Shown: positions 1-64,000 of the stretch, piece after piece
Position numbering within the stretch: the first letter of the stretch is position 1
Layout of the letters: each line of letters begins with the position of its first letter
Assembly: GCF_009712035.1 (NCBI RefSeq)
Contig: NZ_VILB01000001.1
Location: 1 to 64,000, forward strand
DNA: 64,000 bases
Origin: Anabaena sp. UHCC 0187
GTDB lineage: Bacteria; Cyanobacteriota; Cyanobacteriia; Cyanobacteriales; Nostocaceae
Reading direction: 5' to 3'
Position numbers and translations under genes: made by a program
The notes under the pieces: generated by a model
The model's input: only the letters and a program-made list of their open reading frames with translations
Databases searched by the model: none
What the model was told of the DNA's origin: nothing

Positions 1-294
1 GAGAGCAAATCTCCAAAATGTTTTATAATTACGGATTTTATGCGTTTATAGATGGCGAATATGAGCCGCCTACACAAAATTAACCAGACTGTCAATCTAG
101 TTTACAATTTTTTACGCTTTCTATCATAATAGGTGAAAATCTCTAATTTTGCTAGTGAACTAGAAAGAAAATTTTATTTGAGGATGGGAAGGGTAGGAAA
201 GTAGGGAAAAAATTCTTCGCAACTGACAACCGACAACTGACAACTGACTAATGACGCTAGAATGGGTTTTAAAGTGAAAATTGATTAATTCTAA
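1..294. other. Intergenic leader with heptamer repeats
   Basis: No gene is visible here. Positions 219-255 carry degenerate heptanucleotide repeats of the type CAACTGA/ACTGACA, the short tandem repeats scattered between genes of heterocystous cyanobacteria. The rest is AT-rich sequence without a convincing open frame; it presumably contains the promoter of the gene starting at 295. Confidence 0.6.
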
Positions 295-567
295 ATGTTT
301 ACCATTGACTTAAGCATCAGAAATACTGCTTTCCCCATATCAGTACAACGTAAGTCTACTGAAGATGCCGAAGCTGTCTATCAGCTAATTTTGGCAGCAA
401 TGCGTTCTGGTAATCCTGATCTTGTGGAACTCAAGTGCGAAGGCAAAACAGAGAAAAAAATTGCTGTTCGTGCTAGTGAAATTTCGGGAGTTCAGATTAT
501 CCAAAAAGATAGTGCAGCTACTAGCAGTGGTAAACCACCTGGCTTTGCTGCTTTTACTGCTGAGTAA
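295..567 (+). CDS. UPF0367 family protein (conserved cyanobacterial)
   Basis: This 90-residue soluble protein begins MFTIDLSIRNTAFPISVQRK and matches what I remember of the UPF0367 family, small proteins conserved in cyanobacteria with no assigned function. There is no signal peptide or membrane segment. The C-terminal tail (about residues 73-90) is low in complexity and rich in Ser/Gly/Ala. The ATG at 295 gives the expected family length. It lies 14 bp upstream of the ABC ATPase gene on the same strand, so the two are probably co-transcribed, although nothing in the sequence links their functions. Confidence 0.85.
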   Translation: MFTIDLSIRNTAFPISVQRKSTEDAEAVYQLILAAMRSGNPDLVELKCEGKTEKKIAVRASEISGVQIIQKDSAATSSGKPPGFAAFTAE

Positions 568-581
568 CCCAAGGTGTAAAC

Positions 582-1250
582 ATGACAGCAGTAGGCATTG
601 AAGTTAATAATTTAAACTTCTTTTGGCCTAATGGAGAGCAAGTAATCAAATCTTGCTCTCTTAAAGTACCTAAAGGTGAGTTTTGGATGCTTCTGGGGAC
701 AAATGGCAGTGGTAAATCTACGCTTCTGAGATTAATAGCAGGTTTATTAGCTCCTCAATCTGGGGAAGTTATGGTTTCACCTCCCGTTGGTTTTGTGTTC
801 CAAAATCCTGATCATCAACTAGTAATGCCAACAGTTGGTGCAGATGTGGCTTTTGGATTGGTGGCGGAAAAGTTACAACCGGCTATGGTGAAGGCTAGGG
901 TTGAGGAAGCTTTGGGGGCAGTAAATTTATTGTCTCTACAGCGACGACCTATTTATGCCCTTTCTGGGGGACAAAAACAGCGAGTGGCAATTGCTGGGGC
1001 GATCGCTCGTCATTGTGATGTTTTATTATTAGATGAACCCACTGCTTTACTAGATCCAGATAGTCAACTCGATTTAGTGGCTAGTGTGCGTAATCTCGTT
1101 AAAAGTCGCGGAATTACAGCTTTGTGGGTAACTCATCGGTTAGAAGAGTTAAATTACTGTGATGGTGCTTTTTTATTGGAAAAAGGCTGTTTAGTTGATG
1201 CCGGTGAACCAGAACGTCTTAAACAGCGATTAATTCAAGTACATCATTAG
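582..1250 (+). CDS. ABC transporter ATP-binding protein (CbiO/EcfA-like)
   Basis: A 222-residue ABC nucleotide-binding subunit. Walker A is GTNGSGKST (about residues 39-47), the Q-loop lies around GFVFQNPDHQLVMPTV, the signature is LSGGQKQRV, Walker B is VLLLDEPTALLDPDS, and the switch histidine is in VTHRLEE. The FQNPDHQLV stretch is typical of energy-coupling-factor/CbiO-type ATPases that drive vitamin or metal uptake. No permease or substrate-binding gene is adjacent, so the substrate is unknown; ECF ATPases are often shared by distant S components. It follows the UPF0367 gene by 14 bp and is closed by a strong terminator at 1332-1376. Confidence 0.85.
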   Translation: MTAVGIEVNNLNFFWPNGEQVIKSCSLKVPKGEFWMLLGTNGSGKSTLLRLIAGLLAPQSGEVMVSPPVGFVFQNPDHQLVMPTVGADVAFGLVAEKLQPAMVKARVEEALGAVNLLSLQRRPIYALSGGQKQRVAIAGAIARHCDVLLLDEPTALLDPDSQLDLVASVRNLVKSRGITALWVTHRLEELNYCDGAFLLEKGCLVDAGEPERLKQRLIQVHH

Positions 1251-1612
1251 GTTTAGTAGGAGTCAGGAGTCAGGAGTCAGAAAAAAGAAGAAGAAAGAAG
1301 AAGTAAAAGCCCTAATTTTGAGAAATTTTTGACCAGATGCCAGAATACAGGATGCTGTATAGGTATCTGGTTTTTTAATATAGCGAAATATAAAATTTTG
1401 CAGATTGGGAAAAAATATTTTTTATAGAAAACAACTTCAGCAATCCTTATTTTTAGAGGCGTTTTCGGAATTAAGGCTTCTATCTTAGGGTCTAATTTTG
1501 ATTGAAAGAAGCATTTTTTATTTTTTGTAGCATGGGGTTACAAGCAATGCTTCATTTACTATAAGTCTTATGAATGATTTTTGTTAACTCTAGATAATTG
1601 TGATTAAAAACC
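1251..1612. other. Intergenic: heptamer repeat, terminator, promoter region
   Basis: Just after the ABC gene there are three GGAGTCA heptamers (about 1259-1280). A factor-independent terminator follows at 1332-1376. The remaining AT-rich 230 bp presumably holds the promoter of the NYN-domain gene at 1613; I see no further gene. Confidence 0.5.
1332..1376 (+). terminator. Rho-independent terminator after ABC ATPase gene
   Basis: A ten-pair stem ACCAGATGCC/GGTATCTGGT (one G-U pair) encloses a second stem ATACAG/CTGTAT, and six T residues follow at 1371-1376. It sits about 80 bp past the stop of the ABC ATPase gene and would end that transcript. Confidence 0.8.
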
Positions 1613-2161
1613 ATGTCTCGTTCCATAGTCCCGGCCGTTCTCTTAGTAGACGGTTACAATATTATAGGCGCTTGGCCTTGCTTGATAAAAACCCGTGATC
1701 ATGCCGGACTTGAGGCTGCACGGGGTGAGTTGGTGGAAGCAATGACTAATTATAGTGCTTTCCAAGGTTATGAAACTCAGGTGGTGTTTGATGCTCAATA
1801 TCAAAACACTCCTAGCAACAGAGAAACTATTACAGATTTTTTAACAGTACATTATACGGATTTTGGCCAGACCGCAGACACATATATAGAAAAAACCTGT
1901 GCGTCTCTCCGTCACCAAATAGCCCAATCTTTACTTTCTCGCATGATTGTCGCTACATCAGATCGGGCGCAGCAATTAACAGTTCAGGGGTATGGGGCTG
2001 AATGGTTGTCAGCGCATCAACTATGCGGGGAAGTGGAAACTACTGTTTGTCGGATGCGCCATAGGTATCAGTCGCAAAAAAAACCCAAAAGTAGATTTCT
2101 GGTGAATGGGATTGATGCTAAAGCCAGACAACGGCTAACGGAATTACGGATGGGATTATAG
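1613..2161 (+). CDS. NYN domain protein (YacP/Rae1-like)
   Basis: A 182-residue protein of the NYN (DUF901/YacP) family of PIN-fold ribonucleases. The N-terminal LLVDGYNIIGAWP supplies the first acidic residue of the PIN-like active site, VVFDAQYQ and the following acidic residues fit the second part, and MIVATSDRAQQ gives the conserved TSD block. The Bacillus relative Rae1 cleaves ribosome-associated mRNA; whether this protein does the same is inference. The C-terminus (residues 150-182) is basic, as in RNA-binding tails. It is a single gene with its own promoter region, followed by tRNA-Asn. Confidence 0.8.
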   Translation: MSRSIVPAVLLVDGYNIIGAWPCLIKTRDHAGLEAARGELVEAMTNYSAFQGYETQVVFDAQYQNTPSNRETITDFLTVHYTDFGQTADTYIEKTCASLRHQIAQSLLSRMIVATSDRAQQLTVQGYGAEWLSAHQLCGEVETTVCRMRHRYQSQKKPKSRFLVNGIDAKARQRLTELRMGL

Positions 2162-2320
2162 ATTTTATAATTCTAAAATCTCTGAATATCACTGCTGGAA
2201 AGGGTTTGGGGTATTAAAAATGAAAGGTTTCAGCAGCAACCAAAAAAAAGTTAAAAAAATTTTCCAAAACCACTTGCATTAATTTGGATTTCGGTTTATT
2301 ATAGCTAAAGTTAAGAGCGT

Positions 2321-2392
<72 letters not shown>

Positions 2393-2411
2393 TTTAAATA
2401 AATAAAAGATG

Positions 2412-2440
2412 AAGCATGAGGTTTTCCACTTCATGCTTTT
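2412..2440 (+). terminator. Terminator after tRNA-Asn
   Basis: The inverted repeat AAGCATGA/TCATGCTT with an 11-nt loop is followed by a short T-rich run. It lies 20 bp past the tRNA-Asn and fits as its terminator. Confidence 0.6.
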
Positions 2441-2663
2441 GATTTTGTATGTAAACAAATATTAAGACTGGTTGGTAAATCAGCTACTGAAGCACGACAA
2501 AAAAATAAAACTAAGAATTAATTCAAGCTTGAGGGTAGGGGTTTAATCCAGGTTAATCTCCTACAATACTTTAATTGCACCTAGCTACTTACTTCTTGTT
2601 CTCTATTCACTTTATTAAGATTGGTTTAATGGTTAATTGTTTAAATAGATTTATTGATCTTTT

Positions 2664-3143
2664 TTGGAAAATACCATGCCACAGCGGATAATTATAGAAG
2701 TTAATAGTTGGTTCAAACGGGATAGAATTGTCCGTAACTTAGAATTTTTTCAGGATATTATTGTGATCTCCCTTTGCGTAAGTTTATTTTGTGTCATGCT
2801 TATGCGATTAGGAGATATGTTTTTATCATTTTTACATCCATTAGATTTACGACAAGTAACATCCGATATTTTATTTATTTTGATATTAGTAGAATTGTTT
2901 CGGTTATTAGTTGATTACCTACAAGAAAGGAGTATATCTGTAGGTGCAGCCGTAGAAATTACCATTGTTTCAGCTTTACGAGAGGTAATTTTACGTGGTG
3001 TATTAGAAATTTCCCGTGATCAACTTTTTGGACTTTCTGTATTTTTACTAGTTTTAGCAGGAATTTTTCTGGCTTTACCTTGGATGCCTCGTTTATTAGA
3101 ACAGGTAAAAATTACCAAACATGAAACAGTAGAACCAGAGTGA
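2664..3143 (+). CDS. PsiE-like phosphate-starvation-inducible membrane protein
   Basis: A 159-residue integral membrane protein resembling the phosphate-starvation-inducible PsiE family. About four hydrophobic helices can be seen: residues 28-55 (FFQDIIVISLCVSLF and on), 66-90, 95-115 and 122-145. A basic amphipathic start (KRDRIVRNLEFFQ) precedes the first. The family has no established biochemical role; E. coli psiE is controlled by PhoB and CRP. The start could also be the ATG four codons further in (MPQRII). It stands alone between the tRNA terminator and the permease gene. Confidence 0.75.
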   Translation: MENTMPQRIIIEVNSWFKRDRIVRNLEFFQDIIVISLCVSLFCVMLMRLGDMFLSFLHPLDLRQVTSDILFILILVELFRLLVDYLQERSISVGAAVEITIVSALREVILRGVLEISRDQLFGLSVFLLVLAGIFLALPWMPRLLEQVKITKHETVEPE

Positions 3144-3320
3144 TAATTCTATTGGGCAATAGGGAAGAGGATAATTTTACCAATTCCCAATTCCCTCATG
3201 ATAAATTTATATGATTAAAGGAGAATTTAAATCCACTCCAATTTGGATCTAATCTCTAGATAATTGCCTGATATGCTGATAACAAGATCCCATAATTACC
3301 AAAACTTTATCCTCAAATAG

Positions 3321-4247
3321 ATGTATATGTCTCAATTAACATCAAAAAAATGGATTTTAATTCAACAGAAAATTACTCCGTATTTATTTTTATTGCCCGC
3401 TTTACTGATATTAACAGCCACTGTTTTTTGGCCAGCAATTCAAGCCTTTTATCTGAGCTTTACTAGCTATGAAAATATAGGAGATCCTCCCCAGTGGATT
3501 GGCTTGAAAAACTTTTTGCGTTTATCGAAAGATCCTGTTTTTTGGCAAACTTTACAAAACACATTTCTTTATCTGATTGGTGTTGTGCCAATTTTAGTAT
3601 TTTTCCCCTTAATTTTAGCAATTTTAGTCAATCAAAAACTGCGGGGAATGAATTGGTTCAGAACAGCATATTATACCCCAGTCGTAATTTCTATGGTTGT
3701 GGCAGGGATAGCTTGGAAATGGTTATATGCAGAAAACGGATTACTCAACCAAATCCTCAAAATTTTAGGGATTTTTCCCGACGGAATACCTTGGCTAACA
3801 AGTCCAGATAAAATCTTGGGAATTGTCCCCATTTCCCTAGCTAGTATTATGGCTGTAACTATTTGGAAAGGACTAGGCTACTACATGGTGATTTATTTAG
3901 CTGGATTACAAGCTATTCCCGCTGATATCTATGAAGCGGCTGCTATTGATGGTTCAGATCATATTCGTAAACATTGGGATATTACCCTACCATTAATGAA
4001 ACCTTATTTAGCTTTAGTAGCCGTAATTTCTGCCATTGCTGCCACTAAAGTTTTTGAAGAAGTTTATATCATGACTCAAGGCGGACCTCTGAATAGTTCT
4101 AAGACAATTGTTTATTATTTGTATGAGCAAGCATTTGGTAATTTAGAAATTAGCTATGCTTGTACAATTGGTTTGGTGCTATTTTTAATTATCTTAGGTT
4201 TATCAATTTTGCGATTAGTGGTCAATCAGCAAGATGGTAATTGGTAA
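3321..4247 (+). CDS. Carbohydrate ABC transporter permease (MalF/UgpA type)
   Basis: A 308-residue inner-membrane permease with about six transmembrane helices. It has the cytoplasmic EAA loop YEAAAIDGSDHIRKHWDITL (about residues 203-222), which docks on the ATPase. PYLFLLPALLIL at the N-terminus and the YTPVVISMVVAGIAWKW segment are typical of the MalF/UgpA/LacF branch of sugar permeases. No partner permease (MalG type), binding protein or ATPase lies beside it, so the complex must be assembled from genes elsewhere. The gene converges on ruvC with only 9 bp between the stops. Confidence 0.88.
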   Translation: MYMSQLTSKKWILIQQKITPYLFLLPALLILTATVFWPAIQAFYLSFTSYENIGDPPQWIGLKNFLRLSKDPVFWQTLQNTFLYLIGVVPILVFFPLILAILVNQKLRGMNWFRTAYYTPVVISMVVAGIAWKWLYAENGLLNQILKILGIFPDGIPWLTSPDKILGIVPISLASIMAVTIWKGLGYYMVIYLAGLQAIPADIYEAAAIDGSDHIRKHWDITLPLMKPYLALVAVISAIAATKVFEEVYIMTQGGPLNSSKTIVYYLYEQAFGNLEISYACTIGLVLFLIILGLSILRLVVNQQDGNW

Positions 4248-4256
4248 TTGTCAATC

Positions 4257-4748
4257 TCACAACTGGAATGAAGCCGTTAGTGCCACCGCTAAAGCATCAG
4301 CCGCATCATCTGGCCGAGGAATTTCATCTAAATCCAACTCCCGCATTACAGCCTCTTGGACTTCTGCCTTATCTGCTTTACCATAATTCGTTAAAGCTTG
4401 CTTAATTTGGGGTGGTGCAAATTCCACATAAGGCAGCTTACGCTGTCCCAAAACTAACATCAGGACACCTCTAGCCTGGGCTACAATAATGGTATTTGCC
4501 ATCCGATAAAAAAATAATTTTTCAATTGCCACCAAATCTGGCTGTAAGTCCTCCATCACAGTGTGTAAATCGTCAAATAAAATACATAGTCGCTGAGTCA
4601 TTTCCGTATCGGCAGAAGTACGAATTACGCCAAAATCTACCATCTCTACCGTTGTTTCTTGTCCTTGAGTTTGACTTTGTTGCCAATTAATTGCCCCAAA
4701 ACCCACAGTTGCCAGTCCTGGATCTATTCCTAAGATGCGTTTTTTCAT
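4257..4748 (-). CDS. ruvC: Crossover junction endodeoxyribonuclease RuvC
   Basis: RuvC resolves Holliday junctions with RuvAB during recombinational repair. The RNase H-fold catalytic acids are visible: Asp in [15 protein letters not shown], Glu in LVAIEKLFF, and the Asp pair in [13 protein letters not shown] near the C-terminus. I chose the ATG at 4748 (MKKRILGID) rather than the upstream start at 4781, because the extra 11 residues are not part of the family core; this gives 163 residues, the usual RuvC length. The gene is convergent with the sugar permease gene. Confidence 0.95.
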
Positions 4749-4894
4749 AAAGTTCACTTTTATTAACTTGGTAAGAGGCAAGAGGCACGAAAATATGAAG
4801 TAATGAATAAATCTTATAGTTTCTCCCTAATCTTTAAGGCAAGTGATGTAAAGTTTCTGTTAAATATTGTTTGTACCAACGTTCCCTATTAGGT

Positions 4895-6268
4895 ATGTTT
4901 ATCGGTTTCCTGAAACAGGCCATTAATTCGCTACAACTCCAGTCCCACAGCCGCACTTCCTATCGGGTTAACCAATGGTTCAAATGGTTATCCCCTGGAT
5001 TAGCGGTGAAACGCTGGTTGCTTATCACTGTTGGGGGTGTTGTCTTAGCCAGTTTGGGGTTGGCTATTTGGGTAAAATTAACCCCCATTTTTTGGATACT
5101 AGAGTTACTGAAAGGTTTTTTAGCATTCCTCGCCGACATTTTACCCAACTATATCAGCGGTCCCTTACTGCTTATATTTGGTGTCATGTTAGTGCTGTGG
5201 GGACAATCCCGCACAGTCGGTTCAATTACAGAAGTGTTAAGACCTGGAGTTAATGAAGAGGAATTAATAGATGTCCTCTTGGCACATCGTCGCTTATACC
5301 GAGGTCCCAAAATCGTAGTTGTTGGTGGTGGGACTGGACTTTCAACTTTACTCAGAGGCTTAAAAACCTACAGTGCTAATATTACTGCTATTGTCACCGT
5401 AGCAGATGATGGCGGTTCTTCTGGGAGGTTGCGGGAAGAATTTGGCGTTTTACCACCTGGAGATATCCGCAATTGTTTAGCAGCGCTGGCAGATGAAGAA
5501 AAATTACTGACAGAATTATTTCAATATCGTTTTCGGGCAGGAGATGGCTTAACAGGTCACAGTTTTGGTAATTTATTTTTAACTGCCATGACTGATATTA
5601 CTGGGGATTTGGAACAAGCGATCGCTGCTAGTTCTAAAGTCTTAGCGGTGAGAGGACAAGTTTTACCTGCTACCCTTAGCGATGTCCGTCTCTGGGCAGA
5701 ATTAACCGATGGCCGCCGCATTGAGGGTGAGTCGAATATTCCCAAAGCTGCGGGAAAAATCGTCAAAATTGGCTGTATTCCTGAAAATCCCCCCGCAGTT
5801 CCCGCCGCAATTAAAGCCATTAAAGAAGCTGATTACATTATTATTGGTCCGGGTAGTCTTTATACAAGTTTAATTCCTAATTTATTAGTTGGAGAAATTG
5901 CCGATGCGATCGCCGCTACTAATGTACCCCGCATTTACATCTGCAATATCATGACTCAACCAGGAGAAACTGATGGATATAGCGTTGCTGAACATATTCA
6001 AGCCATAGATGATGCTTGTGGCAATAGAAGGTTATTCGATGCCGTATTAGTTCATAAAAAAACACCCTCAGCCCAAGCCCTGATCCGTTATGCCCAACAA
6101 AATGCCCATCCAGTGTTTTTGGATAGAGAAGCTGTCACCCAATTAGGACGGCGATTAGTTCCTGCTAATATTTTATTTGAAGATGAAAATGGTGCTGTTC
6201 GCCATGATCCGCAGAGACTAGCCAAGGTTTTATTAAAATGGTATAGTGGAGCGCATCACGGGAAGTAA
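4895..6268 (+). CDS. YvcK/CofD-like gluconeogenesis factor family protein
   Basis: The C-terminal 330 residues match the YvcK (CofD-like) family, UDP-sugar-binding proteins needed for carbon-flux and cell-wall homeostasis in Bacillus. The nucleotide-binding [16 protein letters not shown], the [17 protein letters not shown] block, [13 protein letters not shown] and the HSFGNLFL motif are all present. In front lie about 120 residues with two transmembrane helices ([20 protein letters not shown] and [18 protein letters not shown]), absent from Bacillus YvcK, so this version is membrane-anchored. I start at the ATG at 4895 rather than the TTG at 4871. Confidence 0.88.
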
Positions 6269-6269
6269 G

Positions 6270-6320
6270 GACTGGGGACTGGGGACTGGGTTGAATTTTA
6301 CCAATGACCAATGACCAATG
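6270..6320. repeat. Two heptanucleotide tandem repeat arrays
   Basis: Directly after the YvcK stop there are three copies of GGGGACT (6270-6290). About ten bases later come three copies of CAATGAC (about 6300-6320). The last CAATGAC unit contains the ATG used as the start of tsaE, so the repeat supplies the start codon. Confidence 0.8.
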
Positions 6321-6749
6321 ACTAAAATTTTCCTTGCTGACATAGAAGCGACACAGCAATTAGGTATTACCCTTGGGGAAACTTTAACTGCTGGAAGTGT
6401 GATTTTATTAGAAGGTGATTTAGGTGCGGGGAAAACTACCTTAGTGCAAGGGATTGGTAAAGGTTTGGGGATAATTGATTCTATTGTCAGTCCTACCTTT
6501 ACTCTCATTAATGAGTACCCAGAAGGACGCATTCCCCTTTATCACTTAGATTTATACCGCCTAGAACCTCAAGAAGTGACTGGGTTGAACCTAGAAAGCT
6601 ACTGGGAAGGGATAGAAGTAATACCAGGAATCGTGGCCATTGAATGGGCTGAACGAATGCCATATTTACCAGATAGTTATTTAAAAGTATGTTTAAACTA
6701 TGGTGAAAATGGCTCACGTCAAGCCGAAATTATGACTGTAAATTGTTAA
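6318..6749 (+). CDS. tsaE: tRNA threonylcarbamoyladenosine ATPase TsaE
   Basis: TsaE (YjeE) is the P-loop ATPase that works with TsaB and TsaD to make t6A37 in tRNAs reading ANN codons. Walker A is LEGDLGAGKTTLVQGIGKGL (about residues 32-51), followed by the family motif SPTFTLINEY and HLDLYRL. IVAIEWAERMP is the conserved Glu/Trp block. Length (143 aa) is normal. The start ATG lies in a CAATGAC heptamer array; earlier heptamer ATGs run into stops, so 6318 is the usable one. It is convergent with pyrC. Confidence 0.93.
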   Translation: MTKIFLADIEATQQLGITLGETLTAGSVILLEGDLGAGKTTLVQGIGKGLGIIDSIVSPTFTLINEYPEGRIPLYHLDLYRLEPQEVTGLNLESYWEGIEVIPGIVAIEWAERMPYLPDSYLKVCLNYGENGSRQAEIMTVNC

Positions 6750-6770
6750 GTATTAACAACTGACAACTAA

Positions 6771-8090
6771 CTATGAAAAAGTTAAAGCTTGTCCGCGAAC
6801 TTGGGTATTTATCTGCCCTTGATCATAAACAATTTCACCGCCGACAATTGTTGTTACAGGCCAACCTGTTAAATTCCAACCTTCAAAGGAACTCCAACCA
6901 CACTTGCTGATAACTTCTTCCCGTTTAACTTCACGGTAATTTTTTAAATCTACCAAAACTAAATCCGCATCGTAACCGGGCGTAATTTCTCCCTTGTTGG
7001 CAATACCATAGGCTACAGCTACGGCTTTAGACATCCATTGCACAACTTGGGCAACAGTACACTTCCCATCCATTGCAGCGGTTAACATTAAAGGTAAAGA
7101 AGTTTCTACACCCGGCATTCCTGAAGGGGTGTTGGGGTAAGTTTGGGCTTTTTCCTCTAGAGTATGGGGGGCGTGGTCAGTGGCAATGAAGTCAATGATA
7201 CCATCACGTAGAGCTTGCCAGAGAACTTCATTATCATGGGGCGATCGCAATGGTGGATTCATTTGCGCTAAACTACCAATAGTTTTATAAGCATTAGTAT
7301 TCAAAAGTAAATGTTGGGGTGTCACCTCTGCCGTTACCCAACTCGGTTTATCCTCACGCAGTAAATCCGCTTCCTCTGCTGTGGACATATGGAGGATATG
7401 TAACCGTCTTTGATACTTTTTAGAAAGTTTTAATGCTAATTGGGTGGCTAACAAAGCAGCTAGATTATCTTGAATTTGGGAATGAACAGCCAGATCTGTA
7501 ATACCCGCAAACTCCTGTTTTCGTTGCTTAATTCTGGCTTGATCTTCCGCATGAACAGCAATTAAACGGCTTCCTTTCGCAAAAATCGCCTCTAGAGAGT
7601 CTTCCTGACTCACCAACAAATCTCCGTGCATTGACCCCATAAAAATCTTAATTCCCGGAGTTGGCTGGGCAGAGAGTAAATCTGGTAGATTATCGGCCGT
7701 AGCTCCAATAAAAAAGCCATAATTAACTAAGCACTTCTGGGCAGCCCGTTGTAACTTGTCATCTAAAGCTGATTGGCTAATGGTTAAAGGTCTTGTATTG
7801 GGCATTTCTAAAAAGGAAGTCACACCCCCCTTAGCGCAAGCACAACTAGCAGTAAACAAATCTTCCTTGTATTCTAGTCCTGGTTCACGGAAATGCACCT
7901 GGGGGTCAATTACGCCAGGCAACAAAGTTAATCCTTGTGCGTCAATCTCACGGGTGGGTGTGGCATTAGTGATTTCTTGTCCTACCTGAACTATTTGCCT
8001 TCCCTGGGTTAGCACATCGCCAATCATTGACTCACCATTGGGTAAAATAATTTCAGCGTGGCGAATCAGTAAACTTTGTGGAGTTGACAT
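6771..8090 (-). CDS. pyrC: Dihydroorotase
   Basis: A 439-residue amidohydrolase that closes carbamoyl-aspartate to dihydroorotate in pyrimidine synthesis. Metal and substrate motifs are present: DPQVHFREPGLEYKED (the HxH variant seen in class I dihydroorotases), EMPNTRP, the metal-binding HILHMST block, and IATDHAPHT with the catalytic Asp. Downstream, SGMPGVET is also typical. Allantoinase and hydantoinase relatives share the fold, but the FREPG and MPNT motifs favour dihydroorotase. It is convergent with tsaE. Confidence 0.9.
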   Translation of the reverse strand: MSTPQSLLIRHAEIILPNGESMIGDVLTQGRQIVQVGQEITNATPTREIDAQGLTLLPGVIDPQVHFREPGLEYKEDLFTASCACAKGGVTSFLEMPNTRPLTISQSALDDKLQRAAQKCLVNYGFFIGATADNLPDLLSAQPTPGIKIFMGSMHGDLLVSQEDSLEAIFAKGSRLIAVHAEDQARIKQRKQEFAGITDLAVHSQIQDNLAALLATQLALKLSKKYQRRLHILHMSTAEEADLLREDKPSWVTAEVTPQHLLLNTNAYKTIGSLAQMNPPLRSPHDNEVLWQALRDGIIDFIATDHAPHTLEEKAQTYPNTPSGMPGVETSLPLMLTAAMDGKCTVAQVVQWMSKAVAVAYGIANKGEITPGYDADLVLVDLKNYREVKREEVISKCGWSSFEGWNLTGWPVTTIVGGEIVYDQGQINTQVRGQALTFS

Positions 8091-8373
8091 GGATTTAAAA
8101 GTTTTAAGTATAAAGGGACTATTTATGGATCATAGATAACTTTTCCTTTAAGGTAAACTTAATCTCCACGAAGAATCGGCGATTTTGGTTTTGTGTTAAA
8201 AAATGTTTATCATCAAGTAAGCTAAAAACCTTAGTATTTGTAGTTGAATAAAAGAAAAACACTAGATTTTTTACTTTATTTACCTACCATCTGCTACATC
8301 TCGTTAAGATTAATAATATCAAGTCTATCTGTCTGAGTTCAATACTAGTCTCTTAACATACTTCAACAATTTC

Positions 8374-9030
8374 ATGCAAAATCAAGCGTCTGATAAAAAC
8401 TCTAGCCAAGAACCCGATAATTCCTGGATGGTAGAGCTAGGTAAAACGATGATCTTGAGTATCTTTCTGGCTCTAGGAATTCGTACCTTTGTCGCCGAAG
8501 CCCGTTGGATTCCCACTGGTTCTATGGAACCAACTCTACATGGTGTCAAAGACCAGTGGAAAGCAGACAAGATTATTGTTGATAAAGTGAAGTATAAATT
8601 TTCTAATCCTGAACGAGGAGATATAGTAGTATTTTTACCACCACAAGAAATACAGAATAATCCTGAACGGGAAGCATTTATTAAAAGAGTAATTGGTTTA
8701 CCTGGAGAAAAAGTAGAACTGAGAGAGGGCAAAGTATATGTCAATAGCAAGCCCCTACAGGAAGATGTTTACCTATCCTCCTCTGTGCGGACATTCGTTG
8801 AAGCTTGCAATAGTAGCGGACTCCAACCTCCTTTCTTGGCTCAACCGGAAATTATTCCGCAAAATTCCTACTTAATGCTCGGTGATAACCGTCCTAGCAG
8901 TTATGATGGGCGCTGTTGGGGTGTTGTTACCCGTAGTAATATTATTGGTCGGGCTGTAGTTCGTTTTTGGCCGCTTGATAGAATGGGTGCAATTGATAAA
9001 TCTCCTGCCTATTCATCTCCAAAGCCATGA
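8374..9030 (+). CDS. lepB: Signal peptidase I
   Basis: A 218-residue type I signal peptidase, anchored by one N-terminal membrane helix (MILSIFLALGIRTFVAEA). The catalytic Ser is in IPTGSMEPTLHG and the general-base Lys in AFIKRVIGLPGE; box E is LMLGDNRPSSYDGRCWG. It releases secreted and thylakoid-lumen proteins from their signal peptides. An unusual Cys-containing loop (FVEACNSSGLQPPF) separates boxes D and E, as in other cyanobacterial copies. The stop codon is one base from the start of the MOSC gene, suggesting coupled translation. Confidence 0.95.
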   Translation: MQNQASDKNSSQEPDNSWMVELGKTMILSIFLALGIRTFVAEARWIPTGSMEPTLHGVKDQWKADKIIVDKVKYKFSNPERGDIVVFLPPQEIQNNPEREAFIKRVIGLPGEKVELREGKVYVNSKPLQEDVYLSSSVRTFVEACNSSGLQPPFLAQPEIIPQNSYLMLGDNRPSSYDGRCWGVVTRSNIIGRAVVRFWPLDRMGAIDKSPAYSSPKP

Positions 9031-9031
9031 A

Positions 9032-9811
9032 ATGATGGCATATCTAGCAAAGATTTTTTTATATCCAATTAAGTCGCTAGATGGAGTAGAAGTAGAAAAG
9101 GCGACTATTCTTGACCGTGGCTCACTTAAGTATGACCGGGAATTTGCATTTGTTGACGCACAAAATAAGTTTGTTAATGGGAAGCGTTATCCGAAAATCC
9201 ATTTGTTGCGTTCAGAGTTTTTTGTGGAACAAAGGCTGGTAAAGCTCAAATTTCCCGGTAAAAATTCAGAACAAGTTTTTCATTTAGATGAAGAACGTCC
9301 AGCATTAGCCGCAGTTTTCAGCGATTTTTTGGGTTTTCCTGTGCAATTGCAGCAAAATACCACCATGGGTTTTCCTGATGATACAGATTCACCAGGGGCA
9401 ACCATCATTAGTACAGCTACCTTAATAGAGGTTGCATCCTGGTTTCCTGGTATCAATGTTGATGAAATGCGGCGGCGAATGCGTGCCAATATTGAAATTG
9501 ACGGTGTGCCAGCATTTTGGGAAGATAAGTTATTTGCTGCTAGTGGGGAAACAGTAAGCTTTACAGTGGGAGATGTACAGTTTTTGGCAATTAACCCTTG
9601 TCAACGCTGTGTAGTTCCCACAAGGGATTCTTACTCAGGGGAAGTTTATCCAAATTTTCAGAAAATCTTTGGGCAAAAACGCCAAGCAACTATGCCAACT
9701 TATGTAAATACGGCGCAATTTAATCATTTTTATAGATTGAGTGTAAATACTAGAGTTCCCGTAACGGAAACAGGGAAAATAATTACACTTGGCAGTAGTA
9801 TCGAAATTTAG
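9032..9811 (+). CDS. MOSC domain-containing protein
   Basis: A protein of about 259 residues with the MOSC N-terminal beta-barrel (LAKIFLYPIKSLDGVEV...DREFAFVD) followed by a MOSC domain carrying the conserved Cys block NPCQRCVVPTRD. The MOSC family includes molybdenum-cofactor sulfurase C-termini, YcbX and the mARC reductases, so a role in Mo-cofactor-linked or sulfur-carrying chemistry is likely but the substrate is not known. The start is ATG 9032 or 9035, directly after the lepB stop; the frame stays open further upstream only because it overlaps lepB. Confidence 0.88.
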   Translation: MMAYLAKIFLYPIKSLDGVEVEKATILDRGSLKYDREFAFVDAQNKFVNGKRYPKIHLLRSEFFVEQRLVKLKFPGKNSEQVFHLDEERPALAAVFSDFLGFPVQLQQNTTMGFPDDTDSPGATIISTATLIEVASWFPGINVDEMRRRMRANIEIDGVPAFWEDKLFAASGETVSFTVGDVQFLAINPCQRCVVPTRDSYSGEVYPNFQKIFGQKRQATMPTYVNTAQFNHFYRLSVNTRVPVTETGKIITLGSSIEI

Positions 9812-9896
9812 CAATAAAAAATTAGTAACAAAAAAAAATCTAAATTTTCCTGATAACGGGCTGCTATTTTCAGTCGAATAAACGCATAATGGAAAT

Positions 9897-11189
9897 GTGA
9901 CTGATTTATTAGCCCCTTTACAATCCCTAAAACAAGGTAACTGGTTCAAATTAATTTGCGGAGCCAGTTTCCAACACCTTCCTGCGGTCAGAAATCTCAC
10001 ATTAGCCTACACCTTGGCTGGTGCTGACTGTATAGATGTAGCAGCCGATCCGGCGGTCATTGCCGCTACCCAAGAAGCTTTACTGGTAGCCAAAAGTTTG
10101 GCAGATGAGGCCCAGCAGCGCGGCTTTGCCTTTGCAGGTGATTTGCCTTTGTTAATGGTTAGCCTCAATGATGGCGAAGATCCCCATTTTCGGAAAGCTG
10201 AGTTTAATTCTCAGGACTGCCCTAGGGATTGTCCCAGACCATGTGAGAAAATTTGTCCAGCCCAAGCAATTTTATTTAACAATACCAAAGATGATTTTTC
10301 TGGAGTAATTTCCGAAAAATGTTATGGCTGTGGCCGTTGCATTCCTATCTGTCCTTATGGGATAATTTATACAAAATCATATGTGTCAACGCCAGGGGAG
10401 GTCGCACCATTGATTATGTCAACGGGAATAGAAGCCGTAGAAATTCATACTCAAGTGGGGCGGTTGGCAGAATTCCAACGGTTATGGGACGCAATGACAC
10501 CTTGGGCAGATAAATTAAAGTTAGTAGCCATCAGTTGTAATGATGGAGAAGGGTTAATTAATTACCTACAAGCTATTTATGATTTGATTGTCCCTCGTCC
10601 CCAGTTTTTAATTTGGCAAACTGATGGACGTTCTATGAGTGGTGATATTGGTGATGGTACTACCATAGCCACAGTAAAATTGGGACAAAAAGTTTTGGCA
10701 GCAAACCTACCGGGATATGTGCAGTTAGCAGGCGGCACTAATAGCTACACCGTTCCTAAATTAAAGGGAATGGGACTGCTGAAAGAGGCAAGGGAGCAGG
10801 TAGCAAATGAGGCAAGGGAGCAGGGAGCGGGGAGCAAGGGGGAAAATGAAGAAATGGAGCAGGGAAAAGAGAGGAAGAGAGATAACGAGGAAATGAAGCA
10901 AGGATCAGGAAGCAATGGGGAAAATTCTTCTCCCCTGCCCCCTGCCCCCTGCCCCTCTGCCTCTTCTCCGCTGCCCCCTGCCCCCTGCCCCTCTGCCTCC
11001 ATCTCCGGGGTTGCCTATGGTAGCTACGCCCGTGTATTGCTGTCATCTATTCTTGACCAGTTGGAACACAAGGAGGTGATTAACACTGATAGTCAAGGTA
11101 ATATCCGCCTAGAATCAGAACCGGAATTACTGTGGGAGGCTGTAAGGCTTGCCCATACTCTCGTTTCCCAGATTAAGTCTGGGCAGTAA
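9897..11189 (+). CDS. ldpA: LdpA-like iron-sulfur protein (circadian input)
   Basis: LdpA is a cyanobacterial Fe-S protein that senses redox state and tunes circadian period by affecting CikA and KaiA. The N-terminal region (SLKQGNWFKLICGASFQHLP) and two ferredoxin-like Cys clusters, CPRDCPRPCEKICP and CYGCGRCIPICP (about residues 110-155), support the call. Translation starts at GTG 9897. The C-terminal LdpA domain is interrupted by about 72 low-complexity residues (about 297-368) encoded by an in-frame repeat, listed separately, after which the domain resumes at GVAYGSYARVLL. Whether the protein still functions is unknown, but the frame is intact. Confidence 0.85.
   Translation: MTDLLAPLQSLKQGNWFKLICGASFQHLPAVRNLTLAYTLAGADCIDVAADPAVIAATQEALLVAKSLADEAQQRGFAFAGDLPLLMVSLNDGEDPHFRKAEFNSQDCPRDCPRPCEKICPAQAILFNNTKDDFSGVISEKCYGCGRCIPICPYGIIYTKSYVSTPGEVAPLIMSTGIEAVEIHTQVGRLAEFQRLWDAMTPWADKLKLVAISCNDGEGLINYLQAIYDLIVPRPQFLIWQTDGRSMSGDIGDGTTIATVKLGQKVLAANLPGYVQLAGGTNSYTVPKLKGMGLLKEAREQVANEAREQGAGSKGENEEMEQGKERKRDNEEMKQGSGSNGENSSPLPPAPCPSASSPLPPAPCPSASISGVAYGSYARVLLSSILDQLEHKEVINTDSQGNIRLESEPELLWEAVRLAHTLVSQIKSGQ
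10783..10999 (+). repeat. In-frame inverted G-rich/C-rich repeat inside ldpA
   Basis: Purine-rich units such as GGCAAGGGAGCAGGGAGC (10788-10920) are followed by pyrimidine-rich units of the CCCCTGCCCCCTGCCCC type (10927-10998). The two halves are complementary and could form a long imperfect hairpin. CCCCTGCC-type arrays normally lie between genes in Nostocales; here one is embedded in a coding sequence without breaking the frame. It adds a hydrophilic Glu/Gln/Gly-rich segment followed by a Pro/Ser/Cys-rich one with two copies of LPPAPCPSAS. Confidence 0.85.
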
Positions 11190-11234
11190 CGCTCCAACCA
11201 TATCTCTAAAAACGTCAAGTCACCAATAGAAAGC

Positions 11235-12986
11235 ATGACGATTACAGAAGATCTCCAAAAGTTGTTAGACATTTTGCCCCAAGACCTCCAACAAAAACTA
11301 GAAAATCATCCTCAAGGGGATATTTTAGTTGAGGTGGTCTTAGATTTAGGCCGTCGTCCCGAAGCTCGGTTTCCCCATGCAGCGGAGTATTTGAGCGAAA
11401 CACCGGTCACTCAGGCACAGATAGATGATTGCATTCAACGAGTTGGAAATTTTGGGGGGGATAATCGGGCAGGAATTGAGCAAACTTTACATCGGATCAG
11501 TGCTATCCGTAACCGTAGCGGTAAGATTATTGGCTTAACTTGTCGGGTCGGCAGGGCGGTATTCGGAACAATTGCTATGATCCGCGATTTGGTGGAAACT
11601 GGTCAATCAATTCTCATGCTAGGTCGTCCTGGTGTTGGTAAAACCACGGCTTTAAGGGAAATTGCCCGTGTGTTGGCGGATGACTTAAATAAGCGAGTGG
11701 TCATTATTGACACATCTAACGAAATTGCTGGGGATGGTGATGTTGCTCACCCAGCCATTGGTCGTGCGAGACGGATGCAAGTTTCTAAACCAGAGTTACA
11801 ACATCAGGTCATGATTGAGGCTGTGGAAAATCATATGCCAGAAGTCATTATCATTGATGAAATTGGCACGGAATTGGAAGCTTTAGCAGCCCGGACGATT
11901 GCGGAAAGGGGTGTGCAATTGGTAGGAACTGCCCACGGTAATCAGATTGAAAACCTGATCAAAAATCCCACTCTGTCGGATTTGGTTGGAGGTATTCAGG
12001 CTGTTACCCTGGGAGATGATGAAGCTAGACGGCGTGGTTCGCAAAAGACGGTTTTGGAACGTAAAGCTCCACCGACTTTTGAGATTGCTGTGGAAATGCT
12101 AGAACGGCAACGCTGGGTAGTTCATGAGTGTGTGGCTGATACGGTTGATACTCTGTTGCGTGGTCGTCAACCGACTCCACAAACGAGAACTGTTGATGAT
12201 CATGGCAAGGTTGGCATTGCTAGACAGTTATCCGTAGTTAATGGTGGCAATGGCAATGGCAACGGTAATGGCCACGTTACGAATGTGGAAGAATCTTTCT
12301 TAGCTGCTAAACCTAATGGTTGGCGTTCTTCTGGACAAATGGTGGCTTTACCACCTTTATCTCTGGATCGGGAAAGACCGACGGGACGCAGTGAGTTTGA
12401 CCGCTTGTTGGATGAATCTTTCAATTACTCTGAAGGTTTTGATTTTGTCAGCCGTAAACAATCAGGGCCAAATGGGGAGGATTTACCACTGCACATTTAC
12501 CCCTATGGGGTGAGTCGTCACCAACTGGAACAGGTGATTAATGTGCTAACTTTGCCTGTGATATTGACCAAAGACTTAGATAGTGCGGATGCTATTCTGG
12601 CTTTGCGATCGCACGTCAAGAATCACGCTAAGTTAAGACAAATGGCTAAGGCTCGTCATGTACCCATTCATGTGATCAAGTCTAGTACAATTCCCCAAAT
12701 TACTCGCAGTCTTCGCCGTTTACTGAATATTGATGATCCAGATATTGGCGATGACCGAGAGTTACAACTGTTATTACATAACGGTGGTGATGATGAGATG
12801 GACGCTTTGGAGGAGGCTAGACTTGCTGTAGAGCAGATTGTTATCCCTAAAGGTCAGCCTGTGGAGTTATTACCGCGTTCTTCCCAAGTGCGGAAAATGC
12901 AGCATGAGTTGGTTGAACATTATCGCCTCAAATCCGATAGTTTTGGCGATGAACCTAATCGGCGGTTAAGAATTTACCCGGCGTAG
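11235..12986 (+). CDS. Ycf45-like AAA ATPase with C-terminal R3H domain
   Basis: A 583-residue homologue of plastid Ycf45. The N-terminal two-thirds form a secretion/SpoIIIAA-like ATPase with Walker A GRPGVGKTTALREIA (about residues 130-145), Walker B EVIIIDEIGTELEA and TAHGNQIENLI. A Gly/Asn-rich linker (GGNGNGNGNGH, about residues 337-347) leads to a second part ending in an R3H single-stranded nucleic-acid-binding domain (MQHELVEHYRLKSDSFGDEP). The cellular role is not established; nucleic-acid handling is inferred from the R3H domain. The gene follows ldpA by 45 bp and is closed by a terminator at 13002-13044. Confidence 0.88.
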   Translation: MTITEDLQKLLDILPQDLQQKLENHPQGDILVEVVLDLGRRPEARFPHAAEYLSETPVTQAQIDDCIQRVGNFGGDNRAGIEQTLHRISAIRNRSGKIIGLTCRVGRAVFGTIAMIRDLVETGQSILMLGRPGVGKTTALREIARVLADDLNKRVVIIDTSNEIAGDGDVAHPAIGRARRMQVSKPELQHQVMIEAVENHMPEVIIIDEIGTELEALAARTIAERGVQLVGTAHGNQIENLIKNPTLSDLVGGIQAVTLGDDEARRRGSQKTVLERKAPPTFEIAVEMLERQRWVVHECVADTVDTLLRGRQPTPQTRTVDDHGKVGIARQLSVVNGGNGNGNGNGHVTNVEESFLAAKPNGWRSSGQMVALPPLSLDRERPTGRSEFDRLLDESFNYSEGFDFVSRKQSGPNGEDLPLHIYPYGVSRHQLEQVINVLTLPVILTKDLDSADAILALRSHVKNHAKLRQMAKARHVPIHVIKSSTIPQITRSLRRLLNIDDPDIGDDRELQLLLHNGGDDEMDALEEARLAVEQIVIPKGQPVELLPRSSQVRKMQHELVEHYRLKSDSFGDEPNRRLRIYPA

Positions 12987-13001
12987 GTTGTTGATAAATT
13001 T

Positions 13002-13044
13002 CCCCTGAAAGGATTGTTTTTACATCTTTTCGGGGGATTTTTTT
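13002..13044 (+). terminator. Terminator after ycf45-like gene
   Basis: CCCCTGAAAGGAT pairs, with wobbles, with ATCTTTTCGGGG across a short T/A loop, and seven T residues follow. It lies 16 bp beyond the stop of the Ycf45-like gene. Confidence 0.8.
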
Positions 13045-13064
13045 GATAGCACAATATCCACTAA

Positions 13065-13704
13065 TTGTCTGAATCCCACATTCAGCAGGTAAAACCAGAA
13101 AAAAGGTATTTTAGTCTAAATGGACTGAAGGTAGCTAAAGTGAAAACAGAACTACAAGTGGATGTTAAAGACATTGACCATTTAGGGATAATTGCGGGCA
13201 AGGTAAACGAAGATTTAGCTTGGGTAGAGTCATGGCTAAACTTCCTCATACCTCTCTGACTGCTATTGCTATTACTTTTTTAGTTATGAATCTTTCTACC
13301 TTGCTATCAAGGTTTTTTTGGGGATTTTTATATCAATTTTTCCAAATAACGTCTTTTCTCTCTAGTTTGATTAGTAAAAATGATGTTTTACCAAAAGGTA
13401 AACAACAAAAACTTATATTTGCTTGTGCCTAATTACTTAGTCATTTTTTTCTTGCCTTTTCCCACTTTTTCAGCAAGCCCCAAGTAGAGAATAAAATCGT
13501 TATTAAGACCCATCAGAATCAAGCGTGACGTTTTATTTTAGCCACTAATTTGTTAGATGAAAAAAAGTGGACTAAAAAAACACTAAACGAATCATGGTAC
13601 TGGCAATGATTATGACATTAGCTCTCATGGTTTATAGCTTAGGGCAACGTCAACTCAGACAATCCTTAAAACTTACTAATTCTCACCTCCCTGCCTCTGC
13701 GTGA
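13065..13704 (+). pseudogene. Decayed IS1634/DUF4277-type transposase
   Basis: Short fragments in different frames line up with what I recall of IS1634-like transposases with a DUF4277 N-terminus. They are KDIDHLGIIAGKVNED near 13170, GRVMAKLPHTSLTAIAI near 13225, RFILATNLLDEKKWTKKTL near 13530, and VLAMIMTLALMVYSLGQRQL near 13595-13655. Frameshifts, stops and a large central deletion separate them, so no transposase can be made. The pieces account for the small open frames at 13065-13259 and 13220-13432. No clear terminal inverted repeats were found, so the bounds are those of the coding remnants. Confidence 0.7.
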
Positions 13705-13800
13705 AAAAATATCCTCTAATCCTATAAAATCACCCGTCAATTGAACTGCGTACAAAAAAGCGTTACCCTAAGCGCATAGGATAAAACAGAGGAGAATAGC

Positions 13801-14466
13801 GTGACTTCAAACACCCAAATCCCAGCATTAGACGTACCCAGCGCCATAGTACAACGTCGTTCCATCAAAACCTTCAAACCAGACCCCATCTCCCCAGAAC
13901 TACTCAAGCAACTGGTAGAATTAACCGTAGCTGCACCCAGTAGTTTTAACGTCCAATCGTGGAAAATAGTTTTAGTTCAAGACGAAACCCAAAAAGAAGC
14001 ATTATGTGCAGCTTCTTGGAATCAAAAGCAAATTATCCAAGCGCCTGTTACCTTTGTTTTCGCTGCTGACGCTGCTGCGGGAGAAAAAGATATCACACCT
14101 ATTTTAGAACAAGGTGCAGCCACTGGGGCTTGGAATGAGGGAACTGTGAATTATTTTAGAAATGCAATTCCCCAATTTCAAGAAAAGTTAGGAGACAAGC
14201 GCCGGGAATACGCCATTAAAGATGCCATGATAGCTGCTACAAATTTAGTATTAGCAGCGGAAAGCTTGGGTTTATCCACCTGCTTTATGAATGGTTGGAT
14301 GGAGGAACAGGTTAAAGCTATCATTGGGGCAGAGAATGACCCAGATATCGGTATTGCGGTTTTAGTACCTGTAGGTTATGCGGCTGAACCCCGTTTAAAT
14401 CCTGGTCGTTTACCATTGTCGGTTAATGTTTCTGTGGATAGACTCGATAATCCTTATCAAGGTTAA
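13801..14466 (+). CDS. Nitroreductase family protein
   Basis: A 221-residue FMN-dependent nitroreductase-fold protein. VQRRSIKTFKPDPISPELL is the phosphate/FMN-binding N-terminus; AAPSSFNVQSWKIVLV and the later ESLGLSTCFMNGW stretch complete the family pattern. Members reduce nitroaromatics, quinones or flavins with NAD(P)H; the substrate here is unknown. GTG at 13801 is the likely start, preceded by a GGAGAAT ribosome-binding site eight bases upstream. It stands alone between the decayed transposase and a repeat-rich spacer. Confidence 0.9.
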   Translation: MTSNTQIPALDVPSAIVQRRSIKTFKPDPISPELLKQLVELTVAAPSSFNVQSWKIVLVQDETQKEALCAASWNQKQIIQAPVTFVFAADAAAGEKDITPILEQGAATGAWNEGTVNYFRNAIPQFQEKLGDKRREYAIKDAMIAATNLVLAAESLGLSTCFMNGWMEEQVKAIIGAENDPDIGIAVLVPVGYAAEPRLNPGRLPLSVNVSVDRLDNPYQG

Positions 14467-14528
14467 TTAGGGATTAGGGGATTAGGGGTATGAATGCAGA
14501 TATCAGGGAAGTGAAATATATTTTTGTT

Positions 14529-14571
14529 TCGCGCAGAGGCGCTAAGGAGCAAAGACGCAAAGACGCAAAGA
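14529..14571. repeat. Dispersed CGCAGAGGCGC/ACGCAAAG repeat
   Basis: This is one of several copies in the window of a short repeat built on CGCAGAGGCGC and GACGCAAAG. Related copies lie at about 13689-13705, 33544-33571 and 56199-56225 (the last in reverse complement). Such units are common between genes in Nostocales; their role is unknown. Confidence 0.65.
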
Positions 14572-14801
14572 AAAAATGTTGCACAGAATCATGAAATTCA
14601 TTAATTCATCCGTCTTGATCTGCGTTTATCTGCGTTTATCTGCGTTCAATTATTCTTAAAATATTATTCTATCCAGCTTCATTTTCATCCTACCTACTAT
14701 AAAAACTATATATTTCGGTCTTTTAAATTACAAAGTGATAATTTGTAATTGTACATCAATAAACATAAAAATAGTTGGTTTTGATTTAAAAATATTGTAA
14801 T

Positions 14802-14832
14802 AGAGCCAAGATCAAAATCTGCTTTTGGCTCT
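14802..14832. promoter_or_regulatory. Hairpin upstream of oxidase operon
   Basis: A perfect eight-pair stem AGAGCCAA/TTGGCTCT encloses a 15-nt loop, about 260 bp before the first DUF2231 gene. No T-run follows, so it is not an obvious terminator; an operator or a leader structure are possible. Confidence 0.35.
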
Positions 14833-15089
14833 GTAGATTAATTCTAGAAGTTCTGCTTTTAGTTTTTTCTGACAATTCATAAAAATTTACATCTAGTAAA
14901 TTTAACCTCTCACAGTGATTTAGTTTAGCTACATTCATAATTACTGTTGTCACTATGAGGAAATAATTTGCCGGCTATACATTGCAGCAAACTCACACTA
15001 GGTTTATCAAATAATTTATTGATATTAGTGAGTGGGTATCTAGCAATTATTTAAGTTTGGTTAGGGAGTAGTCAGTCTAGGAGATAGTA

Positions 15090-15590
15090 ATGCTGGATTT
15101 TTTCACTTCATTGAATGAGCATAATTTACCATATCCAGATCCCTTACATCCTATCGTGGTTCATTTTGTAATTGCGATGGTGCTATTTTCTGTTTTTTGT
15201 GATTTTGCTGGTTATGTAACTGGTAAAACTACTTTGTTTGAGGTGAGTTGGTGGAATATGTGTATTGCCACGGTAGCTATTTTTGTGGCAATTATTTTTG
15301 GTCAATTTGAGGCTGGTTTAGCAAAACCCTACGAACTCGCTAAATCAGTTTTAAATATTCATACTCTCATCGGTTGGTCACTTTCAGGTATTATTGCCGC
15401 TATTACTGCTTGGCGTTATGTTTTGCGGAGTCGTGATCCGAAAAAACTCCCTTTTCATTATATAGCTGTGGCAGTTTTATTAACAGCCTTGGTTGGTTTT
15501 CAAGTATATCTTGGTGATGAACTGGTATGGGTGTATGGCTTACATACCGTACCTGTTGTGGAAGCGGTAAAGGATGGAATCTTGCCATGA
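15090..15590 (+). CDS. DUF2231 membrane protein, first of oxidase operon
   Basis: A 166-residue protein with four predicted transmembrane helices and the DUF2231 pattern LHPIVVHFVIAMVLFSVFCD. Two conserved His residues in HPIVVH sit at the membrane edge and are candidates for heme or metal binding; this is inference. It is the first gene of the apparent terminal oxidase operon and overlaps the next gene by four bases (ATGA). A similar pair of small genes precedes the cox3 (ARTO) genes of Anabaena PCC 7120 as I remember it, suggesting an accessory role for that oxidase. Confidence 0.82.
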   Translation: MLDFFTSLNEHNLPYPDPLHPIVVHFVIAMVLFSVFCDFAGYVTGKTTLFEVSWWNMCIATVAIFVAIIFGQFEAGLAKPYELAKSVLNIHTLIGWSLSGIIAAITAWRYVLRSRDPKKLPFHYIAVAVLLTALVGFQVYLGDELVWVYGLHTVPVVEAVKDGILP

Positions 15591-16198
15591 ATTCAGAATT
15601 ATTAGACCAAATTAGTCACCAAATGGGTGCAAATGGTTTACCTTATGCCATTCCTATTCATCCTAATTTAGTACATCTAACATTAGGTTTATTCATCATT
15701 GCCATTATCTTTGATCTTTTAGGTGTATTTTTCCCTGTGGAAAAATGGCTGTTCAATTTTTTGGGAATTAAAGTTGAACGTTCTCAATTATTTGATGTCG
15801 GTTGGTACAACATTTTTGCTGCATCTGTGATTACATTTTTCACAGTTGGTGCAGGTTTTTATGAAATGTTATTAGCAGCCCCACCAGCAGATATCAAAAG
15901 TCCCTGGGGAATGCTGGCAATGCCCACAATGATGTGGCACGGTGTGGGCGGTGTATTGCTATTAGCGATGATTGTTGGTATGACCTTTTGGCGAGGTTGG
16001 CAACGTTACGTTATCGGACAATATGAAGATAGAGAAGTGCAAATTTCTTATCTGGTTGTCGGTGTAATTATTATGTTGCTGATGTATTTTCATGGAACAT
16101 TAGGAGCGCACCTGGCAGCAGATTTTGGTGTTCACAATACAGCCGATAAATTACTGCGAGCAGGACAAGACATTAATCAGATATTTGGTAATAAGTGA
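15587..16198 (+). CDS. Second DUF2231-type membrane protein
   Basis: A 203-residue paralogue-like partner of the preceding gene. It has four hydrophobic helices, the same N-terminal pattern IPIHPNLVHLTLGLF with two His residues, and a further conserved H in MMWHGVGGVL. The ATG at 15587 overlaps the upstream stop (ATGA), which implies translational coupling and perhaps a heteromeric complex. The open frame extends upstream to 15527, but that part lies inside the previous gene. Heptamer repeats of the ACTGACCA type fill the 80-bp gap to ctaC. Confidence 0.82.
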   Translation: MNSELLDQISHQMGANGLPYAIPIHPNLVHLTLGLFIIAIIFDLLGVFFPVEKWLFNFLGIKVERSQLFDVGWYNIFAASVITFFTVGAGFYEMLLAAPPADIKSPWGMLAMPTMMWHGVGGVLLLAMIVGMTFWRGWQRYVIGQYEDREVQISYLVVGVIIMLLMYFHGTLGAHLAADFGVHNTADKLLRAGQDINQIFGNK

Positions 16199-16229
16199 TT
16201 GGTGATTGGTAATCGGTAAAAATTCTTGT

Positions 16230-16279
16230 CTAACAACTGACTACTGACCACTGACTACTGACAACTAACCACTGACCAT
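16230..16279. repeat. Heptamer repeats before ctaC
   Basis: About seven degenerate units of the ACTGACT/ACTGACCA/ACAACTA type fill the gap before the ATG of ctaC at 16281. A similar array at 17226-17266 precedes ctaD. They are short tandemly repeated repetitive sequences of the heterocystous type. Confidence 0.75.
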
Positions 16280-16280
16280 T

Positions 16281-17207
16281 ATGAAAATTCGGCAATTTCT
16301 CAACTTTTTGACCATAGTTACTGGGGCAGTTGCGGTAACTCTTACTAGTCTCTGGATTGGTAAACAGGCTTATTCTTGGCTTCCTCCCCAAGGGGCTGCT
16401 GAATCTCATCTGATTGATGATTTATTTAGCTTTTTGGTAACATTAGGATCTTTAATTTTCCTGGGAGTAACGGCTACTCTCTTCTATTCCATTTGTTTCC
16501 ATCGGGCGAAAGCTACAGATTTAGGTGATGGTCCCCACATTGAAGGTAACGTCACTTTAGAAGTAATTTGGACAGCAATCCCAATTATGTTGGTGTTGTG
16601 GATTGCGGGTTATAGTTACCAAGTTTACGAAGAAATGGGTATTCAGGGCCCATCTCACCAGATCCACCTACATAACCCCATGAAGATGGAAACCGCCTAT
16701 GCTGTGGCAGATCAAGCTTCAGAAGCCGCAGCAGGTGAGGATGTAGAACACATTGATGTATCCGCTAAACAGTGGGCTTGGGTGTTTCATTACCCCCAAA
16801 GCAATGTTACCAGTACAGAATTGCATTTACCAAGCGATCGCCGTGTGCGTCTAAATCTGCATTCGGAAGACGTACTTCACGGCTTTTTTATCCCCGCTTT
16901 CCGCCTCAAACAAGACATCATTCCTGGTAACGACCTCGACTTTGAATTTACTCCCATTCGCCCCGGTACGTATGATTTAACCGACTCTCAGTATAGCGGT
17001 ACATACTTTGCCACTATGCGAGCCAAGGTCATTGTCGAATCACCTAGCAACTATCAGCAGTGGTTAAGCAAAGCTGCGAGTCAAAAACCCAGCCCAGCCC
17101 CTAACCAAGCGGCTTCCGAATATGCCCTCAAAGTAGAAAACGGCATTGATAGCGGTTGGAAAACCGTTGAACCCGCAGCCCCTCCATTAGTCAATTTCCC
17201 TGGTTAA
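16281..17207 (+). CDS. ctaC: Cytochrome oxidase subunit II without CuA site (ARTO)
   Basis: A 308-residue subunit II of a heme-copper oxidase, with two N-terminal transmembrane helices (residues 10-28 and 48-70) and a cupredoxin-like periplasmic/lumenal domain. The position of the CuA motif (Cys-x3-Cys-x3-His-x2-Met) reads DSQYSGTYFATM: both Cys and the His are replaced by Asp, Ser and Phe, and only Met remains. It therefore should not bind CuA or take electrons from cytochrome c. Loss of CuA is established for cyanobacterial alternative respiratory terminal oxidases (ARTO), thought to use quinol. ctaD and ctaE follow. Confidence 0.92.
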   Translation: MKIRQFLNFLTIVTGAVAVTLTSLWIGKQAYSWLPPQGAAESHLIDDLFSFLVTLGSLIFLGVTATLFYSICFHRAKATDLGDGPHIEGNVTLEVIWTAIPIMLVLWIAGYSYQVYEEMGIQGPSHQIHLHNPMKMETAYAVADQASEAAAGEDVEHIDVSAKQWAWVFHYPQSNVTSTELHLPSDRRVRLNLHSEDVLHGFFIPAFRLKQDIIPGNDLDFEFTPIRPGTYDLTDSQYSGTYFATMRAKVIVESPSNYQQWLSKAASQKPSPAPNQAASEYALKVENGIDSGWKTVEPAAPPLVNFPG

Positions 17208-17225
17208 ATCCGTTATTTTTCTTTC

Positions 17226-17266
17226 TTACTGACAACTAACAACTGACCACTGACAACTAACAAATG
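17226..17266. repeat. Heptamer repeats ending in the ctaD start codon
   Basis: Degenerate units of ACTGACA/ACAACTA run up to CAAATGACTAAC, where the ATG of ctaD is part of the last unit. This repeats the pattern seen at tsaE. Confidence 0.7.
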
Positions 17267-18916
17267 ACTAACACCCCCATTCATATCGCTGGTGAATCAC
17301 ATCACCACGAACCGCCCCAAACCTGGAGAACATACTTCAGCTTTAGTACCGACCATAAAGTTATCGGTATTCAATACCTCGTTACTTCCTTTATCTTTTT
17401 CCTTGTTGGTGGCATCTTCGCCATGATTTTGCGGGGAGAACTCATTACCCCCGAAGCTGATTTAATTGACCGCACAGTCTACAACGGAATGTTCACCATG
17501 CACGGAACAGTGATGCTGTTTCTGTGGACATTTCCCTCCCTTGTTGGTATGGCTAACTACCTCGTTCCCCTGATGATTGGGGCGCGAGATATGGCATTCC
17601 CCCGCTTGAACGCTGTCGCTTTTTGGATGGTTCCCGTGGTGGGAATTCTCCTCATGTCCAGCTTCTTCGTTCCCGGTGGCCCTGCTCAATCTGGCTGGTG
17701 GGCATATCCCCCCGTTAGTACCCAAAACCCCACGGGAAACTTGATTAATGGTCAAGTTCTGTGGTTATTAGCGGTGGCGATTTCCGGTGTCTCTTCCATT
17801 ATGGGTGCGGTGAATTTTGTCACCACCATTGTGAAAATGCGAGCGCCAGGAATGGGTTATTTTAGAATGCCTCTCTTTGTTTGGGCAGTATTCAGCGCTC
17901 AAATTATCCAATTATTTGGACTGCCAGCTTTAACCGCCGGGGCGGTCATGTTGCTTCTTGATATTACAGTGGGAACTGCCTTTTTTGATCCTACTAAAGG
18001 CGGAAATCCGGTGATGTTCCAGCATTATTTCTGGTTCTATTCTCACCCTGCGGTATATGTCATCATTTTGCCTATCTTCGGGATTTTCTCGGAAATCTTT
18101 CCCGTTTATTCCCGCAAACCTTTATTTGGTTACAAAGTCGTTGCTGTTTCTTCAATGTTAATTGCTGTAGTTAGCGGCATTGTTTGGGTACACCATATGT
18201 ATGTGAGTGGTACTCCTGGTTGGCTACGGTTATTTTTCATGGTGACAACCATGTTTGTATCTATTCCCACAGGGATTAAGGTATTTGCTTGGGTGGCAAC
18301 TATTTGGGGTGGCAAAATTCGCTTAACTACACCAATGTTATTTGCTTTGGGTGGTTTGGTAATGTTTGTATTTGCTGGGATTACAGGAATTATGCTTTCT
18401 TCTGTTCCAGTGGATGTTCATGTTAACAATACCTATTTTGTAGTTGGTCATTTCCATTATGTTCTCTATGGAACTGTGACGATGGGAATGTATGCCGCTA
18501 TCTATCATTGGTTTCCCAAAATGACGGGGAGAATGTTCCACGAAGGTTGGGGACAAGTCCATTTTTGGTTAGCATTTATCGGCACAAATTTGAATTTCTT
18601 ACCCATGCACCCATTAGGTTTGCAAGGGATGTTACGTCGTGCTGCTTCCTATGCACCTGAATTAGTTGGTTGGAATATTGTTGCTAGTTTGGGTTCTTTC
18701 CTATTAGGAATGTCTACTCTTCCTTTCATTTTCAATATGTTGATTTCTTGGATGGACGGAGAAAAAGCTTCTGCTAATCCTTGGAGAGCAATTGGTTTGG
18801 AATGGACTATTTCTTCTCCTCCTCCTGTTGAGAATTTTGAAGAAATTCCGATTGTTACTTGCGAACCTTATGGTTATGGCAAATCTGAATTAATGGCATC
18901 TTCTGAACATGAGTAA
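17264..18916 (+). CDS. ctaD: Heme-copper oxidase subunit I, A2 type (ARTO)
   Basis: The 550-residue catalytic subunit with twelve transmembrane helices. Heme and CuB ligands are visible: MHGTVMLFLW (low-spin heme His), FYSHPAVYVIILP (CuB His and the cross-linked Tyr), HHMYVSGTPGW (two CuB His) and VGHFHYVLYG (heme His pair). The HPAVY sequence has Ala in place of the D-channel Glu of HPEVY and has the YSHP motif, which defines A2-type oxidases. It reduces oxygen to water while pumping protons. It sits between ctaC (56 bp) and ctaE (about 110 bp, including a palindromic-ended repeat). Confidence 0.95.
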   Translation: MTNTPIHIAGESHHHEPPQTWRTYFSFSTDHKVIGIQYLVTSFIFFLVGGIFAMILRGELITPEADLIDRTVYNGMFTMHGTVMLFLWTFPSLVGMANYLVPLMIGARDMAFPRLNAVAFWMVPVVGILLMSSFFVPGGPAQSGWWAYPPVSTQNPTGNLINGQVLWLLAVAISGVSSIMGAVNFVTTIVKMRAPGMGYFRMPLFVWAVFSAQIIQLFGLPALTAGAVMLLLDITVGTAFFDPTKGGNPVMFQHYFWFYSHPAVYVIILPIFGIFSEIFPVYSRKPLFGYKVVAVSSMLIAVVSGIVWVHHMYVSGTPGWLRLFFMVTTMFVSIPTGIKVFAWVATIWGGKIRLTTPMLFALGGLVMFVFAGITGIMLSSVPVDVHVNNTYFVVGHFHYVLYGTVTMGMYAAIYHWFPKMTGRMFHEGWGQVHFWLAFIGTNLNFLPMHPLGLQGMLRRAASYAPELVGWNIVASLGSFLLGMSTLPFIFNMLISWMDGEKASANPWRAIGLEWTISSPPPVENFEEIPIVTCEPYGYGKSELMASSEHE

Positions 18917-18929
18917 TTTGTCAATTTCT

Positions 18930-18994
18930 AGATCCCCGACTTCTGGCATTAATTCATAATTTATTAACAAGATCAAAAAAGAAGTCGGGGATCT
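18930..18994. repeat. 65-bp palindromic-ended repeat, copy A
   Basis: The 15-bp arms AGATCCCCGACTTCT and AGAAGTCGGGGATCT are perfect inverted repeats enclosing 35 bp. The core, containing AATTCATAATTTATTAACAAG, is shared with the copies at 40112-40178 (inverted) and 41790-41855. It looks like a small non-autonomous mobile repeat. It lies between ctaD and ctaE, where the hairpin could attenuate transcription. Confidence 0.9.
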
Positions 18995-19025
18995 TCTTTC
19001 TCACTAATTTATTCAATTGGAAATT

Positions 19026-19634
19026 ATGATGGATAGTTCTATTTCTTCAGAAGAGTTACAGCCTCACCACAGTCATGAACACGAACATGATGAAGAAGGC
19101 AATAAAATGTTTGGTTTTATTGTGTTTCTGTTATCAGAAAGTGTCATTTTCTTGAGTTTCTTTGCTGGCTATATTATCTACAAAACTTCTGCTGTTAATT
19201 GGTTGCCGGCTGGTGTTTCTGGTTTGGAAATAAAAGAACCTAGCATTAATACTGTCGTTTTAGTTGCTAGTAGTTTTGTGATTTATTTTGCAGAGAAAGC
19301 CCTAGAAAGACATGATTTAAAGACTTATCGTCTGTTGTTGTTTTTAACAATGGCTATGGGTGGTTATTTCCTCTATGGACAAGCGGTGGAATGGAGTCAA
19401 CTGGAATTTGGCTTTACTTCTGGTACTTTTGGAGGAATGTTTTATCTATTAACTGGTTTTCATGGTTTGCACGTTTTCACGGGTATTCTGTTACAGTTAA
19501 TTGTGTTGTTGCGTTCTTTCATTCCTGGTAATTTTGATAATGGACATTTCGGGATAAATGCCACTTCTTTGTTTTGGCACTTTGTTGATGTTATCTGGAT
19601 TGTTTTGTTTTTGCTTATCTACGTTTGGCAGTAG
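19026..19634 (+). CDS. ctaE: Cytochrome oxidase subunit III (ARTO)
   Basis: A subunit III of about 202 residues with five transmembrane helices. MFGFIVFLLSESVIFLSFF carries the conserved Glu of the second helix, and FYLLTGFHGLHVFTG and LFWHFVDVIWIVLF are the family signatures. A His-rich hydrophilic N-terminus (PHHSHEHEHDEE) precedes helix 1 and may bind metal or simply be a tail. The start is ATG 19026 or 19029; a TTG at 19017 is less likely. It is the last gene of the operon, closed by the hairpin at 19651-19698. Confidence 0.92.
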   Translation: MMDSSISSEELQPHHSHEHEHDEEGNKMFGFIVFLLSESVIFLSFFAGYIIYKTSAVNWLPAGVSGLEIKEPSINTVVLVASSFVIYFAEKALERHDLKTYRLLLFLTMAMGGYFLYGQAVEWSQLEFGFTSGTFGGMFYLLTGFHGLHVFTGILLQLIVLLRSFIPGNFDNGHFGINATSLFWHFVDVIWIVLFLLIYVWQ

Positions 19635-19650
19635 GGAAAGAATAGGATTG

Positions 19651-19698
19651 ATTATTGGTTCGTAGTTGGTGCTAAAGTGCTGACTACGAACCAATAAT
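19651..19698. terminator. Perfect 16-bp hairpin after ctaE
   Basis: ATTATTGGTTCGTAGT pairs perfectly with ACTACGAACCAATAAT over a 16-nt loop. It follows the ctaE stop by 16 bp and lies 38 bp before the end of the convergent gene, so it probably serves as a bidirectional terminator. The TTCGTAGT...ACTACGAA core resembles palindromic dispersed repeats of Nostocales. Confidence 0.65.
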
Positions 19699-19736
19699 AT
19701 ATACTCAAACTCATTTGTTTAAATATAAAATTTTTG

Positions 19737-20264
19737 TTATAAGTATTTTTCACCCCATTCTTGAGTCGTTTGCTTGTATTGCTCACTTACTTGATCAATA
19801 TACTTTGCTGCAATCTGCCGCATATTGCTTTTGTTAGGATCTTCTTTAGCTTTACTAAATTCTTCAAAAACCCCATTACATTGTATGAATATTTTTATAG
19901 CTTCTATTAACTTATTATCATCTAAAGTACATAGTTCATAATGTAAATGGGCTACTGTAGGTATAGGAAAATTATCATCTTTTACTTGTTTTACTTCAAT
20001 TCCTGTGTTAGTAAAGCAGCATTCATTAAAGCCAAGCAATCTCACATTCTCTATACTTTTTTTTCTGAGCAAACTCATACCTAAAGAAATTTTCTCTAGG
20101 TCTTCAGGAGATGAAGGTAGCCATAAGGATGGAAAACCATTCCCACCCTTAATATCTTTTAAATATTTCTCAGTATGTTCTGGAGATAGAATCCCCTTCT
20201 GCCCTTTACCTATTGCCCATGTAGCAAGGTTATCAACACGCCTGTAGTAACGTAACTCACTCAC
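19737..20264 (-). CDS. Unknown protein, third gene of TIGR04255 cassette
   Basis: A 175-residue soluble protein that I do not recognise. It begins MSELRYYRRVDNLATWAIGK, has a Trp/Pro-rich segment (FPSLWLPSSPEDLEK) and ends in a helical, Lys/Glu-rich part. There is no signal peptide, membrane helix or evident catalytic motif. It starts three bases after the stop of the 178-aa gene and is clearly the last cistron of a three-gene unit. A function linked to the TIGR04255 protein (possibly in defence or a toxin-antitoxin-like system) is only inferred from this packing. Confidence 0.7.
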   Translation of the reverse strand: MSELRYYRRVDNLATWAIGKGQKGILSPEHTEKYLKDIKGGNGFPSLWLPSSPEDLEKISLGMSLLRKKSIENVRLLGFNECCFTNTGIEVKQVKDDNFPIPTVAHLHYELCTLDDNKLIEAIKIFIQCNGVFEEFSKAKEDPNKSNMRQIAAKYIDQVSEQYKQTTQEWGEKYL

Positions 20265-20267
20265 ACC

Positions 20268-20804
20268 TTATAGCGACTCCAAGTATTCACGTACAGATGT
20301 ATTTTCTTCATTTTTAAGCAAATTCTTGGCTTCTGCAAGTATTTCTTCGGCAATTTCTACTTCACCTAATCCAAAACTTATTGCTTCTAGTCCAGAATAT
20401 CTTACTTCTGCTTTATGATGTTGAAGAAGTATTCTGATAATATCAGCCGCATCTTTAGCATAAGCTTCTATTTCTAAAAGAGGTTCAGTGAGTCTTGCTA
20501 TAGCCATTAATCGGAAAATGTCTAGTTTATTAAGCAATTGCTTGAGCATCTTGACATCTTCCGTGGAAAGTGGATATCTGCCTTCCATCAGTTGATCTCT
20601 AATCTCTTCTACTCTATCCTCAAATTCAGAAATATTTGAACTGGAGCATAAATAGATAAATGTATTATACTTCCATGCAAAAACTTCTAAACTGCGTTTT
20701 TTAGCCTCTAAAAAAGCTTTATCCTTATAATGTTCTGGACGACTTCTACCGCTAGATTTAGTGCCTCTAAATTGTCCGGTGTTTGGATTGATTACTGTTC
20801 TCAT
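20268..20804 (-). CDS. Unknown helical protein, middle gene of TIGR04255 cassette
   Basis: A 178-residue protein, mostly alpha-helical by composition. The N-terminal 25 residues are basic and disordered-looking (NTGQFRGTKSSGRSRPEHYK); the rest has leucine-rich helical stretches such as LKQLLNKLDIFRLMAIARL. I recognise no family. Its start overlaps the stop of the TIGR04255 gene by four bases (ATGA), implying coupled translation, and the next gene starts three bases after it. Confidence 0.7.
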   Translation of the reverse strand: MRTVINPNTGQFRGTKSSGRSRPEHYKDKAFLEAKKRSLEVFAWKYNTFIYLCSSSNISEFEDRVEEIRDQLMEGRYPLSTEDVKMLKQLLNKLDIFRLMAIARLTEPLLEIEAYAKDAADIIRILLQHHKAEVRYSGLEAISFGLGEVEIAEEILAEAKNLLKNEENTSVREYLESL

Positions 20805-21574
20805 TTGAAAAGCTCCTCTGCTGTTTCAGTGATACTTTTAAAAAATATCTCGTCTCTCAACCTTCGCAAATTTTCTTCAAAAATCATTTTAATTGTTTGA
20901 TCATCATTAGCTTCTAGATTAACTTCTTGAAAAACATCAATATCAAATATTAAAGGATATGCTTTTTCTCCTTTCTCATTGTCTGTAACCTCACCAATTG
21001 TTTGATTGACAATTGCTCGTGATGGTTCGTATTCTGGATGACATACTCTTACTTGCATAAAATACCCTTCCATTGTTACCTTTAAATCATCTGGTATTCC
21101 CGGTAGTATTTTGATGTAATTATTTAATTCTATATCTCCTTCAGCAGGTATCATGATTTGGTTTATATAGCGTAAACCTAGACGAGTTACTTGTGTAGGA
21201 AATGTAATTTCAGCATATTTCTGCCAAAGCTGATATGCTTCTTTATAAAATTTTTCCCATCCTTCATAAGGTTTTAATTTGCTGAATGTAAACCCGTTTA
21301 ATTTGGCTTGAATAATTCTTTTTTTATCCTCAGATAGAAAAATATATCCTTCTGGTTTATTAGATATTGACAATGACTGAGGATTTATTATTTCATCAGG
21401 ATTTTCTAAATTAAATTCAATACCTCCTTGAAATGCCATTCTTTGTTGACGATTAGGAAAAGATTCCTTAATTTCTTCATGAATATCTAACAGTCTTGTC
21501 TGCTCAAAATCGTCATCTACATTGACCGTAATATCAAGGATTGCTTCAGTAATAGGTGAATTAGGAAATCTCAT
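20801..21574 (-). CDS. TIGR04255 family protein
   Basis: A 257-residue protein matching the sporadically distributed TIGR04255 family: N-terminal FPNSPITEAILDITVN, the middle motif TRLGLRYINQIMIP, and a C-terminal IFDIDVFQEV. The family is scattered across bacteria and has no demonstrated biochemical function; patchy distribution and clustering with unrelated small genes suggest an accessory or defence role. It leads the three-gene cassette, with 350 bp of AT-rich DNA upstream that carries three GTATACAA motifs. Confidence 0.82.
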   Translation of the reverse strand: MRFPNSPITEAILDITVNVDDDFEQTRLLDIHEEIKESFPNRQQRMAFQGGIEFNLENPDEIINPQSLSISNKPEGYIFLSEDKKRIIQAKLNGFTFSKLKPYEGWEKFYKEAYQLWQKYAEITFPTQVTRLGLRYINQIMIPAEGDIELNNYIKILPGIPDDLKVTMEGYFMQVRVCHPEYEPSRAIVNQTIGEVTDNEKGEKAYPLIFDIDVFQEVNLEANDDQTIKMIFEENLRRLRDEIFFKSITETAEELFK

Positions 21575-21928
21575 TTTTCATTTCTTCAACAAACCAATGA
21601 ATATTGATAAAATCTGTCCTTATTTAGAGTATACAAAAACTGTGATAATTTTTTTGTATAACTAAATATTTCTTATTATATCACAATAGATTCAGTTGGA
21701 AATAGAAAATTGATCATCTTATTTTTATATTAACCAATCCTAGCGATATAGTATACAAGTTCAACACAATTTATTATAAATTGTAAAAGCACATTATAAT
21801 ACCTAAGCTTTGTATACAAAAGGTAAAATTTATCATATATAAGTTGAGCAAAACTTAAAAAAGCCAAAATTGTAATATTGCTTATTTTAGAACATATATA
21901 CTATACTAAAGCAACTGTTTAATAAAAC
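21575..21928. other. AT-rich promoter region with three GTATACAA boxes
   Basis: No gene is seen. GTATACAA occurs at 21629, 21751 and 21812-21819; the last is part of the palindrome TTTGTATACAAA. The spacer is much richer in A+T than the flanking genes and should hold the promoter of the TIGR04255 cassette on the minus strand. Confidence 0.45.
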
Positions 21929-22150
21929 TTACTTTATCTGCTTAATATCACGAGGTGGTATTTCATCTGCTGTTAAAGTCACAATTTTACCATCTCGCAA
22001 AATACTAATTGATTCTCCTAACCTACGATGTCTTTCTATAGCATTTGCAATAGCAAATTTCACACCAGCATCAATTTTTTGATAAAGTTCTGTATGATTA
22101 ATTCGAGCTTCTTTATTTTGCTGTGATTTGATTTCAGATTCCGTATTCAT
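21929..22150 (-). CDS. Small conserved cyanobacterial protein
   Basis: A 73-residue protein with a Gln/Lys-rich N-terminus, a helix (YQKIDAGVKFAIANAIERHR) and a short C-terminal strand-rich part (ILRDGKIVTLTADEIPP). It resembles small orphan proteins common in cyanobacterial accessory regions; no function is known to me. It is divergent from the DNA methyltransferase gene, 78 bp apart, so the two promoters are back to back. A regulator or antitoxin is conceivable, but no helix-turn-helix can be pointed to. Confidence 0.6.
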   Translation of the reverse strand: MNTESEIKSQQNKEARINHTELYQKIDAGVKFAIANAIERHRRLGESISILRDGKIVTLTADEIPPRDIKQIK

Positions 22151-22228
22151 AAATTATCACTTCCTGATTTTCATCTAACTTAGCATTTTTAGCTATAATA
22201 TATCATCTTAATAAATTATACTTGCCAA

Positions 22229-23404
22229 ATGATCAATAATCAACCTATTTGCATTTCCCTATTCACAGGTGCTTATGGCTTAGATTTAGGACTAGAACAA
22301 GCCGGATTTCATACTGTTAGTGTAGTTGAAAAAGATAAAGATGCAGTCAAAACAATTGCTCTTAATAGACCTTATCTCCAAGAAAGTGCTATTCCCAGAG
22401 AATTAGAAAAAGTTACTTCCCAACAATTACTAGAAGAAGGAGGAAGAGTTTTAAATTTAGGTCGGGCTTTACTTCCGGGAGAAATAGATTTAGTCACGGG
22501 TGGTCCCCCTTGTCAGCCATTTAGTACCGCAGGAAAACGGGGTTCAGTTATGGACCCGCGCGGGAGTTTATTTATGGATTTTATTCGCATTGTCAAAGAA
22601 GTCCAACCTCGATTTTTCTTAATGGAAAATGTCAGAGGTTTACTTTCTGCTTCTTTGCGTCATCGTCCTATTAATCAAAGAGGAAAAGATTACCCAGCTT
22701 TAGAACTTGATGAGATGAATGGTGCGGCTTTAAAAGTCGTTTTAGCAGAAATGAAGGAATTAGGCTACAACGTAGTTTATAACCTATTAGAAGCCGCAGA
22801 TTATGGTGTTCCCCAAAATAGATCCCGTGTGGTTTTTATTGGTTCTAGAGATGGTGAAACTGCTACATTTCCTCTCGCTAAATATAGTAAAGATGGTAAA
22901 TTTTTACCAAAGTGGAGAACTTTAAAAGATGCCTTAATAGATTTTGTGGATGTTCAACCAGAATTTATTAGTTATTCAGAAAATAGGCTGAAGTTTTTAA
23001 GATTATTAGACGCAGGACAAAATTGGAAAAATTTACCAGAAGAATTACAAAGAGAAGCAATGGGAGGTGCTTATAATTCCGGTGGAGGAAAAGTTGGTTT
23101 TTACAGAAGACTATCTTGGGATAAACCTTCACCAACTATCACAACCAGTCCCCAACAAAAAGCTACAGATATGTGTCACCCTGTGGAACTTCGTCCTTTA
23201 ACTGTGGGCGAGTCTGCCAAAATTCAAACTTTTCCTGATGATTGGATTTTTCATGGTTCGATAAGTTCTAAATACAAACAAATTGGTAATGCAGTTCCGG
23301 TATTACTCGCTAAAGAACTGGGTGAATATCTGATTAATTTAATGCAGGGAAATCAACCAAAAGGAAAAGAAGTTACTGAACAACTTTCTCTATTTTCTTT
23401 ATAG
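22229..23404 (+). CDS. DNA (cytosine-5)-methyltransferase
   Basis: A 391-residue C5 methyltransferase with all key motifs in order. Motif I is LFTGAYGLDLGLEQAGF, and motif IV is TGGPPCQPFSTAG with the catalytic Cys at about residue 95. Motif VI is MENVRGLL (Glu about 133), motif VIII is QNRSRVVFIGSR, and motif X is YKQIGNAVPVLLAKEL. The target-recognition region (about residues 240-310) is too divergent to read a specificity. Its stop lies three bases from the end of the convergent 264-aa gene, a putative restriction enzyme. It could also act as an orphan methylase. Confidence 0.95.
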   Translation: MINNQPICISLFTGAYGLDLGLEQAGFHTVSVVEKDKDAVKTIALNRPYLQESAIPRELEKVTSQQLLEEGGRVLNLGRALLPGEIDLVTGGPPCQPFSTAGKRGSVMDPRGSLFMDFIRIVKEVQPRFFLMENVRGLLSASLRHRPINQRGKDYPALELDEMNGAALKVVLAEMKELGYNVVYNLLEAADYGVPQNRSRVVFIGSRDGETATFPLAKYSKDGKFLPKWRTLKDALIDFVDVQPEFISYSENRLKFLRLLDAGQNWKNLPEELQREAMGGAYNSGGGKVGFYRRLSWDKPSPTITTSPQQKATDMCHPVELRPLTVGESAKIQTFPDDWIFHGSISSKYKQIGNAVPVLLAKELGEYLINLMQGNQPKGKEVTEQLSLFSL

Positions 23405-23407
23405 AAT

Positions 23408-24202
23408 TTACTTTGCAGCTAACTCAGCAAATTCATTATCAATTCTCTGTAGCATCTTTCTGATATGGTTCTCAATTAGCTCATATTCAAGATGAATCAT
23501 ATCCCAAAATTCTTTACCAGCTATGCGAGGAATTTTAGAGTCGTTAAATGTCCATGAACCTAAATTAAAAGCAGATATAAATAAGGGATTTTCATGAATC
23601 CCTAATTCTTTTTTCGCTCTATTTGTTTGTGAACCAGTTAAAGTACCCTTTAAAGTTTTTAACTGTGCAAACTTAATTTTTGAGTCTGTTTGTAGAACAA
23701 TATCTATTCCCTTAATTTTGATTCCAAATTCAAATTCAGGTACAATTACATAAGGGCTAATATCAGCTATTTCTTCCCAAAGTTGCCCCATTTTTGTACT
23801 AAGGCTTCTTGTAACTGAGTTGCTAGTAACTAATAACTTTGCTCCACATAGTTCAAAAAGATTACGTGGATTAGGATGATGCTCAAGTATTGAACTTTTA
23901 TTTTTAAAATCTGTTCTTAACCAGTCAATAAACTCATCTGCAAACTGCTCAGTTTTACTGCTAATTAAATTAGATTGAGTCTCTAACTCTAGAACAGAGT
24001 AATTTTGATTATCTTTTTGAATTTGATATTCAAAATATGTTGATCCTATTGAGGAAATAATTTTCCCATATTGATATGCTATATGTAAATCTTCATCTAT
24101 TATATTAGTACAATCTATCAATGAAGCATGATATAAAATTAATTCTTTTCGTTCTTTTATAGAAAGTGATATGAGAGTTTCAGCAGCTAACTTGATAGAC
24201 AT
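23408..24202 (-). CDS. Putative type II restriction endonuclease
   Basis: A 264-residue protein without a family I can name with certainty. Residues about 160-185 read EFEFGIKIKGIDIVLQ then KIKFAQLKTLKG, which fits a PD-(D/E)XK core in the D-x(n)-Q-x-K form used by some restriction enzymes. It lies tail to tail with a C5 methyltransferase gene, three bases between stops, the usual layout of a type II restriction-modification pair. Both the nuclease call and the pairing are inference; the partner could have another role. Confidence 0.55.
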   Translation of the reverse strand: MSIKLAAETLISLSIKERKELILYHASLIDCTNIIDEDLHIAYQYGKIISSIGSTYFEYQIQKDNQNYSVLELETQSNLISSKTEQFADEFIDWLRTDFKNKSSILEHHPNPRNLFELCGAKLLVTSNSVTRSLSTKMGQLWEEIADISPYVIVPEFEFGIKIKGIDIVLQTDSKIKFAQLKTLKGTLTGSQTNRAKKELGIHENPLFISAFNLGSWTFNDSKIPRIAGKEFWDMIHLEYELIENHIRKMLQRIDNEFAELAAK

Positions 24203-24585
24203 AAAATATTTGCATTAACCTATTTAAACAAAATTTAGCAAATAGATATCTTTATACACTTGATATTTTCAATCAATATTCGTATACCTAAGTGAAAAAC
24301 TAAATACATTCTGGTTACTGTATCATATCAGAGAAGCATAGATATTAAATTAAAATGAAATCTGGTATTAATCCTAAACAACGGGAATTTTTTTAACCTA
24401 TCACTATCATAGGAAACACAACCAAACTTAACTTCATATATAGATGTCTATAAAATCAATCATTTGGCTAAATCTGTACTGAAAATTATCCCAAAATGAA
24501 ATATCTAACTCATCACAGCGATCGCACACCTCGTACAATAAAAGATAGATTGTTGCGAATTGTATAGTTAGGGATTATAGCTGTT
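24203..24585. other. Intergenic region, no gene seen
   Basis: AT-rich spacer between divergent genes. It contains one HIP1 octamer GCGATCGC near 24518 and short runs that do not code. It should contain the promoters of the putative endonuclease gene (minus strand) and the ABC ATPase gene (plus strand). Confidence 0.4.
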
Positions 24586-25605
24586 ATGGCTGCCGCCGTT
24601 TTCATTGAAAATCTAAAAAAAAGCTACGGTAATGTAGTCGCAGTCCAGGATGTTTCCTTTCAAGTCCAACCTGGAGAAATATTTGGTTTACTTGGCCCCA
24701 ACGGGGCAGGAAAAACAACCACCCTGCGGGCTTTGTGTACCCTGACAACCCCTGATGCTGGAAAAATTGAAGTTTCCGGCATTTCGGTCTTAGATCACCC
24801 CAAATTAGCCAGGCAAAAGTTGGGTTATGTCGCCCAGGAAGTAGCTTTGGATAAAGTCCTCACTGGCCGGGAGTTACTCCAATTACAAGCCGCGCTTTAT
24901 CATCTTCCCGGTGCGCTGATTAAACAGCGAATTAACACTATTTTGGATTTGCTGGGTTTACAAGAATACGCAGATAAAAAAACCGGCACTTATTCCGGTG
25001 GTTTACGCAAGCGGTTAGATTTAGCGGCTGGTTTACTCCATGCCCCAGATGTGCTGGTATTAGATGAACCAACCGTAGGATTAGATATTGAAAGCCGGGT
25101 TGTGGTGTGGGATTTCTTGCGTCAATTGCGGGCTGCGGGAACTACCGTTGTCATTACCAGCCATTATTTAGAAGAAGTTGACGCTTTAGCCGATAGAGTG
25201 GCAATTATAGATAGAGGTTTGGTTATTGCTAATGGTACACCATCGCAGTTAAAAGATCAGGTGGGAGGCGATCGCATCACCTTAAGAATCCGCGAATTTT
25301 CCCCCAGTGAAGAAGCCGAAACTGCGAAAAACCTCTTAGCAGCCTTACCTTTTGTCCAAGAAATCATCATCAATAGCGCCCAAGGTAACTCCCTAAATTT
25401 AGTAGTCACCCCCCAAAATGACGTTTTAATAACTATTCAACAGGCGTTAAATAATGCCAGTTTACCAATTTTTGGCATCGCCCAATCTCGTCCTAGTTTA
25501 GATGATGTTTACCTAGCTGCCACCGGAAAAACCTTAATGGATGCCGAATTAGCCGCTGTAGCCAATCGTGATCCTAAAGCTGAAAAGAAGCAGAATATGA
25601 GATAG
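24586..25605 (+). CDS. ABC-2 type transporter ATP-binding protein
   Basis: A 339-residue ATPase of the DrrA/NodI/CcmA branch that powers ABC-2 exporters. Walker A is GPNGAGKTTTLRALC (about residues 37-51), the signature YSGGLRKRLDLAAG, Walker B VLVLDEPTVGLDIES and the switch His in VITSHYLEEVD. The C-terminal 100 residues (after LKDQVGGDRITL) are the accessory domain typical of drug exporters. The membrane partner is not encoded next to it; the following gene is an unrelated cyclase-family hydrolase, so the permease must be elsewhere. Confidence 0.92.
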   Translation: MAAAVFIENLKKSYGNVVAVQDVSFQVQPGEIFGLLGPNGAGKTTTLRALCTLTTPDAGKIEVSGISVLDHPKLARQKLGYVAQEVALDKVLTGRELLQLQAALYHLPGALIKQRINTILDLLGLQEYADKKTGTYSGGLRKRLDLAAGLLHAPDVLVLDEPTVGLDIESRVVVWDFLRQLRAAGTTVVITSHYLEEVDALADRVAIIDRGLVIANGTPSQLKDQVGGDRITLRIREFSPSEEAETAKNLLAALPFVQEIIINSAQGNSLNLVVTPQNDVLITIQQALNNASLPIFGIAQSRPSLDDVYLAATGKTLMDAELAAVANRDPKAEKKQNMR

Positions 25606-25762
25606 AGATAAGTTTCCTGGATAAATAGAGGTTATCGGCATCCGGTTTGTCATAGTCTTGATTTTGAGAAAGTTTATGTAAAATTAACTCTTCCTTATTC
25701 AAGGCTTAACTTTTTTGCTGTTGACTGAGATTAAATTCACTTTTTGCTGCAACATTGAACTT

Positions 25763-25796
25763 CCCCCAATTACCTTGAAGTGAAAAGGCTTGGGGG
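25763..25796 (+). terminator. Hairpin between ABC ATPase and cyclase genes
   Basis: CCCCCAA pairs with TTGGGGG across a 20-nt loop and is followed by ATTATTTGTT, a weak T-rich tail. It probably ends the ABC ATPase transcript, or lies in the leader of the cyclase-family gene 40 bp downstream. Confidence 0.5.
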
Positions 25797-25835
25797 ATTA
25801 TTTGTTAAAATATCCTAAACTTAGGAATAAATCCT

Positions 25836-26561
25836 TTGACCAGCAAAAATCCCCAACAATCAAGTAATATTAGTTACTCTCGCGTTATCCATCTCAGCCA
25901 TCGGATTGATACAAATATACCTACATGGACAGGTGATCCACCCGTAGAATTTACCAGTGTTGCCGAAATCCAAGATGATGGTTATTACTTACGACGCTTT
26001 GCTTTGGGAGAACATAGCGCCACTCATATTAATGCCCCCAATAGTTTTTATAGTAGCGGTACAAGTATTGACCAGTATCCAGCATCATCATTAATATTAC
26101 CTGCTATAGTTATTAATATTTGCGACCAAGCGGCAGTGAATGCTGATTATGTCTTAACTATTAGCGATGTCCAAACTTGGGAAACTGAATTTGGGGAAAT
26201 TCCCCTAGGTAGTTTAGTGATACTATATACTGGTTGGCAAGAAAAATGGTTAAATCAAAAGACGTTTTTTAACCAAGATAAACATGGAAAAATGCACTTT
26301 CCCGGTTTTAGCTATGATGCAACTGAGTTTTTAATTACACATAGACAAATTGCTGGAGTGGGCATTGATACTCATGGTGTAGATTCTGGGCAGAATACCA
26401 ATTTTACTATTAATCGTTTGCTGTTGGAGCGATCGCTAATTGTGATCGAAAATCTCACGAATTTAGATCAGTTACCACCCCAAGGTACTACCTTAATCAT
26501 TGGGATTCTCAGGTTGAGAGGAGGTTCTGGTTCTCCCGCTGGGATAATGGCATTATTTTAA
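25836..26561 (+). CDS. Cyclase-family (kynurenine formamidase-like) hydrolase
   Basis: A 241-residue protein of the cyclase/KynB family (LSHRIDTNIPTWTGDPPVEF at the N-terminus, VGIDTHGVDSGQ near the C-terminus). In the canonical metal site HxGTHxDxPxHF this protein reads HSATHINAPNSF: the first two His are kept, but the Asp is Asn and the last His is Ser. Metal binding or activity may therefore differ from KynB. The likely start is TTG at 25836, because no ATG fits the family N-terminus. A strong terminator follows. Confidence 0.8.
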   Translation: MTSKNPQQSSNISYSRVIHLSHRIDTNIPTWTGDPPVEFTSVAEIQDDGYYLRRFALGEHSATHINAPNSFYSSGTSIDQYPASSLILPAIVINICDQAAVNADYVLTISDVQTWETEFGEIPLGSLVILYTGWQEKWLNQKTFFNQDKHGKMHFPGFSYDATEFLITHRQIAGVGIDTHGVDSGQNTNFTINRLLLERSLIVIENLTNLDQLPPQGTTLIIGILRLRGGSGSPAGIMALF

Positions 26562-26583
26562 ATTTCTATGCACTTCTTAACAA

Positions 26584-26616
26584 ATAAAGGGGATCTAAAA
26601 CTAGATCCCCTTTATT
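26584..26616 (+). terminator. Terminator after cyclase-family gene
   Basis: TAAAGGGGATCT pairs with AGATCCCCTTTA over a 6-nt loop, 25 bp after the stop codon. The stem is perfect over eleven GC/AT pairs. Confidence 0.8.
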
Positions 26617-26820
26617 GTTTCTAACATAACGCAACTTATTACTAATTTTTAGCAATACTGCAAGTTAGATTTTGAACTGAATGAGAATTACTGAATGGGA
26701 AGTTGCTATTTTTTTAGTCAAGAGTAGAAATTTGATAAATCACACAACTACCCTTGCAACTAACTTTAGCTTGAAAACTGGAGGCTTGAGACTTTGAATT
26801 TTAGACTCTTGCCAGCAGTT

Positions 26821-27015
26821 TTAGATTTCACCATTAACCTGCATTTGATGGACTTGGTCTGCCAATTCTTGGCAACTTTGATCATCTAACTTGTCAATTG
26901 CCAACATTCCCATGAGAATAACTTCTTTCAAAGTTAAGCGAGTTGAATGTGCCTGTTTTTGCACAATCTCCTTAATGATGGGAGATACACCGATTGCTGT
27001 ACTAGCTCTAGCCAC
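26821..27015 (-). CDS. Small protein of unknown function
   Basis: A 64-residue protein with a helical, Lys/Glu-balanced sequence (ASTAIGVSPIIKEIVQKQAH...LTLKEVILMGMLAIDKL). It has no signal peptide or membrane helix. The look is that of a small DNA-binding or antitoxin-type protein, but no toxin gene adjoins it and I do not recognise a family. The coding potential (good residue mix, no neighbours in other frames) makes it more likely real than not. Confidence 0.5.
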   Translation of the reverse strand: MARASTAIGVSPIIKEIVQKQAHSTRLTLKEVILMGMLAIDKLDDQSCQELADQVHQMQVNGEI

Positions 27016-27806
27016 GTTATAAAAGGAAACATTAAAGACTTCGGATAAATCTTAGCACTTTTTACGAAGTTATTCTACATCCCCGGAACTGATCTACTTT
27101 AGTTTCGATAAATCTTCATATGTCTAATCCAGACTATAAATAGCAAACAGACCTAATAATTCTGCAAATCTAACTTTTAGACTACGGACATAACTCTTCT
27201 GTAGCAAGCATTTCCACGATTTACTTATTTTGCTGCACATAGCTATGTTTTTGAAATTACACCATGAAATTACATATTTCTTGCCTGTATTAATTACAAA
27301 GATATTTAACTCAGTAAGCGCAAATAAACGTATATGTCTAGAAAAATAATATGTCATGTAACCCTTGTAGATTAAGAATTTTAGCCTTTTGCTTCTATTT
27401 TCTTACAAATAAATATTGATACTGAAATAATTATTTATTAATTTTTCTTACAACTCACATCACAATCCATCTGTAATTGTCATCTATCAAAAGTATGAAA
27501 CCCAAAAATTTAGTAGATATTAAAAGAATAGGTAGTTGAAAAATGATGGTGAAAGATAGACAGACAAAAAGCTATAAAGCTTATATAGTAAGTTTTTTGA
27601 AGCCTAAAAGCCCCAAAATTTAGTATCTATTAATCATAACTAGAGAGGATGGCTGATAGCTGAGGGAATCTGATACCGTTAGATTGATTAACAATGTTAA
27701 ATATTGTGAACTACCAAAATAGATAGAAATCGAAATCTTCCTGAATTCACTTAGTTAAGGCTGTCATAAGAAAAAGTAGTGAATACGCACAAGGAATAAA
27801 ACAACG
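27016..27806. other. Long non-coding spacer with a 110-bp-offset direct repeat
   Basis: I see no convincing gene in 790 bp; the open frame at 27124-27357 on the minus strand has a poor, cysteine- and lysine-scattered composition. Two 23-bp near-identical motifs, CCCAAAAATTTAGTAGATAT and CCCCAAAATTTAGTATCTAT, each followed by TAA, lie at 27501-27523 and 27611-27633, exactly 110 bp apart. They are 174 bp upstream of the SGNH hydrolase gene, and may be regulatory. Confidence 0.45.
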
Positions 27807-28940
27807 ATGAGTGAACCTTATCTGTTGGCGGCAAGTTTGTTAACAGGATTAGTCATACCAACATCAACAATTCCCCAGATACCCAATTTTCCGGACGATT
27901 TTCTATCCTTATCGGATTTAGCCCAGGGTTTCCAGTCTTACGACACCGAAAAAACCTCTCCTCGTCAAATTGCTGTACCTGAATTTAGTAGTCAAGCTGA
28001 AAAGTCCACAGCAGTAGGAAAAAGTTTCTCGAATATTGATAAATTATTCCCAGAATTTAGTGGCGGAACTTTGTCCCCAGAGGAACAATCATCAGCTATC
28101 GGGAAAAACCTCCCTAGTCTGGGGATTCTGCTATCAGAATTTAGACGGAATGGGTTATCAGCACCGACAAAATCATCATTCAACTTCAATTCCCAAACAA
28201 CTAAAACTAAGTCACCGGTTTCTGGCAGCCAACTTTACCAGCAAAGACTAGCATCACTCAGAACGGGTCAAATCTATACACGTATCGATAATGATGAGAA
28301 TGTAGAATCATCCTGGGAGTCAGAAAAAGCATCTAAACTCACTTATCAAGATTGGAAAAGCCTATTAGCTATGGAAGCTAAAGCTATTAATAAAGGTCAA
28401 GGTACAAATCGTTTGAGTATCTTGGTAGGTGATTCTTTAAGTTTGTGGTTTCCGAAAGACAAACTCCCTACGGGTAAATTATGGCTAAATCAAGGCATAT
28501 CTGGAGATACTTCCGAGGGTGTTTCTAAAAGATTGTCAGCATTTTCGACAACCAGACCAGATGTAATTTATTTAATGATTGGCATTAATGATTTACGTAA
28601 GGGTGCTACTAACCAATCAATTTTGGTGAATTCCTCACGGATTATTCACAGCTTACGTCAGAGTCATCCCAGAAGTCAGATTATTGTCCAATCTATTTTA
28701 CCTGTACGCTCTCAGAAAATTCCTAATAGCCGTATTCGTCACATTAACTCCCAACTTGCCGTCATTGCGAGAAAGCAAGGCGCGAATTATCTGAATATTC
28801 ACAATTGGTTTACGGATATTGATGGTAACTTGCGACCTGAATTAACTACGGATGGATTGCATTTATCCCCAGCAGGATATCAAGTGTGGCAATTCGCACT
28901 AGAGCAAATAGAATATAGAGTTGCTCAAACTTACAATTGA
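27807..28940 (+). CDS. SGNH/GDSL-family hydrolase
   Basis: A 377-residue protein. The first 25 residues are hydrophobic (MSEPYLLAASLLTGLVIPTS) and may act as a weak signal or anchor; residues 26-195 are a low-complexity Ser/Gln-rich linker. The SGNH esterase domain is C-terminal: block I LVGDSLSLWF (catalytic Ser), block II NQGISGDTS (oxyanion Gly), block III MIGINDLRKG (Asn) and block V TTDGLHLSPAGY (catalytic Asp and His). Substrates of this branch are acyl esters of lipids or surface glycans; the real one is unknown. Confidence 0.88.
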   Translation: MSEPYLLAASLLTGLVIPTSTIPQIPNFPDDFLSLSDLAQGFQSYDTEKTSPRQIAVPEFSSQAEKSTAVGKSFSNIDKLFPEFSGGTLSPEEQSSAIGKNLPSLGILLSEFRRNGLSAPTKSSFNFNSQTTKTKSPVSGSQLYQQRLASLRTGQIYTRIDNDENVESSWESEKASKLTYQDWKSLLAMEAKAINKGQGTNRLSILVGDSLSLWFPKDKLPTGKLWLNQGISGDTSEGVSKRLSAFSTTRPDVIYLMIGINDLRKGATNQSILVNSSRIIHSLRQSHPRSQIIVQSILPVRSQKIPNSRIRHINSQLAVIARKQGANYLNIHNWFTDIDGNLRPELTTDGLHLSPAGYQVWQFALEQIEYRVAQTYN

Positions 28941-29000
28941 GGTTGATTCTCCACCCCTGTAACCTTAACTGTCCTTTAGGCAAGGGATGAAAGCCAGCCA

Positions 29001-29030
29001 GAGGCTTTAGCCTCCACTGAAAGTTTTTTT
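29001..29030 (+). terminator. Hairpin with T-run after SGNH hydrolase gene
   Basis: GAGGCTTTAGCCTC is a palindrome followed nine bases later by seven T residues. It could end the hydrolase transcript, or be the left-end hairpin of the IS200/IS605-like element whose tnpB starts at 29134. Confidence 0.5.
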
Positions 29031-29133
29031 GTTGACAAGATTATGCTTTGTGAACTAGCATAGCTTTGTGGTGTTTAGGTCGAAACCATACTATGGCTAA
29101 CGCCACGCTACGCTATCGACAGGCTCAGTAACC

Positions 29134-30360
29134 ATGATAATTTACGAGTTCAAAGTCAAAGGAAAGGATAGGCAGTATCGCGCAATAGATGAGGCTATTC
29201 GTGCATCTCAATTCATTCAAAATAAATGTTTAAGATATTGGATGGATAACAAAGGTGCGACGAAGTATGATCTCAATAAATATTGCGCGATTTTGGCATC
29301 TGAATTTTCTTTTGCGGATGAACTTAATTCAATGGCTAGACAATCTGCTGCGGAACGTTCTTGGAGTGCAATAGCTCGATTTTACGACAATTGCAAAAAT
29401 AAAATTAAAGGCAAAAAGGGATTTCCAAAATTCAAAAAGAATTGCCGCTCAGTTGAATACAAAGTTAGCGGCTGGAAATTATCACCAAACCGAAAATCAA
29501 TTACTTTCTCTGACAAGAAAGGCATAGGTACTCTGAAGTTAAAAGGTACTTATGATCTTAATTTCTATGATATTAAACAAATTAAGCGCGTTCGTCTAGT
29601 CCGTCGGGCTGATGGATATTATACTCAATTTGCAATTGATGTCAAAATTAGAATTGAATCTCAACCAACGAATCAAATAATTGGGTTAGATGTGGGCTTA
29701 AAGTATTTCATTGCTGACTCAAAAGGTAATGTAGAACCTGCTCCACAATTCTATAGAAAGTCAGATAAGCAGTTAAGTCGAGCTAATCGTAAAAAATCCA
29801 AGAAGTTCAACACAGACAAAAAGAAAGCTAAACAACCACAATCCAAGAACTATTTAAAAGCTAAAAATAGGTATGCCCGTAAACATTTAAGAGTAAGTAG
29901 GCAGCGAAAAGAATATTGCAAGAGATTAGCATATTCCGTGATCCAATCTAACGATTTGGTGGCTTATGAAGACTTAAATATTAAAGGCATGGTAAGAAAC
30001 CGACATTTAGCGGTGGGAATTTCTGATGCTGGCTGGGCAACTTTTCGACAATGGCTAGAATATTTTGGATATAAATATGGGAAGGTAACGGTTGCCGTTC
30101 CTCCCCATAATACTTCTCAAAATTGTTCTAATTGTGGCCAAAAAGTGAAAAAATCCCTATCAACTAGAACCCATAATTGTCATCATTGTGGGTTCGGAGA
30201 AGATAGAGATGTTAATGCCAGCATCAATATCCTAAAATTAGGATTAACTACGGTAGGGCATACCGGAAGCTACGCTACAGGAGATTTGCCCTCTTGGGCG
30301 ATTGGTGCAAACCTGTCGTCTAACGGCGAGTCTGTGAATGTAGAATCCCCGCGTCTTTAG
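29134..30360 (+). CDS. tnpB: RNA-guided endonuclease TnpB (IS200/IS605 OrfB)
   Basis: A 408-residue TnpB with an N-terminal OrfB helix-turn-helix part, a RuvC-like domain and a zinc finger. The three catalytic acids are visible: Asp in IIGLDVGLKYF, Glu in VAYEDLNIKG and Asp in GEDRDVNASIN. The Cys4 zinc ribbon CSNCG...CHHCG lies between them. No stop, frameshift or missing catalytic residue is apparent, so the protein may be active. There is no tnpA beside it, so it belongs to the tnpB-only (ISIS1341-like) group that would need TnpA in trans. The stop codon falls inside the right-end hairpin. Confidence 0.95.
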   Translation: MIIYEFKVKGKDRQYRAIDEAIRASQFIQNKCLRYWMDNKGATKYDLNKYCAILASEFSFADELNSMARQSAAERSWSAIARFYDNCKNKIKGKKGFPKFKKNCRSVEYKVSGWKLSPNRKSITFSDKKGIGTLKLKGTYDLNFYDIKQIKRVRLVRRADGYYTQFAIDVKIRIESQPTNQIIGLDVGLKYFIADSKGNVEPAPQFYRKSDKQLSRANRKKSKKFNTDKKKAKQPQSKNYLKAKNRYARKHLRVSRQRKEYCKRLAYSVIQSNDLVAYEDLNIKGMVRNRHLAVGISDAGWATFRQWLEYFGYKYGKVTVAVPPHNTSQNCSNCGQKVKKSLSTRTHNCHHCGFGEDRDVNASINILKLGLTTVGHTGSYATGDLPSWAIGANLSSNGESVNVESPRL

Positions 30361-30376
30361 ACCGGGGAGTGTCAAG
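30346..30376 (+). ncRNA. Right-end hairpin / 3' part of omega RNA
   Basis: TCCCCGCGTCTTTAGACCGG and the bases after it fold into a hairpin (30346-30368) overlapping the tnpB stop codon. GTGTCAAG follows, the kind of right-end boundary seen in IS200/IS605 elements. In studied TnpB systems the guide RNA scaffold spans the 3' end of tnpB and ends at this boundary, with the guide read from the flanking DNA (here from about 30377). The 5' end of the RNA cannot be read from sequence. Confidence 0.6.
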
Positions 30377-30403
30377 AGCTAAAGTTATTTCACAGGTCAG
30401 GGT

Positions 30404-31318
30404 GTGAGAGCTATCACTAAATATCAAATGGTAGATCGAATAAATGATATCGCTTGGCAAGCTCACCAGGGCAGCGTTGCCGCGATTATTCAAGTATTAA
30501 ATGAAAAGCTAGTTATGTCTGGTGTCAGAACTAGAGCCGTTTTTGCGGGTGGTGTGTTACAACTTTTGTGTGAAGCGGCTACGGTAGAGCAATTGGAGCA
30601 AACTACCTTAGTACCAAAAACCCAAGAAATCTTGGAGTCACTTGCACCGCGTCATATTCGCCGGGTTAATATTAATAGTCGAATTGTTCGAGAAGAACAA
30701 CTACTATGGTTGGATGAAATTCACCGTGATCCTGAAAATCAATTGCTATGGTCACAGGAAATTATCCTATCCCAACCAAATTTGTTTAAGCGGTTAATTT
30801 CCAATTTCACTGAAGCTGCTACTAAATCAAGAAGACCTATTTTAGCGCAACCCCAATCTTTACTCAAGAATCCAGATCAAGGCAAAATTTCCGTCAAAAC
30901 TTTAGTCATGACGGTTTCTGGTTTATCTTCAGTAATTTTACTAGCTTGGCTACTTGATGTTAGGTTTGGTAATACATTGAAAAATCTTTTACCATTGACA
31001 GGTTTTCCATCTTCGCAAACAGCTAACCAGGGACAACCAGAATTGTCAAATCGTCCTAGTAGCCAAAGTTTTTCCGCTCCATCTGATGATCCATTTGCCG
31101 CATCTGTGCGACTGGCTAACCAAGCTACTGCGGCGGGTAAAACAGCTATGACTTCAACTCAGTGGTTAGAATTAGCTGCTACTTGGCAACGGGCTTCTGA
31201 TTTAATGGGTCAGGTTGCCCCCAGCCATAGCCGCTATCAAGAAGCACAGATTAGAACTAAGTTGTATAAGAAGTTTAGTGAGGTAGCTGAAAAAGAAGCC
31301 CAGAAGAATGAATCGTAA
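30404..31318 (+). CDS. Conserved cyanobacterial protein with one membrane helix
   Basis: A 304-residue protein starting with GTG (MRAITKYQMVDRINDIAWQA). The first 165 residues are soluble and contain LNEKLVMSGVRTRAVFAGGVLQLLCEAAT; one transmembrane helix follows (LVMTVSGLSSVILLAWLLDV, about residues 166-185); the C-terminal 110 residues are soluble with a helical end that looks like a single TPR-like hairpin (WLELAATWQRASDLMGQV). I recall similar proteins across filamentous cyanobacteria, with no known function. Confidence 0.75.
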   Translation: MRAITKYQMVDRINDIAWQAHQGSVAAIIQVLNEKLVMSGVRTRAVFAGGVLQLLCEAATVEQLEQTTLVPKTQEILESLAPRHIRRVNINSRIVREEQLLWLDEIHRDPENQLLWSQEIILSQPNLFKRLISNFTEAATKSRRPILAQPQSLLKNPDQGKISVKTLVMTVSGLSSVILLAWLLDVRFGNTLKNLLPLTGFPSSQTANQGQPELSNRPSSQSFSAPSDDPFAASVRLANQATAAGKTAMTSTQWLELAATWQRASDLMGQVAPSHSRYQEAQIRTKLYKKFSEVAEKEAQKNES

Positions 31319-31337
31319 GTTAAATTTTTAACTTCAA

Positions 31338-32303
31338 CTACGCACTCATTTCTAACATCCGTTGCATTGGTCGTAGTGCTGCTGTGCGGAGTTCTTCTGC
31401 TAAGGTAATTTCTGGGGTGCGATAATTCATGGCTAAATACAGTTTTTCTAAGGTGTTTAGCCGCATAAATGGACATTCGTTACAGTTACAATCACTTTGC
31501 GGTGGTGCGGGAATAAAGTGTTTGTCAGGTGCTAGTTTTTGCATCTGGTGAATGATTCCCGGCTCTGTAGCTACGATGAATTCTTGACTAGGGCTGGTTT
31601 GACAATAATTGAGTAAGGCGGCTGTAGAGCCAATAAAGCTGGCGTGACGCAAGACGCTGGTTTCACATTCGGGGTGAGCGATCGCTTCCGCTTGGGGATG
31701 TGTAATTTTTAACTGGACTATTTTCTTTTCGGAAAAAGTTTCATGGACAATACAGCTACCTTGCCATAACAGCATTTCCCGTCCGGTTTGTTCCATCACA
31801 TACCGTCCCAAGTTCCGATCTGGGGCGAAAATAATCGGCTGTTCCTGGGGTATTTGCTGGACAATTTTCACAGCGTTGGAACTGGTACAAATAATATCGC
31901 TCATGGCCTTGATTTCAGCAGAGCAGTTAATATAGGAAATGACTAAATGATCTGGGTGTGCATCTTTGAACTCTGCAAATTCTTTGGGCGGACAACTATC
32001 TGCTAAAGAACAACCTGCATTGATATCTGGTAACAATACCAATTTATCAGGGTTAAGGATTTTGGCGGTTTCGGCCATGAAGTGAACACCGGCAAAGACA
32101 ATGACATCGGCTTTGGTATTGGCTGCGGCTCTGGCTAATTGTAAGGAATCACCAATAAAGTCGGCAATATCTTGAATATCGGGATCTTGATAGTAGTGGG
32201 CTAATATTACCGCGTTGAGTTCTGTTTTCAGATCCTCAATAGCAGCAAATAAATCTAATGGTAGATTACCTGATTTTGACGGATTAAGTGTAGTTGTAAA
32301 CAC
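31338..32303 (-). CDS. nadA: Quinolinate synthase
   Basis: NadA condenses iminoaspartate with dihydroxyacetone phosphate to quinolinate, the de novo NAD precursor, using an oxygen-sensitive [4Fe-4S] cluster. [20 protein letters not shown] is the substrate site. The Cys residues likely to bind the cluster lie in [12 protein letters not shown], in the [12 protein letters not shown] block and in CNCNECPFM near the C-terminus. Length (321 aa) is typical. The gene is convergent with the preceding membrane protein gene, 19 bp apart. Confidence 0.95.
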
Positions 32304-32453
32304 AATTAAAAACTGCTTTTAATTACAAATTATTACGTTGTGAATTTAATTATAGTAGTTTTTACCAAAAATAGTGGGGAATTGATTTTAGCAATTTATG
32401 CCCAAATCCGGTGGAGTTTCATATCCTGGAGATATACGGCTTTTTAAAGTGGC

Positions 32454-33383
32454 ATGACCAGTCAGAAAACTCAATCAATAACCTTGAAAATTGCTGTAAT
32501 TGGCGATGTTCACGACCAATGGGAAGTGGAGGACGGCATAGCACTCAAGCATCTGGGTGTGGACTTAGTGCTGTTTGTCGGAGATTTCGGGAATGAATCG
32601 GTGGAAGTGGTAAAAGCGATCGCTTCCTTAGATATTCCTAAAGCAGCGGTAATGGGCAATCACGATGCCTGGTACTCGGCGACTGAATGGGGACGCAAAA
32701 AATGTCCTTATGACCGCACCAAGGAAGACTGGGTACAGGAACAACTCGATTTATTGGGATCTGCTCAAGTCGGTTATGGTAAGTTGGATTTTCCCCAGTG
32801 GAATTTAACTGTGGTGGGTGGTCGTCCTTTTACCTGGGGAGGACCCGAATGGCGATTTGCCCAAATGTGTCAAGAACGTTATGGTGTCTCTAGTTTGGAG
32901 GAGTCCGCAGATAAAATCGTCAAGGTGGTAAAAAGTGTTACTTATGAGAATATTATTTTTCTAGGACACAATGGACCAAGTGGTTTGGGCGATCGCGCTG
33001 AGGACCCTTGTGGCAAAGATTGGCATCCTATCGGTGGTGATTTTGGTGATCCTGATTTCGCAGAAGCAATTTCTCAAAGTCTCAACATGAAGAAAACTGT
33101 TTCTCTAGTGGCTTTTGGTCATATGCACCGGACTCTACGCCATACTAAGAAAATCCAAAGGAAGGCTGTGTTTAGAAGTCCAGAGGGGACTATTTACTTA
33201 AACGCGGCTACTGTCCCCCGAATTATTCACCAAGACGGGTTGAAGTTACGGAATTTTTCTCTGGTTGATTTGGAGGATGGTCTGGTAACAAAAGCTTCTC
33301 TGGTTTGGGTGGGTCAGGACTACCAGGTGGCTACTGAGGAAGTTTTTTATAATTCTTCGGTTTCAGTAGTGCCAATTCTGTAA
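32454..33383 (+). CDS. TIGR04168-family metallophosphoesterase
   Basis: A 309-residue calcineurin-like phosphoesterase. Metal ligands are visible: IGDVHDQW (Asp and His), FVGDFGNES (Asp), MGNHDAW (Asn, His) and later GHNGPSG and FGHMHRTLR (His pair). The family, which I recall as TIGR04168, is found in cyanobacteria and plants; substrates are not defined. The gene ends 58 bp before tRNA-Ser and is preceded by a short spacer after divergent nadA. Confidence 0.85.
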   Translation: MTSQKTQSITLKIAVIGDVHDQWEVEDGIALKHLGVDLVLFVGDFGNESVEVVKAIASLDIPKAAVMGNHDAWYSATEWGRKKCPYDRTKEDWVQEQLDLLGSAQVGYGKLDFPQWNLTVVGGRPFTWGGPEWRFAQMCQERYGVSSLEESADKIVKVVKSVTYENIIFLGHNGPSGLGDRAEDPCGKDWHPIGGDFGDPDFAEAISQSLNMKKTVSLVAFGHMHRTLRHTKKIQRKAVFRSPEGTIYLNAATVPRIIHQDGLKLRNFSLVDLEDGLVTKASLVWVGQDYQVATEEVFYNSSVSVVPIL

Positions 33384-33441
33384 TTATATGTTATGATGTT
33401 ATTTGTCAGTTTTTGTATTCTACAATTCTGGCAAATAATCT

Positions 33442-33526
33442 GGAGAGGTGGCAGAGTGGTCGATTGCGCCTGACTTGAAATCAGGTGAAGTGAAAGCTTC
33501 CGGGAGTTCGAATCTCCCCCTCTCCG
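33442..33526 (+). tRNA. tRNA-Ser (TGA)
   Basis: An 85-nt class II tRNA. The acceptor stem GGAGAGG/CCTCTCC is perfect, with discriminator G at 33526. The anticodon stem CCTGA/TCAGG closes a CTTGAAA loop (anticodon TGA). A long variable arm (TGAAGTGAAAGCTTCC) and the T arm GGGAGTTCGAATCTCCC are present. Confidence 0.97.
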
Positions 33527-33543
33527 TTTTTTTAGTTTCTATC

Positions 33544-33571
33544 TCACGCAAAGGCGCAAAGTCGCCAAGAA
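33544..33571. repeat. Dispersed ACGCAAAGGCGCAAAG repeat
   Basis: CACGCAAAGGCGCAAAGTCG is a copy of the short dispersed repeat also found at 14529-14571 and, in reverse complement, at 56199-56225. Confidence 0.6.
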
Positions 33572-33760
33572 GAGAGTAAGAGTTTGATCTGTAAATATTA
33601 AATCTGCTGTAAGGTAAGTGTCAGATTTGCTATTGCTATTATTCTAGATATAACCTTTCAAATATGTAATTCAGTAATAGGTATGATTTGCTGAGTTTAC
33701 TAATAATGCTAGGGTGTAGATAAATGTAAATATTTAGTCCTAATTAAAATTGAATTTGTC

Positions 33761-35167
33761 ATGAAAATAGAAATTGCTAACTTAGGTGTTATTGAAAAGG
33801 CAGAAATTGATTTAAAGCCTTTGACTGTGTTTATTGGTGGTAATGGTACTGGTAAAACTTGGACAGCTTATACTTTAGCATCTATTTTAGGTGAGTATGG
33901 ATGTGAAAGATATTGGCAAGCTTATCTTGATAAAAAGACTCAACAGAGATATCCAATTATAGATCATGCAATTGAAGAATTTTTGCAAGAGGGAAATGTT
34001 CGGATTGATTTAATAGATTTTGCTGAAGAGTTTATTGAAACATATATTAATGATGTTTCTGCTTTAGCATATACCTGGATGAATAGATTTCTAGCCACAG
34101 ATCGTGTTGATTTTAAAAAGATGAAAGTGAGTTTTGATTTAGCAGAAGCTAAACCAGCAATATTGAATAATCTTAAAAAAGATTTTGTAGATCAACAGTT
34201 ATCTTTTGGCACTCAAAGTAAAGATACTTTGCATATTCTCAAAGAATTAGGTGACAGTAAGATTTATTTATATATACTTTCATTTTCCGAAGAAAATATT
34301 TTGAAAAAGTTACCTAGAAGAGCATTTGAGCAGATTTTGCTTAAATTAATTTTTAGAACAATTCACAGGTTTTTTCATTTAGAAACTTATATATTTCCTA
34401 CAGAAAGAACAGGAGTTTTACCATTCTTTTCTTCATCTACAAAAATTGAAAATTACGTAGATATTGAAAATTTTGATGATATTGATGAGAATGTAAAAAA
34501 TCTTTTATCTATGAAATTAAGCATACCAGTACAAGATTTAAAATTGACACTAGAAAGCATATATATAAAAACATCATCGGAAAGAGAAAAAGAAATACAA
34601 CTTTACCCAGAAGTTTTAGAATATCTTAAATTAGCAGAAATTTTAGAAAATGATATTTTAGGGGGTAAAGTTAATGTTGAAAATTCTAGCTTCGATCAAG
34701 AAATTCTCTATCAACCATCAGAAAATGTTAAATTAGAAATGACAGTTTCTTCTTCAATGGTAAAAGAATTAGCTCCGTTAGTTTTGTGTTTACGTTATTT
34801 CGCTGTACCCAATGAATTACTAATTATTGATGAACCAGAAGTGAATTTACATCCAGCAGCGCAAGTACAAATTATCGAATTTTTAGCAATGTTAGTACAA
34901 GCAGGTTTAAAAGTTTTAATTACAACCCATAGCCCTTATATTATTGATCATCTTTCTAATTTAATGAAAGCTGCTAAATATGAAGATAAAGAAAGTCTCA
35001 AAGAACGATTTTATCTAGAGAGAACAGACGCTTTTATTCCTCAAGAAAAAGTTTCTGTTTATCTATTTGAAGATGGTACAGTTAAGGATATTTTACATGA
35101 AGACGGTAGGATAGATTGGGGAACATTTGGAAATGTCTCAGATGATATTTCCCATATTTTCCCATAA
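33761..35167 (+). CDS. AAA family ATPase (OLD/RecF-like)
   Basis: A 468-residue SMC/RecF-like ATPase. Walker A is FIGGNGTGKTWTAYTLA (about residues 25-41); a long helical insertion carries no recognised domain; the C-terminal half has the signature-like SSMVKELAPL, Walker B ELLIIDEPEVNLHP and the H-loop LKVLITTHSPYIIDHL. This organisation is that of OLD-like and AAA_15 ATPases, often part of anti-phage systems such as Septu or Gabija, but no TOPRIM domain or nuclease partner is present here. It stands alone after the tRNA-Ser, a classic integration neighbourhood. Confidence 0.82.
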   Translation: MKIEIANLGVIEKAEIDLKPLTVFIGGNGTGKTWTAYTLASILGEYGCERYWQAYLDKKTQQRYPIIDHAIEEFLQEGNVRIDLIDFAEEFIETYINDVSALAYTWMNRFLATDRVDFKKMKVSFDLAEAKPAILNNLKKDFVDQQLSFGTQSKDTLHILKELGDSKIYLYILSFSEENILKKLPRRAFEQILLKLIFRTIHRFFHLETYIFPTERTGVLPFFSSSTKIENYVDIENFDDIDENVKNLLSMKLSIPVQDLKLTLESIYIKTSSEREKEIQLYPEVLEYLKLAEILENDILGGKVNVENSSFDQEILYQPSENVKLEMTVSSSMVKELAPLVLCLRYFAVPNELLIIDEPEVNLHPAAQVQIIEFLAMLVQAGLKVLITTHSPYIIDHLSNLMKAAKYEDKESLKERFYLERTDAFIPQEKVSVYLFEDGTVKDILHEDGRIDWGTFGNVSDDISHIFP

Positions 35168-35382
35168 TCACTCTTATAATCTTGAATTCAGGAGTGATTT
35201 TAAAATGCCTTTCAATACTTTGTAATTAATAGAGATTCAGATTTAGGTAATTTTTTGCGAGGTGCGAAGTATCAACCGAAAGGAAAACGAAAGAAGGGTA
35301 GATAATTTACTCCAAAGTATTTCTAGTTTTCGCTTGTCCTTTATTAAATCATGCTACTATTATTAATAATCTTCAGTATCAC

Positions 35383-35610
35383 TTATACATGATAAGCAGT
35401 GATGACCTTTTTCTGATCAGGAGTATAAATAGATTCTACTCTTGGGTATTGTTCATGAACCCACCAAACTTTAATTCTGTTACCTTGCGCTGGAGCAGTT
35501 CCTGATATAGAATAACCAGCATCAATCATTAATTTTTCAAATTGATTTGCATCTAAAATTGTACATTTAAACTTTGGTAGTCCCTGTATTTGATGCTTAT
35601 TGAGGGTCAT
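35383..35610 (-). CDS. Small protein of unknown function
   Basis: A protein of about 75 residues (start MTLNKHQIQGLPKFKCTILD; an ATG nine bases further upstream is possible). It has a small alpha/beta look with NRIKVWWVHEQYPRVESIY near the middle. No family is recognised. It begins inside the 3' end of the gene upstream (35597-35863), overlapping by about 14 bp, so the two are translated together or by frameshift. Their joint function is unknown. Confidence 0.5.
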   Translation of the reverse strand: MTLNKHQIQGLPKFKCTILDANQFEKLMIDAGYSISGTAPAQGNRIKVWWVHEQYPRVESIYTPDQKKVITAYHV

Positions 35611-35863
35611 AACTACCATTATAAGTTGTTAATATCTTATAACCTGGTAACACTAAAGCCATGCCTGTATTACTATGTATTGTACCTGGATATCTGTAAG
35701 GTTGATCATCAGGAACAGCACCACCAAACCGAATATGTATTCCTGGTAGCCATAAATAAAATCCAGGAATTAATAAATCCATGCTGTAAGCTATTTCTCT
35801 CATTGCTTGATGAGTGGAGTTATTGCTTGTCAGTGTAAAATTGGTGTTTGTAATGTTCAACAC
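35597..35863 (-). CDS. Small protein of unknown function
   Basis: An 88-residue protein (MLNITNTNFTLTSNNSTHQA...). It contains a hydrophobic, Pro/Gly-rich centre (MDLLIPGFYLWLPGIHIRFGG) that is not long enough to be a clear membrane helix. I do not recognise a family. It precedes and overlaps the 75-residue gene on the same strand. Codon use does not look unusual. The pair lies between the lone AAA ATPase gene and purF. Confidence 0.5.
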   Translation of the reverse strand: MLNITNTNFTLTSNNSTHQAMREIAYSMDLLIPGFYLWLPGIHIRFGGAVPDDQPYRYPGTIHSNTGMALVLPGYKILTTYNGSYDPQ

Positions 35864-35938
35864 AAGTTTTCAATCTCCAATTAGGAATTGTGACAAGAGA
35901 AATTAGTTTCAATTAATATTCTATTTTATCGCCAAAAT

Positions 35939-35983
35939 TGACAATTGACAATTATAAATTATCAATTATCAATTATCAATTAA
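35939..35983. repeat. CAATTAT/CAATTGA heptamer repeats
   Basis: GACAATTGACAATTATAAAT is followed by three TATCAAT units. This heptamer array sits just beyond the end of purF (minus strand). Confidence 0.6.
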
Positions 35984-36009
35984 ATTACTTCTTGGCTATT
36001 CCCAATTTT

Positions 36010-37533
36010 CTAAACTACAACCTTTTCCAAAATCAACTTAGAACGCTTCATTTTTTCAGGAATAGCCACAGGATAATCACCAGTAAAACAAGCTGAACAG
36101 AAACTATTAGTATCTTCTCTGGTGGTTTCTAACATTCCTTCCCAACTTAAATAAGCGAGACTATCAACTTGTAATTGCTTGGCTATTTCCTCAACTGATT
36201 TTGTCGCTGCAATTAATTGATCTTGGGTATCGGTATCAATACCATAAAAACAAGGATGAGTTACAGGAGGAGAAGAAATTCTCATGTGGACTTCCGCTAC
36301 ACCCGCATCACGCAAGGCTTGTACAAGTTTACGGCTAGTAGTTCCCCGGACAATAGAATCATCAATAATTACCACTCGCTTACCGTACAAAACATCTTTG
36401 AGAGGGTTAAGTTTCATTTTAATCCCTGATTCCCGCATGGCTTGGGTAGGCTGAATAAAGGTGCGGCCGACGTAGCGATTTTTAATCAATCCCTCACCAT
36501 ACGCTATACCAGAAGCTTGGGAAAAACCAATGGCCGCAGGGATACCAGAATCAGGAACACCGAAAACCAAATCAGCTTCTATCGGTGATTCAGCCGCCAT
36601 TTTCCGTCCTAACCGCATTCGATAACTGTATAATGTTTCGTTGTGCATGAGGCTATCAGGACGGGCAAAGTAGATCATTTCAAAGATACAAAGTTTGCGT
36701 TCTGATTGTTGATGCCACTGAAATGATTCTAAACCGTTTTCAGTAATCCAAACTAATTCTCCTGGGGAAACATCACGCAGATATTCAGCACCAATAATAT
36801 CTAAACCGCAAGTTTCAGAAGCGAGAACGTAACGCACAGGATCACTATCTAATGTGCCAATGACTAAGGGACGAATCCCATTAGGATCACGAACTCCCAT
36901 TACGCCTTCAGGTGTGCCAATAGTCAGGCTAAATGCGCCTTCGCACCGATGAAAGGCACTGATAGCCCCTGTTACCCAATCTGCACCAGCGTTGACTTCT
37001 TGAGCGATCGCATAAGCAATCATTTCTGAATCGGTGGTCGTGATTAAGTTAAACTTATCTTTAAGTAATTCTTCTCGCAGTTTTGTGGTATTGACTAAAT
37101 TACCATTATGTGCTAAAGCTAATAAACCCAAACGAGTTTCCACCACAGCGGGTTGGGCGTTAACTTTGCGACTAGAACCGGTAGTGGAATAGCGAGTATG
37201 TCCAACTGCCAGATTTCCGGGTAACTCATCTAAAATGGCTTCATTGAAGACTTGAGACACCAAGCCCATATCTTTGTGCTGGTGAACGTGCATACCCTCA
37301 AAGGTAGCAATACCAGCCGATTCTTGACCCCGATGCTGGAGAGCATACAATCCAAAGTAGGTCAATTTAGCAACGTCTTGTTCTGGGGCGTAAATGCCAA
37401 ACACACCACAAGCTTCTTCTGGCTTATCAGGGCGGTTTTCATGACTGTTAATTGAGCTATCGGGGGATTCATCCGAGGTAACGGAATTGATGGGAATCAT
37501 ACTGGTATTGCTCCTGGTGGGGATGTTCTTCAA
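36010..37533 (-). CDS. purF: Amidophosphoribosyltransferase
   Basis: PurF makes 5-phosphoribosylamine from PRPP and glutamine, the first step of purine synthesis. The N-terminal nucleophile is the Cys of EEACGVFGIYAPE; the 40 residues before it form a propeptide that must be removed, as in other cyanobacterial and Bacillus-type enzymes. LQHRGQESAGIAT, HNGNLVN and the PRPP loop VVIIDDSIVRGTTS confirm both domains. Cys residues near the C-terminus (SFCSACFTGDYP) suggest the [4Fe-4S]-containing type. purL lies upstream on the same strand, 174 bp away. Confidence 0.96.
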   Translation of the reverse strand: MKNIPTRSNTSMIPINSVTSDESPDSSINSHENRPDKPEEACGVFGIYAPEQDVAKLTYFGLYALQHRGQESAGIATFEGMHVHQHKDMGLVSQVFNEAILDELPGNLAVGHTRYSTTGSSRKVNAQPAVVETRLGLLALAHNGNLVNTTKLREELLKDKFNLITTTDSEMIAYAIAQEVNAGADWVTGAISAFHRCEGAFSLTIGTPEGVMGVRDPNGIRPLVIGTLDSDPVRYVLASETCGLDIIGAEYLRDVSPGELVWITENGLESFQWHQQSERKLCIFEMIYFARPDSLMHNETLYSYRMRLGRKMAAESPIEADLVFGVPDSGIPAAIGFSQASGIAYGEGLIKNRYVGRTFIQPTQAMRESGIKMKLNPLKDVLYGKRVVIIDDSIVRGTTSRKLVQALRDAGVAEVHMRISSPPVTHPCFYGIDTDTQDQLIAATKSVEEIAKQLQVDSLAYLSWEGMLETTREDTNSFCSACFTGDYPVAIPEKMKRSKLILEKVVV

Positions 37534-37565
37534 AGGTCAAAAGTCAAAAGTCAAAAGCAAAAAAA
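37531..37565. repeat. CAAAAGT heptamer repeats before purF
   Basis: Four AAAGTCA-type units (CAAAGGTCAAAAGTCAAAAG and on) lie directly upstream of the purF start on the minus strand, in its leader. Confidence 0.7.
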
Positions 37566-37707
37566 TTCTAGTTGTCATCTTGCTTTGGGGATAGTTGAAA
37601 ACTTCTTAACAAATCTTTAACCATCCACTACAACATTACCGTGAATTGGTCAAGGATCAAGTATGAATTGTGAATTTTCATCTCGAATCCTTGATTTTTG
37701 AGATTAA

Positions 37708-40071
37708 TCAGGTATTGGTGTAGATAGCGAGACGGTTAGAGATTGCCTGAGAATAGCGATCGCTCATATCTTGGATACTAACCTGGACTAATTTCTGATT
37801 GTCTCCGGTTAAAATCGTCAAATTACCAGAATTAGTCACTGTTCCCAGTAGTTGACAATTCTCCGGAATATGCTCCTCTAAATAGGATTCCCATTTTTCT
37901 TGATTTTCTTCACTCACAGAAACCAAAATTCTCGCCCCACCCTCACCAAACAGCACTTCATCAAAACGAGAATTATTATTTACACCAATTGGGAAATTAA
38001 TTTCCGCGCCTAAATTTCCTGAAAGACAAGATTCCGCTATCGCTACAGCCACACCACCCTCAGCCGAATCATGGGCAGAATTTACCCAACCAGAGCGAAT
38101 ACCGTCACGACAAGCTTTTTGGACACGCCGTTCTAAATCAAAATCAATTCTAGGGGGCTTACCAGCGATCGTATGATGAATAGTTGCCAAATATTCAGAA
38201 GCGCCTAACTCAATTGTAGATTGAATTGACAAACCCAGAAGGTAAATTACATCCCCGACATTTTGCCAACCTTGTCCGCAAATTTTCGTTAAATCAGGAA
38301 TTAACCCCACCATACCCACAACCGGAGTCGGGTAAATTGGTTGAGGATTACCTTCCGCGTCGAAAGTTTCATTGTAGAGAGAGACATTCCCCCCAGTTAC
38401 CGGCGTTCCCAACTCCCGACAACCTTCACTCAAACCCCGACAAGCGGACGATAATTGCCAATAACCAATGGGTTTTTCTGGACTACCAAAATTGAGGTTA
38501 TCCGTCACAGCGATGGGTTCAGCACCCACACAGCTAAGATTCCGGGCAGCTTCCGCTACTACTGCCTTAGCCCCTTCATAAGGATCAAGATAGACATAAC
38601 GAGAATTACAATCTACCGTAGCCGCAACACCGGATTTTAAATTAGCAATGGGGGAAGTGAGAGTGGGGGTTTCTTCCAAAGGACGTAACCGCACCACAGC
38701 CGCATCTGCACCACCGGGTAACAATACGGTATTATTCTGAACTTGATGGTCATATTGGCGATAAACCCAGCTTTTAGAAGCAATGCTAGGAGTATCCAGC
38801 AAAGTCAATAAAATATCATTCCAAGTTTGCAGACTTCCCGCAATTTCAATCCCCGCAGCATTGCAAATAGGTAAACTATCACTTGTCCATTGCCATGCTT
38901 TTTGTGCATATTCGGGGGGTTCTGTCAATAATTCTCTTTCATACAAGGGTGTATTTTCCGCCAAAGCATCAGCCGGGATTTCGGCAGCAATTTTCCCCTC
39001 AAACCAAATCCTGACAATGGGTTCTTCTATTACCGTACCCGCAACTACCGCTTGCAGTCCCCAACGGTGGAAAATATCAATTAATTCCTGTTCTCGTCCC
39101 TTTTCGGCAACAAACAACATTCGTTCTTGAGATTCCGAAAGCAGGTATTCATAAGGAATCATTCCCGATTCCCGCACCGGAATTTTATCTAAATCGAAAT
39201 CAATCCCCACACCACCTTTAGCAGCCATTTCCGAAGTTGAACAGGTAATACCCGCAGCCCCCATATCCTGTGCCGCAACTACAGCCCCAGTTTTAAATGC
39301 CTCTAAACAAGCTTCAATTAAAGACTTTTCGACAAATGGATCTCCTACTTGCACAGCGGGACGGTTATCCATTGATTCTTCGGTTAATTCCGCACTGGCA
39401 AAACTCGCGCCGCCCATGCCATCCCGTCCGGTGGTTGAACCCACATACAGCACGGGATTTCCGAAGCCGGAAGCCCCCGATTTGACAATTTCTGACGTTT
39501 CCATCAATCCCAGCGCCATGACGTTGACCAGAGGATTTCCAGAGTAGGCGGGGTCAAAATACACTTCACCACCAACAGTGGGAACGCCGACGCAGTTACC
39601 ATAATGGGAGATTCCCGCAACTACACCGGTAAATAATCTTTGGGTTTTCGGATCATTCAAATCACCAAAGCGCAAAGAGTTTAATAAGGCTATGGGACGC
39701 GCCCCCATGGTAAAGATATCTCTTAATATCCCACCTACTCCGGTTGCAGCACCTTGGAAGGGTTCAACGGCGGAAGGGTGGTTATGGGATTCTATTTTAA
39801 ACGCTAATTGTAGTCCGTCGCCGATATCCACAACTCCGGCATTTTCACCGGGTCCAACAAGAATGCGGGGACCTGTGGTGGGAAACTGTTTGAGTAATGG
39901 GCGGGAATTTTTATAACAGCAATGTTCTGACCACATCACCCCAAACATACCGAGTTCGGCTTTGTTGGGGTGACGACCTAAGCGGCGGACGATTTCGGTA
40001 TATTCTTCTGGTTTTATGCCTTCTGAGGCTATTTCTTGAGGGGAAAAGGGATTTTCACCAAATGTGGTCAT
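37708..40071 (-). CDS. purL: Phosphoribosylformylglycinamidine synthase subunit PurL
   Basis: PurL (787 aa, the small type) converts FGAR to FGAM with PurQ and PurS. Conserved blocks are [19 protein letters not shown]-like near the N-terminus (here [13 protein letters not shown]), the ATP/Mg motif [29 protein letters not shown] and the second-half repeat NFGSPEKP and [11 protein letters not shown]. The internal duplication typical of the family is visible. The neighbour purF shares the pathway, and the two probably form a transcription unit. Confidence 0.96.
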
Positions 40072-40111
40072 GGAATTTATGCACCAAGAGGACAGAGAAA
40101 TATTCTATCTG

Positions 40112-40178
40112 AGATCCCCGACTTCTTTTTTTTAATCTTGTCAACAAATTATGAATTGATGTCAGAAGTCGGGGATCT
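40112..40178. repeat. 67-bp palindromic-ended repeat, copy B (inverted)
   Basis: The arms AGATCCCCGACTTCT and AGAAGTCGGGGATCT are identical to copy A at 18930-18994. The core read on the opposite strand (AATTCATAATTTGTTGACAAG) matches copy A in all but a few bases, so this copy is inverted. It lies upstream of purL and upstream of xisH. GGTGTGGTA follows, as it does after copy C. Confidence 0.9.
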
Positions 40179-40265
40179 GAGGGTGTGGTAGTCCAGTCTA
40201 CTATTGTTTTATAGGATTGAAAGAGATTTTAGATATAATTATTGATGTTAATTAATTGTTTGCTT

Positions 40266-40682
40266 ATGCCATCTAAAGATATATTTCATGAATCTGTACG
40301 TAACGCTTTAGAAAAAGATGGTTGGATCATTACCCATGATCCACTGTATATTAAAGTTGATGATATCGAATTTTTTGTAGATTTGGGAGCAGAAAGACTA
40401 TTAGCAGCGCAAAAACAAGGTCAACAAATAGCTGTAGAAGTGAAATCTTTTGTAGGTGCATCTGAAGTAACTGAATTTCATCTTGCTTTAGGTCAAACTC
40501 TCAATTATCGGTTAGCATTAAAAAAAGAACAACCTCAACGGATTTTATATTTAGCCATTAGCGAAGACACATATCGAGATTTTTTCTCTCGTCAATTTAT
40601 CCAAGACTCTTTAAAAGAATATCAAATTAAGGTTTTAATTTTTGATTCTTTAACCCAGGAGATTGTTTTATGGAAAGAATAA
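40266..40682 (+). CDS. xisH: XisH family protein
   Basis: XisH was found as a factor needed, with XisF and XisI, for excision of the fdxN element during heterocyst development in Anabaena. The 138-residue protein has a restriction-endonuclease-like fold, consistent with the Asp in EFFVDLGAERL and the QIAVEVKSF strand seen here. I use the ATG at 40266 (MPSKDIFHE), not 40242, since the upstream residues are not part of the family. It overlaps xisI by 13 bp. No fdxN element, XisF recombinase or element boundary is visible nearby. Confidence 0.92.
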   Translation: MPSKDIFHESVRNALEKDGWIITHDPLYIKVDDIEFFVDLGAERLLAAQKQGQQIAVEVKSFVGASEVTEFHLALGQTLNYRLALKKEQPQRILYLAISEDTYRDFFSRQFIQDSLKEYQIKVLIFDSLTQEIVLWKE

Positions 40683-40999
40683 ATTACTCGCAAATTATTC
40701 AAGATATTTTAAGCAATCATTCTACCAATGATACAGCTAATGGTACAGAAATTCAGTTGCTTTTTGATACGCAACGTCATCATTATCAAGTATTAAATAT
40801 TGGTTGGAAACAACAAATCAGAACCTATGGGGTGATTATTCATGTTGATATTAAAGATGATAAAATCTGGATACAAAGAGATGGTACAGAAATTGGTATT
40901 GCTAATGAATTAATCACGGCTGGTGTCCCTAAAGAAGATATTATTTTAGGATTTCATGCTCCTTATAAGCGGCAATTTACAGGTTTTGCGGTGGGATAA
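40670..40999 (+). CDS. xisI: XisI family protein
   Basis: XisI (109 aa) is the partner of XisH. NYSQIIQDILSNHS at the start, YQVLNIGWKQQIRTYGVIIH in the middle and VPKEDIILGFHAPYKRQFTG at the end are the family blocks. Translation is coupled to xisH by a 13-bp overlap. XisH-XisI pairs are abundant in cyanobacteria without an associated excision element, so they probably have a wider role, possibly as a toxin-antitoxin-like or defence pair; that is inference. Confidence 0.93.
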   Translation: MERINYSQIIQDILSNHSTNDTANGTEIQLLFDTQRHHYQVLNIGWKQQIRTYGVIIHVDIKDDKIWIQRDGTEIGIANELITAGVPKEDIILGFHAPYKRQFTGFAVG

Positions 41000-41035
41000 T
41001 AATTTATTTCCATTTTTTACCATTTCATAACAGGT

Positions 41036-41455
41036 TTATTCTTTATCAATAATCAGACTAACACCACAGCGAATCGCCGCTTCTGCTAACCGATTATCAA
41101 GTGTTGCTAATGGTAATTGTAACCGCAATGCTAATTCTAAATAAGCTGCATCATAAGCGGCTAAACCTTCTTCTCTTGCTAATTTCAAGGTTGCATCTAA
41201 AGCATTTGTATCTGTAGCCATATCAACTTGAATTAATAGGGACTGTAATAAATTAATAGCTTCCTGAGATTGTTCTTTTGTCATGCGGTTACGTCGTTCA
41301 GCTACAATAAGAGTATTAGCAATCTCTAGCGACCAAATTCCTGGTACAAATGCTTCAGAATCTACCATCATTGTTAGTATGGAATTAGCATAATCATTAT
41401 TTTCGTCTACCAAACACCAGCTAATTGCTACGGAACAATCTAAAACAAACTGCAT
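41036..41455 (-). CDS. PIN-domain toxin (VapC-like)
   Basis: A 139-residue PIN ribonuclease with the four acidic residues of the active site: Asp in FVLDCSVAISW, Glu in WSLEIANTLI, Asp in AAYDAAYLELA and Asp in ATLDNRLAEAA. VapC-type toxins cut specific RNAs and are neutralised by the protein encoded just upstream. Its start codon overlaps the stop of that antitoxin gene by one base, the normal layout of a type II pair. Confidence 0.9.
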   Translation of the reverse strand: MQFVLDCSVAISWCLVDENNDYANSILTMMVDSEAFVPGIWSLEIANTLIVAERRNRMTKEQSQEAINLLQSLLIQVDMATDTNALDATLKLAREEGLAAYDAAYLELALRLQLPLATLDNRLAEAAIRCGVSLIIDKE

Positions 41456-41730
41456 TAAAATCTTCGTCCTTCTTCAATCATTTCACGGATTAGGTTTTTA
41501 TCTAAACCTACTTCTTTCCTTAGTTGTTGCATTCTACTAATTGCGTCTTGAATTGATTTTTTAGTAGTAATTTTTCCCCAAGCGTTATGTTTAATTGTAG
41601 TAGTTTCTGTATTATCTAATGGTTGCACAACTACCAATACTTCTACAGATTTATCTTTAAATTCTGTATGGGTTTGGATTTGTAATATACCATCTGTGCC
41701 GATATGTGCCAGCAATTTCATTGTTTCCAT
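41455..41730 (-). CDS. Antitoxin of the PIN pair
   Basis: A 91-residue protein upstream of, and touching, the PIN toxin gene. The N-terminal half (LLAHIGTDGILQIQTHTEF) is beta-rich and resembles a short AbrB-like or Phd-unrelated DNA-binding fold; the C-terminal helix MIEEGRRF is typical of VapB-type toxin-binding tails. It is assigned by position; the exact antitoxin family is not certain. Confidence 0.75.
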   Translation of the reverse strand: METMKLLAHIGTDGILQIQTHTEFKDKSVEVLVVVQPLDNTETTTIKHNAWGKITTKKSIQDAISRMQQLRKEVGLDKNLIREMIEEGRRF

Positions 41731-41789
41731 TTTTTACCACCATTTAGTATGTTTTTGTTATTTTATCACAGCGTTATTCTTCGGGTTTA

Positions 41790-41855
41790 AGATCCCCGAC
41801 TTCTAGCATGAATTAATTGTTGATGAACAAGATTGAAAACAGAAGTCGAGGATCT
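41790..41855. repeat. 66-bp palindromic-ended repeat, copy C
   Basis: The arms AGATCCCCGACTTCT and AGAAGTCGAGGATCT have one mismatch, which makes this the most diverged copy. The core is in the same orientation as copy A. It lies between the toxin-antitoxin pair and the caspase module. The sequence GGAGGTGTGGTA after it resembles the bases after copy B. Confidence 0.88.
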
Positions 41856-41994
41856 GGAGGTGTGGTAAATATTCCCTGCTTCTGTTTGGTTTACCGGAAA
41901 TTGTAACTGTATCAGATTTATATTGACGTATTACCTTGAAAATAGTAATATTCATCATGTAAATAGTAATACGCACTTATAAGCAGTAAATTTT

Positions 41995-42399
41995 ATGTCA
42001 GCAGAATTTCCTACACCAGACAGCTTATGGATTATTACTGAAGAAGTGGCAGAAACCTCAACGACAAGTATTAGCGGTGCTAGAAGTGGTGCTGATATAG
42101 GTGGATTATTGGGAAGTAAGACTACTGAGGAACAAATAATAGTTACTAAGGAAAAAGACAAAGTAATAATTACCAGGCGTAAAGTTGAAGTAACAAAACT
42201 CAAGCAGGAAATGAGGGGATTTATCCAAGCTATGCGAGAATGTTTGGATGAAGCCGATACTGATGATTCCAAAATCCGCTTAGATGAAGTAGAAGTTTCT
42301 GTAGAAGTCAATGGAGAAGGACAATTTAGTTTATTCGGAACAGGGGGAAAAGTAGGCGGTAAAGGTAGTCTAACTTTTAAATTCAAGCGACAATCTTAA
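41995..42399 (+). CDS. Small caspase-associated protein (Pepco-like)
   Basis: A 134-residue protein whose stop is one base before the caspase-like gene. It has a Gly/Ser-rich N-terminal third (SISGARSGADIGGLLGSK), a charged helix (VTKLKQEMRGFIQAMRECLD) and a strand-rich C-terminus (RLDEVEVSVEVNGEGQFSLF) that ends in a Gly loop. Small proteins of this look are known next to caspases and trypsins in bacterial conflict systems (Pepco/Trypco domains in the terms of Aravind and co-workers); I match it to that group from memory and position. Confidence 0.65.
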   Translation: MSAEFPTPDSLWIITEEVAETSTTSISGARSGADIGGLLGSKTTEEQIIVTKEKDKVIITRRKVEVTKLKQEMRGFIQAMRECLDEADTDDSKIRLDEVEVSVEVNGEGQFSLFGTGGKVGGKGSLTFKFKRQS

Positions 42400-42400
42400 C

Positions 42401-44818
42401 ATGGGTAAAAATTGGGCAATTAGTATCGGCATTAATCAATATGACAACCTGCAACCCCTAAACTTTGCTAAACGGGATGCAGAAGCAATGGCCGCTTGGT
42501 TTCGGGAAGAAGCGAAATTTGATCAGGTGTTTCTGTTTACAGATGACTCTCTACCCATTCCCGCTAATCCACCCATTCCCACTCAACCAACTTACGGACG
42601 GTTGCGGCGATTTTTGCAAGCACAATTTGACCAACCTCTATTAAAACCAGAAGATAATTTATGGTTCTTTTTTGCTGGACATGGTATGCGTCATGCAGAC
42701 AAAGACTATTTAATGCTTGCAGATAGTGATCCTGGTGATATTGAACATACAGCTATTTCCGTTGAATACATTACTGAAAGATTGCGTCGTAGTCGTGCTG
42801 ATAATGTAGTTTTGTTATTAGATGCCTGTCGAGAAGAAAGTAGTCGTAGTGGTTTGGGAATAGGTGAAGAGAAGCATCAAGGAGTGATTACTTTTTATTC
42901 CTGTGCTGCTAATCAAAAATCTTGGGAAATTGCCGAATTACAACATGGTTCATTTACACACACACTATTAACAGGTTTAAGGTTACATGATGAAGCTAAT
43001 TGTGCCACTGTGGAACGATTAGATAGATATTTAAATTCTTATGTTCCTCAATTAAATTCTAGCTATCAAAAGCCAATTCAAAATCCTTATCTCAAGGCAG
43101 AACCGCCATATAAAATGTATTACATTTTGTTAGAGCAATCTGCTACTCTTAAAGATGTTGAATCATTAAAATTACAGGCATCCTTATCTGAAAATGCTGG
43201 AAATTTTGAGTTGGCAAAACAAATATGGATTAGGGTTTTAGGTGTGTCTCGTGCTGATTTAGATGCAATATCGGCTCTTGAAAGAATTGCAATTAAAACA
43301 CATACTTCAACACCGGAAACAATTTCTCAGCCGATTGTTAATTTCCAATCTTCTGGTTCATCTAGAGGTGACGTTACTATATTTACACAGATAATTGAAG
43401 AAATTAAAGAAAATAATCGCAAACAAGAGGAATACCGACAGGCTGTTTTAAAACAACAGTTTCCTCTGACTAAAAAAAGTATTGATAATTTAGCTAATTT
43501 ACAAAAGTCCTTGCAACTTAGTGAAGAAGAAGTCTTAAAAATAAGACAACCGATTTTTATTCAAAAAGAAGCAGAATATCGAAAACGTCAGGAAGAAGAG
43601 AGGATTAGAAGAGAACAAGAGGCTGAAAGAACTCGTCAACAACATCAGCAAAATTTAGAGCAGTATCAACGGTCATTTTTAACAACTATTGAGAGAGAAT
43701 ATCCCCTTCGTCAAGCAAGTAAAAATAAATTAAAGAAATCACAAAATTCCTTGGGACTCAGTGAACAGGAAATATTGCACATAGAACGGCCAATTATTGC
43801 TAAGAAAGAAGCAGAATATCAAAAACTTCAGGAGGAAAATAGAAAAAGACAGGAACGATCTGTAAATTCTCCAGCGACACCACAACTAATTCTATCTTCT
43901 ATAAATCGCAGACAATTTTTAACCTATGCTGGGTTAGGAGGGACAGGTTTAGTTACTACTGTTGTATTCAGTCAGATATTTAAGGTACAACAAAAACCAC
44001 TATTAACATTTAAGTTTACAACAGTAACAACACTTGATAAGACAGGAACAAAACTGAAAAGTAACCCTAATAACGAAGCCAAATATTTTAAAGAAGATTT
44101 AGGTAATGATATTACTTTAGAAATGGTACAAATTCCGGCTGGTTCTTTTAAAATGGGTTCACCACCAGATGAAACAGGGAGACAAGAATCAGAAGGACCA
44201 CAGAGGATAGTAAATTTATCTGCCTTTTTTATGGGTAAGTTTGAAGTAACTCAGGAACAGTATCAACAAATAATGCGTAAAAATCCCTCTGGTTTTCCAG
44301 GAAAAAAACGCCCTGTAGAAAAAGTTTCTTGGTATGATGCCATAGAATTTTGTAAAAAACTAAGTCAAAAAACCGGGCGTACCTATAGATTACCCAGCGA
44401 GGCTGAATGGGAATACGCTTGTCGTGCGGGTGAAACTATGCCCTTTTATTTTGGTGAAACTATTACCACCGATTTAGTCAACTATGACGGTGACTATAAT
44501 TATGGTGATGCTCCCAAGGGAGAAAACCGAGGAGAAACTACTAATGTCGGAAGTTTTCCCCCTAATGCTTTTGGTTTGTATGATATGCACGGCAATGTGT
44601 GGGAATGGTGTCAAGACGATTGGCATGATAATTATACAAATGCGCCTAATGATGGTAGCGTATGGACAAGTCAAAGCGGCAATAGAAAGCTGCTGCGCGG
44701 TGGTTCGTGGAACGACTCTCCTGTTTTTTGCCGTTCTGCTGCTCGCAGCAACCACCACCTCGTCGTCAGCCTCAATGTTGGTTTTCGGGTTGTTTGTAGT
44801 GGTGCGGCGAGGACTTAG
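42401..44818 (+). CDS. Caspase-like protease fused to FGE domain with DGR-like variable C-terminus
   Basis: An 805-residue multi-domain protein. Residues 1-240 are a caspase (C14) domain with catalytic His 94 (FFAGHGMRH) and Cys 143 (LLLDACREES). Residues 345-399 and 422-479 are two copies of a helical repeat (LSEEEVLKIRQP and LSEQEILHIERP). A hydrophobic helix (LTYAGLGGTGLVTTVVFSQI, preceded by RR) lies at 507-526. Residues about 575-805 are a formylglycine-generating-enzyme-like (SUMF1) domain: AGSFKMGSPPDETG, RLPSEAEWEYACRAG, GNVWEWCQDDW. The last 35 residues look like the variable region of a diversity-generating retroelement. A small partner gene precedes it by one base. Confidence 0.88.
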   Translation: MGKNWAISIGINQYDNLQPLNFAKRDAEAMAAWFREEAKFDQVFLFTDDSLPIPANPPIPTQPTYGRLRRFLQAQFDQPLLKPEDNLWFFFAGHGMRHADKDYLMLADSDPGDIEHTAISVEYITERLRRSRADNVVLLLDACREESSRSGLGIGEEKHQGVITFYSCAANQKSWEIAELQHGSFTHTLLTGLRLHDEANCATVERLDRYLNSYVPQLNSSYQKPIQNPYLKAEPPYKMYYILLEQSATLKDVESLKLQASLSENAGNFELAKQIWIRVLGVSRADLDAISALERIAIKTHTSTPETISQPIVNFQSSGSSRGDVTIFTQIIEEIKENNRKQEEYRQAVLKQQFPLTKKSIDNLANLQKSLQLSEEEVLKIRQPIFIQKEAEYRKRQEEERIRREQEAERTRQQHQQNLEQYQRSFLTTIEREYPLRQASKNKLKKSQNSLGLSEQEILHIERPIIAKKEAEYQKLQEENRKRQERSVNSPATPQLILSSINRRQFLTYAGLGGTGLVTTVVFSQIFKVQQKPLLTFKFTTVTTLDKTGTKLKSNPNNEAKYFKEDLGNDITLEMVQIPAGSFKMGSPPDETGRQESEGPQRIVNLSAFFMGKFEVTQEQYQQIMRKNPSGFPGKKRPVEKVSWYDAIEFCKKLSQKTGRTYRLPSEAEWEYACRAGETMPFYFGETITTDLVNYDGDYNYGDAPKGENRGETTNVGSFPPNAFGLYDMHGNVWEWCQDDWHDNYTNAPNDGSVWTSQSGNRKLLRGGSWNDSPVFCRSAARSNHHLVVSLNVGFRVVCSGAART
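44696..44815 (+). other. Candidate DGR variable region
   Basis: The end of the caspase-FGE gene reads LRGGSWN...NVGFRVVCSGAART, the frame in which cyanobacterial FGE-type DGR targets carry their variable residues. Between CGC (44744) and AATGTTGGT (44774) the codons are AGC AAC CAC CAC CTC and then GTC GTC AGC CTC. All nine end in C and differ only in positions 1 and 2, as expected if AAC codons of a template had been mutated at adenines. AAC and GAC at 44711-44716 fit too. The invariant tail GTTGGTTTTCGGGTTGTTTG would be the initiation sequence. Confidence 0.7.
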
Positions 44819-44928
44819 TAGCCCTTTGCACTCTTGCGCTTTTGCTCTTTTCTCTTCTTTTCTTTACACTTGTAAGCGTAGTGAAACGGAGCGATCTAAA
44901 AATTTTTATTTGAAAAAGCGATTAGCTT

Positions 44929-45387
44929 GACTTTAATCAATGTGAATCCCACGACGAACTTGATTTTCTCTTTCCTGAACTTACCCGCATTTATAATCAT
45001 GATTTAGTAATCATCGAATCATGGCAAAATCATATAGATTGGGTAAAATCTCTACCTCCAGCAGAATTAAAACTTTTAAATAGTGCTGATTTTCATAATT
45101 CAGAAACTCCCCAAACTATCACTAATTCAGAAATACCACCAGAACAAATCAGCTATGAAAATATAGCCGAAAAATCTCATTTTTATTCTTTACGTGATCA
45201 ATTATTATTTATGTTTGCGCCAGAATTACGCCGAGAATATGAAAATTATGTCAGTCAACAAGCCGCAAATTCTGGATATAGAACATTAGTTACATCTAAT
45301 TTACAACAAGCGTCAGATTTAACCGTTGCAAATCTTTTTCACTATTTTAATATTAGAGATGAATCACAACAAGAAGTAAATCAATAA
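44929..45387 (+). pseudogene. 5'-truncated unknown gene downstream of caspase gene
   Basis: A frame open for about 150 codons with coherent protein sequence (ESHDELDFLFPELTRIYNHD, later LPPAELKLLNSADFH, FAPELRREYENYV and SDLTVANLFHYFNI) but no start codon near its 5' end, where a TAG precedes it. It looks like the C-terminal half of a longer soluble protein that lost its beginning, perhaps when the DNA around 44.82-44.93 kb was rearranged. I do not recognise the family. Translation from the internal ATG near 45218 would give only 56 residues. Confidence 0.6.
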
Positions 45388-45450
45388 TCAACTTTTAAAA
45401 ATATTGAAAAAAAGTGATCAGTCAAACTAATCACTTTCCATTTCTTCTAA

Positions 45451-46254
45451 TTACTCTGAAGGAGTTTCATTAACAGATGTTTCCGCAACCTTCCTCACCG
45501 CTTCAATATCCACACCTAAATTCGCGGCTATTTGTTCCACCGTCAAACCTAACTGTAATAACAGCGGTACTGTTTCTAACTTACCTTCTACTTTTGCGTC
45601 CTCCGCAACTTCTCGAAAATACCGTGTTTGCTTTAATTCATCTAGAGTAAACATTGCTTCAATCTCCTGACGAGTTAAATTACTTAATTTGTAAACCAAT
45701 ATCGTCTCTAACAATTCTAGAACTTTTTGTCTTTTACTGGCATCTACCAATTGTTGTCGAGATTTTTGGATTAACTGCCTGGTATGATCAATAGCAGTTT
45801 CCTCTTTTTCCACAACTAACTGTACCATTCCCAGCCCTATGGAATTATCGCTTGTTACCTGCAACTCATCCAAATAAATAAACGTGATTTGCTGACTCAT
45901 TAGCAAACCCCGGTACTGCATTTGTACACCAGGATCTAAACTACGTTTAGCAAAAATCGCTACTGCGTGAAAGTCATTCTTGGGTTGATACTGATTCAGA
46001 TAAACAAAGATTTCGGTAAATAATCGCCAGTAAAAATCCGCTTTCGGTTGAAATTGAACTTCTACAAAGTAAATTGGTTGTTCAGGTATCTCTGAATCAG
46101 GTATAAATAAACCATCAAAACGAAATGCTAGTTCCTTAATTTCTACAGATGTAAATTGATATAACTCCGCTTCTGTAGCTGGTTTGCCAATTAGTTCAAA
46201 AAGGATACTAGGTAAAGTTTGAAATAGTTGATAGAATATAGTATCAGTTTTCAC
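45451..46254 (-). CDS. Rpn/DUF2887-family putative nuclease
   Basis: A 267-residue protein of the Rpn/PD-(D/E)XK transposase-like family (DUF2887 branch), many copies of which exist in cyanobacteria. The start MKTDTIFYQLFQTLPSILFE is characteristic; the nuclease core is ELAFRFDGLFIPD then IYFVEVQFQPKADFYWR (Asp, Glu-x-Gln). The C-terminus is helical with LGLTVEQIAANLGVDIEAV, a short helix-turn-helix-like motif. E. coli Rpn proteins cut DNA and promote RecA-independent recombination; the function here is inferred from family. Confidence 0.88.
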   Translation of the reverse strand: MKTDTIFYQLFQTLPSILFELIGKPATEAELYQFTSVEIKELAFRFDGLFIPDSEIPEQPIYFVEVQFQPKADFYWRLFTEIFVYLNQYQPKNDFHAVAIFAKRSLDPGVQMQYRGLLMSQQITFIYLDELQVTSDNSIGLGMVQLVVEKEETAIDHTRQLIQKSRQQLVDASKRQKVLELLETILVYKLSNLTRQEIEAMFTLDELKQTRYFREVAEDAKVEGKLETVPLLLQLGLTVEQIAANLGVDIEAVRKVAETSVNETPSE

Positions 46255-46399
46255 GATAATTATGTGCTTTTACATTCGTTTAATAAGTATTGAGGTTGGT
46301 ATTGATAATTAATTTTATTTGAATATAGTTAATAAAATTTAGATCCACTATCTTATTTTACTGACCAAAACCCAACTTCGAGTTCAGTTACTCCTCCAC

Positions 46400-46415
46400 A
46401 GTGACGTAAATCACA
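46400..46415. promoter_or_regulatory. CRP-type palindrome AGTGACGTAAATCACA
   Basis: AGTGA-N6-TCACA differs by one base from the CRP/SyCRP1 consensus TGTGA-N6-TCACA. It lies 146 bp upstream of the Rpn-family gene (minus strand) and upstream of the candidate small RNA (plus strand), so it could control either. No binding evidence exists; the match is by eye. Confidence 0.45.
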
Positions 46416-46468
46416 TATATATATGACTTAGATCCTCCCATAGAAATCGCCATGTTGGCATAATTAAT

Positions 46469-46546
46469 AGTAACTGAACTCTAGCCGAGTCATTAATAGG
46501 GAACACACTAATTGCCGACAGCTTACCATAAGTTCGTCGGTTTTTT
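46469..46546 (+). ncRNA. Candidate small RNA with terminator
   Basis: CCGAC (46515-46519) pairs with GTCGG (46536-46540) and six T follow at 46541-46546: a plus-strand terminator in a place where both flanking genes are on the minus strand. The transcript it ends can only be short. Upstream, AGTAACTGAACTC (46469-46481) is the exact reverse complement of GAGTTCAGTTACT at 46380-46392. The 5' end is not known; the interval given begins at the second arm of that repeat. It does not match Yfr1 or 6S RNA as I know them. Confidence 0.4.
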
Positions 46547-46708
46547 ATTATCAGTGACTTACTGAATCTATGGTAATCATAACACTAATTTATGATGAAA
46601 ATATCCCCACAACTGGTTAATAACCTGACAAATATTGCCATAGCCACTACCAACTGTGGGGAAGTAAAGACTTTTACCCCTGTTCTTTGCTATAGTACAG
46701 GCGTTTGA

Positions 46709-47194
46709 TTAAGACATCGCTTGAATGATGTAATCAAAGTAAGGTGCGGTTTCCCCAGCGTCTTCTGCATTCAATAAATCCAAAGACGCTTGTTTGAGAG
46801 AAGTGATAGCCTCTACCATTCCGGGAACGGGAACACCTAGAGAGTTGTACATTTCCCGCACCCCAACCAAACCAATTTTTTCAATGGGTTCTTTGTCACC
46901 AGCAAGTACACCGTAGGTAATTAGGCGTAAATACCAGCCAAAGTCCCGAATACACAAAGCCCGTTGTTTTTCGCCGTAAGCATTACCACCGGGGGAGATA
47001 AAGTCAGGGCGTTTTTGCCAAAGTTTTTTGGTAGCTTCTTGAACGATCTTTTTCTCGTTTTCTGAAAGGGTAGCGGCGATTCTTGTGCGCTTTACACCTG
47101 TTTCCAAAAATGCTTTGATGTTTTTGAGTTCGCCACTGCTGGGGTAACGCAGTTCGTCGTCAGCTTGGAGAATAACTTGGCTAATTACAGTCAT
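46709..47194 (-). CDS. apcD: Allophycocyanin-B alpha subunit
   Basis: ApcD (161 aa) is the terminal emitter variant of allophycocyanin alpha in the phycobilisome core and passes energy mainly to photosystem [21 protein letters not shown] contains the chromophore-binding Cys (about residue 82) with its Arg/Asp partners; [17 protein letters not shown] follows. The sequence differs from ApcA (start [20 protein letters not shown]; an Arg-rich KRTRIAATL) as known apcD genes do. It is a single gene away from the main apc operon, as is usual for apcD. Confidence 0.92.
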
Positions 47195-47354
47195 GATTAT
47201 CTAAATGACCTGAAATATTTATATCTGCTAGTTTACCGACTTAGAGGGACATTCGTGAAGTGTATGGGAAGATAGGGATAAATGAATTTACAATTCGACA
47301 TTGGGAACTCTCCCTTCCCTGTGAAAAAGTTCCCTATTCCCTTATAACTGACTA

Positions 47355-48737
47355 ATGACTAATACAATGTGGCGACAAGATGAAATTATCGAACTGGAAA
47401 TTACTGATTTAAGCGACACTGGTGATGGTGTGGGACGCTTTGAGCAACGGGTGGTTTTTGTTTCTGATACCGTACCAGGCGATCGCTTACTTGTCAAATT
47501 ATTCAATGTTAAGCCAAAATATGCTTATGGTCAGGTGCAGGAGTTATTGCAAGCCTCGCCTCAACGGGTGCGTCCAAGTTGTATTGTCGCTGATAAATGC
47601 GGTGGTTGTCAATGGCAACATATTAAATATGATTACCAGTTAATAGCCAAACGCAATCAAGTAACTCAAGCTTTAGAAAGAATTGGCGGTTTTGTGAATC
47701 CACCGATAAATCCAGTCTTAGTGGCTGCTGCATCCTTGGGTTATCGCAACAAAGTTACTTATCCTATTGGTATGTCTGCTACAGGTCATGTCCAAGCTGG
47801 ATATTATCAAAAAGGTAGTCATAAATTAATCAACTTGAATCAATGCCCCGTTCAAGACCCTCGGTTAAATCCTTTATTAGCTGAAGTCAAATTAGATATT
47901 GAAAAGCAGGGTTGGGCAATTTATGACGAAACCCGCCACAAAGGCTTAATTCGCCATTTAGGTTTACGCATTGGCCGCCGCACAGGGGAAATGCTGCTAA
48001 CTTTAGTCGTCAAAGATTGGAATTTGCCAGGAATTGAAACCCAGGCGCAGCAATGGTTACAGCGTTATCCTCAATTAGTGGGCGTGTCCCTCAACCGCAA
48101 TAGCGATCGCACAAATGCTATATTTGGATCAGAAACCCGTTGTCTAGCTGGAATTCCCTACCTGCAAGAAAAATTCGCCGGACTGGATTTTCAAATTCGC
48201 CCAGATACCTTCTTCCAAGTGTACACAGAAACAGCCGAGGCACTCTTAGAGGTGATTCAGTCAGAACTGAATTTACAAGGTCACGAAGTCCTAGTAGATG
48301 CCTATTGTGGTATAGGAACTTTAACTTTGCCCCTGGCTAAACAAGCAAAGCACGTCACCGGGTTAGAATTGCAATCAACAGCAGTAGAACAAGCAATTGT
48401 CAATGCCCAAGAAAATGGAATTAATAATGTAACTTTCCTTGTAGGTGCAGTGGAAAAAATTCTGGAGAATTTGGAAATTATACCAGATGTGGTCTTACTT
48501 GATCCGCCCCGCAAAGGATGTGAAGCTAACGTTATCAAAACATTAAGAAACCTGAAACCATCTCGAATTGTTTACGTCAGTTGTAAAGTAGCTACTCTTG
48601 CCCGTGACCTAAAATTACTTTGTGAAGATGGGCTATATAAACTCACAAGGGTGCAACCTGCGGACTTTTTTCCGCAAACGGCTCATGTAGAAGCAGCCGC
48701 TTTTCTGGTGTTATCGGACAATGATAAGGATAGTTAA
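47355..48737 (+). CDS. rlmD: 23S rRNA (uracil-C5)-methyltransferase RlmD-type
   Basis: A 460-residue RumA/RlmD-type RNA m5U methyltransferase. The N-terminal TRAM domain (residues 10-65) is followed by a Cys cluster (CIVADKCGGCQWQH, probably holding an Fe-S cluster) and a Rossmann methylase domain. VDAYCGIGTLTLPLAKQ is the SAM site, VVLLDPPRKGC the substrate block and IVYVSCKVATLARDL contains the catalytic Cys. Bacterial relatives modify U1939 and U747 of 23S rRNA; which site here is not decided by sequence. The start lies in a CTAATGA heptamer repeat. Confidence 0.92.
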   Translation: MTNTMWRQDEIIELEITDLSDTGDGVGRFEQRVVFVSDTVPGDRLLVKLFNVKPKYAYGQVQELLQASPQRVRPSCIVADKCGGCQWQHIKYDYQLIAKRNQVTQALERIGGFVNPPINPVLVAAASLGYRNKVTYPIGMSATGHVQAGYYQKGSHKLINLNQCPVQDPRLNPLLAEVKLDIEKQGWAIYDETRHKGLIRHLGLRIGRRTGEMLLTLVVKDWNLPGIETQAQQWLQRYPQLVGVSLNRNSDRTNAIFGSETRCLAGIPYLQEKFAGLDFQIRPDTFFQVYTETAEALLEVIQSELNLQGHEVLVDAYCGIGTLTLPLAKQAKHVTGLELQSTAVEQAIVNAQENGINNVTFLVGAVEKILENLEIIPDVVLLDPPRKGCEANVIKTLRNLKPSRIVYVSCKVATLARDLKLLCEDGLYKLTRVQPADFFPQTAHVEAAAFLVLSDNDKDS

Positions 48738-49148
48738 TTCTTTACAAAAATAAAAATCAGAAATTTGTAGTCTAGTGGATACTCATAATGCTAGAATGGA
48801 ATTACATAAAAATAGAAACTCATTTTGTTTTAAAGAAATCGAAGCTGCATAGACTCTTAATAAAGGTGAATAAAATTGTGTTAATTACAAACCAGCAGTT
48901 AACGAGAATATCTTTCTCCTCTTGTTCAAAAATAGCAGTTTTGACTCATCTGCTAAATGAACAGATTAACTTAAGCAAATTGTAAATAAGCAATATAAAT
49001 TCTCCCATTAAATTGCTATGCTCTAGCATTTTTATAAATTTAGTTTTACAGACGCAAGTTTGAAGGCAGCATGACTACCTAATTTTGATCAGAATGCCCA
49101 AAAAAGCAAACTGATGTCTAGCTAAATCAAAGCTACGGGGTTTCTCTT
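48738..49148. other. Intergenic region, no gene seen
   Basis: An AT-rich spacer. A 65-codon open frame at 48788-48985 has a composition typical of chance (Leu/Ile/Lys/Thr rich, no ribosome-binding site) and is not accepted. The end of this region should contain the promoter of the anti-sigma factor gene. Confidence 0.4.
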
Positions 49149-49598
49149 GTGATTACCATTTCTCTTCGTCCAGTTGGGCGTTATTGGGGGACAATTAGTT
49201 TTGCCTCCACTCTTTATCTTTGTCCAATCCTAGATTTACTCTTGACTGATATTCCGGCAAAATTGCAATCAGAACTGCGACTAGGACTCCAAGAAGCCCT
49301 AGTAAATGCCGCTAAACATGGGAATAATCTTGATCCCGGCAAATTAGTGGTAGTTCGGTTCTCATTAATAGATAATCAGTATTGGTGGATTATCTCAGAT
49401 CAGGGTAGCGGCTTCACTCCCTCCCTCGAAGGTGATAGTGATCCCGATGACTATTTACCACCAGACGAAGCGGAAAGTGGACGGGGTATGTCCTTGCTGC
49501 ATCAGATTTTTGATCAAGTAAAATGGAATCGCAAAGGTACAGAACTCACGCTTTGTAAGCAATTAGAAAGTCGTCGTTTATTATCTTTGCGAAGATGA
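49149..49598 (+). CDS. Anti-sigma regulatory factor (HATPase, RsbW-like)
   Basis: A 149-residue histidine-kinase-like ATPase of the RsbW/SpoIIAB type. GLQEALVNAAKHGNNLDP is the N-box with the Mg-binding Asn, ISDQGSGFTP the G1 box and SGRGMSLLHQIFDQV the G2 box. Such proteins sequester a sigma factor or a partner and phosphorylate an anti-anti-sigma protein; the partners are not encoded here. The start is GTG at 49149. A 92-aa gene follows on the opposite strand, 27 bp beyond. Confidence 0.9.
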   Translation: MITISLRPVGRYWGTISFASTLYLCPILDLLLTDIPAKLQSELRLGLQEALVNAAKHGNNLDPGKLVVVRFSLIDNQYWWIISDQGSGFTPSLEGDSDPDDYLPPDEAESGRGMSLLHQIFDQVKWNRKGTELTLCKQLESRRLLSLRR

Positions 49599-49625
49599 AA
49601 GGGAACAGGCAAGATATATATTTCC

Positions 49626-49904
49626 CTATTCCTTAATTTCCTCGCGCTTGTGTCCGTGAGTGGGACAGGGAGGGGCAGAAATTGACTTATCCAGCCAGCC
49701 TACAGCCTGTTGTAGCCTTGCCTGTGCCTCTTGGGGTTCATTTTTGACCAGAAATACCATTGCGGCGGCTGCCTGTTCACTAGCGCGGGAATTGCGGTTA
49801 GACTTGAGACGATGCCAATCATCAGGAGAGATACTCAGCCTTTCCATGAGTGCTTGTGCTAGTTCTAGAGTGCTGATTTCATTTAGTTGGCTAGTTTGCG
49901 ACAT
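49626..49904 (-). CDS. Small conserved cyanobacterial protein (DUF6439-like)
   Basis: A 92-residue helical protein. It begins MSQTSQLNEISTLELAQALM, has the block ISPDDWHRLKSNRNSRASEQ and ends with CPTHGHKREEIKE, a Cys/His-containing tail. I recall a cyanobacteria-wide family (DUF6439) of this kind; its function is unknown. It is divergent from the coiled-coil gene at 49971, with 66 bp between starts, and convergent with the anti-sigma factor gene. Confidence 0.75.
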   Translation of the reverse strand: MSQTSQLNEISTLELAQALMERLSISPDDWHRLKSNRNSRASEQAAAAMVFLVKNEPQEAQARLQQAVGWLDKSISAPPCPTHGHKREEIKE

Positions 49905-49970
49905 AAGACCAAGTACCGAGTTAAGAGTAAAAGTTATGATTTAATCATCATAGCCAATGACTAATCACCA

Positions 49971-50315
49971 ATGAGTAATTTAGAGGAAAATCCCCAGCCA
50001 GATTTTGCACAGGAATTAGAGGAAGTAGAAACTTCACTGCGATTCTTGAAAGATAGATATACCCAAGTGCAAAATGATCAACAACAAAAGGCACAATGGC
50101 AACAGGAATTAAAGAATTTAAAGCAAAATAGAAAGCAGACTCCAGAAATTAAGAACGAATTAACCCGCCTTCAAAAACAGTTAGAAACCTTAGAAATCAA
50201 CTTAGAAAGCCAGTTGTTTTCTTGGAGTAGCCTGAAAAGACCTTTTTGGCAAGCTATCCGGTTTGGTGGTTTAGGCGTTATTATCGGTTGGTTATTAAAA
50301 TCTTGGGTGGGATAG
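49971..50315 (+). CDS. Coiled-coil protein with C-terminal membrane anchor
   Basis: A 114-residue protein. Residues 10-85 are rich in Glu, Gln, Lys and Leu with heptad spacing (LEEVETSLRFLKDRYTQVQ; KNELTRLQKQLETLEINLES), i.e. coiled coil. Residues about 93-112 (WQAIRFGGLGVIIGWLLKSW) form a single C-terminal membrane helix with a Gly motif. Similar small cyanobacterial proteins exist with no known role. The start ATG falls in an ACCAATGAG unit of a heptamer repeat that continues upstream at 49954-49972. Confidence 0.75.
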   Translation: MSNLEENPQPDFAQELEEVETSLRFLKDRYTQVQNDQQQKAQWQQELKNLKQNRKQTPEIKNELTRLQKQLETLEINLESQLFSWSSLKRPFWQAIRFGGLGVIIGWLLKSWVG

Positions 50316-50394
50316 TGCCAATTTTGGATTTTTAATGGCTTTAACTGTTATTTTTTTAAATACATACTATATACCAAAACAAAAATTGTAGAAA

Positions 50395-51786
50395 ATGCTA
50401 AATCCTCGTATTGCGGAAATATTAAGAAGTGGTAAACCAGAAGAAACTTTGGTAGTCCAAGGTTGGGTAAGAACAAAACGCGAATTAAAAGGATTTGCGT
50501 TTCTGGAAGTTAATGATGGTTCATCTTTAGGTAATTTGCAAGTTGTTATTAATCAAGATTTACCAGATTATCAAGGAATATTAAAACAAATCAATACAGG
50601 TGCTTCTATAGAAGTATCAGGAGTCCTAGTAGCTTCTCAAGGAAAAGGACAAAGAATAGAATTAAAAGCAGATACAGTGAAAGTATACGGAGACGCTGAT
50701 CCTGATACCTATCCTCTGCAAAAGAAACGTCATTCCTTTGAGTTTCTGCGAACCATTGCCCATTTGCGTCCTCGAACTAACTCTTTTGGTGCAGTATTTC
50801 GGGTGAGAAATGCTTGCGCGACTGCTATTCACCAATTTTTTCAACAACGGGGATTTTTATGGGTGCATACTCCCATTATTACCGCTAGTGATTGTGAAGG
50901 GGCTGGAGAATTATTTAGTGTTACCAATTTCAATTTAAAGAATGTTCCCAAAACTGAAAATCAGGAAATTGATTATAGTCAAGACTTCTTTAGTAAACCC
51001 GCATATTTAACAGTTAGTGGCCAATTAGAAGCCGAAATTATGGCTATGGCTTTTACTAATGTCTATACTTTTGGCCCCACATTCCGGGCGGAAAATTCTA
51101 ATACTTCGCGTCACTTAGCCGAATTTTGGATGGTTGAACCAGAAATGGCTTTTTGTGATTTAGAAGGTGATATGGATTTGGCTGAGGAGTTTCTTAAACA
51201 CATTTTTAAATATGTAATGGAAACCTGTCCTGAAGACATGGAATTTTTTAATGAACGGATTGATAATACTGTTTTGGAAACTGCAAATAACATTATTAAC
51301 AATCAATTTGAAAGGTTGACTTATACAGAAGCAGTCAAACTTTTAGAAAAAGCTGATGTTAAATTTGATTATCCTGTGAATTGGGGTGCAGATTTACAAT
51401 CAGAACATGAACGCTATTTAGCCGAAAACCTGTTTAAAAAACCTGTGATTGTCACAGATTATCCCGCACAAATCAAAGCCTTTTATATGCGGTTGAGTGA
51501 TGATGAAAAAACCGTCCGTGCTATGGATATTCTCGCACCAAAAATAGGGGAAATTATTGGTGGTTCACAACGGGAAGAACGGTTAGATGTCTTAGAAAAA
51601 CGGATATTAGCACAAGGTATGAACCCGGAAGATTTGTGGTGGTATTTAGATTTACGTCGTTATGGTACTGTTCCCCATGCTGGTTTCGGTTTGGGGTTTG
51701 AAAGATTGGTGCAATTTATGACGGGTATGGGGAATATTCGGGATGTAATTCCGTTCCCCCGCACACCACAAAGCGCGGAGTTTTAA
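50395..51786 (+). CDS. asnS: Asparaginyl-tRNA synthetase
   Basis: A 463-residue class IIb aminoacyl-tRNA synthetase. The OB-fold anticodon domain ([20 protein letters not shown]) is followed by the catalytic domain: motif 2 [21 protein letters not shown] and motif 3 [21 protein letters not shown]. The AsnS rather than AspS identity is supported by the short length, [21 protein letters not shown] and the C-terminal [11 protein letters not shown] ending. It is a single gene followed by a perfect terminator. Confidence 0.97.
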
Positions 51787-51793
51787 TGATTGT

Positions 51794-51820
51794 AGAGACG
51801 TTATTGATAACGTCTCTTTT
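51794..51820 (+). terminator. Terminator after asnS
   Basis: AGAGACGTTA and TAACGTCTCT form a perfect ten-pair stem with a four-base loop TTGA, and four T follow. It lies seven bases after the stop. Confidence 0.9.
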
Positions 51821-51888
51821 AAAAATGTTATTTTTCTAATTGCTAACTTTTCGGTTTATATCAAACTCCGGTGAAGTCAAAAATATTT

Positions 51889-54558
51889 TTATACAGCACC
51901 TTGACGAATCATTTCAAATCCATATACATAGATGTCAGCAACCTTATAGCGTTTCTGTTTTTCGCGCCATTCAATAATACCAATCTCTTGTAAAAAAGAA
52001 GCAAACTCTTCAAAATCTGCTATATCATGTGCTGATTCTTGCCATATATTACGTAACTCGTCTTTATCTAAAAAGGCTGATTTTTGCTTGAGAGAATCAA
52101 AAAATTGAGCCAAATCAGGATATTCCTCTTTTATTTCATCACAGCGTTTTTCTGATGCTTTCTTTAACCCGATTTCTAAAGATTTACTTCGCAGTAAACG
52201 GTCAGTAGGTGGTTGAATTGATGATTTTCCTTTATAGCTTAATTCTTGCTCTTTTGCTCCTTCTAATAATATGCTTAAACTTCGAGGAAAAGTAGTATCA
52301 CTTGAGTCTGTTAATCTTTCATAAACCCATCTTGATACATATTTAGCTTTGTCTCCTGTTCTGCGACGACTTCCCCAAAGTAATTCTAAGGCTTTATCAA
52401 TCACTTCTTCACTAGCTTGATCAATACTTTCAACAGCAATAGGAGAGAATCTATCAACTAAATTTTTGAAACCTTCAGATTGTATTACTTGGCGCAGTGC
52501 TAATCTTAAAAAATCAACCCTAGTCCACTGTAAGAGAATATCGCGTCCATTGAAATGACTTCTGTTGTCAAAAATTAAACGATGCCATATATCTTCTCTC
52601 AAGAAAATTTTAAACCTAATTGCTGTTAATCTATTAGCATCACAAGACTGAATTAGTTGAAATAATCCAGTGAGTGCTTGCTGTCTTAATTCTCCTACCT
52701 TACGAAAGTCTTCATCTAAATCATCGTAAAGAAACCATAGCTTTTGAGATTTCTTTTTAGCTTCTTCATTAATTATATCTATAATATCTTTAACTATAAG
52801 TGGAAGATGAGATTGAGTAGATAATTGTAGTAAAGCTTGAGTGCATTCATACTGCCATCTTTCTTTAGGCAACTTACTGATAATTTCTTTGATTTCACTA
52901 AATTTGTCACTTCTAGGGAATTTAAATAAATCTTCTTGATGACACCTCAATAGTAAATAAGCCCTCCAAAAAGCTTCCCATGACCCATTATTTTGCTGCA
53001 AACTTTGATGGATAGTTTGGAATTCATCACGAACGGGGCGGCTTTCCTTAAAGCTGCCATGAGCCGACAAAAATACAGTATTATCCAACCGTCCATGAGC
53101 TAGTCTTTGAGCCACACTTTTGTGTTTGAGAAAAAGCGAATACAGAGCAGTTTTACCTGTTCCCTTTCGTCCTCTTATCAAACAGGTTGTATCATCTAAA
53201 AATTTGTCAAAATCAGTGGTGCGCTGAAATAGTAGATTCAAATTCTGTTTTGTATCAGCAGCATTGACTTCAGGAAATTGTAGGCTTTCAATAATTGGCC
53301 AGCGTTTCTCTAAATTAGTTAAAATATTTTTGCGTTGGAGTTCATCAGTTTCCTCATCAATCAAATTGGCAATTTTATTATAATAATCTAGTAAAGCTGG
53401 CACGGGATAATTTTCAGCTAAAGCAATTGGCGACAGGTAAGGAACTACTAAAGCTTCTTCTATTTTTAATTGGGAATTATCTAAATCCTCCTCGTCATTA
53501 TTTTCATTGGTTACTGTTTTTATCCTTTCAATCAAAGATTTCCAAACTTTTTTTACTTTAGATAAACCAATTTTAGTAACATCAGGGACAGGAGAAAAAA
53601 CAAATTTAATTTGTAGATTTTTAAAACTCTGAAGAGATTGTAAAAGGACTTCTATTCCCTGTTTATTTTGTTCATTAGGAAAAAGAAAAATGATTGCTTC
53701 GTCAGCAGCTTGGATTAATGATAAAGCTCCCCATTGATTAATTCCCGTTCTCGAATCAATTAAGAGAATATCTGGTTTTAATTGTTCGTAAATTTCTCGC
53801 TTGAAAATAGTCCAAAGATTTTGATCTCCATCAATAACAGTATTAGCATGAAGATCATCAACCTTAGAAATATAATCAAGACTAAGACAACCAGCAGGAA
53901 CAACAAATAATCTTCCTGTAGCGTTAGGTATTCTCACTTCACCAAATATTTCAGTAATTGAAATACTCGGATCTATTCCTTCTGGTAAATAGGAACGTTC
54001 ATAAAAATAGTCAACAATTCCATATTTTGGTTGTGGTTGTAGGTTAAATGCTGTACTTAAACCAGGTGCTTCTAAATCTAAATCTACAGCTACAACTTTA
54101 CGTCCTCGCATTGCTAAAATCCAAGCAACATGAGTTAATGCTGTAGTGCGTCCTACTCCTCCTTTAAAGGAATAAAATGTCACTGTTCTGGGTAAATTGA
54201 GTTCGCGCTGAGGTGCTATTGATTGATTTTGTGGGTTTGCTGCTTGGATAGCTAAATCTTGCCAAGTATGTATTGATGCTGGATCAAAAATCTGTGGCGG
54301 TGAAATATTAAGTAATTCAGCTTCTTGAAGTGTATATAGTGAGAGAAAACCAGGAGATAAATGAGGAACTTGTGATTGAAGTAAGTTAGAAATTTGTTCT
54401 TTACGTTGAGGAATAGATAAACCTATAAAGCGATCGCTCACAATAGTCAAATTCAATAAACCAGATGTAGAAATATTTACATCAACCCATTCCTGTGACT
54501 TCTGTACATACTGGTTTGTAATATCCTGTTTTAGTAAAACCTGCCAATTTTCCTGCAT
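51889..54558 (-). CDS. Double P-loop NTPase: ParA-like domain fused to Sll1717-like ATPase
   Basis: An 889-residue protein with three parts. Residues 1-90 are a small alpha/beta domain; the stretch LNLTIVSDRFIGLSIPQRKE recalls the BolA fold. Residues 125-430 are a ParA/MinD-like SIMIBI ATPase with deviant Walker A FKGGVGRTTALTHVAW, DLDLEAPGL, and DILLIDSRTG. Residues 450-890 are a second P-loop module, IRGRKGTGKTALYSLFL with Walker B LWFLYDDLDED and LREDIW, which resembles the Sll1717 family of STAND-like ATPases. Together with the HEPN-like gene 12 bp upstream it forms a likely conflict or defence operon. No such system is known to me in this exact form. Confidence 0.72.
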   Translation of the reverse strand: MQENWQVLLKQDITNQYVQKSQEWVDVNISTSGLLNLTIVSDRFIGLSIPQRKEQISNLLQSQVPHLSPGFLSLYTLQEAELLNISPPQIFDPASIHTWQDLAIQAANPQNQSIAPQRELNLPRTVTFYSFKGGVGRTTALTHVAWILAMRGRKVVAVDLDLEAPGLSTAFNLQPQPKYGIVDYFYERSYLPEGIDPSISITEIFGEVRIPNATGRLFVVPAGCLSLDYISKVDDLHANTVIDGDQNLWTIFKREIYEQLKPDILLIDSRTGINQWGALSLIQAADEAIIFLFPNEQNKQGIEVLLQSLQSFKNLQIKFVFSPVPDVTKIGLSKVKKVWKSLIERIKTVTNENNDEEDLDNSQLKIEEALVVPYLSPIALAENYPVPALLDYYNKIANLIDEETDELQRKNILTNLEKRWPIIESLQFPEVNAADTKQNLNLLFQRTTDFDKFLDDTTCLIRGRKGTGKTALYSLFLKHKSVAQRLAHGRLDNTVFLSAHGSFKESRPVRDEFQTIHQSLQQNNGSWEAFWRAYLLLRCHQEDLFKFPRSDKFSEIKEIISKLPKERWQYECTQALLQLSTQSHLPLIVKDIIDIINEEAKKKSQKLWFLYDDLDEDFRKVGELRQQALTGLFQLIQSCDANRLTAIRFKIFLREDIWHRLIFDNRSHFNGRDILLQWTRVDFLRLALRQVIQSEGFKNLVDRFSPIAVESIDQASEEVIDKALELLWGSRRRTGDKAKYVSRWVYERLTDSSDTTFPRSLSILLEGAKEQELSYKGKSSIQPPTDRLLRSKSLEIGLKKASEKRCDEIKEEYPDLAQFFDSLKQKSAFLDKDELRNIWQESAHDIADFEEFASFLQEIGIIEWREKQKRYKVADIYVYGFEMIRQGAV

Positions 54559-54570
54559 TTGATCACCTCT

Positions 54571-54963
54571 TTAAAGTTGAGTAGCTTGCTTCAGTAACCA
54601 ACTTTTGATACTTGTGTATGCGTATAACCAGCGTTTGTAATTTAATTCATCAGGTTCGATACTAGAATAACGCATATCTATGAAATGTTGACCCATTGGA
54701 TTTTCCACTTGATCAAGCCATTTTCTTCCTTCTGAAAAATTATCAATTCTAGATTTAAGTTTATTATGTTGTTTAAGAAGTTCTGTGTAACTATGTGTCC
54801 TCAAGTTTTGACTTGCAACCCCAGGTAGAGTATTAGAAATAATTGCCTTTAGTAAGCACTCAATGGTTACACCACCAAAGTGCATAGCTCCAACTTTCCT
54901 AACAGGGTTTAGTGTTTCAGTATCAGTATGGCGCTCCATAAAAGCTGCCTGGTAATCTTCCAT
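54571..54963 (-). CDS. HEPN-like protein, first gene of P-loop operon
   Basis: A 130-residue all-helical protein. VGAMHFGGVTIECLLKAIIS resembles the first helix-turn of HEPN/MNT-associated proteins (a four-helix bundle with a conserved His followed by ExxLKA), and YKRWLYAYTSIKSWLLKQ resembles the last helix. The canonical RNase motif R-x4-6-H is not evident, although RYSS sits in the right place. HEPN domains act as RNases or RNA-binding partners in toxin-antitoxin and abortive systems. It starts the unit, with the NTPase 12 bp downstream. Confidence 0.55.
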   Translation of the reverse strand: MEDYQAAFMERHTDTETLNPVRKVGAMHFGGVTIECLLKAIISNTLPGVASQNLRTHSYTELLKQHNKLKSRIDNFSEGRKWLDQVENPMGQHFIDMRYSSIEPDELNYKRWLYAYTSIKSWLLKQATQL

Positions 54964-55192
54964 ACTTGTTAAACTTAAAGTTCAAGCTTGATTCAGTATA
55001 TTATTAAATTAGGATTTTTAAGCTAAAAATTAAGCATTAACAACAAAAAACAGCCAACCCTTTCCAGAAACAGCGATTATTCAAACTCGAAAAACCCGAA
55101 CAAAACCTGAGTTTTAGGATCAGTAAATTGGTGAAAAATCTCTGAAACGACATGATAATATTCATTCTGTCCGAATATAGTAATATTAGTTA

Positions 55193-55639
55193 ATGGTAAA
55201 ACTCTACTATCGCGGCATGACAGACGAAAATGGCAAGCCCAAAATCGGTCGAAGTGCCAGACTATTAGGAGTTAGACTGGGTATTGATATAAATATCAAG
55301 CAAATGCCCGTAGATAGTCTAGATGAGCAAGGCTATTTATTACCAGAGTCAGAGCGTGAGTTTCAAGGTGAGCTTGTTGATGTTGCCATTGTAAATACAG
55401 GGGGAATGTCCGTTTCCCTCTCCATTGAAGCTTTACCAGCACCTCGCAAACCTGCTAAATTTGGTGGATATGGAAAAGATCCCCTATGGCAAATTGATGA
55501 TAGTAACATCACTGGAGATTTACAAGCTGTTCAGGATAGCCCAACCCACGTTAGCATTTCGCCAAGAGTTACAATGTTACTAGAAAGGTACGAATTAGCC
55601 TTGGCAAACACCCAAGATTATTGGGAAAGAATTGATTAG
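55193..55639 (+). CDS. Tse2-like ADP-ribosyltransferase toxin candidate
   Basis: A 148-residue protein that I match to the Tse2 toxin fold from memory. LYYRGMTDENGKPKIGR is the N-terminal LYRG-like strand, VNTGGMSVSLSIEALPAP compares with the DTGGxS segment, and THVSISPRVTMLLERYELAL with the final THYxIxPxxxM helix. Tse2 proteins are NAD-dependent toxins delivered by type VI secretion in Pseudomonas and used as plain toxins elsewhere. No secretion genes are near. The next gene, 19 bp on, is a possible immunity protein. Confidence 0.55.
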   Translation: MVKLYYRGMTDENGKPKIGRSARLLGVRLGIDINIKQMPVDSLDEQGYLLPESEREFQGELVDVAIVNTGGMSVSLSIEALPAPRKPAKFGGYGKDPLWQIDDSNITGDLQAVQDSPTHVSISPRVTMLLERYELALANTQDYWERID

Positions 55640-55658
55640 AACTAAATAGGAGGTAGGT

Positions 55659-56183
55659 ATGGCATGGATATTTAGTTTATCAGCAGAGTGTGGCTCTGAT
55701 GAAAGCAGTGCTAAGGAATTTGCTCAATATTTTCAGCAGAGTCCCATCGAACTACTATGGGCAATGCTAGATGTTAATTTATACCCATGTCGTGCAGACA
55801 CTTTTCAAGATATAGAAAATAATTGGTGGTGTCGGTTTTCCCCAAATCATATCAGTGAACGGGGAATAGATAGCCCTAAAAATCCCTATTTAATGGAACA
55901 GTTAGTTATATCACTCTATTCATCTCTAGAGTTTGCTCCTCCATTTCGTTATGCTTTAGTTGGTGTAGAAGTTGATGAATTTAGAACCCATAGTGAACTA
56001 ATAGAAGATTTACCTAATTTATCTATTCCAGGATTAGTTTTATCTACAGCACTTGCAGAGGAAGTAAAAACATTACCAGGTTTCCAACCATTTAGTTCTG
56101 GTTATGTTTGGCAACCTTATCCTGATCAGATGGTATCCCCAGAATTAAAAAATCAGCCTGATGAAATTTTATCTGTAAGTTAA
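55659..56183 (+). CDS. Possible immunity protein to Tse2-like toxin
   Basis: A 174-residue soluble protein: MAWIFSLSAECGSDESSAKE, a long acidic middle (FRYALVGVEVDEFRTHSELI) and a C-terminal tail with WQPYPDQMVSPELKN. It has the acidic, globular look of immunity proteins and no other domain is recognised. A good ribosome-binding site (AGGAGG) stands 10 bases before the ATG. It directly follows the putative Tse2-like toxin gene on the same strand; the immunity role is inferred from that position. Confidence 0.55.
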   Translation: MAWIFSLSAECGSDESSAKEFAQYFQQSPIELLWAMLDVNLYPCRADTFQDIENNWWCRFSPNHISERGIDSPKNPYLMEQLVISLYSSLEFAPPFRYALVGVEVDEFRTHSELIEDLPNLSIPGLVLSTALAEEVKTLPGFQPFSSGYVWQPYPDQMVSPELKNQPDEILSVS

Positions 56184-56198
56184 AACTCAATATTCTCT

Positions 56199-56225
56199 CT
56201 GAGCCTCCGCGCCTCTGCGTGAGAC
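56199..56225. repeat. Dispersed CGCAGAGGCGCGGAGG repeat (reverse)
   Basis: GAGCCTCCGCGCCTCTGCGT is the reverse complement of the dispersed CGCAGAGGCGC repeat also seen at 14529-14571 and 33544-33571. It is next to the groEL terminator. Confidence 0.55.
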
Positions 56226-56256
56226 AAAAAAATAGCCGCCCCCTTGCGGAAGCGGC
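56226..56256 (-). terminator. Terminator after groEL
   Basis: On the minus strand GCCGC (from 56256) pairs with GCGGC and seven T follow. It lies 34 bp beyond the groEL stop and would end the groESL transcript. Confidence 0.75.
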
Positions 56257-56289
56257 CATTATTCAAACTAGGAAAACTACTAAAAGATT

Positions 56290-57966
<1,677 letters not shown>

Positions 57967-58031
57967 TCAAAGAAATTGGTGAGTGGTGAACAGGTAATTA
58001 GGAAAACTCCCTACCCATCACCCATGCCCAA

Positions 58032-58343
58032 TTAGCTGACGATTGCTAAAATGTCTTTTTCAGAAAGCAATACATATTCTTCTGTAGCCAGCTTGATATC
58101 GGTGCCAGCGTACTTGGAGTACAACACTTTATCGCCAACATTAATGTCCATTGTTTGACGAGTACCGTCGTCATTACGCTTGCCAGGGCCAACAGCGGCG
58201 ATTTCGCCAACTTGGGGTTTTTCCTGAGCATTATCGGGTAAAAACAAACCGCCTGCGGTTTTTTCTTGGGGTGCGCTTACTTTGATGAAAACGCGATCGC
58301 CCAGGGGCTTAACGGTGGAAACGCTTAAAGATACGGCTGCCAT
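58032..58343 (-). CDS. groS: Co-chaperonin GroES
   Basis: A 103-residue Hsp10 lid of the GroEL ring. [12 protein letters not shown], the mobile loop [20 protein letters not shown] and the [15 protein letters not shown] stretch are typical. The start ATG at 58343 ([15 protein letters not shown]) gives a slightly extended N-terminus compared with E. coli GroES, as usual in cyanobacteria. A CIRCE operator 19 bp upstream shows HrcA control. Confidence 0.97.
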
Positions 58344-58361
58344 ACAAAATTTCTTGCTAAA

Positions 58362-58388
58362 TTAGCACTCTCGACTCATGAGTGCTAA
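58362..58388. promoter_or_regulatory. CIRCE operator of groESL
   Basis: TTAGCACTC-N9-GAGTGCTAA is a perfect match to the CIRCE inverted repeat bound by the heat-shock repressor HrcA. It lies directly before groES on the minus strand. Confidence 0.98.
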
Positions 58389-59319
58389 TCTAGCTTCTTA
58401 TCGGACATAATAGCAATCATGACTTGTGTACGGGTTTCCGAACTAAGGTCAGGGTGGCGATACTTAAGTGCAAATATCCAATTATTTTAGTTGTCAGGGT
58501 TTGTTGCGTAAGTAATGAATATTTTTATATGGACAACTTTATTTGCAAACTTGGGAAATTGTTATAGAACTGTAATCAGGGATCTACTCAATGAGTAACA
58601 GCACAGTGATCCACGAACAGGCATCTCATCCCTAAAACTACTAGGGAACAGAGAACAGGTGAAAATGACAATTCCCCCTTCACACAAAAACTATAGCTTT
58701 TGTGCGGCTAAAAACAGATAAATGCTCAATTCTGTTACAAATCGGCTAGTCTAGAACTTAGGAATGTTGTAAACCAAGGCTGGAGGAGCGATAACTCCAT
58801 CTTTTACCACACAGTTATTCCATAGGCATCTTCACAGCCCAAGCCAAAAACTTGCGTGTTTGTTGTTCTAGAACGATAATGGTAGTTTACCTAGATGGGG
58901 TCTGGTATCGCCAATTAAATCCAGAAGTCATTAGAGTAGGTCATCCAAGACCAGTAAATTGGCAATTAGTATGGTGAAAAAATCTGTATTTTTAACCCAT
59001 GCTTGGCCAAAGAATTCCCCGGTTGATTTTGAGCCTCTGATAGAGGCCTCACATCCGAAGGATAAGTAAAGCAGCAGTATGCCAATGAAAGCGCGGGTGA
59101 GTTTTGAGCTAGGGTCATCTTGAAAAAATATCAACTTGTGAATCACAAGGATGATAATTTAGTCAGGGTTTGTTAGCCTGCATCTTTCAAACGGATCTAT
59201 AATAGCGCATTATAAAGACTACTGCTATACGTATCCTTACTAGACTTTTTCCATCCACCTGCTAGTCTGTTGAAAGTGACTAACACTTTTAAGACTTCGG
59301 AGCGGTAAAAATCAGTTAA
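58389..59319. other. Divergent control region between groESL and rre1
   Basis: 930 bp with only one short possible gene (58879-58977). It holds the groESL promoter at its left end. A palindrome CTTGTGAATCACAAG (59135-59149) and a nine-pair inverted repeat GACTTCGGA/TCCGAAGTC (59293-59301 and 59340-59348) lie just before the Rre1 coding start. Confidence 0.5.
58879..58977 (+). CDS. Possible 32-residue small protein
   Basis: ATG to TGA gives 32 residues with a natural mix (MVVYLDGVWYRQLNPEVIRV and so on, ending in NWQLVW). It is an isolated short frame between groESL and rre1, without a clear ribosome-binding site. The amphipathic, Trp/Tyr-rich sequence looks less random than most open frames of this size, but nothing else supports it. 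Confidence 0.3.
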   Translation: MVVYLDGVWYRQLNPEVIRVGHPRPVNWQLVW

Positions 59320-59348
59320 GTGGGACAAAAACGACAACATCCGAAGTC
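59293..59348 (+). promoter_or_regulatory. Inverted repeat in rre1 leader
   Basis: GACTTCGGA at 59293 and TCCGAAGTC at 59340 can pair in the transcript over a 38-nt loop. The second arm would lie inside the coding region if translation began at GTG 59320, so the structure favours a later start (ATG 59383 or 59428). It could regulate rre1 translation. Confidence 0.45.
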
Positions 59349-59382
59349 ATCCACCATACAGGATAACTATATCAATACCTTA

Positions 59383-60060
59383 ATGGATCGAAGCGCGATA
59401 AGTGCCACAGTTATGAAAGAACCCAGCATGAAAGACCACAAACGACTTCTACTTATTGATGATGACCCTAACCTCATCTTGCTGGTGAAGGATTACTTAG
59501 AGTTCCGGGGCTATGAAGTCATCACCGCTGAAAACGGAAGAGAAGCTCTGGACATTCTCGAAACTGAAGTTCCAGACATGATCATCTGTGACGTGATGAT
59601 GCCGGAAATGGACGGATACACCTTTGTAGAACAAGTGCGACAAAACGAACGCACTAGTTGGATTCCCGTTCTCTTCCTCTCAGCTAAGGGTCAAAGTGCA
59701 GACCGAGTTAAGGGTTTAAATAAAGGCGCTGACGTATATATGGTCAAGCCTTTTGAACCTGAAGAACTCGTAGCACAAGTAGAATCTTCACTTAAGCAAA
59801 CTGTTCGTTGGAAAGAACACCAAACCAAGGGCGGCGAGAACGGTTCTCGCATCCAAGTTCCTTTCGATGTCCAGTTAACCCCAACCGAACTGAAAGTAGT
59901 CCAGTTCGTAGCTAGGGGTTTAGCAAACCGCGAAATCGCTGAAGAATTAAATGTTAGTCAGCGGACTGTTGAAAGCCACGTGTCCAATATGTTGGGCAAA
60001 ACCAATCTCCACAACCGGACTGAATTAGCACGGTGGGCGATTGAAAATCAAATGGCTTAA
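59383..60060 (+). CDS. rre1: NarL-type response regulator Rre1 (Ycf29-like)
   Basis: A two-component response regulator with an N-terminal receiver and a C-terminal LuxR/NarL helix-turn-helix. LLLIDDDPNLILLVKDYLEF supplies the acidic pair, MIICDVMMPEMDGYTF the phospho-Asp, and MVKPFEPEEL the conserved Lys. The output domain is LTPTELKVVQFVARGLANRE with ELNVSQRTVESHVSNML. It matches cyanobacterial Rre1/plastid Ycf29, partner of Hik34/Hik2 in heat and salt stress. The start is uncertain: GTG 59320, ATG 59383 (used) or ATG 59428. groESL, a known Rre1-type stress target, lies upstream. Confidence 0.85.
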   Translation: MDRSAISATVMKEPSMKDHKRLLLIDDDPNLILLVKDYLEFRGYEVITAENGREALDILETEVPDMIICDVMMPEMDGYTFVEQVRQNERTSWIPVLFLSAKGQSADRVKGLNKGADVYMVKPFEPEELVAQVESSLKQTVRWKEHQTKGGENGSRIQVPFDVQLTPTELKVVQFVARGLANREIAEELNVSQRTVESHVSNMLGKTNLHNRTELARWAIENQMA

Positions 60061-60145
60061 ACAATTTTAGATTTTGGATTTTGGATTTTGGATGATTCAT
60101 CTAAAGTCTAAAGTCCAGAATTTTTGATTGGTAATTTGGAAAAAA

Positions 60146-60727
60146 TTATGCTGGAGGTTGAAAATTTACATCTTCATAAAGTTGCACCATTGTTCCCTCA
60201 AAGTTAATGCTGTGTAATTGAAATGAACTTTCTTCTCCTGCATAAGACTGTAATACCCAAAGTCCTTGATCATTGCGTCGAAAACATTCAACTCTAGGTT
60301 TTTTCGGATTAATTAAAATATATTCTTGTAAGGTTTCTAAAGTTTGATAATCGGCGAATTTATCGCCTCGATCAAATCCTTCTGTAGAATCAGATAAAAC
60401 TTCAATTATTAAACAGGGAAATCTTTTATATCCAAGTGTCTCTTGATCACGTTGGTCGCAAGTTATCATAATATCAGGATAAAAAAATCTATTTAAAGAT
60501 TCAATTCTGGCTTTCATATCAGAAATATATACCCGACAACCAGAACCACGCACATGATTACGAAGTAGTGTAAACAAGTTTACAGCAATAGTAACATGAG
60601 CTTCTAACGCGCCAGCCATTGCGTAGATATATCCATCAATATATTCATGCTTAACGGGGCTGTTTTCTTCTAATTCTAAATATTCTTCTGGGGTGATGTA
60701 AATTTGGGGAGAAGCAACCATATTCAA
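60146..60727 (-). CDS. Uma2 family endonuclease-like protein
   Basis: A 193-residue PD-(D/E)XK-fold protein of the Uma2 (DUF820) family, which is strongly expanded in cyanobacteria. YITPEEYLELEENSPVKHEY and the later FYPDIMITCDQRD and CLIIEVLSDSTEGFDRGDKF stretches give the Asp-Glu active-site frame; LINPKKPRVECFRRN completes the fold. Biological roles are unproven. It is followed upstream by an unrelated small gene on the same strand, 40 bp away. Confidence 0.9.
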   Translation of the reverse strand: MNMVASPQIYITPEEYLELEENSPVKHEYIDGYIYAMAGALEAHVTIAVNLFTLLRNHVRGSGCRVYISDMKARIESLNRFFYPDIMITCDQRDQETLGYKRFPCLIIEVLSDSTEGFDRGDKFADYQTLETLQEYILINPKKPRVECFRRNDQGLWVLQSYAGEESSFQLHSINFEGTMVQLYEDVNFQPPA

Positions 60728-60767
60728 AACCTCACAAATAAGATTATAAATTATTAACCCCTGCTAT

Positions 60768-61073
60768 TCAAACTAAACTAGCCATTTGTAACAGATTAAC
60801 AGAATCTTGATTTAGTCTTTGCATAAATTCCTTAGTTAATTTTACCATTGCCTCATGGGTATCACCATATTTTTGTTTATATGTTAAGTGGATACTAAAA
60901 TCTAAACTTTCAGCAACTTTCGCTCTTTCCGGGATTTTATTAGCGAAAGTTGGGGGGAAAAAAGGATTCACAATAATAAAGTTTAAATTCTGCGTTTGAG
61001 CAACTGTTCCATTATAACGAGAAATTAAAGTTCCTATGGGGTTGATGTGATGTTCATAATCTTGATTAAACAT
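60768..61073 (-). CDS. Unknown 101-residue protein
   Basis: A soluble protein with MFNQDYEHHINPIGTLISRY at the start, a middle stretch NLNFIIVNPFFPPTFANKIP and a helical C-terminus (EAMVKLTKEFMQRLNQD). I do not recognise a family. It is on the same strand as the Uma2 gene and might be co-transcribed with it. The amino-acid mix suggests a real gene; it may be a fragment of a larger one. Confidence 0.5.
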   Translation of the reverse strand: MFNQDYEHHINPIGTLISRYNGTVAQTQNLNFIIVNPFFPPTFANKIPERAKVAESLDFSIHLTYKQKYGDTHEAMVKLTKEFMQRLNQDSVNLLQMASLV

Positions 61074-61285
61074 AGAATTTTGGCTCTGCCGGACTTAGTA
61101 TGCTAAACTAACAAGAGTAGGGAACAGGGAACAGTTTCAGCTATCTGGATATCCTCAATTTCCCATATCCGACAAGGAAAAATGCAACTGTTTTGAGACT
61201 CCATTTGCCAAAACCTTGCACTTTTTTGTTTAAAAAATCCGCAAAACCCTTATGAATAAACGGTTTTAGCTTTATTCAGCAACCC

Positions 61286-62215
61286 CTAATTAGTATCTTT
61301 TAAAAATTCCAAAATTGCTGCATTCACCACATTAGCAGAACTGGTTAAGGCATCATGATTACAGTTTGGCAGAATTTGTAACCGAGAATTGGAGAGATGT
61401 TGATGTAATTTTTCCCCATGACTAGCAGGAAACCAACTATCTTGATCACCCCATAATACCAAAGTTGGACATTCAATATTTTTGAGATTCTTTTGAATAT
61501 TACTCAGCATACTTGGCTGATTTGTTCGCAAATTCTCAATTTCTTTCGCAGCAATTTGTAAATCTTCGGCAACTTTTACCAAAGTACCAGGAATTTCAAT
61601 GAATGGGTAAGTAATCCAATAAATATCTTCCTCGGTTAATAGTGAGGGATTATATATTACCTTACGTCGTTCTGTTCCCATAACTTCTCTGACTAAAGGT
61701 GCAAACCAATATGCCAGACGTAAATCATCAACTGCATGGATAATCTCTATTGGTGTTTGTGCCAGTAAACCCATAGCCCAGTGAGGTAAGGTTTCTGTAA
61801 AAATAGGGGCGTTAATCACTACTAAACGTCCAATTAAATCAGGATTTTTACCAGCTAATCCGAGAGAAATTAATGCACCGATAGATTCGGCCACAATGAT
61901 GGGTGGTTCATCACATAAAGCTTGAATAATTCGTTTTAATTCAATAATTTGATGTCCATTTTCTTCTCGACGAGATACAGGCTTTTCCGAAAAACCAAAA
62001 CCTTTAAAATCGCAACAAATTACCCGAAAATGTTGAGATAATGGTTCAATACTATGCCGCCAATTATAACTCCAACTACCTAAACCATGTAATAAAATTA
62101 GCGGTTTACCTTGACCTTTTTCCCCATAGGCTATGTGAATTGGATAACCTTGAGAATCATGAATAACTAGATTTTGCCGCCCTTGAGGAAAATTATCTTG
62201 CCACCAATCTTTCAT
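61286..62215 (-). CDS. Alpha/beta fold hydrolase
   Basis: A 309-residue hydrolase. LILLHGLGSWSYNWRHSIEP is the oxyanion HG region; PIIVAESIGALISLGLAG holds the nucleophile Ser in a slightly altered elbow (AESIG instead of GxSxG). LVLWGDQDSWFP has the acid and NCNHDALTS the catalytic His. The start MKDWWQDNFPQGRQ and the domain order resemble esterases or epoxide-hydrolase-like enzymes; the substrate is unknown. The next gene lies 20 bp away on the same strand, so they are probably co-transcribed. Confidence 0.87.
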   Translation of the reverse strand: MKDWWQDNFPQGRQNLVIHDSQGYPIHIAYGEKGQGKPLILLHGLGSWSYNWRHSIEPLSQHFRVICCDFKGFGFSEKPVSRREENGHQIIELKRIIQALCDEPPIIVAESIGALISLGLAGKNPDLIGRLVVINAPIFTETLPHWAMGLLAQTPIEIIHAVDDLRLAYWFAPLVREVMGTERRKVIYNPSLLTEEDIYWITYPFIEIPGTLVKVAEDLQIAAKEIENLRTNQPSMLSNIQKNLKNIECPTLVLWGDQDSWFPASHGEKLHQHLSNSRLQILPNCNHDALTSSANVVNAAILEFLKDTN

Positions 62216-62234
62216 AATTTTATAGATAAATAAT

Positions 62235-62738
62235 TTAACTGCCAGTGAAAACTTGCCATAAGATTCTGAGTAATATCACAGGAATGGATATTAGGACAAT
62301 AGCTAGGAGAAATAAGCCCACACCAAAAATAAAGATAAATGATTGATCTGCTTTTTTATTGTGGTGCGGAGATTTTAAAGATTCTTCCAATAAAATGATA
62401 TTGTAATTATTGGCTTTCCAAGCAAAATCAAACAAGTCTCCTAGCATGGGAATAGCCCCAACTAAGCAATCTACAATCACATTCATCACCATGCGTCCTA
62501 ATGTGGCTCTAGATACGCCAATTTGTGCGGCTTCCATGATAATATAAAATGAAAATATTAGTCCTAAAGCATCACCACCTATGGGTAATAATCCCATAAT
62601 TGGATCTAAACCAATTCCCACTTGTGTTCCAGGAATAGTAACTATATTATCTAATAGTCCACTAAGTTGACGTAAACGCTTTAATCTAGGTGCATAACCA
62701 TCAGGTGTAATTGCAAACTGTTCAGAAGAATTAGGCAT
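62235..62738 (-). CDS. DUF4112 membrane protein
   Basis: A 167-residue protein with the DUF4112 pattern: RLRQLSGLLDNIVTIPGTQV, then GLDPIMGLLPIGGDALGLIF and GRMVMNVIVDCLVGAIPMLGDLFDFAWKAN. A last hydrophobic helix (FIFIFGVGLFLLAIVLISIPV) ends the protein. Family function is not known. It precedes the alpha/beta hydrolase gene by 20 bp in the same direction. Confidence 0.88.
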   Translation of the reverse strand: MPNSSEQFAITPDGYAPRLKRLRQLSGLLDNIVTIPGTQVGIGLDPIMGLLPIGGDALGLIFSFYIIMEAAQIGVSRATLGRMVMNVIVDCLVGAIPMLGDLFDFAWKANNYNIILLEESLKSPHHNKKADQSFIFIFGVGLFLLAIVLISIPVILLRILWQVFTGS

Positions 62739-62892
62739 TATTAACGATTTCCAATTGCTTGATGATCAACTTTCTTATTATCTCATTTCTCTAACTCAAA
62801 TTTTTTCATATTTATCTGGTAAATTTGTAGCTAGATTAACCGTTGCTTAACTACAGTCAAAAATCCGATTTTTAATTCTTAATTTTGAATTT

Positions 62893-63762
62893 TTAATTGT
62901 TTATGTCTTCACCGACAGTTACATTTAATTGGTGTCCAACTAGCAGAACAAAAGCACTCATCCATAACCATAACATTAAAACAATCACAGCCCCCACTGC
63001 ACCATATACTTTATTATAATTGCCGAAATTGCTCACGTAAAGCCGAAATAATGCCGAAACAATTGCCCAAAAAATGGCTGCTAAAATTGCCCCTGGGATA
63101 AGTGGTGTATTCGCTTTCCATTTGCTTGGTCCATAGCGATAGACAAAAGCAAAAGCGGTGGCAACTGTACATAATGCTAAAGGCCAACGTAAAAATTGCC
63201 AAATATGCAATAGAAAGACTAAATAAGAATTACTGCCGACGACAATTCCCAAGAGTAAATCACTGATAAATACCAAAAAAGAAGCAACTACTAATAATAA
63301 TATAGTGCCGATAGTTAAGCCCAGAGATATCAATTTTGAGTGCCAAAAAGGGCGCATTTTTTTGGGGTGAATTTTCTCAATTCTATCTAAGGCTGTCATA
63401 GCTGTATTAATCGCCCCGGAAGCAGTCCAAAGGGCAAGGACAAAACTCAAAGAGAATAAACTACTATTTTTAGAGTTGGCAATTTCATCAGTAGCAAAAT
63501 CACGGATTAATATCCAAGCATCTTGGGGGACAATTTTACTCAGTTCTGTTACTAGTTGAATAAATGTATTTCGTAAAGATGCTGCAAATAAGCCAATTGC
63601 TGTTAGCAAAGCCAGAATTGCCGGAAATAATGATAACATGGCATTAAAGGCTATTTCAGCAGCTAATCCTAACAGTCTTGTCTCAATTGTCTTCGCAAAA
63701 GTTTTTTTCAATATGCGCCATGTCAGGTGACGAAAAAAGCGAAAAAAACGAGGCTGAAGCAT
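62893..63762 (-). CDS. YihY/BrkB family membrane protein
   Basis: A 289-residue inner-membrane protein with about six transmembrane helices. AEIAFNAMLSLFPAILALLTAIG and WTASGAINTAMTALDRI are the family signatures; WPLALCTVATAFAFVYRYGP and IFWAIVSALFRLYVSNFGNY follow. YihY was once thought to be RNase BN, but that is no longer accepted; the family has no proven activity. It lies 155 bp from the DUF4112 gene. Confidence 0.9.
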   Translation of the reverse strand: MLQPRFFRFFRHLTWRILKKTFAKTIETRLLGLAAEIAFNAMLSLFPAILALLTAIGLFAASLRNTFIQLVTELSKIVPQDAWILIRDFATDEIANSKNSSLFSLSFVLALWTASGAINTAMTALDRIEKIHPKKMRPFWHSKLISLGLTIGTILLLVVASFLVFISDLLLGIVVGSNSYLVFLLHIWQFLRWPLALCTVATAFAFVYRYGPSKWKANTPLIPGAILAAIFWAIVSALFRLYVSNFGNYNKVYGAVGAVIVLMLWLWMSAFVLLVGHQLNVTVGEDINN

Positions 63763-63834
63763 GATTTTCAGTACCCCAATTTTAATAAAAGAACCTGATA
63801 AAATTAATTGAAATTCAATATATCTTGAAAATAC

Positions 63835-64000
63835 TTAGGGTGACTCTGGCAGGGTTTCTAGAGGTGACTTTTTCACTGATTTTAATGTGAGTTTAAGTTT
63901 TGCATTTGCTTTAGTTTCTGTTCCTATTTGGGTGTTTATTCTATCTTCACCAATTTGCCATTTTAATTGTAAGTATTTTGTCATGGCTTGAAATCGCTGC
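63835..64000 (-). CDS. C-terminal fragment of a gene running past the window end
   Basis: On the minus strand the frame is open from the window edge to a TAA at 63835-63837, giving at least 54 residues: QRFQAMTKYLQLKWQIGEDR, then INTQIGTETKANAKLKLTLK and ESP at the end. The composition is that of a real protein (Lys/Thr/Leu-rich, no internal stops). The remainder lies beyond the window, so the family cannot be named. Confidence 0.6.
   Translation of the reverse strand, partial: QRFQAMTKYLQLKWQIGEDRINTQIGTETKANAKLKLTLKSVKKSPLETLPESP

Follow-up and report, generated by a model that had tools for sequence, protein, structure and literature searches.

An apparently orphaned diversity-generating retroelement target in a caspase–FGE fusion gene of Anabaena sp. 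UHCC 0187

Targets of diversity-generating retroelements (DGRs) that combine an orthocaspase with a C-type lectin-fold (CLec) domain were reported from cyanobacteria in 2020, and on that account the caspase link of a DGR target is not new (PMC7517822). The same survey describes remote targets as well as one that retains remnant homology: all3226 of Nostoc PCC 7120 is a target paralogue that keeps remnant template homology and has no reverse transcriptase (RT) nearby, in a genome with two DGRs elsewhere, and conserved cis-acting features are there only suggested for remote genes (PMC7517822). FGS domains have also been published as the DGR-varied parts of conflict systems (PMC7159879, PMC8195603, PMC10907252). 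BPP-1, for its part, relies on an inverted repeat directly behind the variable region (VR) (PMC3240598), a repeat elsewhere described as important and not strictly required (PMC12875486).

The gene considered here lies in a window of 64,000 nucleotides (contig NZ_VILB01000001.1, positions 1 to 64,000) and resembles these systems in most respects. As in the published orthocaspase-CLec targets, an N-terminal caspase-type domain is followed by a C-terminal CLec domain with the VR near the 3' end, and the targets are likewise dispersed in the genome; the published set, however, was defined by complete cassettes (PMC7517822), and no DGR RT, Avd or template was found here. It shares with all3226 the condition of a target without a neighbouring RT, but differs in that no DGR was found elsewhere in its genome (PMC7517822). 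As described for the VMAP / MoxR-vWA ternary systems, an FGS (FGE) domain is joined to a peptidase from a proposed conflict system (PMC7159879, PMC10907252); unlike in those systems, the neighbouring gene is Pepco, and the eight nearby ORFs examined (37.7 to 48.7 kb) included no MoxR or vWA gene, being assigned to XisH, XisI, PIN, no family, DUF2887, phycobilisome, RNA methyltransferase and AIR-synthase (PurL-type). The XisH-XisI pair lies at 40242-40999, near the Pepco and caspase genes. Judged from sequence, the locus would represent an unusual state of an otherwise known kind of target, one whose machine was not found.

Table 1. Features of the caspase–FGE locus (positions in the window).
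Feature	Position	Strand	Basis or remark
Pepco gene (PF24393); partner gene upstream of the caspase	41995..42399	+	Pfam E 5.5e-31
Caspase-FGE fusion gene, 805 aa, DGR target protein	42401..44818	+	Pfam domains
FGE / C-type lectin-fold domain bearing the VR	44111..44815	+	
DGR variable region (VR)	44690..44811	+	3' end GCGGCGAG common to VR and template (IMH-like)
Core run, nine codons ending in C	44747..44773	+	
Post-stop pyrimidine-rich element	44819..44873	+	conserved behind VR-type targets

Within the fusion protein, residues 4-232 match Peptidase_C14 (E 1.7e-19; PADLOC caspase match E 3.5e-15) and residues 574-798 match FGE-sulfatase (E 4.5e-59). The caspase domain carries the motifs AGHG at residue 92 and DACR at residue 141, which would hold the putative catalytic His and Cys; a sequence search of this part against solved structures returned no match. 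A Pepco-like gene stands directly upstream of the orthologues in Cuspidothrix (L100), D. circinale (L105), A. flos-aquae (L111), FACHB-1091 (L142) and Fischerella PCC 9431 (L143), and in the last of these it is Pepco by Pfam. The Fischerella locus (L143:1640-8938) places this Pepco and caspase-FGE orthologue, together with a second, divergently transcribed caspase-FGE gene, within a DGR cassette with one DGR RT, a template and an Avd-like gene, the last assigned by resemblance.

The sequence-only reading had drawn attention to nine codons in a row (AGC AAC CAC CAC CTC GTC GTC AGC CTC) between the conserved blocks LRGGSW and NVGFRVVC, and the run is present as described. In three coding stretches of the window (1816 codons), among them the pre-FGE part of the caspase-FGE gene, only 14.7% of codons end in C, which puts the chance of nine consecutive ones at a given site at about 3e-8; the longest run in these stretches is four codons. 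Counted from 44744 the run reaches ten codons, the longest in a six-frame scan of the 64 kb. The same scan returned eight other C-ending runs of 7-9 codons each, however, and the codon run is therefore only suggestive, and by itself weak evidence for a DGR.

The case for a VR instead stems from a template comparison. A different genome of the genus (G002:C66, matching Dolichospermum sp. ST_sed8) carries, at L089:7041, a template repeat that follows a gene for a 364-aa DGR RT and a bAvd gene. Relative to this repeat the window's VR, aligned with one codon gap (the window has one AAC codon fewer), is changed at 18/31 A positions and at 2/89 non-A positions (p = 2.8e-11); by template base the changes are A 18/31, C 1/28, G 0/30 and T 1/31. 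Changed template-A positions also occur beyond the nine-codon run, at 44714-44742 and at 44777. One of the two non-A differences is an internal T to G at 44741, in the codon GCT (44741-44743), where the Fischerella template has AAT; the other, at 44812, is the first base past the shared 3' end, VR and template being identical through GCGGCGAG at 44811 and divergent from there on. Both other templates tried as the source fitted less well, with 10/88 (Fischerella) and 21/80 (L092) non-A changes. Across 36 aligned FGE domains (37 picked, one excluded for a stop codon), mean entropy was 2.87 bits at the 17 codons with a template A in position 1 or 2, and 0.40 bits at the other 21 VR codons. On these sequence comparisons the stretch 44690-44811 is a DGR variable region, and the proposal that the FGE-fold domain of this caspase-linked protein carries one is thereby upheld. 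Among the DGR loci compared, those of G002 alone carried the matching template.

Other FGE paralogues of the UHCC 0187 genome were compared with the L089 template as well, giving p = 1e-4 (L212), 0.026 (L214), 0.025 (L216) and 0.06 (L213). Two have VR-like ends: L212 (G000:C1:43056-43730), changed at 14/29 A and 10/85 non-A positions and followed by the post-stop element discussed below, and L214 (G000:C11:102143-102823), changed at 15/32 A and 21/85 non-A positions and without that element.

A search for the machine gave a consistently negative result. The assembly is 99.99% complete, a draft of 57 contigs, and an RVT_1 search of it returned six RTs, five of which scored best with TIGR04416, the group II intron RT/maturase family (289-295 bits, cut-off 300), the sixth being RT_UG19; the best identity of the genome's RTs to a DGR RT was 24-31%. 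Family and protein searches of this draft thus returned no DGR RT, the best Avd match had an E-value of 0.48, and a DNA search for the template repeat returned only VRs and short chance matches. The UG19-class RT (L006, G000:C5:436203-439871; 700 aa) is a candidate defence RT (PADLOC E 3.6e-173). A DGR RT, Avd or template was therefore found neither in the window, as had been observed before, nor in the rest of the draft genome, and the suggestion that the VR is a remote target of an RT elsewhere in the same genome finds no support in this assembly. The sequence-only reading had named two findings that would speak against its proposal, the absence of a template and DGR RT from the genome and identical codons in all relatives; the first is what this assembly shows, while the second does not hold, the VR codons differing strongly between orthologues.

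Traces of the machine are present elsewhere in the genus. A full-length DGR RT occurs in 5 of 16 genus genomes, a set that includes this one (G002, G013, G005, G011, G004), and RT fragments occur in G007, G014 and, weakly, G008. The fragment in D. circinale (G007, L279:7702-9197) comprises 46 residues, 87% identical to the RT of CRKS33 (G011), and is flanked by a Uma2 gene and a DDE transposase; in CRKS33 the intact RT adjoins a Uma2 protein 94% identical to that of D. circinale. At hflX, the site of the RT in CRKS33, the genome under study has hflX itself (87%) and no match to Uma2 or the RT, so that at this place loss is indistinguishable from the cassette never having been there. Through 20 other loci, of which two share a genome and one (L108) was left out, 18 further genomes were reached; three of these have a DGR RT at E 1e-20 or better, although one of the three (G076) shows the same coordinates as G004.

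We propose, with a probability of roughly 85%, that the VR was written by a DGR from a NNNPENCRSAYRNNNNLDNNNNNIGFRVVCSGAA-type template and that the cassette has since been lost, leaving the variant fixed. In this model, mutagenic retrohoming would have randomised the A positions of the VR, and subsequent loss of RT, Avd and template from the genome would have fixed the receptor variant last written. The FGE domain would bind a ligand through its varied surface, and the fused caspase, together with Pepco, may respond to the bound ligand with proteolysis, as part of a defence or cell-death pathway. That the cassette once resided in this genome we infer. As far as the draft shows, the VR would then be an orphaned target. 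Three observations sit less comfortably with this reading: the fitting template comes from another genome, with none seen in this draft; the internal T to G difference does not fit the L089 template; and three of five orthologues do not share frozen third codon positions in the VR.

The five orthologues of the fusion are those of Cuspidothrix, CRKS33 (L101), D. circinale, A. flos-aquae and FACHB-1091. The match to the window extends over both flanks in Cuspidothrix, from Pepco onwards in D. circinale, A. flos-aquae and FACHB-1091, and from the caspase-FGE gene onwards in CRKS33. Compared with the two that share the VR scaffold, D. circinale and FACHB-1091, the VR is identical at 36/39 and 37/39 third codon positions and at 23/39 amino acids in each case; in the FGE part upstream of the VR the corresponding identities are 63% (third positions) and 72-75% (amino acids). 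Cuspidothrix, CRKS33 and A. flos-aquae end in a different scaffold, and their VR third positions (26/38, 26/38 and 29/38 identical) are not frozen.

Divergence along the gene is uneven, and this raises the possibility that the FGE cassette, with its VR already written in another strain, was brought in by recombination. Identity with Cuspidothrix per 100 bases drops from 0.74-0.99 over 42000-43999 to 0.55-0.75 over 44000-44599, and in all five orthologues the agreement of third positions in identical codons drops from 0.89-0.91 in the caspase part to 0.65-0.68 in the FGE part. The fall in identity near 44000 is seen against Cuspidothrix and CRKS33; D. circinale and FACHB-1091 are without the linker before it. 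It is likely, from these comparisons, that the FGE part (44000-44818) underwent domain exchange or gene conversion relative to the caspase part. However, no near donor of the FGE part was seen among the matches listed for 60 genomes, the best separate match being 79% identical (G015), and we regard import from another strain as possible, if somewhat unlikely. It is compatible with an orphaned target, altering only the place of writing.

A second alternative is that diversification of the target continues, driven by a DGR that is present only at times, on a plasmid or other mobile cassette, or that is missing from the assembly, with targets outliving the machines and being rewritten by visitors. 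Cyanobacterial DGRs on plasmids are among those published (PMC7517822), a plasmid-borne or unassembled DGR could have escaped detection in the 57-contig draft, and the matching template, as noted above, was seen in a single genome among the DGR loci compared. The freshness of the writing was assessed with 27 SGAA-like VRs from 11 genus genomes, 19 of them in eight genomes without an RT and 8 in three genomes with one. At non-A sites the 19 depart from the L089 template little more than the 8 do: 55/1666 against 15/704 non-A sites are changed, and 296/596 against 121/256 A sites. Conversely, non-A third positions are changed somewhat more where the RT is missing (43/735 against 10/312), as expected after loss, and the VRs of genomes without an RT thus appear only slightly older than those of genomes with one; the window itself has 0/38 such changes relative to the L089 template, compared with 11/39 in L151, which has drifted. 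Between these species the caspase part shows a difference of only about 10% at third positions of identical codons, so that loss after the species split suffices for this fresh look and explains it equally well. We consider continued rewriting by visiting retroelements unlikely. Ordinary positive selection or codon bias acting without a retroelement, which the C-ending runs in other frames of the window might seem to favor, is extremely improbable, since chance and codon bias are rejected by the concentration of changes on template A sites and by the conservation of third positions despite amino acid changes in the two same-scaffold orthologues.

Behind the stop codon of VR-type targets in several cyanobacterial genera stands a pyrimidine-rich element that begins CCCTTTATACTCTTGCTCTTTTGCCCTCT. 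Its first 55 bases, which are noncoding, share 84-93% identity with those of the five Dolichospermum-group orthologues and 65% with Fischerella; for two other G002 genes the values are 85% and 72%. In 50 of 81 related genes, pyrimidines make up at least 80% of the 45 bases that follow the stop. In a survey of five genus genomes, 56 FGE matches gave 46 ORFs from 45 loci, 11 loci yielding no new ORF (unresolved or duplicate). By the classes of the script, a match to the element (at least 20/29 bases) followed 23/26 VR-type, 0/5 canonical FGE and 6/15 other ORFs. When seven ORFs of the 'other' class were regrouped by eye, the element was present in 29/33 ORFs with a CRSA/CRCA scaffold (the exceptions being L214, L241, L248 and L249), in 0/10 without it (5 canonical, 4 of FYQHVGFR type, and L216) and in 0/3 truncated ORFs. 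None of 4000 random stretches of the window matched, and the element is absent behind the G002 template repeat. Dividing the genes by third-base C of the variable block gave no significant separation (Fisher p = 0.14, 30 genes); it was grouping by scaffold motif that gave the division reported here. Mutual kinship of the VR-type genes could explain part of this distribution.

The position of the element invites comparison with BPP-1, where mtd, also a CLec-fold gene, likewise ends in its VR and has a 3' end common with the template and an element beyond the homology; whereas BPP-1 has an inverted repeat behind the VR, the window gene has a pyrimidine-rich stretch and no stem of at least 7 bp in 60 bases (PMC3240598). 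Such a stem occurred in 0/81 genes, the window's included, over the 60 bases starting 18 bases past the beginning of the GFR codons, where the mean longest stem (3.41) equals that of shuffled sequence (3.41); within 130 bases after the stop it occurred in 8/81 genes. A phage-type inverted repeat (hairpin or cruciform) just behind the VR thus does not appear to be a feature of these genes. Among the matches listed from the DGR literature in PMC, no description of a pyrimidine-rich post-stop element was found, and the element is possibly new to the literature. We tentatively suggest, while considering it rather doubtful, that in heterocystous cyanobacteria a pyrimidine-rich mark of about 50 bases behind the stop codon replaces the phage hairpin. 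By this mark any DGR of the clade, resident or mobile, would recognise dispersed receptors; caspase and kinase receptors would then remain available as targets through successive gains and losses of the mutator.

In this genome a caspase-linked receptor bears the footprint of targeted hypermutation where the mutator itself was not found. Should the post-stop element prove to serve in recognition, it could account for the action of a single cyanobacterial DGR on distant targets. The gene pair, existing in orphaned as well as complete form, would moreover provide a natural comparison of the role of a DGR for a suspected cell-death receptor.
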